Below, one piece after another: positions 1 to 64,000 of a stretch of 64,000 nucleotides of DNA; the first letter of the stretch is position 1, and the number at the start of each line of letters is the position of its first letter. Made by a program: the position numbers and the translations under genes. This stretch comes from Sclerotinia nivalis (lineage: Eukaryota; Ascomycota; Leotiomycetes; Helotiales; Sclerotiniaceae): NCBI GenBank assembly GCA_029531795.1, contig JAPEIS010000009.1, positions 868,001 to 932,000 of the forward strand, written 5' to 3'. Below the pieces are notes generated by a model. It made no database searches. It worked only from the letters and a program-made list of their open reading frames with translations, and was not told the DNA's origin.

Positions 1-51
1 CAATACTCTCACTACTATCAATAATATAATACTAGATCATGTTTCAAATCA

Positions 52-484
52 TAAGTTTGTAGACTATACGGTTCAACCAAATATATCGAAAGCAATTATA
101 TTATCAAATGCGGTACAGTATACTCATGCCCTGCAAAGTGCTTACATTGCTATAACCCTCACCCTGTAGATGATCCCAAATGCCCTCTTCGCTCATCAAA
201 AAAGGAAAGGAAATCAAAATCGGAATACCAGGCGATCCGGAAGATCTACAACGAAAATAAGGCTCTCATCTGTATAAAGGCCGGCTATTCAAAACAACAA
301 ACACTCGATCTATAAATGGAAGATACTCCTACTTCCTTTATTTCTATCATACAACCCCGTTTTAGGATCCTTACTTGTATATTTGGGTCCATCCATTCCG
401 CTGCCCCTTCCAGCCTTCGCCCTACTAACCGATTCTCGGAATTCGCAAACCTTTCTAGTATCCCTTTTAATAAATCGAACTAAA
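52..484 (+). pseudogene. LINE ORF1 (gag-like) C-terminal part
   Basis: Frame 1 shows a CCHC knuckle (C-x2-C-x3-H-x6-C, near 139-184) in the context KCLHCYNPHPVDDPKC, typical of Tad1-clade ORF1 RNA-binding proteins. A lysine-rich stretch follows. A TAA at 313-315 interrupts the frame, which then stays open to a stop at 482-484 and so overlaps the start of ORF2 in the next frame. Upstream stops at 22 and 49 show that the copy is dead. The N-terminal part is outside the window. Confidence 0.75.
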
Positions 485-3400
485 CCTCTTTCTATTATTC
501 AAGCAAATGTAGACAAAGGAGCAATTTCACACAAACTCGTTTTAGCCCTAACAAATACAGATCAGATTGATATCATTCTGATCCAAGAATCATATATCTA
601 CAAGGACGTAGCAAGGAAAATCACAAAAACCCACCCCTCTTACGAAACCTTTACCCCTTTGGATAACTAGGAAAACACCCCCCGCGTCCTTACCTACATC
701 AAAAAGGGAATTGGATTTCATACAGACCAATTAAAACCTATTATCTTTCGCGATCTGATTTTCCTACAATTCTTATCCTCAAACCATTCGGTTTTTACAA
801 TTGTTAACATTTACAACGTTCCCCTTAATTACACAAAAACCAATCAAACGATCAACTCGCTTCTGAACCTACAAAAGTTCCCTACAAACCCTACTCTAAT
901 ACAAAACGATTTCAATCTACACCATCCCAATTGGAACCCCCTTTATATACCCATCTCCCCTCTTACAAAACCTTTCGTAAACTAGACCAATTTACACAAC
1001 CTTCGCCTTATCTCACCAATCGGAATCCCAACACATTCAAAAGACAACATATTAGACCTAGTCTTTCTATCAGGTCTATATACAGCGATCTCCTCCATAA
1101 CTGAACACCTGAATTGCATTTCGGACCACAAAACTCTGAAGATTTTTTTATATTGGAATTGCTATGGTATAAAGCCTATTCCGAAATTACGGTTAAACTC
1201 ATTGAACGACAAACTCTTCACAGAACTATTAGCTACAGAGTTGTACAATCTCGATATCCCTGCTAATCCATTCTCTACCAACAATCTAAACGCACTAGCT
1301 CTGAACCTTACACAATCCCTCAGAAATGCTTACAAAGGTTCAGCAAAAAGAACCACGAATGGCCTACTCCGACAACCATAATAGAACAAAGATTGCAATA
1401 AAACTGCACGAATATACAGAATCACGAGGACATTAAAAGCTAAACAAACTTATCGGAAATCGATTAAAAAAGCAAAACAATCCTTTTATTCTTCAAAAAT
1501 TAATAAAATCGAAAATATAAATAACATCTTCCGGATAACTAAATAGCATCAAACTACAGACATCTTCTAATCCCCTCCATTAGTAGATCCCATAGATCCT
1601 AGGATAACAAACACCATCGAAAAGAAACAAAAGGTTTTTGTTAAAAACTTATTAACGAATTCAGCCGAGATCGACAATATCCCTTTCGGAATTCCGATCA
1701 GCCCATCCCGCATTATCCCTTTCCCAAGCATTGATATACAAGACCTTGAAATAACCATTTTGAAAGCAAGTAATACAGCTTCAAGCGCAAACGAGATCCC
1801 TACAAGGATTATCCAAACCACCTGGCCTTTAATCAAAGATCTAATCCTGCTTCTCTTCCAGAATTGTCTTGAGTTAGACCATCACCCAGAATGCTTCCGT
1901 TTTGCTACAATTGCGATCATTTCAAAGCCTAATAAAGCCAATCATACAAACCCAAGATCGTATCGCCCTATCGCACTACTTTCGGTCCTCGGAAAGGGTC
2001 TAGAAAGGCTTATAGCAAAAAAGGTATCATAGCTAGTTCTGAAATACAAAATACTTGCAAACCAATAATTCAATACTTTCCCATTACATTCTTCAATAGA
2101 TCTTACAATATATATAATCTACAATATTAAATCAACATTGAAAGAAGGATTGAAAACGATCCTACTCATTATAAATGTAAAAAACGCTTTCGACGCAGTC
2201 CTCCCTGACCGATTGATTAACCAATTTAAAAAGCAAGATTGGCCGAACAACTTAATCAAATGAATTCAATCCTTTGCTACTAATCGCTTTATTCAAATAC
2301 GATTGGATAACGAAATTGATTCAAAAACCAAATTGAATTGCAATCTACCTCAAGGCTCCCCGATCTCACCAATTCTGTTCATGCTTTACATTGCCCCTAT
2401 TTTCTAAATGGGTAATCCTTCAAAAAGGTTCGGATATGCCGACGATATTGCTCTATTAGCTTCGTTCGACAGTCTACAGACAAACTATGATACACTTCAG
2501 GCCGATATACAGGAAGCCCTGGATTGAGGGAAGTCCGAAGGGATCACTTTCGACCCTAAAAAGTCTGAATTGATTCATTTCTATAAAGGGTACAGCGCTT
2601 TAAATGAGACTCTATCAGTACAGGCCAATAGTCTGAGAATCGAAGAAAGACCCGGCCCTTTTCGATGACTAAGAATTTATTTCGATAGGAAACTAAATTT
2701 CAAACCTTATATCCGAATCTTTATTGCAAAAGCCTTCAAGGTAGCTAATGCAATACGATTTTTTAACAATATATACCACAGGATCCCTTTTTATCTCACA
2801 AAACGGATAGCTATAGTCTATACTTTGAAAAAATGCTATTTCACATCAGAGACATAATAGTCAGGCCGAGATAGACCCAAATTCAACTTCCCGAACCACA
2901 GAATCTCGAACCAGGTAGACAATCATCTGAATCTATTAAACAAAATAGTATTGTCTTATACAAAAGCTATCCTCCCAATATTCAGAACAACCAATGCAAC
3001 AATATTATATGAAGAATCCAAACTCCGACCCTCAGAAATCGAGCTGAACCTAATATTGCAATTATACACTGCAAGAACGATCAGATTGGATCCCTATTAT
3101 CCTCTACGAATTAAAACTAACAAAATGATCAAAGCTAAAAGCCTAAACAAACAATCACCAGATACAAAGTTTACAAAGCTTATTAAGGCCCTACCAATCA
3201 TTAAACGAATTAACCCGTTCGCTTTCCTTGTATGGGAACATAAGGAATCCAGAGAGAAAGCCGAACAATGAGTGGCCGATCCAAAGGGTAGATCAAAAAT
3301 ACAAACGATTGAGGATTTCAAAGCCTTTCATATATTGATCCCAAAAAGTGATATACAAATTTTCTCCGATAACTCCAAAAGCGAAAGTAAGGATGGTGCT

Positions 3401-4252
3401 ACTGGAGACGATTATATTATTATACAATTTGGTATTCAAATAGCCTGTAACTCTTTCTCATTAAGCCTCAACGCAAAGGTTTTCGATACCGAAGCCAAAG
3501 CTACAGTGAACGGAGCGACAAGGGCTCTAACCCTCCTATCAATCAGATTCGCTATAGATCTTTGGATTTTCCTAGACAACTACGAGGTAACCTTTAGATT
3601 GGGTTCTCATTTCAATAGCTTTTCCCAATCGGTTTTCGAGGACTTTTTGATATTAACCCGAACCTAAACTACCAGATCTAGGCTCCCACATATTCCCCTT
3701 GGCAGAATTCGAGTCCGCTGGGTCCCCGGGCATCTCAATATCCTGGGCAACGAAGCGGCCGACAAAGCGGCAAAAGAAGGTACTGCATTACCTTCCCCTT
3801 CAAACCTGATTTGTACGCTAGCATCTCTCAAAAGGATAGTGAAAACCAATGCGCACAAAGCGGATACCCAATTATGAAATACAATCAGCCCTTCGTACTA
3901 CAAGGACTTACTTTACATATATACAGATAATACAGTATCGCTTTCCTTAAAAAGAGCTACACTATATTACATCCTTGCAATTAGATCACAACACAGGGAC
4001 TTTGCAGTATACTACGAACACTTTAATCACACTACTACTTCTATATATTGCTTTTGTAGGAAAAGGAAAACCCCATTACATTTATTCTTTTGTAAAAAAG
4101 GGAAAGCGTATAAAACGCTTACAAAAATACCCCTCTCTGAAGCTATTCTGTGGTTTCTAAGCTTCCCTCTTGGTATAACCAGACTAGCTGAGTGGCTAGA
4201 GGCTACCAAATTCTATATAGAAATTTGCCCACGGTATATAACCGTTATTTAA
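383..4252 (+). pseudogene. LINE ORF2: endonuclease, reverse transcriptase, RNase H
   Basis: One frame (frame 2) runs to a TAA at 4250-4252 and is interrupted only by nonsense codons. The endonuclease is at about 480-1150 (IIQANVDKG, IILIQES, LDLVFLS and a degenerate ISDHK end). Reverse transcriptase is at about 1750-2600, with the palm motif FGYADDIALLA near 2430 and LPQGSPISPILF near 2347. RNase H is at about 3330-3830, ending IRVRWVPGHLNILGNEAADK. A terminal knuckle C-x-C-x7-H-x4-C lies at 4049-4096. The catalytic YADD is intact, but many tryptophan and glutamine codons have become TAG/TGA/TAA. No functional protein is possible. Confidence 0.88.
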
Positions 4253-4270
4253 AAAAAAAAAAAAAAAAAA

Positions 4271-5210
4271 TTTTTCCTTATTATTATTAAGACAGGCGCA
4301 ATTGGTAATTTTAGGGTTGGTAGGAACAGATAGAATATTTAAAAAAAAAAAAAAAGGGGGATATATATAAAAGGCTAATCAATAAAACATGTTTGAGGGG
4401 ATTGGGAGAGAGATCAAGAATAGTGATCTAGTGGACGAAGGAGGCCACAAAATAAAACACAAAGCTATATAGCTCAACCCTTTTCGCAACGGCAATTATA
4501 TAAACCCTGCCCTAACACTCTTAAAAACTGTATATATATATACTACCCCTAACTAGCTAGTACTCCACTCAAAGGCCTAAAACCCCTATGAGCGCCATTT
4601 GCCCAAATTGGAATCGGTGGCTAAAGGTTTCACGTGCACGCACGTGCGGCCTGCGGCCTATGGCGATAAACAAATCAAATCAAATCAAATCAAAAAGACT
4701 GTACAGCGCATTTCTTCAATCTCCACTTGTGCCTCCTAATCGAACCGGGACAGGGGGGTGGGGGTGAAATATAGCGATTAGGAATACCTACCTAGTAAGA
4801 GTGATTTTTGGGTTTGATTCCTGGGGTTTGAATGGCGAATTTTGTTGGTGAATTTTGAATTTGGTTTTGATTTTGGATTTGATTTGTCTGGGCAGTGGGT
4901 GGGTGAGGAAATGTGAGAGTGGAGTTTGGAAGGATGGAGGCTGAGGAGCTGAGAAGGATGAATGGGGATGGGGATGGGGATAACTGAGAATAAAAGATAT
5001 AAATGGGAAAATGAATTTACAGGACGTAAAGCTGGTATGTCAATACCTACCAGGTATTGCTAACTCAAAGATTGTAAGTCTTACCAAGGTAATCTTACCA
5101 CAAGATTTTGACCGAATAAATATACACCAAAATGGATATATATTCCATGCTACAAGTTTGATTGTAATCTTATGACGAAAGAAGTTGAGAATGTGTATAT
5201 CTATATATAC
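4271..5210. other. No gene seen; A/T runs and low-complexity sequence
   Basis: There is a T-run after the LINE tail, an A15 run near 4341-4355 next to GGGGG, and a short (CAAAT)n block at about 4671-4692. CACGTG-rich sequence lies at 4631-4648, followed by a G-rich purine block near 4900-4980. The stretch from 4600 to 4980 is less AT-biased than its surroundings and may be old single-copy sequence. No convincing coding frame, LTR or RNA was found. Confidence 0.5.
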
Positions 5211-5224
5211 ACCCCCGATATCGA

Positions 5225-5317
5225 GGAGGACAAGACTCAACACCTGTACGCGGTGTCCTCTACGAACCTCCAGCTCTTTTATTTAATTATTAGAGTCTGC
5301 AGAGCTAAGTTTGAGTC
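5225..5317 (+). ncRNA. HDV-like self-cleaving ribozyme, copy A
   Basis: The sequence fits the nested double pseudoknot. P1 is 5225-5231 with 5255-5261 (7 bp, terminal G.U at nucleotide 1). J1/2 is AA. P2 is 5234-5240 with 5311-5317 (7 bp). P3 is 5242-5244 with 5252-5254, with a 7-nt loop TGTACGC. P1.1 could be G5246-C5263 and U5247-A5262. P4 is 5271-5277 with 5292-5299, with one bulged U. The joining strand after P4 is CTAAG (5305-5309), where the C would be the catalytic cytosine. Nucleotide 1 of the fold is nucleotide 1 of the element, as in R2 and L1Tc retrotransposons, where cleavage frees the RNA 5' end. Folded by eye only; cleavage is unproven. Confidence 0.8.
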
Positions 5318-6007
5318 ATTTGATGGAGTCGTGGTGATTGGAAGAGGAAGAGGCACCCGATCGCAATGTTTTTTGCCTCCGAGTTGGCTGATGGCAAAGG
5401 CCAGATCTCGGTTTTTTGACAGTCGTATTATCGGATTGTGCTTTCTACAACACTACTTTTATTACGAAACAGAGGACAACATCATCATCTACGACAATAT
5501 ACCACAAAATCATCTTCAAGATCCCTCTAGGGCATCGGGCGCGATTTATCAAATTCGGTTTTAAAGTTCAGGCCTTACCTCCTTCGATTCGAATCAAAAC
5601 AACAACAATTCATATACTTGGAGGAGCTGCATGGAACGACCCGAGTTAATGATGTATCTGCTATAGAATTCGGTAGAGGATATACTACATACAGGATTGG
5701 GGCACCTTGTAGGATCAATATCCCCATGGTTTGGAGGGTTCTATGAAGTCGATATTAGGCAAAGCATAACCGCTGGGAAGTTACGAATAGGACAAAGAGT
5801 TGATGTAAAAGAAGGTTGTTTGGATTTGATTGATAAAGGAATCGGATTTGGAAAATTATGAGTGTAATACTTTGATTGGTATTTTTATCTTTATATGCGA
5901 TACCATATAGAGACCGGGCTTTGCTCCCCAGTATTAATTTTCACTTCCCCCATCAAAAATATATACAAACCTGTATGCTATTTAGATAGTACTACCCATA
6001 ACCATCT

Positions 6008-6033
6008 GTTAAGAGCTCGATTGAGCTCTTAAC
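6008..6033 (+). other. 3'-terminal RNA hairpin of retroelement copy A
   Basis: An 11-bp perfect stem (GTTAAGAGCTC with GAGCTCTTAAC) has a GATT loop. It is followed by the conserved CCGTCCTAGATAGTC block and the ATCA tail. The same position in copy B forms a stem with two compensating base-pair changes. It is a likely reverse-transcriptase recognition structure, by analogy with stem-loop 3' ends of tailed LINE/SINE pairs. Confidence 0.6.
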
Positions 6034-6099
6034 CGTCCTAGATAGTCTTTGACTCAGTGTGGACGTTAATTAAATCAATCAATCAACCCCCGATATCGA

Positions 6100-7574
6100 A
6101 TCACAAGTAATATACATCCCAGCACCCCATTTCATTTTCTTCTCAAAAAATTCTTGAATTCGATTTCTCACGTACCCAAAGTATTCTAACCGCCACTAGA
6201 TAGGTAGATGTCACCTATTCCTGGCGTATTAAATTATCCCAGATTTGAGAACTCCCTGGATTCTGTCACGAATCTGGTATGGATCCATGTGACCCATTGT
6301 CACGTGCACGACCAATCACGTGTCTACAGCTAGTGTATATATACAGTTGCTTCTTACGAGCCGTAGTTCTTTAGTTGTAGATTCTAAGGAATATAATTGA
6401 CCCTGTTAATTCAGCTCTTATACGGCTCTTGTGCGTTACAGATTCCAGAGTGAAAATCTCAATAAACAATAAACTCTAACCTCAAGTAAGATCTTATATA
6501 TATTTCCCATTCTACTTATCTATCTATTTGATAGCCAGACGAAAAAATGCCCGCTAAATCAATCCGATCCCATATTATATGATTCTATCTCAATTCAAAA
6601 GAACCGCCCATCTCATCAACAATCCCACCCCAAACTCCATCTCACAAAATTCCTATCCCCTCATCCAATCCATAAATAACCAACACAACCTCCGCCACAC
6701 TTCCTTCCCCCCAAACCTCATCTATCTCCTTCCTCCCCAACCCAATTCCATCTCCAAATCGAAGTCAATCCCCAACCCCTCTTCCCTATCCCCATACTTC
6801 AACAAATCCCCCCAACCGCCCCCCATGAAATTTCCTCCACCATTCTCTTTAACCTGATGACCCAATCCCACCTCTCACATACAAAAACAAACAACAAAAC
6901 CATTCACCAAAACCTTCACATCCATATCCATTCCCATTTCCACTCTGAACACGCAAACGCGCGCGTCCACAGATATTTCCACTAATCTAGTAGACAAATC
7001 CGCGAAAGGAATGATTAACCCACCTATTTTTTTTTTCCAAAACTTAGATTTCGAGGTTTCCCCATCCGGATCCAAAAGGAAAGGAAAGGAATGGAATTAT
7101 ACTAATACTATCTATCAGCCATTGATATAAAATTCGTCGTTAATCCATCCATAGCTGTTAATTGCGGTCGATAACTTAAGACTCGACTTACATTCTTCTT
7201 TGTAGTTTTGTAGTTGTGAAGCGGGAGCAGCAGCGGGAGTGGGGACTGAGTAGGGATTGTGGCGAGAGGAGATGGGTGGAGGAGAAGGAGAAGAGCGGGG
7301 ATGGATGAGGAGGATGAAGGAGGCGGTTATTACATATTTTATATTTTATAATTTTACATTCCAAAATTACAATACTAATCTAATAATCCAATAAACACTC
7401 CCATACATACACAGCACCTGTCCAGAGTTTCCTGACTCGGAACTCCAAAAAAATATAAAAATAATTCTAAATAGATATCAAAACATATTCCTCCCCCGCC
7501 CCCCGGAAAAAATCTACAAACAGAAATAAGAACAAAAAGTATCTATCTATCTATCCATCTATCCATTTCATTAC
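6100..7574. other. No supported gene; C-rich relic and low-complexity sequence
   Basis: The stretch from 6580 to 6860 is C-rich on the plus strand and gives a proline/asparagine/serine-rich open frame with no recognisable domain. The stretch from 7215 to 7325 is a purine (GGA-rich) block. CACGTG-like boxes occur near 6301-6322. No element ends or RNA genes were recognised. Base use here is closer to the host sequence than to the RIP-mutated transposons. Confidence 0.4.
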
Positions 7575-7817
7575 TGTGACGATGGTCTTAATTCAAGGCA
7601 TAATAAAATGAATCAATTAATCTATACTAGAGAATAACAAACTATCGTATAAAAGATAATGAAGTTGAGCCTTTTATGGTCCTTTCGAAGGGGACCAAAA
7701 CCTAAGCGAATACAAGGTGAAATAAATGTAAGACAACCTAAAGCATTTTGATCCCTTCGGAAGGGACCAAAGAACAAAATAAAGAATAGCCTAAGGCATT
7801 AATACAGGATCGTCACA
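7575..7817 (-). repeat. Solo LTR of element-B family
   Basis: The 243-bp repeat has ends TGTGACGAT / ATCGTCACA and is flanked by the 5-bp duplication ATTAC (7570-7574 and 7818-7822). It matches in reverse the 255-bp LTRs of element B at 31607 and 38514, including the CTTTTGGTCCC-type blocks. It is the product of recombination between two LTRs. Confidence 0.9.
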
Positions 7818-7822
7818 ATTAC

Positions 7823-8582
7823 CCAATACCCAGTTCTATTCTTATCACGAGATAGTACGATCACAGAGCACGTTGAAGAGATCGGGGAGAAGATGGTTAT
7901 AGTGAAGTGATAGAGTTAAGTGTATATTGAATGAGAACTGTGTTGAATGACCTGCCCTCGATCTTAAGGATCGTGGGTGGTATATAGAGACTTAATGGAA
8001 GCTATCTAGCCGACGAGAGGCATCAATTAGGCTAGGCTTCGATCTGTATGATATCAGGAGAGGGTTGACGATCGTAAGGATCGACAGGATCTAGAAGGGC
8101 CTGATAACTAATGCAAAATGAGGGGTATAATGATCGTGGAGGATGTGTGTGTGTGTGTGTGTGATATTTTTCGTCCGAGGCTCTGTGCAAAACACAGGCC
8201 TCAAATTCCCAATTGGGACAAAGGACGCCAGGGAAGGAAAGCCCCTGGATTTCTAACTAGCTAATCTAAGTTTATTAGTATTATATATATACTAAATGCT
8301 TTAGTAGGGTTTATATAATTGCTGTTGTGTATTGAGTTAATTCTTTAAGTAAATATTTCAGCTATCCTTTATAATATAGTTAGATTCTTCGATTCCTGAT
8401 TTTTTCTTCTTTGTTATCGCAATCAAGCTTTTTAGTATGTTTTGTTAATATAAAGTTTTTTTTTATTTTTTTTAAAAAGCTTATACAAACTCAATCTTTC
8501 CGAAACAAAACTCAACGTCTTATACAAAGAAAATTCAAAAATAAAATAAAATAAAAATAAAAAATCAAAGCAATCCTTCAAT
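7823..8582. other. No gene seen; hairpins and a GT microsatellite
   Basis: Short inverted repeats of the type CGATCnTAAGGATCG occur near 7958-7971 and 8069-8084. A (GT)n run lies at about 8142-8162. The A-rich run (AAAAT)n at 8537-8566 borders the 3' end of LINE2. No coding frame is convincing. Confidence 0.5.
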
Positions 8583-8817
8583 CTATAAATTGTATAGGGA
8601 ATCGAGGATATATATCCTGATAGAATCTTGTGGATTTGAATCAAGCTGTTAGTTTCGTTGCTCCTTCTATGTTTCCCAAAAGATAGGGGATAGTTTCAGA
8701 TAGTGGTAATTTCGAAAGGGTCTTTTGAACGTTTCCAATTTTACAAAAATAAAAATGAAGAGGGGATTTTCTTTTTCTATATAAGTATAGTATATAAGTA
8801 TCTTCGTAATTGAATCG
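8583..8817 (-). pseudogene. LINE2 ORF2, C-terminal end
   Basis: Read on the minus strand it continues LINE2 beyond element C. It shows the terminal zinc-knuckle region RKSPLHFYFCK and SKLPLSETIPYLL, aligned with LINE1 at 4055-4245, and ends at a TAG (8583-8585). The other side of the break is at 25435. The ATCGT duplication at 8818-8822 and 25430-25434 proves that element C split it. Confidence 0.85.
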
Positions 8818-8822
8818 ATCGT

Positions 8823-8985
8823 TATCACGGTGAGGGAAAAGGTATGTGTAGGTTTGATCTATTGTTGTACTACGAGGAGGAGAAGAAGGTCAAGGAGGTG
8901 ATCTGACTATATAGAAGTGAGTGTATACATGTGTGCCTAAGGTATACATAATCACGTACAAATAAAGAGAGATGAACCTGTAACA
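8823..8985 (-). repeat. 3' LTR of element C
   Basis: It is 163 bp, with a TGTTACAGG start on the minus strand and a CCGTGATA end. It matches the other three LTRs of the A/C family. Confidence 0.93.
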
Positions 8986-9242
8986 ATACCCTCTCCTTAA
9001 GAAAACCATTTGATCCTAAATGGGTATTAAAAAATAAAGAAAAATAAAGAAAAAATACAGATCTCTTTCCTTAATTAGATCCCTGAACAAAAAATATATG
9101 ATATCCTTCAATAATGTTATATTCTTTATTGCTATAATATGTAATATACCTTTAAACAAAGTGAACAATCTTGATACGAATGGATCTTTGTAGAATGAGT
9201 ATAGCAATCGCGTTGTATAACTTCGATTGCAAATTTTGTGGT

Positions 9243-9388
9243 TGTCACGGGTTCGTAACCCGTTCCTAGCTAGTCTGCATGGCTGCCTAAGGCACCCATC
9301 CCCCATATAGTTGGCGCTCTTCCTAGTACCTTCTTCCTTCTTCGTAGAATATCATCATATCTTAAAGCACCCTACCACCACCGTGATA
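9243..9388 (+). repeat. Solo LTR inside element C
   Basis: The 146-bp repeat runs TGTCACGGG..CCGTGATA, flanked by an exact GTGGT duplication (9238-9242 and 9389-9393). Termini resemble the A/C LTRs (TGTTACGGG..CGTGATA), but the body is different, so it is a related family. It retains more CpG and GC than the host element, which suggests a later insertion. Confidence 0.88.
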
Positions 9389-9393
9389 GTGGT

Positions 9394-9822
9394 TCCGATT
9401 ACAATATAGTAATATCAGGGTGCTTTAGAATCCAAACTAACGGTTCTGGCTTCTTTGGATGAAGGCGATGATATTCGATAAGAACCTTCTCATTACTCTT
9501 TAAATCATTAATTGGTTGCCAAATTGGTGTATAGTATTTCCATTTGACCAAATAATGATGGCCATCCTTATTGTGATTATCTAGAATTCCTTCAAATATC
9601 TATTTCTGAACAGGCTCATCCTTATCGTTGTCCCGCTTCAAAATTCTGTCCTGTGTAATCAAGGATTTTGATTCGTTAATCGTTGTTTGAGCTGGAAAGT
9701 AAGGATTAGTATAAGCTGAAAGTAAAAAAGAATAATGGAAAATAGAAAAGATTTTAATATTCTTAGATAATTGAATAAGACAAGTACAAGGATAAACTTT
9801 GATAATCTTATAAGGGCCGATC
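9394..9822 (-). pseudogene. Element C pol, integrase C-terminus and chromodomain
   Basis: On the minus strand it aligns with 16830-17250 of element A: the integrase C-terminal GPYKIIK..YPRTCLIQL region, then the chromodomain KWIFEEVLDNHNKDNYHYL with the tail LHPE. It is interrupted by stops and separated from the rest of its own pol gene by the insertion of element A after the CGATC target at 9818-9822. Confidence 0.85.
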
Positions 9823-9985
9823 TGTTACGGGTTCATCTCCCTTCACCTGCACGTGATCATGTGTGCCTTAGGCACACATGCATACACTCACTTCTATATA
9901 GTCAGGTCACCTCCTTGACCTTCTTCTCCTCCTCGTAGTACAATAATAGATCAAACCTACACATACCTTTTCCCTTATCGTGATA
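9823..9985 (+). repeat. 5' LTR of element A
   Basis: It is 163 bp, starting TGTTACGGGTTC and ending CGTGATA. The original termini were probably TGTCACGG..CCGTGACA, altered by C-to-T changes. Confidence 0.93.
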
Positions 9986-10189
9986 GTTTGTACTACCCTT
10001 TCAAAGGCTCCGTTACTTTACGAAGTGATTTAGCCTTGTTAAATCATCTGTAGGCTTCTGTGTCTGTTTTCGATTGCTTTCGTGCTGTTGTAATTCGTCT
10101 GTTTTTGTGCGGTTGTGTTTCTTATCTGCTTTTGTGTAGCTTCTGATCTCTGATTGTTTTTGTGCGATTGTATTTATTCGTAGGCTTCT

Positions 10190-11572
10190 GTGTCTGTTTT
10201 TGATTGCTTTGTGCAATCGCAAATTCCTTATCGATTACTTTGTGCAATCGTAATTCTTTTTATAATGGTTTCTGGTTCTATATTCGCTGATAATGCGACT
10301 CTTACTTCTATCGAAGGAATTCGTACCGAAATCCAACGAGTTTTCGATCAATGGTCTACTATTATACAAATCCTAGCAGAATTGGATGCTCTAGTGATGC
10401 CAAATTTCGTTGCCGGTCCTAACGAACAAACTGTTTACCTGAATCATGTTTTCTTTATCATCGAAGATCGTTTTATTATTCAAATTATTTATATTGTTAT
10501 TCAAACAAATAAGATTAAGGAATTCAGAGTGGAAAACGTCGAGCTTCTTTGTACTCTAGCCGGCAAGTAAGCTCAGCTGGACACCAGTGGTGTTGCTACT
10601 AGCCAGAAACCGATCACTCTCTGCCAAACTCAAAAGGATCTGTTTGTTTTTAAAGGCGAAAGATCTAATATTCTTGTTCGACAAGAGGACTATCAGTCCT
10701 GAAAGTTGGGTTTGCAATTCTGTTGAATAATCGACTTACAACTTTTTGCTTTCGAATAAAAGAAGATTAGCTATGCTATTAGTTTTCTTGATAGTCAAAT
10801 ACGACAAAAGTATATTACGAATATCATTAGATTCGTTGACGATTCCACTTGCTTCGATTTTGCTATTTCGTTTTTGATCAAATTGAACAAATTATATATC
10901 TCTGTGGATATCGAAAGGGAAGCCTCGTTCAAATTCAACAAGCTTTCTATAAGTTCAAAGGAATCCTTTTCGGTTTTTTTCTCTATGTTATCTTATTTTG
11001 CTAACTTTTACTACAAGTCTGATTGCAAGATTGTTAATACGATGAAGCAAAAGGTTATAGCTCCCCTTCGAACTTTGGTCATTGATGATTCGAACCTCTG
11101 TACAGTCGACGATGTTGATAGTTGACAAAAGAAATTCTTTATTTGGAGTTAGAATCTTTGTAATGTTGAGTATTATAACAAAAATTCTGATAAAGCATTT
11201 ATTGTTGATAATGATCTTATGGATTTCGATATAATGAAACAAAAGGGACAATAGAAAAAGAATCTGCAAAATAAGAAAAAGAAATTTAATCCTGCGGTTT
11301 CTTACAATTATTGTAGTAGAATCGGCTATCTTCAGATTGATTATCATACTATTTATAATATCAATGGTAATCTTCTTTCTAGCAAACAAGCTCCTATTAA
11401 TACTTTTTCCAATTGTAATACTGCTGCTTCAATTAATCCGGCCCCCGATCAATACGCTGCTATTCCGGCTTTTCGAAGCATCAATAGGTTTAATAATAAT
11501 CGCAATGGATTTCGAGGAGGATATACTGGTAATTGGGTATAAAGCCAACAGTACCTGAATCAGGCATAATAG
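10190..11572 (+). pseudogene. Element A gag
   Basis: A frame-2 open region has about six nonsense codons. The capsid-like part includes FDQWSTIIQILAELDALVMP and SFLDSQIRQKYI. The nucleocapsid end holds a decayed CCHC box near 11310-11350: only the first Cys of YNYCSRIGYLQIDY remains, with His and the last Cys replaced by Tyr. The C-terminus is Asn/Arg/Gly-rich (NNNRNGFRGGYTG). The ORF before it (10060-10220) contains degenerate TTTTTGTGC-type minisatellite units. The homologous gag of element C lies on the minus strand at about 23800-25178. Confidence 0.8.
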
Positions 11573-14500
11573 CAAAGCTATATCGAACCAGAAAAGGTTG
11601 TCTCTATACCCAGTTCAATCAAGGAAAGTCCCGAACAGGGAAAAGATTAACCTTTACAAAAAATCGCTTGTGGAAGAATACTAAGAGCAAGACAGTAAAT
11701 CGAGGAATGGATAAATATAAGCCATTGCAACTCAATTCTATGAATAACAAATCCTTACTCGTTAAAACTACTATGTTCCTTGCGTATGAAAATCCTTTTA
11801 CTGTTACAAATCTCATTAATAGTAGATGTTTTGGAGAAGTCTTTGCTGATCGTTCCTTTGTTTCCAAATATAATATTGAAATACAATTCTTATTTTACCT
11901 TCGCGAACTCTGATTTGTCAATGAAAAGGTCGTCGACAGAATTACAGAATATTTTGTAATAGAAATCGTTATAAAGGATCATCATAAATATTGATCTTTT
12001 TATATCACTCAACTTTCATCAGAGATGTTATTAATCTTTGGTTTACTATAATTACAATACTACAATCCTATTATCAATTGAATAAAGATGAGTTTAATAT
12101 TCTCTTCAAACTATTATATTTCCAATTGCTTAGTATATCATAATTCAGAGTCAATTATTATATCAATAATCCTATCTCCGATCAAAGAACAAAAGAATCT
12201 AGTAAAAGTTATTCCACAACAAATCGTTGATACTATCGAACCTTTAAATAAATTCCTTACCAATCCTGATATAAAAGCTAAATACATAATTTATAAATAC
12301 CATTCTTTATATATCGAAGATTGTCCAAAGGATAATATCGATTATTCATCTATTCAAACGCTTTCTACTTTTAAAAGAACTTCTTATAAAAAACCTTTTA
12401 TCGAAAAGATACCAAACGAAGATTACATATTACAATCTAACGATTCTTCTATTGACCTCGAATTTCAGCAAGGTCTAACGCTTGGTATGAATCATTATCG
12501 AACAAAGCATTACGGAGAACCAAATAATCAAATACAGATGATTCCCAATTGTTCGTATTCAAAATCGATTTTAAAGATTGTAGGTCGATATCGGTCTATT
12601 CACAATCCAAAAAACCGTTTGCCTCTGTTTTCTATTGAGGAACTCTCTATATCTATTTACAAAGATACAAGTCCAAATATGGATGATATTCGTTGATTGC
12701 AAGCTTCTAGTTTTGTTTCGTTTTATCAATAAGATAACGTTTGGGTTATTCGATTGATATAGGATGAATTGAATGCTGTACAGAAAACTGTTGAGCAAGA
12801 TCATCTACGACAGGCTATATTGTCTTCAACATTCACAGAAAAGGATTTTCGATCGATTTTACAAGGGCAAAACAATATAACAGAGATGCTCTTTAGAACT
12901 CTATTTCAACTTCATGATTTTATATACAATTGTTATAAGCCGCTTCATTTGCAAAAGGTCTCTGAAACTGATATCGACAAATTTTTAACTGACAAACCTC
13001 CCCTTAATGATGATCAAATACGATAAAGGCTTTTCATATAATTACAAAACAAACTTCCTGTCTTTCTTTTATATTATACAAATAAATTGCTATCTCGTCG
13101 AATCTGGGATTACAAAATTAAGTTGATATTCGGTAAAGAACTACTTTATTTCAAAAACTGCTCTTTATCGTTAATAGAGTTGATAATGATGTATAAATGA
13201 TTTGATGATAATCTCTCCAAAGGATTCATTCGGGAATCGAGATTGCAATATGCTTTTCCTTTGTTATTGACTACTAAACCGGAAGGGGGGGTCTGCATTT
13301 GTCAAGATTATTGAGGATTAAATAACGTTATTATAAAGAATCGTTATCTATTATCTATTGTTTGTGAAACGCTGGACGCTCTTTGCAATACAAAAATTTA
13401 TACCAAGCTTGATATCATTACAACGTTCAACAAATTGCGAATCGCCGAAGGGGATGAATGGAAAACTGTATTCATTACTCGTTTTGGTCTTTTTGAATCT
13501 CTAGTTATGCTTTTCGATCTCTGCAATACATTTGTATCGTTCTAATATTATATCAATCATATACTTTTCGACGAATTGGACAAATATTACATTATATATC
13601 TCGATGATATCCTAATCTACTCCAATAATCCTGTAAAACATAAAAAGTATATCCATCAAGTAGTTCAAAAGTTAATGGATGCTGGATTACAGATTGATAT
13701 TAACAAATGCGAATTCGAAACTACAAAAACAAAGTATTTGGGTTTTATCATTACAACCGAAGGTATCGAAATGGATCAAGAAAAGGTTACAACTATTATA
13801 TCTTGGGAATTGCCTTTATGTGTAAAGGATTTACAACGATTTCTCGGTTTCGTTAATTTCTATCGATGTTTTATAAAAGATTTTTCAAAGATTTGTTACT
13901 CTTTCAACGATCTCTTACGGAAGAATATTATATAGAATTAGACTACAGATCATACAAAGGCTTTTAACGCTTTAAAAAGAGCTTTCACAATAACGCCGGT
14001 TTTGGTATACTTTGATTACAGATAGAAAACTGTTTTGGAAATCGACACTTCCGATTGGGCTTCAGGAAGAGTTCTCTCGCAATACGATGATGATAACGTT
14101 TTGCATTTAGTTGTTTACTTTTCATTTAAACATACAGCAGTGGAATACAATTATGAGATCTACAATAAAGAATTATTCGCTATTATCAAGGCAATAGAAA
14201 AATAGCGTTTAGAGTTTTAAGACTTACAAGAGAAGTTCGAGATTCTCATTGATTATAAGAACCTCGAATATTTTATGACTATAAAAGCTCTCAATCAACG
14301 GCAAATGCGATGGTCTGAATTTCTATCTCAATATAATTTCTGTATAGTTTATCGACCAAGAAACAAAATTATTCGACCAAACGCAATAAGTAGAAAACAC
14401 GAAGATCGGCTATATCGCTTTGATCCAAACGATGAACATCTAAAGAATCGAGAACGCGTTGTCCTCCCTCAAGACCGTTTTGATAACGACCTTTATAAGG

Positions 14501-14972
14501 ATTTGATTGGGTATATCAATTTGGCACCAGTGAAGACAATAGTATCACTCTACGATCAACCAATTGATGCCTTAATCGATGCAGTGTATATTAGGTCCGA
14601 CATCGCAGATCAACTTATCTCTACTTTTAACGATCCATCGGTAACTAAATAGTCAAAAGAGTATCGTAAAACCCTTCAGATCGTTATGCAAGATTGTTCG
14701 GTTCAAAATAATAGAATTTACTACCGGGATAAGATTTGGGTTCCATCAAACGATGAACTCAAACTTCAAATTATCTATCGAACTCATTCTTCTAACCCTA
14801 TCAATCATCCTAATCGAATTAAAACGATCGATCTTGTCTCTCGTACATACTAATAACCTAACATGCATTTGGAGATCGTATTCTATATAAAAACCTGCAA
14901 ACTTTGTACTCATACCAAATCGTCCAAATCAGTACCTCCCGGATTTTTGAAACCGCTGCCGATCTCTTTTCG
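11533..14972 (+). pseudogene. Element A pol: protease, RT, RNase H, H2C2
   Basis: This is frame 1, -1 relative to gag. The protease active site near 11806-11825 reads LINSR where LIDSG is expected, so the catalytic Asp is lost (D to N). A 202-codon open block (12088-12696) follows. RT is at about 13200-13930, with YIIYLDDILIYS intact (D-D pair, near 13580). RNase H is at 13960-14330 ([11 protein letters not shown]). The H2C2 zinc region is at about 14760-14920 (H..H decayed, CKLC kept). About ten stops break it. The reading frame resumes beyond the inserted retroelement after 16084. Confidence 0.88.
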
Positions 14973-15042
14973 TGCATAGTCTGATTGATTGATTGATTGA
15001 TTGATTTAACGTCCACACTGAGTCTAAGACTATCTAGGACGG

Positions 15043-15065
15043 CTAGGGGCTCTATGAGCTCCTAG
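15043..15065 (-). other. 3'-terminal RNA hairpin of retroelement copy B
   Basis: A 10-bp stem (on the plus strand CTAGGGGCTC with GAGCTCCTAG, loop TAT) occupies the position of the copy A hairpin. Two pairs differ in a compensating way, and one becomes A.C on the RNA strand. The conserved CCGTCCTAGATAGTC follows on the minus strand. Confidence 0.6.
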
Positions 15066-15984
15066 TTGATGCTATGGGGAGTTGTATGCTAGCTAACATA
15101 CAGTTTGTATAGTTTGGGTTTCTTTTCAACCCTTGAAATGTTGATTGAGGGCAAGTGAAAACTAATACTGGGGAACAAAGCCCGATATCTTCATCCTCTA
15201 AGACCTTTCCTTCCTCGCTCTCCCCCTACCCCTTGCTAATTAAAGCATCCCACTGATATAATCTTCTTCTTCGACCCAATCTGCTATTCCGACACCACTT
15301 CCCACAAAGGTCAAGAGTCATCTCCGTCAAGATTACCTCCAGCACAGCAAAAGGGTCCTCATACTAATGAAAAGCAACTGGAAGGCACCACTCTCCTCAG
15401 CTCGAACTCATTCATTAGCTCCTTTGCATGCCTTCCTAGGTGTGATGATCTCCAGCTTTGTTTGAATGTAAATAATCGAAACCGCCGAATGGAATATCGG
15501 TCATTTGAATGTAATGATAGTGGGGCGTGGCCCTAACCCTACCCACACACGTACAAAAAATATTTTCGTAAAATCGAGGAAAAGGCGTAATATCGTATCG
15601 ATGCCCAAAGCATAGCATTAGTTGATAGATGATGGTATTCTCTGTTTCGTGATAATCGTAGTGTTAAAATGAATGTGTTTTCGATAATCGATTGTCGAAA
15701 AAAGGTATAAAATGCGAATAAAACAGTAGCAAATTCCGTATCGAAAAGACCCTTCTGGAATAGAAGGGACTTACTAGGCGTATCATACCTCGTATTGAGG
15801 TAATAGTCGATGGCAGATGTTGAATCTAACCAGGGCTTCTGTAGCCATCGTCCGTATTTTGGGTTGATGTTCGTTCATCCTTTCGAAGATATTGATGCTG
15901 TAAAATCGTAATAACCCCTCCATCGTGAATATCGTAATCGGGAAACCCTCTCTCTCTCTTCCAATGTATCCGATTCCATCAAAT

Positions 15985-16070
15985 GATTCAATCTTAGCTC
16001 TGCAGACTCTCAATAGAGAGCTGGAGGTTCGTAGAGGGCACCACGTACAGGTGTTGAGTCTTCGCCCTCC
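15985..16070 (-). ncRNA. HDV-like self-cleaving ribozyme, copy B
   Basis: This is the same fold as copy A. P1 is 16064-16070 with 16033-16039 and has a covarying pair (A-U in A, G-C in B) and the same terminal G.U. P2 is 16054-16060 with 15985-15991, with one C.A mismatch of RIP type. The P3 ACC/GGT stem has loop TGTACGT. P4 has a perfect CTCTC/GAGAG stem and TATT loop. CTAAG is in the joining strand (15993-15997). J1/2 has one extra G. The P2 mismatch makes this copy probably weaker than copy A. Confidence 0.75.
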
Positions 16071-16084
16071 ATGCATAGTCTGAT

Positions 16085-17341
16085 ATCTCAATCGATTATA
16101 TTACACTATTCCCGGATTACACTCGTTATAATTCTACCTATAAATATATCTTAATAATAATCTACAGACTAATCAAAATGAGATATTTCATTAGTACATA
16201 TATATTAACAATAGAAAAGCTAATCGATACTTTTATCAACCATGTCTATACGCTTCATAGACTTCCGGACAATATCATTTCCGATCGAAGAACACAGTTC
16301 GTATCAAATTTCTAATCACAACTCTCAGAGCGATTGAGAGTTACCTTAAAACATTCTTCAGCTTTTCATCCTCAAACAGATAATCAGATTGAACATATTA
16401 ACTCGATTCTGGAGCAGTATTTACGAGCTTTTGTTAACTATCATCAAAACGATTGATTGGATTGGCTACCCTTAGCCGAATTTGCATCCAATAATTTGAT
16501 CTCTGAAACAACTAATTGTTCGCCTTTCTTCGCCAATTACGGCTTTAATCCATACCTAAACATTGAATCTAATAAACCTTGCCTACCGGATATAACTCTA
16601 ACACAAAAACAGGAATTCTTTAAAGGTAATAGAACCACAAATCGTATAAAACATATCTTGGAGCAACTTCGTACTTTTGCACAACAAACAATTGCCATTT
16701 ATAAGGACTATACTAACCGTTATCACTTTGACTCATCTCGCTACACAGCTAGCCAGAAAGTCTTTGTCAATACCAAGAATATGAAGACTTCGCGCAAAGC
16801 AAAAAAGCTGGATGATAAATGGATCGGCCCTTACAAGATTATCAAAGTTTATCCTCGTACTTGTCTTATTCAATTACCTAAGAACATTAAAATCTTCCCT
16901 ATTTTCCATCATTCTCTTTTACTTCCAGCTCATACTAATCCTCACTTCCCGACTCAAACAACAATTAACAAATCAAAATCCCTAACTACACAAAACAGAA
17001 TTTTGGAGCGGAACAACAATGAAGATAAACCTGTTCAGAAATGGATATTTGAAGAAGTTCTAGATAATCACAATAAAGATAACTATCATTATTTAATCAA
17101 ATGGAAACACTACACACCAACTTGACAATCAACTAATGACTTAAAAAATAACGAAAAGGTTCTTATCGAATATCATCACCTTCATCCAGAAAAACCAGGA
17201 CCGCCAGCTTGGGTCCTAAAACACCCCGACACTACTATATTGCAACCAGAACCACAGAATTTGCAATCAGAATCACACAGCGCAATTACTACACCTACTC
17301 TACGAAAATCCACTCATACCAAGATTATTCATTTCGCTTAA
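16085..17341 (+). pseudogene. Element A integrase core and chromodomain
   Basis: Pol continues in frame 2 after copy B. The DDE integrase core is visible as IISDRRTQF near 16270 (second catalytic Asp) and HPQTDNQIEHINSILEQYL near 16370, containing the expected Glu. An open run follows at 16457-17125, with a GPYKI DNA-binding C-terminus and a chromodomain (KWIFEEVLDNHNKDNYHYL, IKWKHYTPT, LHPEKPG) near 17030-17200. The stop is TAA at 17339-17341. A TGA replaces Trp between the chromodomain halves. Chromodomains of such elements bind methylated-histone chromatin and steer insertion. Confidence 0.87.
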
Positions 17342-17348
17342 AGGTATA

Positions 17349-19200
17349 ACGTGGTTTATCATCATGTGGGCCATATCATCATGTGGGCCACTTTTACCTC
17401 AATTCGTACATTCAAATTCATATTATTCAACAACCACTAAATCAATTGATTGAAACTATTAAGAATCTAATAATCTAGGATCTATTACATTGATTTGACA
17501 AGTTCTTAAATTATGACCTGGCTTTCCACATTTACTACAGCATCTACTAGAAGATGCTTCCCCATTAGAATTCCCCCCATTTTGACGCTCGTCGCGTTGA
17601 ATCTGAATATCAACCTTTTGCTGAGATAATATATCTTCAGCTTCTTGTCCAGTAAGTACTCCTCCATTACGTAGTTGAATCTTTTTAGCGCGTCGACGTT
17701 TGCTTAATACCTCATTTGCCCTTCGAAGCATACGATTCTCTGCATTTAAAAGTGTATTCTCATAAGCTAATCTTTCTGTATCCTTAGCTAGAGCTAATAC
17801 AATCTCAAATATAGGTGTAAGGGAGTTTGATTGATGACGAACCATTCGAGATTTTACTAAAGTTGATTGTGAAAGAGCTTCAGTTGAGTTGTGAGGTGTT
17901 TGAGAGATCCAATAGTTTAAATCGATGGATGGAGGGGTAGGCATACAAATTCGAATATCTAGTTTTGAGAGTATAGCTTGAGGATCGAATGGTATTAGAC
18001 CTGTTCCTCGAAAGCCAGCTTTCATATTCTGAGCTGTAATTGATTGTTGATATGCAGCTTTGAAAGCTATAAAGAATTCAACCTTCGAGATATGGTTGAT
18101 ATGAGTCTTGATAAATCCTTCAATTTGATAACTATATGCCTGTTTCAATACACCAAAACATCCAATATCAAGTAATTGGATTAAGTAATTTGAATACAGT
18201 AGTAACTTTACCGTTATTATATTATTTGACTTGCAATATGACTGAAAAGATATCGATTCATGACTTTCATACCCATCTAATACTAGCATTCAATATTTGC
18301 CTTTTGTTCGATGAATTGTATACTTATCGAAGTGCTTTAACCATTCTAACCCTGTCTCATTATTCGTCCATTCATTAGAAATAGGTTTAATAACCCAATC
18401 TGCAGGAAAACCGCTTTCCGTATACCAATTAGAAAGGTGATATTATCCTTGCACCACTAAAAATAGTGATATAATTTCCCCTTCCCCATTACCACATATA
18501 ATCGCTATAACCCACTCTCTATTGCCTAATTGTATTGCCTTGCTTCTGTCATTTCGTTCAACACTAGTTACAATCATTCCGGAGCATATTATACCCATCA
18601 TGAAGCCGGTTTCGTCGAAGTTGTAGAAATCGTAATCCAGAATACTATATTTCGCTTGTATATTCGATACCAATCGAAATCACTCTTCAATAAGCTTAGG
18701 ATCTTCGCAGAGAGTTCTTTGAAAGTCATAAACACGACTAAAACGCGTCTTTAATATTATATAACGCTTTACGAATCGATGAACCCAGAGCTTTCCAATT
18801 TTCTTCGCACCTCTTGATTCGAGAATATAATTCGCCATATCTTCCACACCCTTAAGTTTAGATGGAAACCCTCTGTTATCCATATCAAGTATATATTGAA
18901 TAATCACTTCCTCTTCCAATTCTGTAATCTTATGGGTTTTGTGTCGATATTCTACACGAGAGGTAAAACCGTCCATTCTGTGCTGAATCGTTGTACGCGG
19001 GATATTATACAGTTTAGCAGCCTTTCGAATGTTTAGTTTTTTGTCTTTTTGAATAGCTTCGATAGCTAGAAAGATTCGTGCTTCTTTATTATTCGTTTCC
19101 ATCATAGATTGTTGATAAATCGCGTGTTGAAGTGAAGAGGTAATAATTGAGGTAAAAGTGGCCCACATGATGATATGGCCCACATGATGATAAACCACGT
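17349..19200 (-). mobile_element. pogo/Fot1-type DNA transposon
   Basis: The 1852-bp element is flanked by a TA target duplication (17347-17348 and 19201-19202). Element C gives the empty site (AAAGGTATATTACAT near 9150). Terminal inverted repeats of about 50 bp start ACGTGGTTTATC and contain the direct duplication ATCATCATGTGGGCC twice within each end, a likely transposase binding-site pair. It inserted downstream of the element A pol stop. Confidence 0.92.
17459..19105 (-). pseudogene. pogo-like transposase with C-terminal zinc knuckle
   Basis: It is one minus-strand frame of about 549 codons starting near MMETNNKEARIF. The order is a psq-type helix-turn-helix (IRKAAKLYNIPRTTIQHR), a CENP-B-type second HTH (IGKLWVHRFVKR) and a DDE/DDD catalytic domain. 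The three acidic residues are present in FDETGF (near 18620), LVLDGYESH (near 18280) and LLDIGCFG (near 18175). A basic coiled region and a CCHC knuckle CSKCGKPGHNLRTC follow near 17500-17545. Three in-frame stops (near 18680, 18443 and 18290) are all C-to-T or G-to-A products, probably of Trp, Gln and Arg codons. Otherwise it is complete. Confidence 0.88.
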
Positions 19201-19360
19201 TATTACATATTATAACAATAAGGAATATAATATCATTAGGGGATATCATACATTTTTGTTCAGAGATTTAATTGAGAAAAGAGATCTGTATTTTTTCTTT
19301 ATTTTTCTTTATTTTTTAATACCCATTTGGGGTCAAATGGTTTTCTTGAAGAGGGGGTAC

Positions 19361-19523
19361 TATTACAGGTTCATCTCCCTTCACCTGCACGTGATCATGT
19401 GTGCCTTAGGCACACATGCATACACTCACTTCTATATAGTCAGGTCATCTCCTTGACCTTCTTCTCCTCCTCGTAGTACAACAATAGATCAAACCTACAC
19501 ATACCTTTTCCCTCACCGTGATA
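19361..19523 (+). repeat. 3' LTR of element A
   Basis: It is 163 bp and preceded by a purine tract GAAGAGGGGGTAC. The first base pair was changed from TG to TA. The CGATC duplicate follows at 19524-19528. Confidence 0.93.
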
Positions 19524-19528
19524 CGATC

Positions 19529-22500
19529 CATTTATCATCTAGCTTTTTTGTTTTGTATGAAGTCTTTATATTTTTGATATTGATAAAGACTTTCTGATCA
19601 GTTGTATAACGAGATGAGTTAGAATAGTAGCAATTAGTATAATCCTTATAAGTAGCAATTGTTTGTTATACAAAAATATGAAATTGCTTTAAGATACATT
19701 CTATATGATTTGTAATTCTATTATTTTTAAAGAATTCCTGTTTTTATATTAGAGTTATATCCGATAGATAAGGTTTACTAGATTCAATACCTAGATATAG
19801 ATTAAAACTATAATTGACAAAGAAAAGCAAGCAATCAATTGTTTCAGAGACTAAATTATTGGATGCAAATTCGATTAAAGGTAGCCAATCCAATCAATCG
19901 TTTTGATAATAATTAACAAAAACTCGTAAATACTGTTTCAGAACCGAATTAATATACTCAATCTGATTATCTATTTGAGAATGAAAAACTGAAGAATGTT
20001 TTAAGGTAACTTTTAATTGCTCCGAGAATTGTAACCAAAATCCTAATACGAATTGTGTTCCCCGATCGGAAATGATATTGTTCGAAAGTTTATGAAACAT
20101 ATAGATACAATTGATAAAAGTATTGATTAGTTCTTTTATCGTTAGTATATATATATCAATGAAATATCTTATTTTGATTAATCTGTAGATTATTATCAAG
20201 ATATGTTTATAGATAGAATTATAACGAATACAATCCGGAAACAATATAATATAGTCGATTGAGATATCAGATTATATACGAAAAGGGACAGGCAACGGTT
20301 TCAAAAATCCGGGAAACGTTGATTTGGACGATTTGGTACGAGTACAAAGTTCGCAGACCTTTATATAGAACGCGATCTTCAAATATATATTAGACTATTA
20401 ATATATACAAAAGACAAGATCAATCGTTTTAGTTTGACTAGGATGGTTGGTAGAACTAGAAGAATGAGTTCGATAGATAATTTGGAGTTTGAGTTTATTG
20501 TTTGGTGGAACCCAAATCTTATCCCGGTAGTAAATTCTATTATTTTGGATCGAACAATCTTGTATAGTGATCCGGAGGTTTTTACGATGTTCTTTTGGTT
20601 ATTTAGTCATTAATAGATCGTTAAAAGTAGAAATAAATTGATTTGCGATATCGGATTTAGTATACGCTGTATCGATTAAGATATCAATTGGTTGATTATA
20701 GAGTGATACTATTGTCTCTATTGGTATCAAATTGATATGCTTAATCAAATCCTTATAAAGATCGTTGTCAAAACGGTCCTGAGGGAGAACAATATGTTTT
20801 CGATTTTTTAGATGCTTATCGTTTGAATCAAAGCGATACAGTCGATCTTCGTATTTTCTATTTAATACATCTAATCGAATAGCTTTGTTTTCTGGTCGAT
20901 AGATTATACGGAAATTATATTGAGATAGAAATTCAGATCATTGTATTTACCATTGATTGAGAGCTTTTGTAGTCATAAAATATTCGAGGTTCTTATGATC
21001 AATGAGAATCTCGAACTCCTTTTGTGAGTCTTGAAGTTCTGGGCATTATTCTTTCATTGTTTTGATAATAGTGAATAGTTCTTTGTTGTAGATCTTATAA
21101 TTGTATTCCGTTGCTATATGCTTAAATGAAAAATAAACGATTGGATGCAAAACGTTATTATCATTGTATTGCGAGAGAACTCCTTTTGAAGCCCAATCGG
21201 AAGCGTTGGTTTCCAAAACAGTTTTCCGTCTGTAATCAAAGTATACCAAAACCGGCGCTATTGTGAAAGCTCTTTTTAAAGTATCAAAAGCCTTTGTATA
21301 ATCTACAGTCCAATTCTATGTAATATTCTTCTGTAAGAGGTTGTTGAGAGAACGACAAATCTTTGAAAAATCTTTTATAAAACGTTGATAGAAATTGACG
21401 AAACTGAGAAATCGTTGTAAATCCTTTATACATAAAAGCAATTCCTAAGATATAATAGTTATGATCTTTTCTTGATTCATTTCAATACTTTCGATTGTAA
21501 TGATAAAACCCAAATATTTTGTCTTTATGGTTTCGAATTCGTATTTGTTGATATCAATCTGTAATTCAGTATCTATTAACTTTTGAATTATTTGGTGGAT
21601 ATATTTTTTATGCTTTATAGGATTATCGGAGTAGATTAGAATGTTATCGAGATATACAGTATAATATTTGTTCAATTCATTGAAAAGTGTATAATTGATA
21701 TAATATTGGAATGATATAAGTATATTACAGAAATCGAAAGATATAATTAGAGATTCAAAAAGACTAAAACGAGTAATGAATATAGTTTTCCATTTATTCT
21801 TTTCGGCGATTCGCAATTTATTGAACGCTGTAATGATATCAAGCTTGGTATAAATTTTTGTATTATAAAAAACGTTTAACGTTTCGCGAACGATGAATAA
21901 TGAATAACGATTCTTTATAATAACATTATTTAATCCTTGATAATCTTGACAAATACAGACCCCTTCTTCTGGTTTAATAGCCAATAACAAAGAAGAGGTA
22001 TATTACAATCTCGATTCCCGAATGAACCCTTTGAAGAGATTATCATCAAACTATTTGTGTATCACTATTAACTTTATTAGCGATAAAAAATGGTTTTTGA
22101 AATAAGATAATTCTTTATCAAGTATTAATTCAATTTTGTGATCCTAGATTCGACGAGACAGCAATTTATCTGTATAATATAGAAGGAAGGCAAGAAGTTT
22201 GTTTTGTAATTATATAAGAAGCCTTTGTTGTATTTGATTATTACTAAGGGAAGGTTTGCCGGTTAAAAATTTATTGATATCAGTTTTAGAGATTTTTCGT
22301 AAATAGAGCGGCTTGTAACAATCGTATATAAAATCATAAAGTTGTAATGAGGTTCTAGAGAGCATCTTTGTTATATTATCTTGCCCTTGTAAAATCAATC
22401 GAAAATCCCTTTTTATAAATGTCAAGGACAATATAGTCTATCGTAGATGATCTTGTTCAATAGTTTTCTGTATAGCATTTAATTTATCCTATATCAATCG

Positions 22501-23660
22501 GATAGTTCGAATATTATCTTATTAATAAAACGAAACAAAGCTAGAAGTTTGTAATTAACGAATATCATCTATATTTGGGCTTATATTTTTATAAATAAAT
22601 ATAGAGAGTTCCCCAACAGAAAGCGGGGGCAAACGGTTTTTTGGATTGTGAATAGATCGATACCGATTTGCAATCTTTAAGATCGATTTTGGACGCGGAC
22701 AATTGAGAATCATCTGTATTTGATTATTTGGTTCTCTGTAGTGCTTTGTTCGATAATGATTTATACCAAATGTCAGACCCTGTTGAAATTCGAGATCAAT
22801 AGAAGAATCGTCAGATTGTAATATATAATCTTCATTTAGTATTTTTTCAATAAAAGGTTTTTTATAAGAAGTTCTTTTAAAAGTAGAAAATGTTTGAATA
22901 AATGAACAATCGATATCGTCTTTTGGACAATCCTCGATATATAAAAAGCAGTATTTATAAACTGTACATTTAGCTTTTATATCAGAATCGATAAGGAATT
23001 TATTTAAAGATTTGATAGCATCAATAATTTGTTGTAGAGTAACTTTTGCTAGATCCTTTTGTTCCTTGGTCGAAAATGGGATCATTGGTGTAATAACTGG
23101 CTCTGAATCATAATGTACTAAACAATTGAAAATACAATAGTTTGAAGAGAATGTTAAATTCATTTCCATTTAATTGATAGTAGGATTGTAACACTATAAT
23201 TATGATAAACCAAAGATTAATAACATCTTTGATTAAAACTAAATAATGTAAAAGGATTAATATTTATAGTGATTTTCTATAGCGATTTCCATCACAAAAT
23301 ATTCTGTAATTCTATCGGCGACCTTTTCATCGGTAAATCGGAGTTCGTAAGGGTAAGGTAAAAATTGTATTTCAATATTGTATTTGGAAGCAAAAGAACG
23401 ATCAGCAAAGACTTCTCCAGAGCATTCACTATCAATGAGATTTGTAATAATAAAGGGATTTTTATATACAAAGAATATAATGATTTTAACGAATAGAGAT
23501 TTGCTATTTATAGAGTTGAACTATAATGATTTATCTCTATTCATTCCTCGATTTACTTTCTTGCCTTTAGTATTCCTTTACGAACGATTTTTTGTAGAGG
23601 TTAATCTTTTCCTTGTTCGGGATTTTCCTTGATTGAATTGGGTATAGAGATAATCTCTTT
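19529..23660 (-). pseudogene. Element C pol: protease, RT, RNase H, integrase core
   Basis: Read right to left. The protease near 23400 keeps the catalytic Asp but reads LIDSE where LIDSG is expected. A 204-codon open block (22555-23169) parallels 12088-12696 of element A. RT is at 21445-22000 (YTVYLDNILIYS: the second Asp of the YLDD box is now Asn). RNase H is at 21046-21249 (VLETNASDWAS). The integrase core is at 19894-20244 (ISDRGTQFV). More positions are RIP-changed than in element A. The tail of this gene is stranded at 9394-9822. Confidence 0.85.
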
Positions 23661-23799
23661 TGGTTCGATATAGTTTTGTTATTGTATCTGATTCAAATAC
23701 TGTTGGCTTTGTATTCAATTATTAGTATATCCTCCTCGAAATCCATTGCGATTATTATTAAATCTATTGACGTCTCGAAAAGCTGGAATGGCAATATAT

Positions 23800-25178
23800 T
23801 AATCAGGGGCCGGATTAGTTGAGGCAACGGTATTGCGATTGGAAAAGGTATTAACGGAAGTTTGTTTGTTAGGAAGAAGATTATTATTGATATTATAAAT
23901 AGTATAACAATCAATTTGAAAGTAATCGATTCTATTACAATAATTGTAAGAAACCGTAGGATTAAACTTCTTTTTTTTATTTTGCAGATTCTTTTTTTGT
24001 TGTTCTTTTTGTTTCATTATATTGAAGTTTATAGGGTCATCGTTAGCAATAGATGCTTTATCAGAATTTTTATTATAATACTTAGTGTTATGAAGATTCT
24101 GACTTCAAATAGAGAATTTCTTTTGCTAACCATCAATATTGTTGGTTGTGTAGAGATTAGAATTATCAATGATCAAAGTTCGAAAAGGGGTTGTAATCTT
24201 TTGTTTTATTGTGTTAACAATTTTGCGATCAGATTTGTAGTAAGAGTTAGTAAGATGAGATAATGTAAAGAAAAAAACCGAAAAAGATTCTTTTGGATTT
24301 ATAGAAAGCTTGTCGAATTTGAGCGAAATTTCTCTTTCGATATTTACAAAGATATATAATTTGTTTAATTTGGCCAAAAACGAAACATCGGAATCGAAGC
24401 AAATAGGATCGTTAACGAATCTGGTGATATCTATAATATACTTTTATTGTATTTGATCATCGAGAAGATTAATAGTATAGTTAATCTTCTTTTGTTCGGA
24501 AGCAAAAAGTTGTAAATCGATTATTCAACAAAGTTGCAAATCCAATTTCCAGGACTGATAATCCTTTTGTCGGATAAGAATATTAGATCTTTCGCTTTTA
24601 AAAACGAACAAATTTTTCTGAATTTGGTGGGGAATGATTGGTTTCTAATTAATGGTAGTATTATTGGTGTTCAGCTGAACTTGCTTGTTGGTTAGAATAC
24701 AAAGAAGCTCGATGTTTTCTGTTTTAAATTCCTCGATCTTATTTGTTTGAGTAGTGATATAGATAGTTTGAATAGTAAAGCGATCTTCGATAACAAAGAA
24801 AATATAATTCAGATAAATAGTTTGTTCGTTAGGATTGATAACAAGGTTTGGTATCATTGGAGTATTCAATTCTGTTAGGATTTGTGTAATAATAGGCTAT
24901 TAACCAAAGACTTGTTGGATTTCGGTATGAATTCCTTCGATAGAAATAGGAGTTGTACTATTAGTAGATATAGAATCGGAAACCATTGTAAAAAGAATTA
25001 CAATTGCATCAAGTAATCGATAAGGAATTTGCGATTGTACAAAAGCAATCAAAAACAGATATAGAAGTTTGCGAATAAATACGATTATATAAAAGCAATC
25101 AAGGATCAGAAGCTGTACAAAAGCAAATAAGAAACACGATTGCACAAAAGCAGGCGAATTACGATAATGCGAAAGCAA
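23800..25178 (-). pseudogene. Element C gag
   Basis: This is the minus-strand counterpart of element A gag, with blocks MVSDSISTNSTTPISIEGI, NEQTIYLNYIFFVIEDRF and a decayed zinc box YNYCNRIDYFQIDC near 23960. It is broken by several stops. A minisatellite-like run of GATTGCTTTTGT-type units lies at about 25010-25190, matching that in element A. Confidence 0.78.
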
Positions 25179-25266
25179 TCGAAAACAGATACAGAAATCT
25201 ATAGATGATTTGGCAAGGCTAGATTACTTTGTAAAGTGACGGAGCCTTTGAAAGGGTAGTACAAAC

Positions 25267-25429
25267 TATTACGGTGAAGGAAAAGGTATGTATAGGTTTG
25301 ATCTATTATTGTACTACGAGGAGGAGAAGAAGGTCAAGGAGGTGATCTGACTATATAGAAGTGAGTGTATGCATGTGTGCCTAAGGCATACATGATCACG
25401 TGCAGGTGAAGAGAGATGAACCCGTAACA
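25267..25429 (-). repeat. 5' LTR of element C
   Basis: It is 163 bp, starting TGTTACGGG on the minus strand and ending TAATA. The ATCGT duplicate follows at 25430-25434. Confidence 0.93.
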
Positions 25430-25434
25430 ATCGT

Positions 25435-28052
25435 GATATACTACGAAATCGTTGTGTTGAGATCTAGCTGCTAGGATGTATTCTAATATTGTTTGTTCAA
25501 AAGAAAGTATGATCGATTGATTGCTATAAATTATAAAAAGATCATTGTAGTTTAATAATATTGTAATTGTTTATAATCTTGATTTTGCTAATTTAGTATT
25601 TGATTTAGTAATCCTTTTTAAGAAGGCGAAAATGTAAATAGGATTAGGTAAGGATGGGAGTATTGTTCCTTCTTTAATTGTTTTATTCATTGTTTCGTTT
25701 CTGGGGATATCTAAATGTTTAGAAATCTATCGGATTCGAATTGAACCAGGGCGGGTATGTGGTAAGCGAGGTTTGAAGGGTCAAGCTGTAGTTAATTTGC
25801 AGAATTCTTTAAATATTGATTAAAAGGATTCAATCGAATGAAAGCCTAAATGTATAGCAATTTCCAGATTATTCAAGAAAATCCAAAGATTTGTAGCAAA
25901 TCTAGTTGAGGATAGTTGAATTATTGTTTAAGCATCTTTCAGAATTATAATTGTTTCGGTATCGAAGATTTCAGTATTATAACCTAATGAGAAAATTTAT
26001 CGATCCATTTGCAGATTGTATTGATAAATCATTGATTTATCTTCTGTAGTATTATCCAAAGCTTCGTTTTTCGAATCATTGGAGAAGATTTGTAAATCAT
26101 TTTTTGGAATTGTAGATATAAACCTTTCGAAATCTTTAACTGTTTGATCTTTTGAACGATCAAAAGAATCATTGATCTTGATTTCTGTAATAATATAAAG
26201 TTCTTTGTTTTTCCAAAGAAAAAATGCAATTGGATTAATATATTCGGTTTTTGGAAAGATTAGAATAATTCTTGAAAACCTTGATTCGGCAATTCTGATA
26301 TTAGCTTTAATTAGGATATTTTTGGTTCGGATTCGAAAAGGGTGTTTAGGATCGAGCCGAATTATTCGAACCGCAAAACTTTGGAATATCAAATTGAATT
26401 CAATCTCGAGAAGTATCAAATTTGATTCTTTGTATAAAGCAATAATATTAGTTGTATAGAATATAGAAAGGATTATTCGAATATTAATTAGTATAATTTT
26501 ATTTAAAAGTTTCAAATATCTATTTATCTAATTCGAGATTATAAAGTTTCGATCTCGTTTTCTAATTCGACCAAACCATCAGGTTTCGGCTGTAAAATAG
26601 TATTTCTTCAAAATACAAAAAGTAATTGCTCTTTGAAGCAAAATTGATGGGATGCTTCGAATTGTCTTTCCAAGCGAATGCAAAGCATTTGCAATTGTAA
26701 GGGCTTTAATTATAAGGATTTAAATATAAAATTTGAAACTCAATTCTTTATCGAAGTAGATTCCTAATTATCTTAGCGGATTTGATTTTTCTGTTACTGA
26801 AAGATTTTCTGTATAAATGATTAGATTTTCGATATCTTTTCTGAAGCTTTTGAAGAAATATATCAGTTCGGACTTCTTAGGATCGAAGGTGATTCTTTCA
26901 GATTTGCTCTATTTCAAAGCCTTCAACATTTCAGATCATAATTGATCACAATTAGATTGTAAGTTTGAAAAAAAAGCTATTAATGCAATATCATTTGTAT
27001 ATTCAAATCTTCGAATAGGATTGTTTAATCAAAATAAAGGGGCTATATAAAGTATAAAAAGGATGGACGAAATTGGGGAACCTTGTGGCAAACTATATCC
27101 AATACTAGTATTGGGCTTTGTTTTGCTGTTAAGCCGAATACGAACTAATCGATTTGTCGAAAACGATTGTATTTATCGAATTAGATTGTCAGGCCATCCT
27201 TGTTCTCTAAATCGATGAACTAAGCATCCTAGGAGAACAGTATCAAAAGCATCTTTGATATCTATAATTAATAAAGTAGTTTTAGAATTTGAATTCAAGA
27301 TCATTTTTATATCATATGTAAAGCAAGTTGTGAGATCTATCGATGAATGTAAAGGAAGCGTTCCGAATTGTTACTTAGCTAGTATTTTGAGGGTTATAAT
27401 AATCCAAGATATCTTTTTAGTAATCAAATATTTGAGGTTTTTTTCTAATATCGAAAGTAAGATTATTAGTTTATAGGATCTAAGGTTCGTATAATCTGAT
27501 TTGTTCGGTTTTGGGATGATAATTACAATCGCTGATCGAAAGTATTCAGGGTGATAATTTATTTCAAGACATTTTTGAAAAAGTTATAGAATACTGGATT
27601 CAATCTGTAATTATACTAATTGTAATATCTTGATTAGGATTTTATCTATACTAAAAACTGTATTATCTATATCGAAGATAACAGTTTGAATATCTTGAAT
27701 TGTAATTTCAGGGAATAAAATGGAATGGATAAAGATTATAGAAGAATCGAAAAGGATATTATCGATTTTAGTTGTATTTGTTAGTAGATTATTGATAAGT
27801 AGATCTTTTTTGGTTTGAATAATTGTAGTAAAGGAATGATCTAAAGGGTTTGATAGAAAAGGAATTCGATATATTTCAATTGATTGATATTATTTTGTTA
27901 TTTTAAAGATATTCTTTATTTCCTTAACCAAATCAAGTTTAAATAGCCAGAATTCCTTTTTCGCTTTCTTAATAGTTTTTCGAAGATTCTGTTTTGATTT
28001 TGTAAAGTTATTTGTTCGATTTTTCTGAATAGTTATTCGATAGGCTTCGATA
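25435..28052 (-). pseudogene. LINE2 ORF2, reverse transcriptase and RNase H
   Basis: The minus-strand Tad1-like pol is parallel to LINE1. It begins in the pre-RT linker (IKKAKKEFWLFK near 27960) and continues with RT motifs SYKLIILLS, LPQGSPISSILF and a decayed palm box FEYTNDIALIA (Asp to Asn) near 26990. A region LNKIILINIRIIL to WKNKELY follows at 25997-26515, then RNase H with IRIR..SKHLDIPRNE near 25720. No frameshift is evident, only stops and missense changes. It is more decayed than LINE1. It is split on the left by element C and on the right by D/E. Confidence 0.85.
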
Positions 28053-28057
28053 CAAAG

Positions 28058-28294
28058 TGTCACAGGGTCAGGGCCGGGCCACTGGACCGGCCCCTTTAGT
28101 AAGCTCCACCTATCCGATCCAGCACCGAGCGGGGCACGCTCGATGATCGTACCCTGTAAGAGCACTAGAGTTCAGAGTTCTAGTACATATAAATATATTT
28201 AAAGGAAACATTTCTTTTGTAGAAACATAATTCTTTGAGTTATATCTTATCAATAAAAATGATTTCTGTTATTCTGTTTGTTGTTTCCGTAATA
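28058..28294 (+). repeat. 5' LTR of compound D/E
   Basis: It is 237 bp, running TGTCACAGGG..CCGTAATA. The first ~80 bp are GC-rich (GGGCCGGGCCACTGG). The lower part matches the LTRs at 47672 and 50544. Confidence 0.92.
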
Positions 28295-28599
28295 CTATAT
28301 AGTTTCCTTCTATTTATATTGATACTTCTACAATATCGTTCTGTCTGTATTCGTCTAATCAGTTTGGCTCCCCTGAAAAATTCGCTACCGTTGTAATCAA
28401 TGATATTACGATCTGGTATTGTTATTTCATTTCCCTTTACGAATTCAATATAAGAATAGAAATAGAAGTGATCGATCTGCAATCTGTAGTTCAAAAGTTT
28501 ACTTTCGATTTGCAAATCGAGAAAACTATATTTATATGATGGAGAGAGGAGAACGATAAATTGATTATCTATTTGATTCAATTTTATTCTGTCCTTGTT

Positions 28600-29912
28600 G
28601 TTCTATCTGTTTCAATTTCTATCGATCAGATTGACCTTTTGCTTCTGATTCCTGTTATAATCCCAACTGTTGTTTTTGTTCTATCGAAACCTTAATTGAA
28701 TGAAAAAGTATCTAATCCTGTATTGTTTGATAGAACGAAAATCGATCTTGATCGATTTGTCGATCAAATATAAAATAAAATATATACTAATTCCGATTAC
28801 TTTATTTTTTTGTATTCCTATCTAACTTATATAATTGGAAGATTAATTGGACCTATTGTTGTACAAATTCGATTATATAATATCAAAGAACAATTTATTA
28901 AATTTGTTGATTATAAAGATCTATTATAAATACTGGAAAGAGTTTATAGAAATCAGAATAAGCGGATCGAGGTCTGGAAATTCTTAATCAATTTGAGATA
29001 GAGAAATCAATCGTTCTATATCTTCTATATTGAATTCCAAAGATTAATATTAGAAATTGGGATAATCGATAACAATAGTATTCTAGTTATTTTATTAGAA
29101 TAAATCCTATCGAATGAACTGAAGAATTAGATTATTATTATCAAGCTCTTTATAGATAATACCAATACATTCGCTGCTTTTATATAGATATTGAAGAATC
29201 GTTATTTGTATCTAATAGAACCGATCGATTCCAATTGTAGTCCAATTGTTCCGCTACTCTATACTATTATTCAAAACCTGAATCCTATTAATCGTATCTT
29301 CGCTCTATCCCCGAATCCTATTGTTCGATCTATTGTTCCTATTACGATTATATTTGCTGAAGATTTAATAGATCTTAGTTCCTAAAGATATACTAATAAA
29401 CACAAACGAAGGGAATACTTCTGTTATAAATCTGTCAATCATTATATAAAAGATTGTCTATTCTTAGATAATCGTTTTGTATAAATTAGAGTTAGCCTTA
29501 CTAATTTTGCCCTATTGTTTCTTATTCCGTTTTCCGTTCAGATTTAATTATATACTATATCATTATACAATCTATCCCTTTCTAGTTTCTCGAATTCAGG
29601 AAACAGAGCTTATTTGGTATAAATTGTTATCAAACGAAAGTTCTATGTATATTATATTTATTTATTGTTGTAATTCGAGATTTATCTTTCGTTGAAGAAA
29701 TAAATAATCGAACAAATTTGATGATATTATTTGTTATTATTCTGTTGATGTTTGATCGATCCTATTCTATTTATATTATAGTAGATAGCAAATGCAAAGG
29801 ATATACTTTTGTAGATCGAAATTGGACTGAAGCTATCAAGCTCTCAATGTACAAATTATCTGTTTCGTTCGAAGTTATTAAGTTCGATGGGAAAATACTG
29901 CCTGAAAACTGA
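28600..29912 (+). pseudogene. Element E gag and protease remnants
   Basis: This is heavily mutated sequence. A nucleocapsid-like box FCYKSVNHYIKDC lies near 29414-29455 (CCHC with the second Cys lost). A protease core IIVDSKCKGYTFVDRNW lies near 29775-29825, where the D-S-G triad reads D-S-K. Stops occur every 50-100 codons. Boundaries are approximate because no continuous frame survives. Confidence 0.6.
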
Positions 29913-30399
29913 GTAGATCGTTATATTCTAGCCGATCTGCAAATCAATGATTACTACAAAAAGAGATCAAAAATCTATATTATTGAGTTAGCCCATTATC
30001 CGATTGTTCTGGGATTAGTATAGCTAAAGAAGTACGATTCCTATATTGAATTTACATTTAATATATTTTGATTCGATAACAAGTTCTATCGAAAATTCTG
30101 TAATATATTGTTGCAATCATCCTATATGAAAGTGTTGCAGGATATCCCGGAGAAAACCTGTCTGGTATATCTGTTTTTCTGTTCGGATGCTTTTCAAAGC
30201 AAGAATATTGTATCTATATCAATGAAAATCTATACAATATATATTCATTATAATTATAAGATGTTTTAGGTTATTATAGATTTGATTAACAATATCCTAT
30301 TCCAAAGAAAAGACTCTATTCTATTTGATCTGTTTAAGGAATTCCGATCCTGAATCGATATATTCTTTTTGCGAAACGCTAACAAACTGTCCCTGCATC

Positions 30400-31601
30400 G
30401 ATTGTATAATTACAATATCCGTTTAAAGAAAAAAGCCAAATTATCATTTGAAGCTTTTTATTCTATATTCCAAAACGAATTTATTGTTTTGAAAGATTGA
30501 TTGTCCGAAAACCTTCAAAAAGGGTTTATCCGTTCGAGTTCGTTTGTTTCGATTTCGCTTGTTTTGTTTGTCAAGAAACCCGATAAAAGGTTACGATTCT
30601 GTATCGATTATCGAATTTTGAATAATCTATCAACGAAAGATTGCTATCTGTTATCATTTACTAAAGAATCCTTGAACAATTTAAAGGGAATGAAGTTCTT
30701 TACGAAGATCGATATCATTTCTATATTTAATAATATAAAAATTAAAAAAGAACAAGAATATCTAATTGCTTTCCGTATCCGTTTCGATCTGTTTGAGATC
30801 CTAATCATGCTTTTTGGATTAATCGGTGTATTTGTTATATTCCAATGTTTTATTAACGATACTCTACAAGAATATCTAAATATATTCTGTATTGTTTATT
30901 TAGATGATATTCTGATCTATAATAGAATCTGCTCTAAATATATCGTTTATGTTCAAAAGATCCTGGAAGTTCTAAGGAAGGCTAATCTATATACGAATCT
31001 GAAGAAATACAACTTCTTGAAACCTGAAGCCAAATTCCTAAGCCTTATTATAGGCCGGGAAGGTATCCGAATGGATTTTGCAAAGATCAAGACGATCGTC
31101 GAATGGAAGATTCCGGTCCATCTAACAAATGTATAAGTATTTATCAAATTTGGCAATTTCTATCAATGATTTATTCATGGTTTTTCGTTTATTATATATC
31201 TACTGATTAATCTGATCCGAAAGAACGTTTTGTTTGTTTGAAATCCTATTTGTGTGAAAGCTTTTTCTGTTTTGAAGATAGCATTTACTAAAACATCAAT
31301 TCTAATTGTTTTCGATTGGAAAAAAGATATGATCGTAGAAATCGATATATTCGATTTCGTATCTATTGGAGTGTTATTCTAATACAACGATATAGGAATT
31401 CTGAAATTTGTTGTGTATTTCTCGAAAAAGTATTCAATCATCGAATGTAATTACGAGATTTATAATAAAGAATTATTGGCTATTATTCGATGCTTCGAAA
31501 AATAGTGTTTAGAATTAAAAGAAGCGTTATCTCTGATCTAAATAATTACAGATTATAAGAATTTGGAGTATTTTACAATTACCAAATTATTGAATTGTCG
31601 T
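30400..31601 (+). pseudogene. Element E reverse transcriptase and RNase H
   Basis: The longest open run is 30501-31136. RT blocks are GFIRSSSFVSISLVLFVKKP, LRFCIDYRILNN, FFTKIDIIS and CIVYLDDILIYN (catalytic pair intact, near 30895). After the TAA at 31135 the RNase H region follows ([31 protein letters not shown]). The frame is cut at 31601 by element B (target TAAGC) and continues at 38774, as shown by the unbroken homologue near 48520 in the D remnant. Confidence 0.82.
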
Positions 31602-31606
31602 TAAGC

Positions 31607-31861
31607 TGTAACGATCCTGTTATTCTATTATGCCATAAATGCCTTAGGCCATTCTTTCGGCTTTTGGTCCCCTCCGAAGGGACCAAAATGCCTCAGGTTA
31701 TTATTTTATTTATTTCACTCTGTATTCGCTTAAGGCTTTGATCCCTTTCGAGGAGATTATAAAAGGTTCAACTCTATTGTATTTGGTATGGTAGTTTGTT
31801 ATTCTTTAATATAGATTAATTGATTCATTTTATTATGCTTTGAATTAAGATTATCGTTATA
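31607..31861 (+). repeat. 5' LTR of element B
   Basis: It is 255 bp, starting TGTAACGATCC. Compared with the 3' LTR it carries several one-directional transitions. Confidence 0.93.
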
Positions 31862-32069
31862 TTATAACAAACTCATTAGTATTTCTGAGAAGAATAGAAT
31901 ATCCTTTGGGAAGACTATAATATCCTTTGAGAAGACCAGAATATCTAACTAGTTATACCTATCGAGATTATTGAACTAGCGAAACTCTTTATATATATTT
32001 GATTAACCTTTCCGAATTTTCATCGGTATTACTGTTATATTTATTTATTCGAGAAAACTCTGTACGCTT

Positions 32070-33335
32070 TTGCTTATTACTGTTAAATCCGCTGTAGCGG
32101 AATTACAAATTCAAATCGAACAAACTAAACAAAAAGAAGATCCTGGATTTGATCCAGGAGTCGACGAAACGGTAACTATAAATCCACCCTTATATTCATC
32201 AATTCGAAAAGAATTAATTCCTTTTGTAACCGAAACAATAAATCTTCAAAGCCTACAAAAAGAAAACCATGAAATCCGAACTCAAAACCAGGTTATATTA
32301 GAACAATTGGACCAGATTCATTTTGCTCTAGCTAGCTTTTTATAAAAAAGATCCTTTAATGCAGACGACAATAGATCTCCCTTTCGTTCTCGAATACGAC
32401 AACGGCATTCTCGATAGACTGAAGATCCCGATATTGTTATATCTAGCAAAGAAGGTTCTACAATAGAAAGAAGATCAATATTTATAGTATTTTCTTATGA
32501 AAGATTTAATGCGAAAGTGAAAGATCCTGAACTCCTCAACGATAGAATCAATCCTTCCTTCGAATCATAGAGACTTCTTGTAGAAGGAAAACTTTTGAAT
32601 AATACAAATCATTATCTAAACGAGGATACAAAAGTTTGTGCTATCTTCCGATGGATTACTGGTGATGTACAATAGTATTTAAAGCCGAAAATGATCCGAA
32701 AGGAATTTGCCATATACTAAAGCGTTTTGGATTACCTTGGCTCTATTTATCTTGTATCTAATCGATAGGAATTGGCTATAAACGAATTCCGATTCCTACA
32801 AATAGGAATTATGACTTTTCATTAATTCTATATATAATTTTTGGAACTTGTAGTAGAAGTCGATCAACCAGAAGATTTCTTTCGAAAAGAACTTACTTCG
32901 AAGCTTTCCTTTTCGTTGAGAACTGCGATAGTAACTATTATGGACCTTTACTCCGATTTCCAGGGTTATATGAATCACCTAATGAATGTGAACATAAGGA
33001 TATATATTGCGAATCAGAAATACACTATAATAGTCAGGAATCTTGATCGAAAAGCTTCCTTGCCTGACAATCGCGCTAAGAGTTCTATCCCCTTATATGA
33101 CAATACCAAACCAGAACGTATGGGAAGGGAAAAATCGGCCGTCCCTGGCTTCATACCGAATTTCAAATCTCACCCTCCTGCCCCATCCTTCGCTTGCTTC
33201 AAATACAAGGCCCTTAATTGGATTAAGGACTACATTTGTCCCTTTGGTATTTATGAGGTTGATATAGTTTCCGAAGATGAGGAAACCCCTTTGGAACTTC
33301 CTGATTCCGATTCATATGAGTCGGAAAAGGATTAA
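32070..33335 (+). pseudogene. Element B gag
   Basis: Frame 0 has about seven stops. The N-terminal part (32070-32345) carries a coiled-coil-like stretch (LQSLQKENHEIRTQNQVILE). The capsid region runs to about 33000. The nucleocapsid box CFKYKALNWIKDYICP near 33199 is a decayed CCHC with one Cys replaced by Tyr. An acidic C-terminus (VSEDEETPLELPDSDSYES) ends at 33335. The pol frame follows at -1. Confidence 0.75.
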
Positions 33336-33400
33336 TCTTTGGGAAAGTTTCCTCCCAAGGTTATCAATATAAACTCAAATATATTAATCTTCGGAGTCTT

Positions 33401-35700
33401 ATGGGTAGCAACAGTTTTCTATTCCTTTGTTACCTTTTAGTTTATGGTTTCCAAATCCGATCTTTTGCATTGGTAGATACCAATGTACTTGCTTATTTGT
33501 TTATTAATATTTGTTTTGTATATCAACTTTCTCGATGTACTAGCGTCCCTATCACTCCTTTGAACAATCCTATCCCTATTCAAGGATACGACGGCCGGCA
33601 AGGCGCCGCTATCATTCATTCTATCCATTTGATGTTCCAATTAAACAGTAGAATTTTCCTTCAAGTCCCTTTCTTATTAATTGATATGAGAAAGGATATT
33701 ATTATTAAAGATCTATAGTTTAAAGTTTATAATGTAATACCTAAATCCTTCAATTACCAATTAGTATAACCAAAGGATTTACCATCAATCCCATACTTTT
33801 CAAAGGACGTAATCATCTCCAGAAAATCTCTTTCAGCCCCCAAGCCATTATCCAACCCTGAATTTGAAAAAGATATACGACAACGTAATACCTTTTTCGA
33901 AATCGATCACCTAAAACCCTCTCTTCTTTTAGCTAGATTCACCATTAAGCATAAATAGGATTTATATACTAACCTCCGACAAATAGAAAAAGAATTCCAG
34001 GAAAGCTTATCTGTCGAACGAAATTTGCTTCTCTCCGCAGGGATCAAAACCAAGAATTTGCTTCCCTCCGCGGAGACCAAATCAATTAATCGCTCTGCAC
34101 TCTTAAATGAGCTGTTTTCCGAACACTATCAATCAATTTATCTCTTACAGATCGCTATCGACATCATTACAATCTCCACTGAAGTTTTCAAAATATATAA
34201 TCGTTGTTGCGATAATACTATCTTTTCTATTAGCATTTATGAAATCAATATAGTATTAAAAGATCGAATATAGAATTCGAACGATGAAGAGCTTCAGGAA
34301 CTGATCCAAAAAGTCCCCCAGGCTTACCATAAGTATCTTGAAATCTTCTTCAAAAAGGAATCAGATAAATTGCCATAACACACTATATACGATCATAAAA
34401 TCGAAATTCCCCCCGACGTATAATTCAGGACTAGTCTGATATACAATATATCTTCGGAGGAATTACTAATCGTAAAAGAATATCTAATGGACAATCTGAA
34501 AAAGGGTTTTATCGAAGCTAGTTCCTCTTCCTTCGCTACATCTGTACTTTTCGTTTCCAAGCCAAATAGTGGCTTACGTTTCTGTATCGATTTCCGACGC
34601 CTTAACGCGCTTACCAAAAAAGACGAATACCCTTTACCCTTAATCGATGAAATGCTAGTATATATATCGAAATCGAAAATCTTTATGAAGCTGAATATCC
34701 GGTAAATATTCTATTGAATTCGTATACATTCTGATTCCGAAGATTTAATTATATTCCAAATCCGATACAGAACTTATAAATATAAAATCTTACCCTTTAG
34801 ATTAACCAATAATTCTACTACTTATCAATATTATATAAATGATATTCTTTTCGATTTTTTGAATATAACATATACAGCTTATCTAAACGATATTCTAATT
34901 TACTTTGAAAACGAATCAAAGCATAAATTGTATATGTTACAGGTCCTTGATCGTCTCCGAAAAGCTGATCTATAAACTGATATCAACAAGTATGAATTCA
35001 ATATTAAAAGGATTAAATACCTTGGTTTTATTATCTCTACAAAAGGAATGGAGATCGATCTATAGAAAATTGAAGTTATAAAAGAATAAAAAGCCCTTAC
35101 AAACGTTAAAAGAATACAATCCTTTTTAAGGTTTTGCAACTTTTACAAACGTTTTATACAAGATTTCGAACGAATCGTTCGTCTCTTGATCAATCTAACC
35201 AAAAAGGAAACTCCCTTCATATGGGACAACACTTGTACTACTACTTTCAACCATCTTAAACAGGCTATACTTCAAACCCCTATATTGAAGTATTACCAAT
35301 CACATCTTCAGATCATGATTGAAACAAATGCTTCAGACAGTATTATCAGAAAAATGCTCTTTCAATTACACGACGATAATCAATAGCATCCTGTCACTTT
35401 CTTTACCAAAACCATACTTCCAGTCGAAATGAATTATGCTATATTCGATAAGGAAATGCTTGTTGTTATCAAAGTTTTCAAAATTTAAAAAATAGAACTT
35501 ATAAGTTCTCCTTATTATATTAAAGTCGTCATCGATTATAAAGTTTTAGAATACTTCATGATTAAGAAAACCTTAAATCAACGATAAACAGGGTGATCTG
35601 AAACTTTAGCAAACTTCTGGTTCGAAATATCATATCGATCGGGAGTCAATAATACCATAGCAAATACTCTTAATTATTGTGATCAAGAAGTGGAAGTGTA
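33401..35700 (+). pseudogene. Element B protease, RT and RNase H
   Basis: Frame 2. The protease (33401-33718) has LVDTN in place of LVDTG near 33469, so the flap-supporting Gly is lost while Asp is kept. RT is at about 34390-35100, with FIEASSSSFATSVLFVSKP, LRFCIDFRRLNALTKKDEYP, MKLNIR (first catalytic Asp changed to Asn) and AYLNDILIY (YLDD changed to YLND). RNase H follows at 35290-35600 (IMIETNASDS, FDKEMLVVIK). Both losses are G-to-A changes. The element is catalytically dead. Confidence 0.85.
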
Positions 35701-35896
35701 GGAAATAATATACTCTGAACATCGCACTCAAACTTTACTTCCACTAGAAATTCTTGACAAAAGGATATTGGACGAACTCAGTATAAAGAAAAGAGAGATA
35801 GTTGCGATCCTAACTATTGAAGCAAAAGAACTTGATCTTATAAATCATACCCTACAAATCAATTACACACATTCTTCTATATAATCAGAATGCAAT

Positions 35897-37308
35897 TTGA
35901 CTGTTAAATTGAAAAAAGGATATTCTATACATAATAGTTTATTACTCCACAAAGACCGATTAATTGTATCCGATGTAGATGACCTCTGTACTAATCTTAT
36001 AGAGGAAATTTATACCCAAATCTTTTCAATTCATCTTGGTAAAATCAAGACGAAACTAATCATAAAAAAGCAATATTTTTGGAAAGGAATGATCAACTAT
36101 ATCAACCAATACATCGACAATTATACCACTTGCCACAATTATCATGTCCCGAGAGATCGAACGTCTGGTTTTTTACATTCTTTGCTTATTCCTGTCCGAC
36201 CATAAACAGATATATCAATGGACTTCAAATCATTTTCGAAGGATAAGCACAAATACAATAACATTTTTGTAGTTGTCGACAAACTATCGAAGCAATCAAT
36301 ATGTATCCCTTGCTATCACACTACAACCGCCCGGGAAATGGCTTTACTATACCTGAACCACATCTACCATTGGAAAGGCGCTCCAACTACTATTACATCC
36401 GATAGAAATCCGCAATTCATTTCCAGCTTCTGGAACGAATTCATACGAATCCTAGATGTCAAATTAAAACTATCCACAATCTACCATCCTCAAACAAATA
36501 AACAAACCGAAATCATAAATCAATATCTGAATCAACGACTCCGATCCTATATCAATTACTATCAAAACAATTGATCGGAACTCTTATATATAATGAATTA
36601 CATACAACTCACTATACCCCACGAAAGCTTAAGAATATCCCCTTTCGAACTTCAAAACAAATATTCTCCAACCACTTCCTTCGATTGGGATAAACCCCCT
36701 TCCAACACCCCTTATACAACTACAGAAAAGTTGAACTACACTGATGTACAAACTTTCTCCAAACATATATATAAAGCTTGGAAAATAACTAAGGATATCC
36801 TTTCTAAAGCCCAACAAAAAAAGATAAAGGATATCGATTGTTATCGACAACCTATCGACTTCCAAATAGAAAACGAAGTATATATAACTACTAGAAACTT
36901 CACTACAAAAAGATCTAACCGCAAACTTGATCTGTAGATAGCCAGACCATACTATATACTCGAAAAAGTCGGCCATTCGTATCGATTAGACCTTCCTGAA
37001 AGTATACAAATCCATAAAATCTTTTCCCCCAATAAACTACGAAAAGCTATAGAAAATCCAATTCCCGGACAACATATCGAATCTCCTTCATCTATTGTAA
37101 TAACAGTAGATGCGGAATTCGAAATGCAGCAAATCCTAGCATCGAAACTCCTCCACGGACAGATCCGATACAAAATAAAATAGGTAGAATACAACAACAA
37201 CCCTATATAATATTACTATTCCGATATCATATACACTCCGTATAAGATACAGGAGTTCTATACTCAATATCCTGAAACTGTAGGACCTCCTAATCACCTT
37301 CTTGAATA
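35897..37308 (+). pseudogene. Element B integrase and chromodomain
   Basis: Frame 2 continues. The H2C2 region is decayed but keeps C..C in YTTCHNYH (36122-36145). The core domain has MDFKSFSKD (36218), ITSDRNPQF (36390) and HPQTNKQTEIINQYL (36490), giving the D-D-E triad. A C-terminal domain follows, then a chromodomain near 37110-37300 (EMQQILASKLLHGQIRYKIK, FYTQYPE), with Trp codons replaced by stops. This is the characteristic tail of fungal Ty3 chromoviruses. Confidence 0.87.
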
Positions 37309-37587
37309 AATAAAAGCCTAGAAGAATGATAACGATGACTACAACGAATTCGCAGATGGTAAATCTATGAATAGAACCACAAAACAGAATTATTTGTCTG
37401 CTCTCCCTCCCTTCGAAAAGGAGGTTGCACCTAAATTATAATTCACTTCAAAAAATCATTTGTTGTTGTTTTTGCTTTTTCTGTTGTTTATTTGCTTGCT
37501 TTGATTTTTACCCCGTTCCTTCTCTTTCCTTACTATTATTCTATTCAATATACAATAACTGTATTTCCATCAAACTAATTCAATTCA

Positions 37588-38481
37588 TTGAAAAATATCT
37601 TTTTCATTATAAATTTTCTAAGAAGTCTATTCAATTCGCCTCGAAGAGCTACTGCGGTTTCGTCCTCAAACAATCCCGCCAACGATCGTTCCTCTCCTTC
37701 CGCCTCTCCCTCTTCGAGGCTTGCTACACCTCCTCTTGTAATAGAAAATGCTGACCGCCATTCTCCTAAGCAAAACAAAAGCTCCCAAATAATCGCATCT
37801 CCGAACAACAAAGAAATACATTTCTCCAACATCATCGACTTTATCGAAAATCACCCAGATATACTTATCGTCGATGCAACACAAATGATCGATATAGCTA
37901 AAATACAACCTATACAAACTAACACCGGTCTCAAAGATTTTGCCCATCACCTCGACATATTCGAAAAAACAAAACAATTTTATAAACAATTGAATATAAT
38001 GAAAAAGGACACAAACAAAAAGCATACGAAATTCATCGAAATAACCGATAAAGGCAAACACGCGAAACTCGATATCAGACTCTTGCAAAAAAGGCTAACC
38101 ACCTACACTCAAAGCAGAACATTAACTTTAAAGCTGTTTATTGAGGCTCATCCAAAATGACAAATGAATGCTACTCTCGCATCCAAACTCGCCCGCATCG
38201 TAGTCACAGCGACCAGCAGTATTAATACATGCCGAGCCCTGAATACTACTGTCATCGAGCGTTTTCAGCGGTACGATCACGAAGGTGGGAGCGGTGGAAA
38301 TCGAACCAGGCAATCCGCGAAAACCCCTTCAACTCCGATAAAAAAGGCCTTCGCAAAGCCTATCGAAATCGAAAGCGACGACGACGATTCCATCCCCAAC
38401 ACGCCACAAAAGAAGAGAAAAGCTGTATTGGTAAAACAAGAACCTGTTTCGCCGGTACGAAAGGTTAGGAGGAAGGTTTGA
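37588..38481 (+). pseudogene. Third ORF of element B (unknown function, basic C-terminus)
   Basis: Two adjacent open stretches lie in one frame (37588-38160 and 38164-38481), separated only by a TGA at 38158-38160. Together they encode about 297 codons between pol and the 3' LTR. The N-terminus is short and hydrophobic (FIINFL), then Ser/Pro-rich. The middle is helical and charged. The end has an acidic patch ESDDDDS and basic clusters KKRKAVLVK and VRKVRRKV resembling nuclear localisation signals. It is not an envelope: there is no signal peptide plus transmembrane pair. It is much less broken than gag and pol of the same element. Function unknown. Confidence 0.55.
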
Positions 38482-38513
38482 GGGCAAGCCTGTTTTCTTT
38501 GAGAGGGGGGTGA

Positions 38514-38768
38514 TGTGACGATCCTGTTATTCTATTATACCATAAATACCTTAGGCCACTCTTTCGGCTTTTGGTCCCCTCCGAAGGGATCAAAATACCT
38601 CAGGTTATTATTTCATTTATTTCACCCTGTATTCGCTTAGGGCTTTGGTCCCCTCCGAGGGGACCATAAAAGGCTCAACTCTATTGTATTTGGTACGGTA
38701 GTTTGTTATTCTCTAGTATAGATTAATTGATTCATTCTATCATGCCTTGAATTAAGACCATCGTCACA
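38514..38768 (+). repeat. 3' LTR of element B
   Basis: It is 255 bp, running TGTGACGATCC..CATCGTCACA, and is better preserved than the 5' LTR. The TAAGC duplicate follows. Confidence 0.94.
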
Positions 38769-38773
38769 TAAGC

Positions 38774-39558
38774 TTATTGATCTGAATTTCTGTTTCGATT
38801 CAATTTCAAGATTATCTATCGATCAAATAAACAAAAAACTAAACCTAATGTTCTGATTAGGAAGTTAGAGGATCTATCTAAAGAAAAAAATGAACGTTTT
38901 CTATACCAAAACCAAACGATTTTGAAATCAGAAAACCTTGATTCTGTTTTGTTCTCTGTATTTATTTCTGTTTCTGTATCTGTCTCGTTTATACTTATCT
39001 CGTTTAATCCGATAGATTCCTTGAAGAAAAGAATTCGTTTTGCGATCACTATCTGTAGTCAATTTTATTGATCGTCGAAAGAATTTGATTTAGTTTGTTT
39101 AGTCCTTAGATCTATTCTATCCGTTCTTAATTCTCTGTCTATTTCTGATATTCTGTTTATTCCCAAAGCTTTACCGATCCTTGAATCATTGTTTGTTTCT
39201 ATTGTTCTGTCTGATTAATTCTCGATATTCGTTATAATCCTCGATCTGCTATTCGAACTATTGGAGGAATTGAAAACTTTATTTACTGAAGTATATATAT
39301 CCGATCCTATATTTGTATCTATTCTGAAGACTTTGATAGAAAAAGTATTCAAGCATTTCTGTATTACCCTATCCGAATGCATCGAAAATAATAACCTGTT
39401 GTATTATCACAGGAAGTTTTTCATTCCTAATTATGATAATCTAAAAGCTGAACTGTTTCGTTTAATCCACGATTCTTTTGTTATAGGTTATCTGTATTGT
39501 ATTTGTACCTTCGAGTTCCTATCCCGAAATTACTATTGATCTGGATATTATAATTATA
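38774..39558 (+). pseudogene. Element E pol after element B: H2C2 integrase region
   Basis: It continues the RNase H/integrase linker broken at 31601. The best part is 39261-39539: ELFRLIHDSFVIGYLYCICT and FELLSRNYYW-like text, the decayed HHCC zinc-binding N-terminus of integrase. The homologous unbroken stretch is at 48684-49331 in the D remnant. Confidence 0.78.
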
Positions 39559-39563
39559 TCAAC

Positions 39564-39776
39564 TATCACGGAGGCAGCAGACAGGATAACAGAAATCACT
39601 TTTATTGATAAGACGTAGCTCGAAGAGCTACGTTTCTATAGAAGGAACGGTTCCTTAAACACATTTATGTGTAGCGCTAGCCCCGACCGGGGCTAGCCTA
39701 CACTTATCCGAGGTCCGACTCCTACGGGTCGGAACCCGAGCGGTCTCCGTATACCATATACGGGGACCCCGTGACA
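39564..39776 (-). repeat. Solo LTR, little mutated, D/E-related family
   Basis: It is 213 bp, running TGTCACGGGG..CCGTGATA on the minus strand, with a TCAAC duplication (39559-39563 and 39777-39781). Its 5' part on the plus strand (GGAGGCAGCAGACAGG, AGCTCGAAGAGCT) matches the 3' part of the D/E LTRs in reverse. The rest is different and GC-rich, with four hairpins. Low RIP damage marks it as one of the youngest insertions. Confidence 0.9.
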
Positions 39777-39910
39777 TCAACCGTTGGGTATATAATTGTT
39801 ATAATTACCATCAAACAGTATCGAACTATAAAAAACAAAAAGGTATCCTCTATCCATTTCCGATCCCTCAACAAATGTAGAGGGATATATCGATCGATTT
39901 CATAACACAC

Positions 39911-40369
39911 TGTTACGCCGCTACAATCCTTTATCACTAAGAAATGATCAAGGGACTTATAGAAAGGCCGTGGTGGTTTCTACTAAAGATTAAATAGGGG
40001 TTTGGTGAAAAAGAAAGATATAACGATTGTATTATATAGTAATTATAGTGTTTAAACTAATAATTGTTTTTGAGTATGAAGTTTTACAAATAAAGGAATC
40101 CATTCTATTTATATAAACCTTTGTATTTGGGAGCCCTAGAAGCCCTCGAAGCTTCAATGCTCCGGGAGCGTTGGGAGCCTTCGAAACTCCAATGCTTCAG
40201 GAGTGTTGGGAACCTTCGAAACTCCAATGCTTTATGTTTTATTACATATTCTAATATTAATATAATCTATACTCGTTTGTTCCTACAACCACCTTAATCT
40301 TATACTAATCCGATCAAATCATAATGTGTATTCATACGATTGGTTACTGTAAGATCTATGATCGTAATA
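39911..40369 (-). repeat. 3' LTR of element F, with internal tandem repeats
   Basis: It is 459 bp. It contains about three degenerate copies of a ~34-bp unit (GGGAGCCTTCGAAACTCCAA.. type) at 40129-40232, and the same array is in the other LTR. Confidence 0.92.
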
Positions 40370-40552
40370 CTATCCTTTATTTAGGTTAAAACTTATCTCA
40401 AGTTTATAAAGCGGAACTATATTCTGAAGAAAAGTGCAAAACTCTCTTTTTCTATTATATCTTTTTCCAAAATTAAAAAATCTTTACCTTCCGCTCGAAA
40501 ATGTTCCGAATAGATTCTTCTAGTTCAATCTATTAATAATTGTGGAGTTAAA

Positions 40553-41017
40553 ATGTCTCCCTATTCTCATTATCACAATGAAAAACTTCGTTGTGTGAAA
40601 GATATTAATAATCCTCAATATTCTTGTTGTTCCGAGTATATTCTGACTAGAATTCCTTGTAATACCGAATTTCCTTTGAAAGAAGATTGGGATCGGGAAG
40701 TGTTTTGTATTTCGGATTGGGTTTCTTTGAATAAACAAAAAGAGAAATTAGATTGTAAAAAGAAAAAAGCGCTTACTAAAATTTTACGTTTGCGTAAACA
40801 AAAGAAATTCCTACACAATTGTAAAAAACGGATAGCTGATCGTGATCTTAAATATTTGAATGAATTAGATGCTTTGGAAGAGAAAAAACGATTGGCAAAA
40901 GAGCAAGTGGAGAAGGAAAAAACAAACAGAAATGTTTTCAGCTTTAGTAATATTCCGTTCGATCTTTTGAAGGGTTTCGACCCTTCGTCTTTTTCGAATC
41001 CCTTTGATCTTTTCTAG
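40553..41017 (+). CDS. Antisense ORF in element F (coiled-coil protein, unknown function)
   Basis: The 154-codon frame with an ATG start runs opposite to gag-pol, 184 bp inside the left LTR. The N-terminus is Cys/Tyr/Trp-containing (KEDWDREVFCISDWVSL). The centre is a long Lys/Glu-rich helix (KQKEKLDCKKKKALTKIL, ELDALEEKKRLAKEQVEKEK) with a heptad-like pattern, followed by an FDLLKGFDPSSF tail. No stop interrupts it, although gag and pol of the same element are broken. From memory, similar short coiled-coil proteins annotated in fungi look transposon-linked, but I cannot confirm this. The left LTR read in plus direction could supply a promoter. Confidence 0.55.
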   Translation: MSPYSHYHNEKLRCVKDINNPQYSCCSEYILTRIPCNTEFPLKEDWDREVFCISDWVSLNKQKEKLDCKKKKALTKILRLRKQKKFLHNCKKRIADRDLKYLNELDALEEKKRLAKEQVEKEKTNRNVFSFSNIPFDLLKGFDPSSFSNPFDLF

Positions 41018-41114
41018 ATAGATCCGGATATTGCTAATAGAACGCCTGCAGCTTTTCAGGGTAATTGAGATTCTTCCTAGATTCCCAAATGTTTTCTGAA
41101 TGTAGATAATCGAG

Positions 41115-42428
41115 CTATTTGATTAAATACTTTATTGTATTTCTAATATATTTGCAATCTAGTATCGTTTCGATATCGTATTTGACGTTCGGATTGATAA
41201 ATTCGATTATGGTCTCTAATACATTCGACACTCCTGGTAACGTTAGTTCGAATAAGGATATATAGAACACTAAATAGATATTCATAGTATTTGATAGCTT
41301 CAATCTGAAATTGATAGGTCTTATTATTTCTTCGATTTCGAATAGTCCTAGTTTTTTGTGGTTTAGTTTATCGCTTGATTGTTGTATTTGAATATTTCTT
41401 CGAATCAAATAAACTTTATCCCTTTTTTTAAGAGTAGATCCTATACTCCATGATTTGTTATAATATGCAGCTGTTCTCAAGGTTATAAACTGCAGATTCA
41501 ATAAAAGCTGTTCGTATAGTTCCTTGATTTCCGATATATCTTTTATAGCTTCGTCAGTATTTGTTGTTTGTAGGAATGATGAACGGTAGACTAATGAAAT
41601 ATATCCATAATTAATATATACTAACATTACCTTTGTTGTTTCTGTCTCCGATATATTGTATATGAATTGAGCTAAAGGTAGTAGTTCAACCCAATTGTCT
41701 TGTTTATAATTGATATAACAACATAGATAGACTTCCATCGTCTGATTTAGATATTCTGTTTAGTCATCTATTTGAAAATGAAATACAATAGATAGTTTGC
41801 ATTTAACTCCAAGTAATACTATAAAAGTAATCCAGAATTTTGATGTAAAAAGTTTATCCCTATTTGAAATTATTTCCTCTGATACACTGTAAATGTTGAC
41901 TATGTTTTGTAGAAATATATAAACCAGATTATCTACCATCCATTTCTTACAGAATGATATCATATAAGCGAATTTCGTTAATCTATCTGTCACTACTAGA
42001 ATAGAATCATACTCCTTTAATATAACTAGTTCTTTAGATATAAATAATTTCACTACGAAATCCCATACAATAGACTTCTACAATTGAATAGATAATTCAG
42101 GGGTCTTGAGCTGACCATATAAAGCATGCCTAACAACTTTATTCCGTATACAAATATCGCAATTCCCAATTACTTTCTCAATTGTAATCCTCATTTTTGG
42201 AAAGTAAACTTCTTTCCTGATTCTAACAAAGATTCTAGTTACTCCTTGATACCCATAAGCTGGAAGTTCGTATTGTTTTCGAATATATCCTTCAGCTAAT
42301 CTGAAAGGTATATATAATTTGTTGTAGAAATATATGAACTCTTCATCAATACTGAATCCCTTTTCTAAATTGTTTGTATTTTTAAAGATTCGTTTCGCAA
42401 TAATATCTTGTTCATATTCTGTTTTCAA
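41115..42428 (-). pseudogene. Element F integrase
   Basis: Minus strand. The H2C2 region is at 42078-42428 (CDICIRNKVVRHALYGQL; the C-x2-C pair is retained). The core is at 41760-42053 (ILVVTDRLTKFAYMI and ISNRDKLF, with Asp changed to Asn in the second motif). The C-terminal domain is at 41115-41738 (LLPLAQFIYNIS, KLNHKKLGLFEIEEI), ending in FINPNVKYDIETILDCKYI, which may be a chromodomain start. Confidence 0.8.
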
Positions 42429-42429
42429 C

Positions 42430-43860
42430 TGTTCCTTGATTATACTGTAATCAATTCTGAAGGAAATAACAAATTGTAGTTTATTGTATACTAATGCACT
42501 ATCTTTTTCCTTTAAGATCGTATATATTTCATATACTTTATTTTATAAATATTCCGGTTTTCTATTGAAAGCATCAATTCTGGTGTTTTCTGTTCCTTTG
42601 ATATATGAAATGCAAAAATTGTAGACAGCTATGATTTCGGATCATCTGATTTACCGTTTGTTTAATTCCTTCATTGTAATGAAATAAACTAAGTTCTTAT
42701 AATCGATATATACCTACACCGTATATTTCGATCCTTCCAAATAGATTCTCCATTCCCTAAATGCTTTGATTATAGCTAGCAGTTCCTTATCGTAAATCTT
42801 ATAATTCAATTCTGCTGATAATAGTTTACAGAAATAGTAGACTATTGATTGTTATTTCTTATTCGCTTTTGATTGGTTTAATACTGTTCCTAGAGTATAA
42901 TCCGAAGAATCGGTTTCGATCTCAATTGATAATTCAGGGTCAAATGATAAAAGTATTGGTTCTTTTATAAAAGCTTACTTGAATAGTTCAAAAGTTTCCT
43001 ATACCTTTTCCATCCATTGAAATTCTCCCTGATTCTTCTTGGTTATTTCGGATATCGGAGTTGCTATTTTCGAATAATCTTTAATGAACCTACAATAGAA
43101 ATTAACAAATCCTAAAAAGGATTATACTTCCTTAACACTTATAAACTAACTCCATTCTTGAATAGCCTATAATTTGTCTGAACTTATTTTGAATCCTCCT
43201 GGAAAGATTGTATAACTTAAAAACTCCATTTCCATAACATAGAATACACATTTGCTAAATTTGCATTGAAGATCTGCTTCTTTCAAGCATACTAAAATAT
43301 TACTGACATCTTGAATATATTATTCCAGAGTCTCCAAATAGACCAATATATCGTTCAAATAACAAATACAACAAATATCGAAATACTTTCTCAATACATT
43401 ATTTATCAAATACATATATATTATTAGTACATTGATTAGCCCAAATGGTATAACCTGATACTTGTATAATCCGTATCGAGTTCTGAATACTGTTTTCCAT
43501 TCTTCACCTTTCTTCATTCTGATTAAATGAAAACCGTTTCGTAAATCAAACTTAAAGAAGATCTTAGCTTTCCTTAATCGATCTCTCAATTCCATAACTA
43601 ATAGAAATAGATATCGATCCTTGATTATCATATCGTTAAGCTTGCAATAATCTACACATAGCCTTTTAGTTCCATCCTTTTTAGATACGTATAATACAGG
43701 GCTAGCTGCCTGTAAAGTGGATTCTCTGATCCATCCTTTCTTTAAACTATCATCAATATATTCCTTGAACATCCTCAAATCTCTTTCCGATATTTGATAA
43801 ATAAACCCAAATAAAGGCATCTTTCCTTTCATTAGTACTATTTCGTGATCCTACAGTTTG
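42430..43860 (-). pseudogene. Element F reverse transcriptase and RNase H
   Basis: Minus strand. The best open run is 43320-43832: GWIRESTLQAASPVLYVSKK, RLCVDYCKLNDM, FFKFDLRNGFHLIRM, then CICYLNDILVYLETLE (YLDD changed to YLND). RNase H follows ([26 protein letters not shown] near 42760-42930). Nonsense codons are dense towards the integrase. Confidence 0.83.
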
Positions 43861-44249
43861 TATTTTGGTAAAGCCTCGTAGCCTTTTCTTTCCTCAAAAA
43901 GTTTTGTATATTTCCTATACTTCATTAATATATCCATCAGTAAAGAATCCTAGACTCGATATCCTACATCGATGAAATTGTTCGCTTTCAACTCCTTAAA
44001 GTGTATATTCAATCTCGCAAACTCGTGCATATCTCGATGATCGCAATTGCATTGATCGAATATCAAAGTTCCTCGATTCCAATTAATATTGGGGTTATAC
44101 CATATCAACTATATCATACCCAATATAACCTGATGATTCCTCAATGGAACTACATCAAACTATATAAACTTATAATATTCACCTATCTACATTTCTGTTG
44201 GCTTGATCTCTATTCGTACCATTCCATTTTCAGCATCAATTAATTGTCC

Positions 44250-46100
44250 ATCTACTAATTGCAATATATATAAATGTTTCTTCGTTTAAAACCTTATATC
44301 AACTTCTTGCGCAGCTTCTTGTACAATAAAATTTCCGGTTGCTCCAAAATCTATCATAGCTCTAAACCGATACCCATTGATCATAACCATCAGATTGATC
44401 TGTCCATTGTATCCTGTAACATTTAATTGCCTATTTTAACCCGTTCGGTTGTTTTGATCAATTTGATCAATTTGGTCAATTTGGTCAATTTGGTCAATTA
44501 AGCGATTTAACTGACCTGATGGAGAAACATTCCAACAATCTTCTTCCTTATCGTTTATAATTGTTTGACCAACTGAAATCTCATCGTCAAGTATGTTTTT
44601 CCATTTGATGGCTAAAGATAGTCCTTGTATAACTCGGAGAAAATGTCCTATTGTCTATAGAGATTATATGATTTGGGTTTGCATCAAATATTCATTCCCT
44701 ATTTATTATATTAAATATATTTTGTATATAGGATGATTAATATCATAATGGAAGTAAATGATTTTCTATATTTCTTTTGGTTCAGGCATTTTTATATAAT
44801 GATATAAAGTTTTTTCGACAAAGGAGAAATTGATCGTAACTCTGTACTATAAGATTCTATACTTATCGATGATTCTTACCTTATAAGTTTCTCCCTTTAT
44901 AGCACCTTTCATACTTAAATCGTTATTATGAATTCCTTCATTTGTTTCTCCAAATTTCCAAATTCGATGATTCCATTCATCGATATACTGTATAATCCAA
45001 AGTTCCTTTGAACTTGGCTTTCGATTGATCCACAAAATTGATTCTTCTTCTGAATCTTCTGATTCTTCGAATTGATTATCCTCCAGTTGTTCTTTAAAAC
45101 CTAAATCCACACAACTTAGAGCGCATAACTGAAATACGAATGTCATATTGAATTGCTTCTTGCCTTTCCAAGGTTTCTTATTCCGATTAAAATTTCCTTG
45201 TTTCTTTTGGCGATGAATTGCAGCTCTATATCCTGATTGTCTATATTCGAAACATAACTTCTCATTTCTACACCTATCTATTTCTTCCTTGGATAGCTTT
45301 CCTCGGATAATAGCATCCAGCTTCATCGGATCTCCATAACTTTCATTCCTAGTTTAACATCGTCTTCCTTCGTTTCGCTTGTAATTCTAACCTAAATAGT
45401 TTTGGAACTTCTTATCTCGCTGATATTCGTAAAGCTGATTATCGATTTTAATTGCGAGTTCTATCATTTCGTTGATATTTGTAGACTCGATGCCTCTTGC
45501 AAATTCCAACTTTACATGATCTTTGAAGCCGCGATGGAAATAACTTAGCAAAGCCTGTTGATCCCATCCGATTTGATTAGCATATCGTCTGAATTCCATA
45601 GCATAATTGATCGCTGCTCCGGTTTGTTTTAAAGCGAATAGGTTTCGTTCGGCTATCTTAACTTCGTCGATATCCCCAAATACTCATTCGATTTCTCTCT
45701 TGAATCCTACAAAGCTTTCGAAAATGGTTCGTATAATTGTTATACAATAATCTCCAGATTTGGTAAAATAATCTTTGAGATAAAATTGAATCCATTTAGC
45801 CGCTTCTCCACGAAGGTAAAAGGAAACATACAGATTATAACTATCGGGAATCACAAATTTGGTAGCGTTGAATTTGAAGTACATGTCGGTTTGAAGTAGA
45901 AAAATTTCGAATTCCCTTCGATTGCCGTGATACTTGTCGAGTATTGTTACTCGTAAAATTTCCGTAATCTGTACTAGAACAGAATCGGTATCTGATAATT
46001 CAACATCACTATCGTTGTTATTATTGTTCGAAGGGATACTGGTGACGGGGTCTTGCGAAAATATAGTTCGAAATGAGACATACCAAGTCGATGTTTGAGC
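44250..46100 (-). pseudogene. Element F gag and protease
   Basis: Minus strand. Capsid text FYLRGEAAKWIQFYLKDY (45684-45884) and YAMEFRRYANQIGWDQQALL (45387-45599) is typical of Ty3 gag. A decayed zinc box LCFEYRQSGYRAA lies near 45230. An acidic linker with EESEDSEEES follows, then a run of IDQ triplets from a 9-bp tandem repeat at about 44456-44502. The protease AMIDFGATGNFI near 44350 has the D-S-G triad changed to D-F-G. Confidence 0.8.
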
Positions 46101-46118
46101 TAATAAGGATACTCAAAG

Positions 46119-46577
46119 TATTACACCGCTACAATCCTTTATCACTAAGAAGTGATCAAGGGATTTATAGAAAGGCCATAATGATTTCTACTAAAGATCA
46201 AACAAAAACTTAATGAGAAAAAAAGATATAACGATTGTATTATATAATAACTATAATATTTAAACTAATGGTTGTTCTTGAATACGAAGTTCTACAAATA
46301 AAGGAATCCATCCTATTTATATAGATCTTCGTATTTGGGAACCCTAGAAGCCCTCGAAGTTCCAATACTCCGGAAACATTGGAAGCCTTCGAAATTTCAA
46401 TGCTTTAGGAGCATTGGGAGCCTTCGAAACTCCAATGCTCCATACTCCATCACATATTCTGATACTAACATAATCTATATTCGTTTGTTCCTACGACCAT
46501 CTTAATCTCATACTAATCCGATCAAATCATAACATATATTCACACGATCGGTTACTGTAAGATCCGTGATCGTAACA
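46119..46577 (-). repeat. 5' LTR of element F
   Basis: It is 459 bp, the same length as its partner. The tandem 34-bp units are at about 46335-46440. The CACAC duplicate follows at 46578-46582. Confidence 0.92.
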
Positions 46578-46582
46578 CACAC

Positions 46583-47660
46583 CTCCCGAAAAGTTTTGGT
46601 TACGATACGATATTCGTAATAATCAACCGATTAATTAAAATGAAGCATTTCCTGCCTTATTATAGTATTTGTAATTCCGAAAAAGTAATCTATTTGTTTC
46701 TAAAATATATCTAGAAGTTGTACAACTTATTGTCGACGATTATATCCGATCGTAGTGTTCAATTTATATTTGATTTCTAGAAATACGTCTGTAAACGTCT
46801 AAGTACAATATCGAAATTATCGACAGCCTATTATCCGGAAACCGATAGGCAAATTGAAAGAACAAACGCTATACTCGAATAATATCTCCGATTATACATC
46901 TCATACCTACAGAATGATTGGTCCGAATAGTTATCGATTGCTGAATTTTCAATCAATTCTGTTTGATCTGAAAGTTCCTATCTGATTTTGTTCTTTGCGA
47001 ATTACAACTATCATCTGTATATAGAATTTGAATTGTTCATTGTTATTAACTGTTCTGGTATTTGGGATACCAAAGAGTTTGTCAAGAAAATGTCCCTGAT
47101 CGTTGAACATCTGAAGATCGAATTGATTGTTAATCAAGTTTGTTATACAAAGAATACCGATGTCTATTGTACTTTTACCCGTCATTACAATTCTGGTGAT
47201 CTAGTTTAATTGAACACCAAAAACATCAAAACCCTAAGACCCCAGAAGAAACTAGATTGGAAGAATCTAGGCCCGTTCCGGATTCTGCGAACTATAGGTG
47301 TATATACTTACAAACTCAAACTATCTACCTCGATGAGAAATCACCCTATATTCCATATAAACTTACTACACCCCACTTATAACGATCCTATCCTTGATCA
47401 ACATAATCCATCCTTTTCTTCTATTGAAATCGAAAGAATCGAACAATTCGAAATAAAGAAAGTTCTGAATTCCCGCTAGGAGTGTTGCGATCGCAATAGC
47501 TCCCGTTTGAAATATATTATCCGATGGATCGGCTACGATGAGCCGATCGAAGAGTTTATTGATTACCTGAACAATACTCGAGAGTTAATCCAGAATTACT
47601 ATTGGAGGTATCTGGATAAATTTGGCCTTTATAACCATCTCAACGGAGTTCGGCTTTAAG
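46583..47660 (+). pseudogene. Element E integrase core and chromodomain
   Basis: The plus-strand pol of E resumes after element F. Core motifs are SDRSVQF near 46750 and [18 protein letters not shown] near 46825. The 47210-47479 open run holds the KLDWKNLGPFRIL DNA-binding end and HPIFHINLLHP. The chromodomain follows near 47440-47590 (EQFEIKKVLNSR, YIIRWIGYDEPIEEF). Several nonsense changes break it. The polypurine tract AAGAAGGGGGGTAT precedes the LTR at 47672. Confidence 0.83.
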
Positions 47661-47671
47661 AAGGGGGGTAT

Positions 47672-47908
47672 TGTTATAAGATCAGGGCTGGACTATTGAA
47701 TCGGTTTCTTTAGTAAGCTCCATCTGTCCGATCCAGCATCGAACAGGGCACGTTCGGTGATCGTACTCTGTAAGAGCGCTAGGGCTTGGAGCCCTAACAC
47801 ACACAAATGTATTTAAAGGAAACGTTCCTTTTGTAGAAATGTAGCTCTTCGAGCTACGTCTTATCAATAAAAATGATTTCTGTTATCCTGTCTGCTGTCT
47901 CCGTGATA
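47672..47908 (+). repeat. Middle LTR (3' LTR of element E)
   Basis: It is 237 bp, running TGTTATAAG..CCGTGATA. It is followed by GTTGG (47909-47913), the only surviving candidate copy of the E target duplication. Confidence 0.92.
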
Positions 47909-47913
47909 GTTGG

Positions 47914-50543
47914 TCTGTATGCAAATCTAAAGAAGTACAATTTCTTGAAACCTGAAACCAAATTCCTGGGTTTTATTGTAGGCCGAGAAGGTATTCGAAT
48001 AGATTTTGCAAAAATCAAAATGATTGTTGAATAGAAGATTCCGATTTATCTAATAGATATATAAACATTTATCAGATTTGACAATTTCTATCAACGATTT
48101 ATTTGTAGTTTCTCGTTTATTATATATCCGCTAATTAATTTAACCCGAAAGAACATTTTATTTATTTGAAATTCTATTTATACAAAAGCTTTTTCTGTTT
48201 TAAAAATAACATTTACTGAAGTATTAATTCTAATTACTTTCGATTAGGAAAAAGATATAATTGTAAAGATCGATACATCCGATTTCGTATCTACTAGAAT
48301 GCTATCCCAATACGATAATATAGAAATCCTGAAATCTATTATGTATTTCTCGAAAAAGCATTCAATCGTCGAATGTAATTACGAGATTTACAACAAAAAA
48401 CTATTGGCTATTATTCGATATTTCAAGGAATAATACTCAGAATTAAAAGAAGCATTGTCTCCGATCTAGATGATTATAAATTACAAGAATTTGGAGTATT
48501 TTACAATTACTAAATTATTGAACCGTTATTAAACCTATTGATCTAAATTTCTATCTCAATTCAATTTCAAGATTATCTATCGATCAAATAAACAAAGAGC
48601 TAAATCTAATACTCTAATCAAAAGATCAAAGGATCTATTTAAAAAAAAGGGATAAATGCTTTCTATACCAAAGTTAAACGATTTTGAAATCAGAAAACCT
48701 TAATCCCATTCTATTTCTTATATTTATTTCTATTTCTATATCTATTTCGTTTGTATTTATTTCGTTTGATCCAATAGATTCCCCGAAGAAAAGAATTCGT
48801 TTTGCAATTACTACTTATAATCAATCTCATCGATCGTTGAAAGAATCTAATTCAGTTCATCCAACCCTTAGATCTATTCTATCCATCTCTAACTTTCTAT
48901 TCATTTTTAATACTCTATTTATCCCCAAAACTTTATCGATCTCTGAACCATTATTCACTTCTATTACTCTGTCTGATCAACTTCCGATATCTATTATAAT
49001 CCCCAATCTACTATTTGAATCATCGAAGAAATTGAAAACTCTATTTACTGAAATATATATATCCAACCTTATATTTATATCTATTCTGAAAACCTTAATA
49101 AAGAAAGTATTCAAATATCTCTATATTACTCTATCTAAATACACCAAGAATAATAACTTGCTATATTATCGCAAAAAGCTTTTCGTTCTTGATTACGATA
49201 ATCTAAAAGCTGAATTGCTTCACCTAATCCATGATTCCTTTGCTATAAATCATTTGTATTGTATTCGTACCTTCGAGCTCCTATCCCGAAACTATTATTG
49301 GCCTGGATATTATAATTATATTAATTATTGAATATATAATTATTATAATTGCCATTAAACAATATCAAACTATAAAGAACAAAAAGATATCCTCCATTTA
49401 CTTTCAATCCTTCAACAAATATAAAGAGATATATCGATCGATTTCATAATACATTTTCCGAAAAGTTTTGATTACAATATAATATTTATAATAATCGATT
49501 GATTAACTAAAATGAAGTATTTTCTGTTTTGTTATAGTATTTATAATTCCGAAGAAATAGTTTGTTTATTCCTGAAATATATCTGAAAGCTATATAATCT
49601 ATCATCGACAATTATATTCGATTGTGATACTCAATTCATATCTGATTTCTGGAAATATATCTATAAATGCTTGAATATAATATCGAAATTATCGATAATC
49701 TATTATTCGGAAATCGATAAACAAATTGAAAAAGTAAATACTATATTCGAATAATATTTCCGATTATACATTTTGTATCTATAGAATAATTAATCCGAGT
49801 AATTATCGATTGCTGAATTTTCAATTAATTCTATTTGATCTGAAAATTCCTATCTGATCTTATTCTTTACGAATTACAGCTATCATCCGTATATAAGATT
49901 TGAATTGTCTATCGTTATTAATTACCCTAATATCTAGAATACCAAAGAATTTATCAAGAAAATATCCCTGATTATTAAACATTTGAAAATCGAATTGATT
50001 GTTAATCAAATTTACTATACAAAGAATACCAATACCTATTATACTCCTATCCACCATTACAATCCTAATAATCTGGTTTGATTGAATACCAAAAACATCA
50101 AAACTTTAAAACCCCAAAAGAAATTAGATTGAAAGAATCTAAACCCGTTCTGGATTCTACGAATTATAAATATATACATTTACAAATTCGAACTATCTAT
50201 TTCAATAAAAAATCATTTTATATTCTATATAAACTTACTATACTTTGCTTATAACAATTCTATCCCTAATCAATATAATCCATCTTCTCCTTCTATTGAA
50301 ATCAAAGGAATCGAACAATTCGAGGTAAAGGAAGTTCTGAATTCCTATTAGGAATATTGCAATCGCAATAGCCCTTATCTGAAATATATCATCCGATAGA
50401 TCGATTACAATGAATCGATCAAAGAGTCTACTGATTATCTGAACAATATTCGAAAACTGATTTAGAATTATTATCGAAGGTATCCGAATAAATCTAATCT
50501 TTATAATTATTTCAATAGAGTTCGACCTTAAGAAAAGGAATAC
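47914..50543 (+). pseudogene. Element D remnant: RT end, RNase H, integrase
   Basis: It begins in mid-RT at the position equivalent to about 30985 in E ([20 protein letters not shown]) and runs through RNase H, an open 48684-49331 block with the H2C2 region (LIHDSFAINHLYCIRTFELL), integrase and chromodomain to LTR 50544. It has no nested insertions, so it gives the empty target sites for elements B, F and the solo LTR. It appears more A/T-shifted than E. Confidence 0.82.
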
Positions 50544-50780
50544 TATTATAGAGTTAAAGTTGGGCTATTGAATTGGTCTCTTTAATAGGCTCCATCTATT
50601 CGATCCAATACCAAGCAAAGCACACTCAGTGATCGTACCCTGTAAAAGCGCTAAGGCTCGGAGCTCTAACACACACAAATATATTTAAAGGAAATATTCC
50701 TTCTATAGAAACGTAGCTCTTCGAGCTACATCTTATCAATAAAAGTGATTTCTGTTATCCTGTCTACTGCCTCCGTGATA
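50544..50780 (+). repeat. 3' LTR of compound D/E
   Basis: It is 237 bp, with a TATTATAGAG start (from TGTCACAGGG by transitions) and a CCGTGATA end, followed by the CAAAG duplicate. Confidence 0.92.
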
Positions 50781-50785
50781 CAAAG

Positions 50786-52232
50786 TATAATCAGAGGTTT
50801 ACGAAGTCGGGTAGAGAGGATTCGAATTGTTTCAATATTCAGATATTCGTTTTACAATAAAACAATGGGATTGAAGATTTATTGATCTTCGTTTGTTTTA
50901 TTAATAATAGTATTAATTGTATTAATTAGAAATTAAAAGAAAGAAAGAATCAGAAGGGCAAAAGATATAATAACGGAAACACATCCGTATAGTGTCTGCC
51001 GGGGCTGAAAAGTTTCGTTTTTAAATCCTATGGATAATAAGAACGATCGATTGATCAATAAAACGCGATAATAAACGCGTTTTTCGAAAAATTCAATTCT
51101 TCTGCTATTGTGGAGTGCTTGATCGTGGAGGATGTGGTGATCGTAGATCACCAGTCATGTGAATAGGTATCATGTGATTACCCGTGACAATTCTATAATC
51201 TACTTATCTAATACTTGATTTAATTCTTATTTATATTTTAAATTTCCGCATATATATAAACTCATACAAACTTATACAAATAATACTCTTCAATCTCCAT
51301 CACAATCATAATCATAATCACAATTGTAATCACAGCCTCAATACAAATACAATATAAAACCCAAATCCAAGCCCAAGCTCAAATCCAAATCCAAATCTCC
51401 AACAACTTCAATAAACAACGGCATCGAGCAAACATCATCGAACAAACATCATAAAATAAATCCCTTCAAATCACCCAAGACTCATTACAAAGCGACCCAC
51501 AAGATATTGTCTGTCCTCCGAGGAGATATACTTTGTACCCAGCTACAAACTAATACTCGTAATTTTACATTGAAAAACGCCCAAGCTCTATATCATACCA
51601 TGTCTGTCATGTCTTAAATTCTTATACCTAGATACCTACCTACTTATACATACTCCGTATACTAATTTTCATTATTCTCATATTCTCTTTCTCATTCAAG
51701 GGTATAAAGCGCTACCGCACTCACTCCACTCTCGAAATTTTCATATCTATCGCATCCAATCGCTTGCATACAGATAGTACAATGCCAGTATATACATACA
51801 AATGGCCTCCTTCTCCCTTTCTACCCTCTCCCTCTCTCCTTTTTGTGCTGCTGAATGCGCACAGTATCGCTAACTCCAATCCCATCCCATATCTATTTTT
51901 TACATGTACGATTTCATGAAGTAACTCCCAAGATAAACTCCATTTCCATACCCAGATTCATCCAATCAACCAAGGAGTCCCGTTCAATAAGTTGAACCAA
52001 GAACGAATGCACGAAAAAAAAACGCTCGCTATGCATATTTGTATGCCTCGACCCATGTATATATTTACCCTTACTCAATTGTGAGTATATGTGCCGTTTG
52101 CGCCCACCAATTAAATATCTACTTTATTTGTACCATTGCGTCCATACACATGTTGACTGTGCTATTCATAAGTTTGCGTCAAAGAATCATACTTGGAGCG
52201 CTAATTTTGACAAAATATCAATGTTGGGTAGT
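50786..52232. other. Cluster edge and intergenic sequence
   Basis: The first ~100 bp may still be LINE2. A TGTCACGGG end on the minus strand at 51181-51189 looks like an LTR start, but no partner end or duplication was found. CCAAATC-type direct repeats occur near 51359-51397. The downstream part is 3' flank of the glycosyltransferase gene. No gene seen. Confidence 0.4.
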
Positions 52233-54200
52233 TTATGCGTATTCCCAAGATATTTCGTATGGAGGTAATTCAAGACCTTGCCACTTTTCGCCATATGGAT
52301 TGGTACGTGATCTAGAGAAGAAACCATCTTGTGCTCTTTGGATAACGTTAAGCCATGATGATGGTTCGGGATTTTTGGACCACTAAAATTATTAGCCAAA
52401 ATCACATCATACGATAAATTGTGAACCTACCTGGTTGTGGATATGATATGTCCAAGCGCCTCGGAAGAAATTCTCTAAAGTTCGATTTGTAGGTGGATAA
52501 TTATCCTCTTCAAATTTGTACTCGGCTTTGCTCAATGCTGCTCGGTCGATAGTCAACATTTCAACACCCTTTCCTGTTGTTGCTCGTTCCACCGTAACGA
52601 CACGCTTCTCAACTTCTGCTTCCTCAACAGATCTCATTTCCCAGAAATGTTTTGACATGGCCTTTGAGGCAAGCTTTAATTGCGGTCCATCGTAACTTTC
52701 CCATTCGTCATGATTTGGAAAAGCATTCTTTCCCTTGAATACTTGTCCATAATCCTTGATGCATGGTATTGTACATCTTCCTAATCTGTCCCAGTTGAAT
52801 TCAGTCCAGATCGGGTCAAAAGCGGCAGTCTCCAACATATTAAATTCTTGGTTTCGACGATCCTTCACAGCCATAACGCCGATGATTCGAGGATGAAAGT
52901 TTAGTCCCATCCTTACACCACCACGTAAAAGATACGAGGAAAGAGATGAATTGGCTGTCAAAGACATCACCGCCGTATTATAATCACCAGGGCTGGAATG
53001 GCCTCCCCAACGTTCTGCAAATGCATGTTCATCTCCAATAAGTAATGGTCGCATATCCCGTAGCATGACAACGTCCATATCATAATAAGATCCTCCATAT
53101 AAGTGCAAGACAACGAATCTCATGGCATCTGAAACAGCAACGGGCAAGAACGTCATCTGCCTTTCCGTTAAAATCAACCATTCTTGGTTATTGGAATCTC
53201 GGATAAGTCCATCTGCTACCAGAACCTCGTTTTTCGCGTTAGGTTTTCCCGGAGTTTTGTAATATCCACGTCCATCCGTGTTATCTCCAGGTGGTAATGG
53301 TATTCTTGAGGGAAAATTCCACAATTTCAAAGTTATGTCTCCTCTTTCAACGAATGGTACAAATCTCTTGAACAACGGATCGCGGGTCATAAATTTTTCG
53401 ATTGCATCTGGATCCCTATCTCCATCCAACCATAAGAATAATCTTGAGCAAGGAAGATTTTGCGTATAGAAATAACTCTTTATGAAAAGCTCTACTCTCC
53501 AAGTCGCAGGACCGGTCCAGTAGGTATGGTATGGTACAATTGGGCCATTGCATTGACCAGAGGATGATTTCGAGTAAGATTTTTGCGATGGATATTGTGC
53601 CAAAGAATTGCCCTGACCATCGGAATCCAGATATTCTGCCATTTTGGGTGGTTGCTCGCTCGCTCGCTCTCCTTGCGGAGGCATGTAATAATATTCCTTT
53701 TCGCCCTCGTCCATGTATTTCAAACAGTCGAAAACATATGGCATTTTCTCGATTTTATTGTAAGATCCTCTGCATTCTTCCACTAATTTAGTTAGGTTCG
53801 CAACTGTATCAATGTGTGGGCGCTTTCCCAAATAATCATCCTTTGGCACAACCAAGCTCTCGGGTCTGTTAAACCAATTTGCATTTGGGTTTATCTTTTG
53901 GATTTGTAGTGTCGCTGGCGGAGGAGGTATAGATCCAGAACCATGTTCAGAAGGTGATTCATGGGAAGGTTTCTTGTAAGGTTCTGATGGTGATTTTGGG
54001 AGCGATCCTTTTTGAAAAATGAGGACTGCTAAGTATAAAGTCCCGTACAATGCCAGCGCTGCTAAGATACTATTTATCACCCCGCAGCATGATCTTGCCC
54101 AATTTCTTTTCGCCATGTTGGAGTTAAACTTGTTGGTTGGTTCGTTCGAGTGCGGACGTGCGGATATATGAATCGTTTGTGAGGTAACTGCTCGACGCAA
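52233..54200 (-). CDS. Type II membrane glycosyltransferase with DXD motif (Gly_transf_sug type)
   Basis: Two exons, 54200-52431 and 52382-52233, are joined across a 48-bp intron (GTAGGT..CTAAT..TTTAG). They give 639 residues. Without splicing the frame stops at 52407, while the spliced 49-codon exon 2 adds a coherent end (WSKNPEPSSWLNVIQRAQDG). Residues 40-62 form a membrane anchor, followed by a Pro/Ser-rich stem. The catalytic region has FLWLDGD and AMRFVVLHLYGGSYYDMDVVM, with D374-M-D376 as the metal/nucleotide-sugar site. Such proteins act in the Golgi on glycans; the sugar is not predictable. Met29 (54116) is an alternative start nearer the anchor. Unlike its neighbours to the left it is intact. 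Confidence 0.9.
52383..52430 (-). other. Intron of the glycosyltransferase gene
   Basis: It is 48 bp, with donor GTAGGT, branch-like GGCTAAT and acceptor TTTAG, in phase 0. Splicing extends the protein past the stop in the unspliced frame. Confidence 0.85.
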
Positions 54201-54688
54201 TTTTTGGGGTAATTATTTCAAATGGAAGCCATTAAGAAGTGAGTGAGTTGTTCGACGATTCGTAAATTGAAGGATGTTATTTTGTGTATGAATATCTAGA
54301 AGGCTATACACTGAGAGTTGTTTGATCTCGGTGGGCTAAGTTTGACTTGATGTACGAAGTAAAGAGGTCCAGGAGGACGTAAAACACAGCCGTAGTTGGA
54401 TACTTCCAAGGAGTGAATTTGAATTATGTAGATCACAAATTGAAGACTCTCTGTAGAGAAATTAGAACCAAAACATGAATACAAAATATAAAATATCTGT
54501 ACTGAGAAATGAAATGTAGAATGAGGGGATTGAAAGAATTGGAATGCGTCCAGAAGGAAGAAGGTTTTGGGGGAGGGAAGAAGCGCAAAGGGGAGAGATT
54601 AAAGATTGTAGATTGTCAAGCCTCTTTTTATAGTGAAGCTTGAGTTATTGGGTGGATTTTTGAATCTGGAACATATTGGACCAATGAA

Positions 54689-54794
54689 AGTTAGATAAGT
54701 TAAGTAAGTAAATTAAGTAAGTTAAGTAAGTAAGTTAAGTAAGTAAGTTAAGTAAGTTAAGTTAAGTAAGTTAAGTAAGTAAATTAAGTAAGTT
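54689..54794. repeat. Minisatellite of TAAG/TTAAG units
   Basis: About 105 bp of near-perfect AAGTAAGT and AAGTTAAGTAAG units, a typical slippage-prone array between genes. Confidence 0.9.
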
Positions 54795-55310
54795 GCCTAA
54801 TAAGTATTTTTGAGTTCTGACAAGGGAACAATTTAGCCATCCATCCGTGCGATGCTAGATGGATTTCCCGTGCAGTGTGTTTAAATTTGGGGAGTATGCT
54901 GTGAAATGTATAAATGTTACGCGTATCGATAAGTTTAAATGAAGTTTAAATGAGATATTAGCTAAGTCAGGTACAATACAACGTGAAGAATTTTTAAAGA
55001 AGAGCTGTTGGTTGTTTTAAGATATATATATATATATCCTACAGAGTTATACCTGTACTGTTGTAGGATGTTAATGTTATTATCAATGTTTCCACATCTA
55101 CTCCGTACTAATTCAAATGTGAGCAAGTTTCAGCCTTTTCAGCCTAGATGAATAATACGACAATTCTTTAAAATATAATGTTTACAAAGTACCATCACAA
55201 GTGATAGTTTGGATGAGTTTGATCCTTCCAGGTTAGAAGGTTCCATCATCCATGGCGGATTAGGACTGCAGGGACTCTGTTCAGCAGGGCTGGGCGCTAC
55301 ACCAAAAATT

Positions 55311-55358
55311 TGACGTATTGACGTATTGATGTGTTGATGTATTGATGTATTGATGTGT
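55311..55358. repeat. Tandem 10-mer TGATGTATTG
   Basis: About five units of TGACGTATTG / TGATGTATTG / TGATGTGTTG. CpG-to-TpG differences separate units. Confidence 0.85.
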
Positions 55359-56435
55359 AAATCATATAGTTTCTGTAATCCTTTGTTGTATATAGTACAA
55401 TGCTTTTCTCAATGGGGCTATGCTGACTTCTCACTTCCAAGTCTTCCAAGTTTTGATGCTGTGGTCTCTTTGCCAATAACAAACGGTAATATGACATGTA
55501 TGATTTTTTTTCCAACAGTCGGTATCCATCCTGTATGTTCGATGTTCACCGACTACCAGTCTTTTCTATTTGATCTTGCGCATTGTGGTGACATTGTGGT
55601 CCTTCGAAAAATCCCTCCTCCATTTTGGTATAGCATTTCATCAACCAATCATGTTTCAACAAAAACACCCCTTATTTCCCCTTTAGGATTAAATTTAAAA
55701 CTAATGCAGGAAGTACTAGTCTTACTAATTGCACCGCCCTCCAGCCATGCTTCAAATGTTTGCTAACTTTTTGCTTGTGCTCTTGTGTTCCCCCCACCTG
55801 CCAGCTTAATCTAGTTAGCTTTGGATTGTTTGCTCGGGGGGTTTTTTAATGGGGGAAATGATGAAGTGAATTGACGCGATGAAATATTTGATGGATAAGG
55901 GTTTGGGTTTGAGGATAAGGATTTCTTAATCCAACATAATAGAAAATTCTTACCCGCCTGTCCACCGGCTAAAGTATTCAGGGGAGACGGAGGAAAGTTA
56001 CACCGGTGAATTGATAGGGCCATCTACTGATCCATTTATTTTGGATTTGGATTGGATTTGGATTGAATCATTCAGCAAAAAGAGAATGATAAAAGTTCAC
56101 TTCGTATTTAGTTACTATTTGTTGCCCCATGTCACACTCAAAAACGTTTCTCCACTTTTCAACGATGCGAGAAAAAGTTAAGCTGATATTTTCTCCAATA
56201 CCATTCAACCAACCTCGTGTTCAAGATACTGGCAGCCAAACAAAGTTTATGCCACCCCGTATCTTTATGAAATTCTTTGAAAGGCTTCCAAACATAAGAC
56301 GAGACAACGTGCATCAGTAGTACCGCTGATTGACGCGAGGTATTGCTGAAAGTATCTCACCAACACGCTGAGGGTATCCAGTTTGTACAATAGTCTTACG
56401 CGTACATACAATATCACAACATCGCATCGTATAAA

Positions 56436-58339
56436 ATGCGCTTATATGGGTATGGCCGCAGTAATCGCATACCTTCAGTGTTGACACGAGCTACAACAAA
56501 GAAATGGTCAGTTCAAAGAACGAGGCAATTGGCAACGGCTGTGCCACCGCAGGTGGAAAGATATGATATCACTTGTGGTATCTCGGGAGAAATCACCGTC
56601 GAGTAGGTTGGCAATTTACCTTTTCTATTTATCCCGTCATTGATCCTACCCGATTTTGGTAGCAAGAACCCTGGCATGGAATTCCAAAATTTTCACGGAA
56701 TTCACGCATCACGTGTGGAATGATCAAGTGGTCTATCTCCCTCCCCTGGCAACTATCTTGGCTACGCGCAAGTGTTCTCGGCCAAGTCTTCTTTCTGGTC
56801 TGAACGGTGATTTGCCTGCTGGGCGGGTAGACTCACATGGAGAGGTTTTTGGTGTAAGTATCCATTATACAAGTGATGGGTGAGGTCTTCATACTCGTAG
56901 CTTAAGGGTTCTTACATGTTCAATATCGGTTAGTGATATATCTCAATAGTGTTGTTGATGGTTGAGATAGTCAAGCTAATGTTGTGTATACAGGGTTCAC
57001 AATTCATTTCTCCTTCACAATTCTCCAACGACACCTCTGGTCGTCTACCTTCCACCATATCCATCATCTCCACTTTCACCACTACGCCCTCCTTCATGGT
57101 TGTTGAATTCATATCCTGTCTTCAACATTCCCTATCGCTGGTCTTATAACCCTAGCATATCATTTCGCAACCAAAAATCCCATCCATTTCCAATACCACG
57201 TAAGTAAGCGAAGAGTCTTAGTATTACTCAAGTAAGAAGACTTCCCGGTTTTTTATTTTGATAATAGTTTGATTCACCACCTACTTAAACATTTACTCAC
57301 CTTCACACTAGTTCATGATACACTTCAGGCCTATAGTTGGCTCCTGAACCGTTACCTCCCATATCTATTACTGGGGGGCAGATCCTTGGACTCAACCTCC
57401 TTATCCGATCATCCACCAGCAATCCAACGACCACTTCTAATCTACGGATCATATCTTGGCGGTACCCTTGCTACCTCTCTCGCACTCACTGAATCCTACA
57501 AAAGCCCTTTACTTCCCGCCACAATCCATTCCCTAATAGTGCACAATGGAATTTTCGACTGGACTCCCATATCAACCACCCCCGACCCCTCAATCTTTCC
57601 CTCTAAATCCTCCGATTCCTCATCACCGAACCCTTCTTACGATCACCTCTCGACTTTAGAATTATATACCCATTCTCCCTGGACAACTAAGACCCTGCAC
57701 GCCCTCAAAACCCGCCTCTTTCCATACCCATCCCAAACATTCGACCCTTTCGCCTCGCCTATCCTCTTCTTCCGCAACCCTGGCATCGAAGTTCCACACC
57801 GCTGGCCTATTCCACCTCCACCCTCCTCATCCTCATTTTCTACATCCTTTTCACCCTCCCCCACCAATAAGCACACATTCTCAAAACCAGGAATCAATTC
57901 CCAAAAAGCCGCTAACTTCCCCTATACCGCCTTTTCTTCCCCACCCCAATATCCCTGGAAAAAAACCTCAATCCTCTTTCCAACATCAGAAGAAGACGAA
58001 TCCATCTACGAACTTCTCGAATCCCGCAAAGCAATGCTGAATTTCCCACCCTCAGGTTCCTCATTACAAATTCCCCGATCTCTATTTACCTATTCCTCTT
58101 CTGGCCCACAAGTCCCAATTCCACAGACACGGGCAGAAATGAGAAAAGGAAAAGAAAAAAAATATCAAAATCTCTTCAAACAACAAGCGCAAGAATTATC
58201 AGAGCTGATGAGAAGAAGTTTGAGGACATTCGAATTGGGGAAACGGATTAAGGAGGTGGAGATTGGGGAGGGTGGTTGGGATGGGGAAAGGGGGAGGGAG
58301 AGGTTGGTGAGGGGGTGGATTGAGGAGGGTGGTTTGTGA
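56436..58339 (+). CDS. Alpha/beta-hydrolase-fold protein, probably mitochondrial
   Basis: Inferred exons 56436-56602, 56667-56879, 56994-57199 and 57312-58339 join in frame to 537 codons. The introns (64, 114 and 112 bp) have GTAGGT/GTGAGG/GTAAGT donors and CAAG/ACAG/CTAG acceptors. The Arg-rich N-terminus (RTRQLATAVPP) looks like a mitochondrial presequence. PLVVYLPPYPSSP and FNIPYRW are followed, across intron 3, by HPFPIPLHDTLQAYSWLL, which reads naturally only when spliced. The nucleophile elbow YGSYLGGTLATSLAL has Ser about 242. The second half is Ser/Pro-rich, ending in charged helix. Exon 1-2 joins are less certain than exon 3-4. Substrate unknown. Confidence 0.65.
57200..57311 (+). 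other. Intron 3 of the hydrolase gene
   Basis: The 112-bp intron has donor GTAAGT and acceptor CACTAG. It joins ..HPFPIP to LHDTLQAYSW in phase 1. An upstream TTG-initiated reading of the last exon is excluded as a start. Confidence 0.7.
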
Positions 58340-58879
58340 TGGGATAGGATAGGATAGGATAGGATGATGAGATGATGGAATGATAAGGTGATGGGGTGAT
58401 GGGGTGAAATTAGAAAGGGGGAAGGGGGAATGGATATTCATGCAGAATGCTGTTTTGAGGAAACGAGAAGTTGTATAGTTTGGGATTAGTGATCGTTCAC
58501 TGGGATTTCGTCGAGATGGTCCAGACCCAATGGAATGTATCCAATTATAGGATTGTACAGTAGAGATGTAAGATTAGTATGATAAAAATAGCGCTATGAA
58601 TATAACGATTCATATGCTCACAAATGATAAAAATAGCATAACATAGTATAAAATTGTTAAACTTATAATTCGATTCTAATCATCTATGCTTGATGCTTGC
58701 TTCCTAGTATATGTTCCTACCTATCTATGTCTATCCATCTATGCGTACCCGAGTCTATCTCGGATATAACCGAATCTACATCTAAATCCAAATCTATATC
58801 CCTAACCTAATGTACAACCCTTCTTTTAAAAAAAATCTAATCTTATATATCCGGTAATACATCTTCCCAACCGCATGTC
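58340..58879. other. Intergenic between convergent genes; GGATA repeat
   Basis: Five GGATA units lie at 58341-58365, followed by GATGG-rich sequence. The remainder is AT-rich 3' flank of both genes, with a possible shared terminator zone. No gene or transposon seen. Confidence 0.5.
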
Positions 58880-59797
58880 CTAAGCAACAACCTCCACCTC
58901 CCTCCCCACTTCCTTCCCCTCCTCCTTCTCAACCCCATTCCTAACCTTCTGCTGAAACCCATCCTTCTGCCAACCATTCTCAGCCGCCAATTTCAAATTC
59001 CTCTGTTCCTCTACTGTAAGAGGTTTTTCAATTCCTTTTCTCCTCTCTCTACTCTCTTTCGTTTCTTCAATCAATGCATTGGGATCGGTAAAATGCGCGT
59101 CGCGGAATTTATAGGAGCGGAATTCGGTGTTGGACCAGCCGGTGCCGACGAAGAGGGTGGAGTCTTCCCACTATTTGGGAAGGTGTGTTAGTGGTTATTT
59201 GGACGTATGGAAATGTGGAATAGGGAATGGGAGGGAGAGGGAAATGCAGGAGATGAGAAAAGAATATATACATACGTCATCAGTTAAATAATGCAAAAAA
59301 CCCCCATGCGTCACAACCACAATATTAACATTCGCGATGCCCCGCTCCTCAGCCTTCACCCCCAAATCCCTCAACCAAACCCTCGCTTCCCGCGCCCGCT
59401 TCTCAATCGCAGGCGCATTAGCATCCCACCTCCCCACCTTACTATTCCACCCCTCAGTCACCAACTTCAAATCCACACTCCCAGCAAACTCCTCGGCGAG
59501 CGCCGCAGGCTCAGAACCCGTATCGCAGGGTAAAGTCGAAGTTTCTTGGAGTTCGGGGAGAGCGACGACTTTGAAGCCGTCGGCGATGAAGGTGGGGAAG
59601 GAATAGAGGGCTGTGTAGAGGGTGCGGCGGAGTGGGGAGGCGATGAGGTGGGTTATTTTTTCGGGGAAGGTTTGAGAGAGGGTTTCGCATTGGGTTTTTC
59701 CCGTGGGGGTGAGGAGAGGGTCGGGCATTGAGTGGTTTGCTGTGCTGAGGTTGTGGAAACCTTGTGCGTGGCGGACGAGGTGGAGGGTTATGGTCAT
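58880..59797 (-). CDS. Histidine phosphatase (phosphoglycerate-mutase-like) superfamily protein
   Basis: Exons 59797-59276 and 59170-58880 are joined over a 105-bp intron (GTATGT..AATAG) in phase 0, giving 270 residues. The start at MTITLHLVRHAQG puts the phosphate-accepting His at residue 10; the 41 upstream in-frame codons look like 5' leader. The RHA variant replaces the common RHG. Further active-site elements are SPLRRTLYTALYSF and VVTHGGFLHYLTDD (second His about 164). Exon 2 starts WEDSTLFVGTGWSNTEFRSY and has a charged C-terminus. Fungal members of this branch are mostly uncharacterised small-molecule or phosphoprotein phosphatases. Intact. Confidence 0.9.
59171..59275 (-). other. Intron of the histidine phosphatase gene
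   Basis: It is 105 bp, with donor GTATGT, acceptor AATAG and pyrimidine-rich interior. Splicing replaces the short read-through VCIYS.. end with the family-like WEDSTLF exon. Confidence 0.88.
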
Positions 59798-60717
59798 TTT
59801 GATGGGTGGTTGGTGTGTCTGGTGTGTCTGGTCTGTTGGATTGAAGATGTATGGTTGATGGCCAATTGATATTCGCAGAGGAGAAAGTATACGGGAAAAA
59901 AAAGTGAATATACGGGTCAATCTCTAATTCTTCTTTTCAGCAACTTATAATAATGAGGAGAGTTCAATTGGGAATCTATACCGAGATAATCTTATGAAAG
60001 AACTTTAGGAATAAAAATATATATGATGACCTTGTGATGAATGACTCTTACATGCGAATATTTTCACGATGATGTAGAATCAGATTTGTCAGAGACTTTA
60101 AGAGAAGTTTGATATGAATGAAACCAATGACGTGGGGGGAATTCGGGGCGTGGTGGGGTGCAGGGGAAATGTTTGGATGGGGAAGGTTGGCCGATAATCA
60201 CGTGGGAGGGGCAATTGGTAGGTCAGCCATTTTGTGGATTATTTTAGTCTTTGAATAGATTGAATGGAGGATTCTTGAGGAATATCCATTGCAGATTCTC
60301 TCTTATCGACGTCTCATCCATGACACTATCAGTCTCTGATTGATACTTGATACACCAGACCTTGAAGTTCAAACAGTTTTCCTGGCTTTGATATTCATGT
60401 GCATACGCTCCGCCAATGGTACATTCCGATAAAAACATCTGCTTCTTCAGTCTAGTATAACAAATTTCATGAACTCGGTAGCCTCTCAATATTTAGTTCC
60501 TTGTGCGTTCTCTCTTACACTCACCTGAGCGCGAAGTATGAAGTTTATACTGAACAGCTTCCAAAATAAATGTCCTACTGTTGGCTATACGACTCAAAAT
60601 TGATCGCATGGAAAGAATCTGCCACACGAATTCTTTCCCCGCTAGCAGATGATGCAGGTCAAGGAGCCTTTCAGACTCTATCCCCGCTCGTAAAAGCAGA
60701 GGAGGGCTGGGGACGAA

Positions 60718-60990
60718 TCACACAATCTCGTAGACAGAATCTGAATACTCGGATTTGATCAAAGAGATACTCACCATGATCACCTTGTTTCCTACGAACT
60801 TCATAAAATATACAGGTAAAGCCAGCAAAGTTGCGCCGAAGCCGATTCTTGAGAGTAGATGTATGGAATTGGCATTGAGAAACTCCTCGAAGCCGATGAA
60901 GGGATCTGATCTCAACTCAGTGCGCACACTTGCCTTAGATTGTACTTTTCCGGAAGAAATCTCTGCCAGCTTATAGTTTCGTCTTCTCAT
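60718..60990 (-). CDS. Hypothetical protein fragment with one hydrophobic segment
   Basis: The 90-codon minus-strand frame has a charged start (MRRRNYKLAEISSGKVQSK) and a hydrophobic segment LLSRIGFGATLLALPVYFM, then KFVGNKVIM followed by a donor-like GTGAGT near 60774. It could be the first exon of a small membrane protein or a relic. No family recognised. Confidence 0.25.
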   Translation of the reverse strand: MRRRNYKLAEISSGKVQSKASVRTELRSDPFIGFEEFLNANSIHLLSRIGFGATLLALPVYFMKFVGNKVIMVSISLIKSEYSDSVYEIV

Positions 60991-61507
60991 CCAGACTCTG
61001 CTTGAATTACTATGCGGTCTTGCTGAAGAGGTTCGTTGGAGTTCACAGTCATTGGAAATATGCTAGAAACCTATGGCGAGAGCTATCTTTTGCTTAGGAT
61101 ATTCGATATGTAACACCCATTTTGTCACATTTCCTTCTTTGTAGCAGAACCTATATCTGTCGCTGTCCACAATGCTAGGCGCCGATCAAATGTGTAGCGT
61201 ACAAAGAATTAAATCATGAAGTGGAGAAATTTTAATATTGCCTTTACCTGAATGTCTCGGTAACAAACTCGGTCCTTTAGACCACCTTGTCTCTGCCCTT
61301 TAGCCTTGCAAATGGCTGGAAGAGGCTAGCTAGAAGAAGGTCACCGAAAAAGTGTGGCGCTCTGGTTGGATCCCGGGAGCGGGCCGCGGTTTCGGGCAGG
61401 AAAAGCATCAATATTCCGTAGATAGAACAATCATATTGGCAGCTATCAGGAAAAGCATGTCTCATCTAATATTAATATTGCATTTCTCAAAGTATCCTGA
61501 GTTTTAG

Positions 61508-61698
61508 ATATACCAAATCATCCTCCTATCGAGGAGCTTGTTGAGCTCCAAACCAACATTGTGGAGAAGCTTATTGCGAGAGAGGATGTCCAACGAATTC
61601 ATGTTGTATATGCGATAAAAGCTTCCGGAAAGTCGAACCTGACATCCATGACCATGTGGCTATGGTTGGCCAACATGCTTGCGCACAAGGCAATGTGA
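61508..61698 (+). pseudogene. Possible exon fragment of unknown protein
   Basis: An acceptor-like TTTTAG is followed by an open stretch containing HPPIEELVELQTNIVEKL and IHVVYAIKASGKSNLTSM, ending in TGA. It reads like real protein, but no start or flanking exon is found within the region. Either a decayed gene or part of an unresolved spliced one. Confidence 0.25.
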
Positions 61699-63294
61699 AG
61701 ATCAGATCGGTCTATTGGAAGACAATGGAAGACCAACATAGTCATCAGGATAGAATCCATATACCCCTCAAGACATGGGGAAATATCAACAATTCAAACT
61801 ATCAGGACTATTTTCGTTCTCTTCCAGAATTGCAACCCCGATTAGTGATTTGGAATGTAAGGATAAAGTGTCAACCACTTGGATATTAAATATATGATAG
61901 ATGTTGTTTGGTTCGATGAGATGAGATGCTTAGCATGCCGGGTACCACTTTGGACATTTGGAATCCTATTCTGCTGTAGTTACGAAGAGCTGTGGGATCT
62001 TTCACTAGGGCTTTATCACCAAGCTTTCTGATCTTGTCGACCTCTGTAACCTCAGACGTATCAGCTCCAGATCCACACAACTATCTTGCCAGGCCAAAGA
62101 ATCGGTCCAGGGTTTTTTCATCCTAAGTTAAAGAGATGAAGTTTTGCACCTGCTGTATTCCGCCGTGGAATGACAATAAAAAATGACGCATATATGAAAG
62201 GCTCGTAGAGTATTAAAGCTTTAGACAGACCTTCATAACTCCCCCCTAATAGTATGAATCACATTTGGTTCCCGTCCCGAGAAGAAACGCATGAAGTATC
62301 GTTCGGAGATATCCAATAGTCCAGACTAGCAGACCAGAACAAACTTTCAATGTTCGTAAAGCTAAACATCTTTAAAGATAGATTAATTACTTAATCCATT
62401 CCTTTGTTCATGATGATTTTAGAAATTCAATACATCTCATTGTTGGACTGCAGTCCAGACTATGAGACACTCTGGTAGCAATAGATAGAAGGTTAATGAC
62501 AATGTATATTTGTCACTGTAATGAAGATACTACCGCGGCTGCCGCAGATGCCAATTGTAACCCTACCCTTTAAGCATCTACGGCTTCTCCGTAGCGACCT
62601 GATTTAACAGCATGATTGAACTGTCCCAGGCTACCATCCAAGCGAGCTTTCGCCGGCATACCTTTGCAAATCCAGTCGTTCATAACCTATTCCTAACTGA
62701 ATGAGAAATAGTTTTTCTTTCTTGCACTCCAGGTTCTTCCCTTCCTGGAGCCGAGCATCATCCCATGGGATATTTAATCAAACCTGGATTCGAGGTTCTC
62801 AAGTTTGGCGTTGATGGAGTTGCAGCTTGAGAGCTCCCCAGACCTTGTTCCATCGATATCTTGATCCCTATTAAAAAGTGTATGAGTTAATCAATGATAT
62901 AGTGACGCTGTAGAAGTGCGCCATCTGTTTATGAATCAATGAAATGATCGCTAAAAGGTGCTATTTATTATATTCCAATCGGCGCCAAAGAGCGGAAGGT
63001 AGTGTTGATATTTCCTAAAGCCAATTCCTAGAATGAATCTGGCCTTTAATATCTACTTAAGAATCTCTAAGCATATGTGATCATAAAAGGGCCTATATAT
63101 GGAATATGTGTAATCTTGAGGATCCGAAATAGCCAGCTGATGGATATGCCCCTTATGGTAGTCCGTGCAGTACCACCACGTGACCCCAATCCTGCAATCA
63201 TCAACACATTTTTCGAACGCCAAACACCTTGATAATATATACCATCTTAACCGGCTCGTCGACATCCACTACTAGAAGATAACTTCTAAAATAA

Positions 63295-63376
63295 GCCTGC
63301 TTGGCGCAGTGGTAACGCGTAGCACTTGTATGTAAACGAAATGCTAAGATCATTGGTTCGATTCCAGTAGTAGGCA
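63295..63376 (+). tRNA. tRNA-Thr (anticodon TGT) with 10-nt intron
   Basis: It folds as an 82-nt cloverleaf. The acceptor GCCTGCT/AGTAGGC has one G.U. The D arm GCGC/ACGC has a mismatch next to loop AGTGGTA. The anticodon stem TAGCA/TGCTA holds a loop CT-TGT-A-A interrupted after position 37 by TGTAAACGAA. The T arm is ATTGG-TTCGATT-CCAGT, with discriminator A73. The intron position is canonical for nuclear pre-tRNAs. Internal A/B-box promoters are present (GGTTCGATTCC exact B box). Confidence 0.88.
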
Positions 63377-64000
63377 ACACCTATTTTGTGAACTTTTGGT
63401 CGTGCTTTTGCCATTCTTTTGTTGTCGATATTTCGTCTTGAACTTTTGGCATGGGAGCTTGATGATTTTATTCGTTTGCATACTGTTAGATAGAATGGAT
63501 GTTCAGTGGAACTTCTAACTTCTTAGTGTTCACAGGGGCTGGTGTTATGTGGAGATATGGATTGTGGATGCGAGCCAAGAATGAGTGGTTTCCGCGGGGA
63601 CGATCAATTACGACATCACCGCAGTAGCATTCTCGTCTAACAATATATTTTTGAGAAGTTTTGCATAGGATGTAGATTGATATATAGTCGAATGTGAACA
63701 TTGAGTACCTAGGTAGTTAGCAGCAAAAACGACATCGTTTCGAAATCATACGTTAGGGTGCCCGAATGCCCAAGTCAAATTAACAACAGGATTGATTAGC
63801 TGTCTCCCACCATCATCACATATCCCTTTTCCACCCCGCCAAATTTGGAAGAAAATAGGGAATAAAGCATGAATGATCATTTACCTCAGGGCACAAAAAA
63901 AGATCGATCACTCATTATCTGAGCTATTCTTACTATTATTTACATTCCGAAGTGCTATCTAATACTCCCTACAATTAGGTACCTATAGGTGCCAAGTCAC
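63377..64000. other. No gene seen at the right edge
   Basis: Short frames only (63486-63701, minus). No repeat or RNA recognised. Confidence 0.5.

Follow-up and report, generated by a model that had tools for sequence, protein, structure and literature searches.

The first 93 nt of a short repeat in the genome of Sclerotinia nivalis (positions 5225 to 5317 of the window, by which we mean the whole 64,000-nt stretch of DNA analysed here) can be folded into a structure resembling the HDV ribozyme. The locus raises the question whether this sequence is a self-cleaving ribozyme, and what such a ribozyme would do at the very first nucleotide of a dispersed, non-coding element.

The preliminary description of this DNA had stated that all five helices of the HDV double pseudoknot can be drawn at 5225-5317. 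Our reading of the sequence and the parsed related copies (see below) agree with this. The parts of the fold are the following:

5225 to 5317, plus strand: predicted HDV-like ribozyme (descriptor match; covariation across families)
between 5224 and 5225, plus strand: predicted cut site, directly before the 5' strand of P1
5225 to 5231, plus strand: P1 5' strand GGAGGAC, partner of 5255-5261; relatives show two-sided changes at positions 3-6
5234 to 5240, plus strand: P2 5' strand GACTCAA, partner of 5311-5317; two-sided changes in relatives
5241, plus strand: extra C separating P2 from P3 (C in 77, T in 8 of 85 copies), as described for published fungal HDV variants (PMC5640933)
5242 to 5254, plus strand: P3 ACC/GGT with loop L3 UGUACGC (3/3 pairs in 82/85 copies; U..G in 82/85)
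5255 to 5261, plus strand: P1 3' strand GTCCTCT (sequence reading; parsed copies)
5262 to 5267, plus strand: J1.1/4 ACGAAC, the AC of which pairs with GU of the loop to give P1.1 (ACGAAC in 78/85 copies)
5268 to 5302, plus strand: P4 with its loop (from the MFE structure), differing in sequence in F1b, F1c, F2, F3, F4 and F5
5305 to 5310, plus strand: J4/2 CTAAGT, whose C at 5305 is the candidate for catalysis (70 of 79 copies have C here)
5311 to 5317, plus strand: P2 3' strand TTGAGTC (descriptor; parsed copies)

P1 comprises 7 bp and ends at the cut site in the pair G1.U37, P2 comprises 7 bp (5234-5240/5311-5317), and P3 consists of 3 bp (5242-5244/5252-5254) closed by the 7-nt loop UGUACGC at 5245-5251. 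These dimensions, as well as the candidate catalytic C within CTAAG after P4, had been given before and were all found in the sequence. Two pairs of P1.1 (G5246-C5263 and U5247-A5262), absent from the preliminary description, can be added. U21 and G26 of L3 correspond to U20.G25 in the numbering of HDV. The best drawing of P4 pairs 5268-5277 with 5292-5302 and has a single bulge besides one C.C mismatch. The MFE structure of 5261-5308 concurs with this drawing, its stability being barely above that of shuffled sequences (z-score -1.79; 15 of 200 shuffles were as stable).

A descriptor search had been named in the preliminary description as a check of the fold. The descriptor that we used contains rules for P1, P2, P3, the U..G of L3, P1.1 and a C-N-A-R junction; it was written with the site already in view, and its L3, P1.1 and J4/2 rules follow the anatomy of HDV. 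Over both strands of the window it matched once, at 5225. In the control of 956 dinucleotide-shuffled 64-kb strands 28 matches were obtained, corresponding to 0.029 per strand. When an earlier version of the descriptor was relaxed, the start positions matched on the two strands numbered 2+0 if the L3 rule was dropped, 2+1 if the P1.1 rule was dropped and 6+10 if both were.

With Rfam at the gathering threshold no HDV call was made in the whole window, the only call being a tRNA at 63295-63376, and no HDV match came up in a scan of 5100-6200 at E<=10. The same holds true for five of six relatives scanned at E<=10. The relative L160 matches RF02682 end to end from G1 with 22.6 bits (E 0.22), below the gathering score of 44, which is a curation threshold and not a structural feature.

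For the search for relatives the host genome was covered with 50.3 Mb in 31 contigs. A protein encoded in the window shares 91% identity with a protein of Botrytis cinerea, 90% with one of Botryotinia globosa and 80% with one of Rutstroemia, the top match reaching 92%, and on these grounds we place the host near Botrytis. A 22-nt core pattern with at most three mismatches was found at 186 sites, and the reversed pattern used as control was found at none. A relaxed pattern gave 169 sites compared to 56 in the control; among the 100 of these 169 sites that were listed, many belong to one unrelated repeat and the sole addition was a variant of the family F4 described below. In viral contigs the core pattern did not occur.

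Altogether 86 ribozyme stretches were gathered, of which 85 could be parsed; L152, which has neither P3 nor L3, was left out. The copies had been found via similarity or via the P3-L3-J1.1/4 core, so that the constancy of the core partly reflects this selection. The pairing of P1 and P2 played no part in choosing the copies. An alignment of the families with MAFFT was abandoned because it misplaced P1, the linker between P1 and P2 ranging from 2 to 7 nt. Instead, pairs were counted with an anchor script that tries 16 offsets for P1, keeps the best one and likewise keeps the best placement of P2', which somewhat favours pairing.

All seven pairs of P1 are kept in 82 of the 85 parsed copies, and the three copies with 6/7 pairs are single decayed or altered ones. 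P1 3' strands of four kinds occur among the relatives and make up five pairings, each strand being complemented by its own 5' strand: GGAGGGC/GCCCTCT in F1c, GGGATGC/GCATCCT in F2, F3 and F1b, and GGCCGGC or GGCCAGC, each with GCTGGCT, in F4. The only copy of F5 combines GGCCAGC/GCTGGCT in P1 with GCC/GGC in P3. When the strands are swapped across types, only four to five pairs are formed, the exceptions being F1 with F1c (6-7 pairs) and F4 with F5 (7 pairs). Between families, standard pairs with both sides changed are found at positions 3-6 of P1 and at positions 3-7 of P2.

Downstream sequence is available for 84 copies, and 79 of them form at least six of the seven pairs of P2. P2' directly follows the expected junction in 74 of these 79 and was placed elsewhere by the script in five. 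Of the five copies that fall short, four were cut too short to include P2'; the fifth is F5, in which, by eye, AGAGA stands after a long P4, beyond the range of the script. In F4 one position of P2 is an A.A mismatch. Relatives lacking P1/P2 complementarity, which the preliminary description had named as an argument against the fold, did not appear.

The cut-site pair, a purine at position 1 with a pyrimidine, is G-U in 84 of the 85 copies and A-U in one. P1.1 reads G-C/U-A in 82 copies and G-U/U-A in three, and like the U..G of L3 it is so nearly constant that it provides no covariation. At the position of the catalytic C, the 79 copies with six to seven P2 pairs have C in 70 cases and T in four, and in five the script misplaced P2'. 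The GAA in J1.1/4 and the AG preceding the catalytic C are nearly constant across the parsed copies.

The covariation support comes from differences between families, which are few in number, because most differences between close copies are C>T/G>A (904 of the 1223 changes counted in 39 copies) and changes within a family are consequently uninformative in this respect. This share of 74% (F1 copies L009-L047 and the window copy, without L040) is what repeat-induced point mutation would leave. Changes at G/C sites relative to the majority amount in the 39 F1 copies to 17/1638 in positions 1-93, 175/3198 in 94-276, 550/6513 in 277-660 and 186/3159 in 661-858, though the cells counted are not mutually independent and an influence of base context is possible. 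Judged by sequence comparison, the HDV-like nested double-pseudoknot fold at 5225-5317 is well supported, and self-cleavage 5' of G1, its predicted activity, is very likely.

The folded sequence forms the beginning of an element that we call F1. The element and its surroundings consist of the following features:

5211 to 5224, plus strand: 5' target-site duplication ACCCCCGATATCGA, exact repeat at 6086-6099
5225 to 6085, plus strand: F1 element, non-autonomous and SINE-like, about 860 bp, with a (TCAA)n tail (other copies; ORF check)
6024 to 6085, plus strand: 3' end, with GACGTTAATTAAATCAATCAATC, that F1 has in common with LINEs A, D, E and C5L (82-94% over 52-91 nt)
6086 to 6099, plus strand: 3' target-site duplication ACCCCCGATATCGA, exact repeat of 5211-5224
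14991 to 16070, minus strand: second F1 copy, subfamily F1c, ribozyme module first, P1 GGAGGGC/GCCCTCT (window matches)

P1 begins, as had been described, at the first base after a perfect 14-bp target duplication. Between 5225 and 6085 there is no ATG-initiated ORF of more than 57 amino acids. With its LINE-shared 3' end, its target duplications and its lack of coding capacity F1 has the properties of a SINE-like element mobilised by LINEs; it is not a SINE in the strict sense, as a simple search allowing one mismatch found neither an A box nor a B box of a Pol III promoter.

For the analysis of the boundaries we used the best 40 of 175 candidate F1 copies (query 5225-5500), the window copy included. 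Choosing the copies by similarity to 5225-5500 favours complete 5' ends and under-counts 5'-truncated copies; the other families were found via the core or via similarity to F2. All 40 F1 copies match from query base 1. Of the 39 copies besides the window copy 38 have the same outline, and L040 is divergent past position 331. In 34 of the 40 copies a duplication of 11-16 bp ends exactly before G1; in the remaining six (L019, L022, L035, L039, L040, and L045) no exact abutting duplication was found. Conservation jumps from background to 0.97-1.0 at +1 in every family (n=40 for F1, n=29 for F2/F3/F1b, n=12 for F4/F5 and only n=4 for F1c). Family members reaching upstream of G1, the second observation that the preliminary description had listed as contrary evidence, were thus not encountered. 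In one F2 copy, L139, the first two bases are replaced.

The F1c copy starting at 16070 differs from the copy at 5225 by a compensatory swap in P1, A6-U being exchanged for G6-C. The script detected no exact abutting repeat around 14991-16070. By eye the flanks share ATCAGACTATGCA, which is one base off the 5' junction and lies partly within the tail.

Apart from the common 3' end, a 72-nt part of F1 (668-739) also matches C5L (76%). We considered whether F1 could be a 5' piece of LINE A, D, E or B; this was rejected, as those LINEs have other 5' ends and duplications of their own. Four LINE copies with the shared tail and without the ribozyme module (A, D, and two of E) are flanked by 14-nt duplications, and in these copies 3 to about 13 variable bases are followed by a shared ACAACAAATTTCG-like start. 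LINE B, of which one copy was analysed, has another start, its own duplication and no ribozyme module. Pfam matches were obtained for four of seven LINE protein pieces: reverse transcriptase and RNase H in D, endonuclease in B, and endonuclease and reverse transcriptase in C5L. One C5L copy is located in the window just upstream of F1 (364-4689, plus strand); it shares 90% identity over 4.3 kb with the LINE at C5 of the host genome. Eight equal-score reverse transcriptase matches on C9, C16, C19-C22 and C26 apparently represent one LINE family; seven of them have open frames of 1265 amino acids and one has an open frame of 816 amino acids.

F4 is a second SINE-like family headed by the predicted ribozyme. 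It is about 890 bp long and matches LINE B in the final 250 nt (80%). In both of two copies the duplication abuts G1, with 9 nt being exact (script, fetched flank) and 13-14 nt being recognised by eye. These copies, L123 (C7:640140) and L124 (C11:784670), both directly precede a LINE B 5' end. The F4 duplication stands between F4 and LINE B at these loci, as if the same target had been used twice. Fragments related to LINE B or to the 3' end of F4 (74-76%) are present in the window at 8153-8385, 27403-28032 and 50789-51176 (minus strand), several pieces of LINEs thus being located within it.

The third arrangement is that of F2, a non-coding module of 1.2 kb which begins with the predicted ribozyme and whose fixed 3' end is fused to LINEs that belong to three families and are truncated to different extents. 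Like the LINE partners and F4, it does not figure in the preliminary description, which was concerned with one element. A 1210-nt F2 query (from C3, starting with G1) matched 43 places, and at 32 of them the match begins with the first base of the query. Near-complete copies spanning 1 to at least 1202 account for 22 of the 43 places, and one more begins at 3. No ATG-initiated ORF of more than 51 amino acids is present in F2. Of 13 copies whose 3' junction was read, 12 keep the 3' end of F2 and one is broken at 466. In 11 of these 12 copies a LINE follows, entered at a different point in every case; for one of the 11 the evidence is weak. The partners of the 12 copies are C5L (four), LINE D (four), LINE B (two), a C5L-like LINE by a weak match (one; 69% over 90 nt) and an unplaced sequence (one). 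F2 ends with ..GATTTGCAAATATAATATTATCTCTG or ..ATTATACCTG (e.g. L125, L127), and there is no poly(A) before the start of the LINE.

For two F2-LINE chimeras both ends were in hand. Judged by eye, the chimera on C1 lies between 13-nt repeats that differ at one base; for the chimera on C5 no target duplication was found. Our first idea for C5, namely that F2 is the 5' UTR of one LINE, was given up, as C3, C16 and C1 carry F2 on other LINEs. Two F2 copies in opposite orientations directly adjoin each other at C11:2265900, one extending leftward from ribozyme base 1 and the other rightward from 548.

We consider it probable, at roughly 0.83, that 5225-5317 is an HDV-like self-cleaving ribozyme located at nucleotide 1 of a LINE-copied non-autonomous retroelement, and that F2 and F4 share this module. 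From these structures and boundaries we infer cleavage and release from read-through transcripts, both already proposed in the preliminary description, as well as template jumping, in the following order. RNA would be transcribed through an insertion, either from upstream or from an internal promoter. The F1 RNA would fold and cut itself between 5224 and 5225, which would free an RNA beginning with GGAGGAC. The LINE-like 3' end of this RNA, together with its (AATC)n tail, may recruit a LINE reverse transcriptase, and the enzyme would copy the RNA up to the ribozyme-made 5' end. The copy would then be inserted with a target duplication of 11-16 bp. The same ribozyme module would head the RNAs of F4, with its LINE B tail, and of F2, and the reverse transcriptases of several LINE families may have jumped onto the fixed 3' end of F2.

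We considered three alternatives to this interpretation. First, the pseudoknot at the end of the template could stop or position the reverse transcriptase during end-joining or template jumping, cleavage being lost or secondary. The joining of F2 to several LINEs, with 22 of 23 full copies matching from base 1, would fit such a role, and studies of R2 are described as linking the structure of the RNA 5' end with insertion (PMC11331408). The catalytic C and the bases of L3 would, however, be superfluous for a mere stop structure, and we regard this possibility as unlikely. The low number of G/C-site changes in 1-93 fits a catalytic constraint, yet it is also compatible with a structure of this kind.

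Second, the fold could be an internal promoter or a protein-binding structure, in which case the 5' end would be a transcription start and no self-cleavage would take place. A transcription start could likewise yield a constant 5' end, and the trypanosomatid Pr77, which contains an HDV-like ribozyme, is described as a promoter as well (PMC4035085, PMC8190864). What is kept here, however, is the catalytic core of HDV (U21/G26, P1.1, C81 before an A, the 3-bp P3, and the 7-bp P1 with G.U at the cut site), and it is kept despite two-sided changes in P1 and P2, which is more than a promoter alone needs. We judge this explanation to be as improbable as the first. The roles of promoter and ribozyme are compatible with each other. 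Third, a chance resemblance to HDV within a repeat would agree with the lack of a significant Rfam match and with a descriptor that was composed with the site in view and in looser versions matches more places, but it is made very unlikely by the 0.029 matches per shuffled strand and by the two-sided changes of P1 and P2 in F1c, F2, F3 and F4.

Among the non-LTR elements with which the predicted ribozyme at nucleotide 1 of F1 may be compared, R2 encodes its own protein. It likewise has an HDV-like ribozyme at its 5' junction and is described as inserting into 28S rDNA (PMC3774820), whereas F1 is dispersed and non-coding. In the trypanosomatids, L1Tc/ingi, NARTc and SIDER, that is LINEs and short derivatives, are likewise reported with an HDV-like ribozyme at the 5' end (PMC4035085). 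There the LINE and the short element both carry the ribozyme according to this source, in contrast to the LINEs A, D, E and B, whose 5' ends are readable and lack it. The organisms are also different, and the ribozyme belongs to another subtype. The statement of the preliminary description that HDV-like ribozymes are known at the 5' ends of R2, L1Tc and other non-LTR elements is in accordance with these sources (PMC3774820, PMC4035085).

HDV variants from fungi were described in 2017 (PMC5640933): 230 variants from 26 species are reported, with an extra nucleotide, mostly C, between P2 and P3, typically with C-G as cut-site pair, and with loop E partly replacing P4. Two representatives are described as cleaving in vitro as two-strand constructs, and older descriptors had missed the variants, partly owing to the extra nucleotide. 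Their gene associations are given as widely variable; the main text of this paper contains none of the words 'retrotransposon', 'transposable', 'transposon' or 'retroelement'. The predicted ribozyme of the F1 type resembles these variants in being fungal, in having the same pseudoknot and in the extra nucleotide between P2 and P3, and it differs from them, as they are described there, in the pair at the cut site, which is G-U here.

HDV-like ribozymes in fungi and at the 5' ends of non-LTR elements elsewhere are therefore known already. Our literature search, which covered titles and the openings of abstracts and few subscription journals, did not recognise a fungal retroelement with an HDV-like ribozyme, the combination of the two. 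Hence the view that such an element is little described holds for the link to a fungal retroelement; for the fungal HDV variants it does not, since these were published together with in vitro activity in 2017 (PMC5640933).

In its anatomy, and in its anatomy only, F2 resembles MINE of Magnaporthe, which is described as the full-length 1.1-kb non-coding WEIRD RNA fused to a truncated LINE, MGL (PMC2104539). In both cases a full-length non-coding RNA of 1.1-1.2 kb is joined directly to a variably 5'-truncated LINE. F2 joins LINEs of three families, and for MINE the source describes WEIRD with MGL (PMC2104539). Solo copies of WEIRD were, according to the same source, not found by its authors.

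From this resemblance a wider picture can be sketched, which we offer tentatively and hold to be possible at somewhat less than even odds. Ribozyme-capped non-coding RNAs would be parasites of fungal LINEs without an autonomous member and with a self-cut 5' end. The reverse transcriptases of several unrelated LINEs would jump onto the 3' end of F2, the SINE-like families F1 and F4 would stem from chimeras whose junction was fixed and which were then amplified via the LINE tail, and WEIRD would be a member of this group. If this is true, the inserted copies would themselves release the RNA, which would account for the missing 'gene' of WEIRD.

With the finding at 5225, HDV-like ribozymes would stand at the very first base of retroelements in an ascomycete, and a use would be suggested for the published fungal HDV variants. 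The ribozyme would be carried by the non-autonomous RNAs, and the LINEs that share their ends would do without it where the 5' end can be read. This bears on the question of how the 5' ends of chimeras produced by template jumping are set, MINE (described 2005-2007) being an example, and it suggests how copied fungal RNAs may gain a precise front end.
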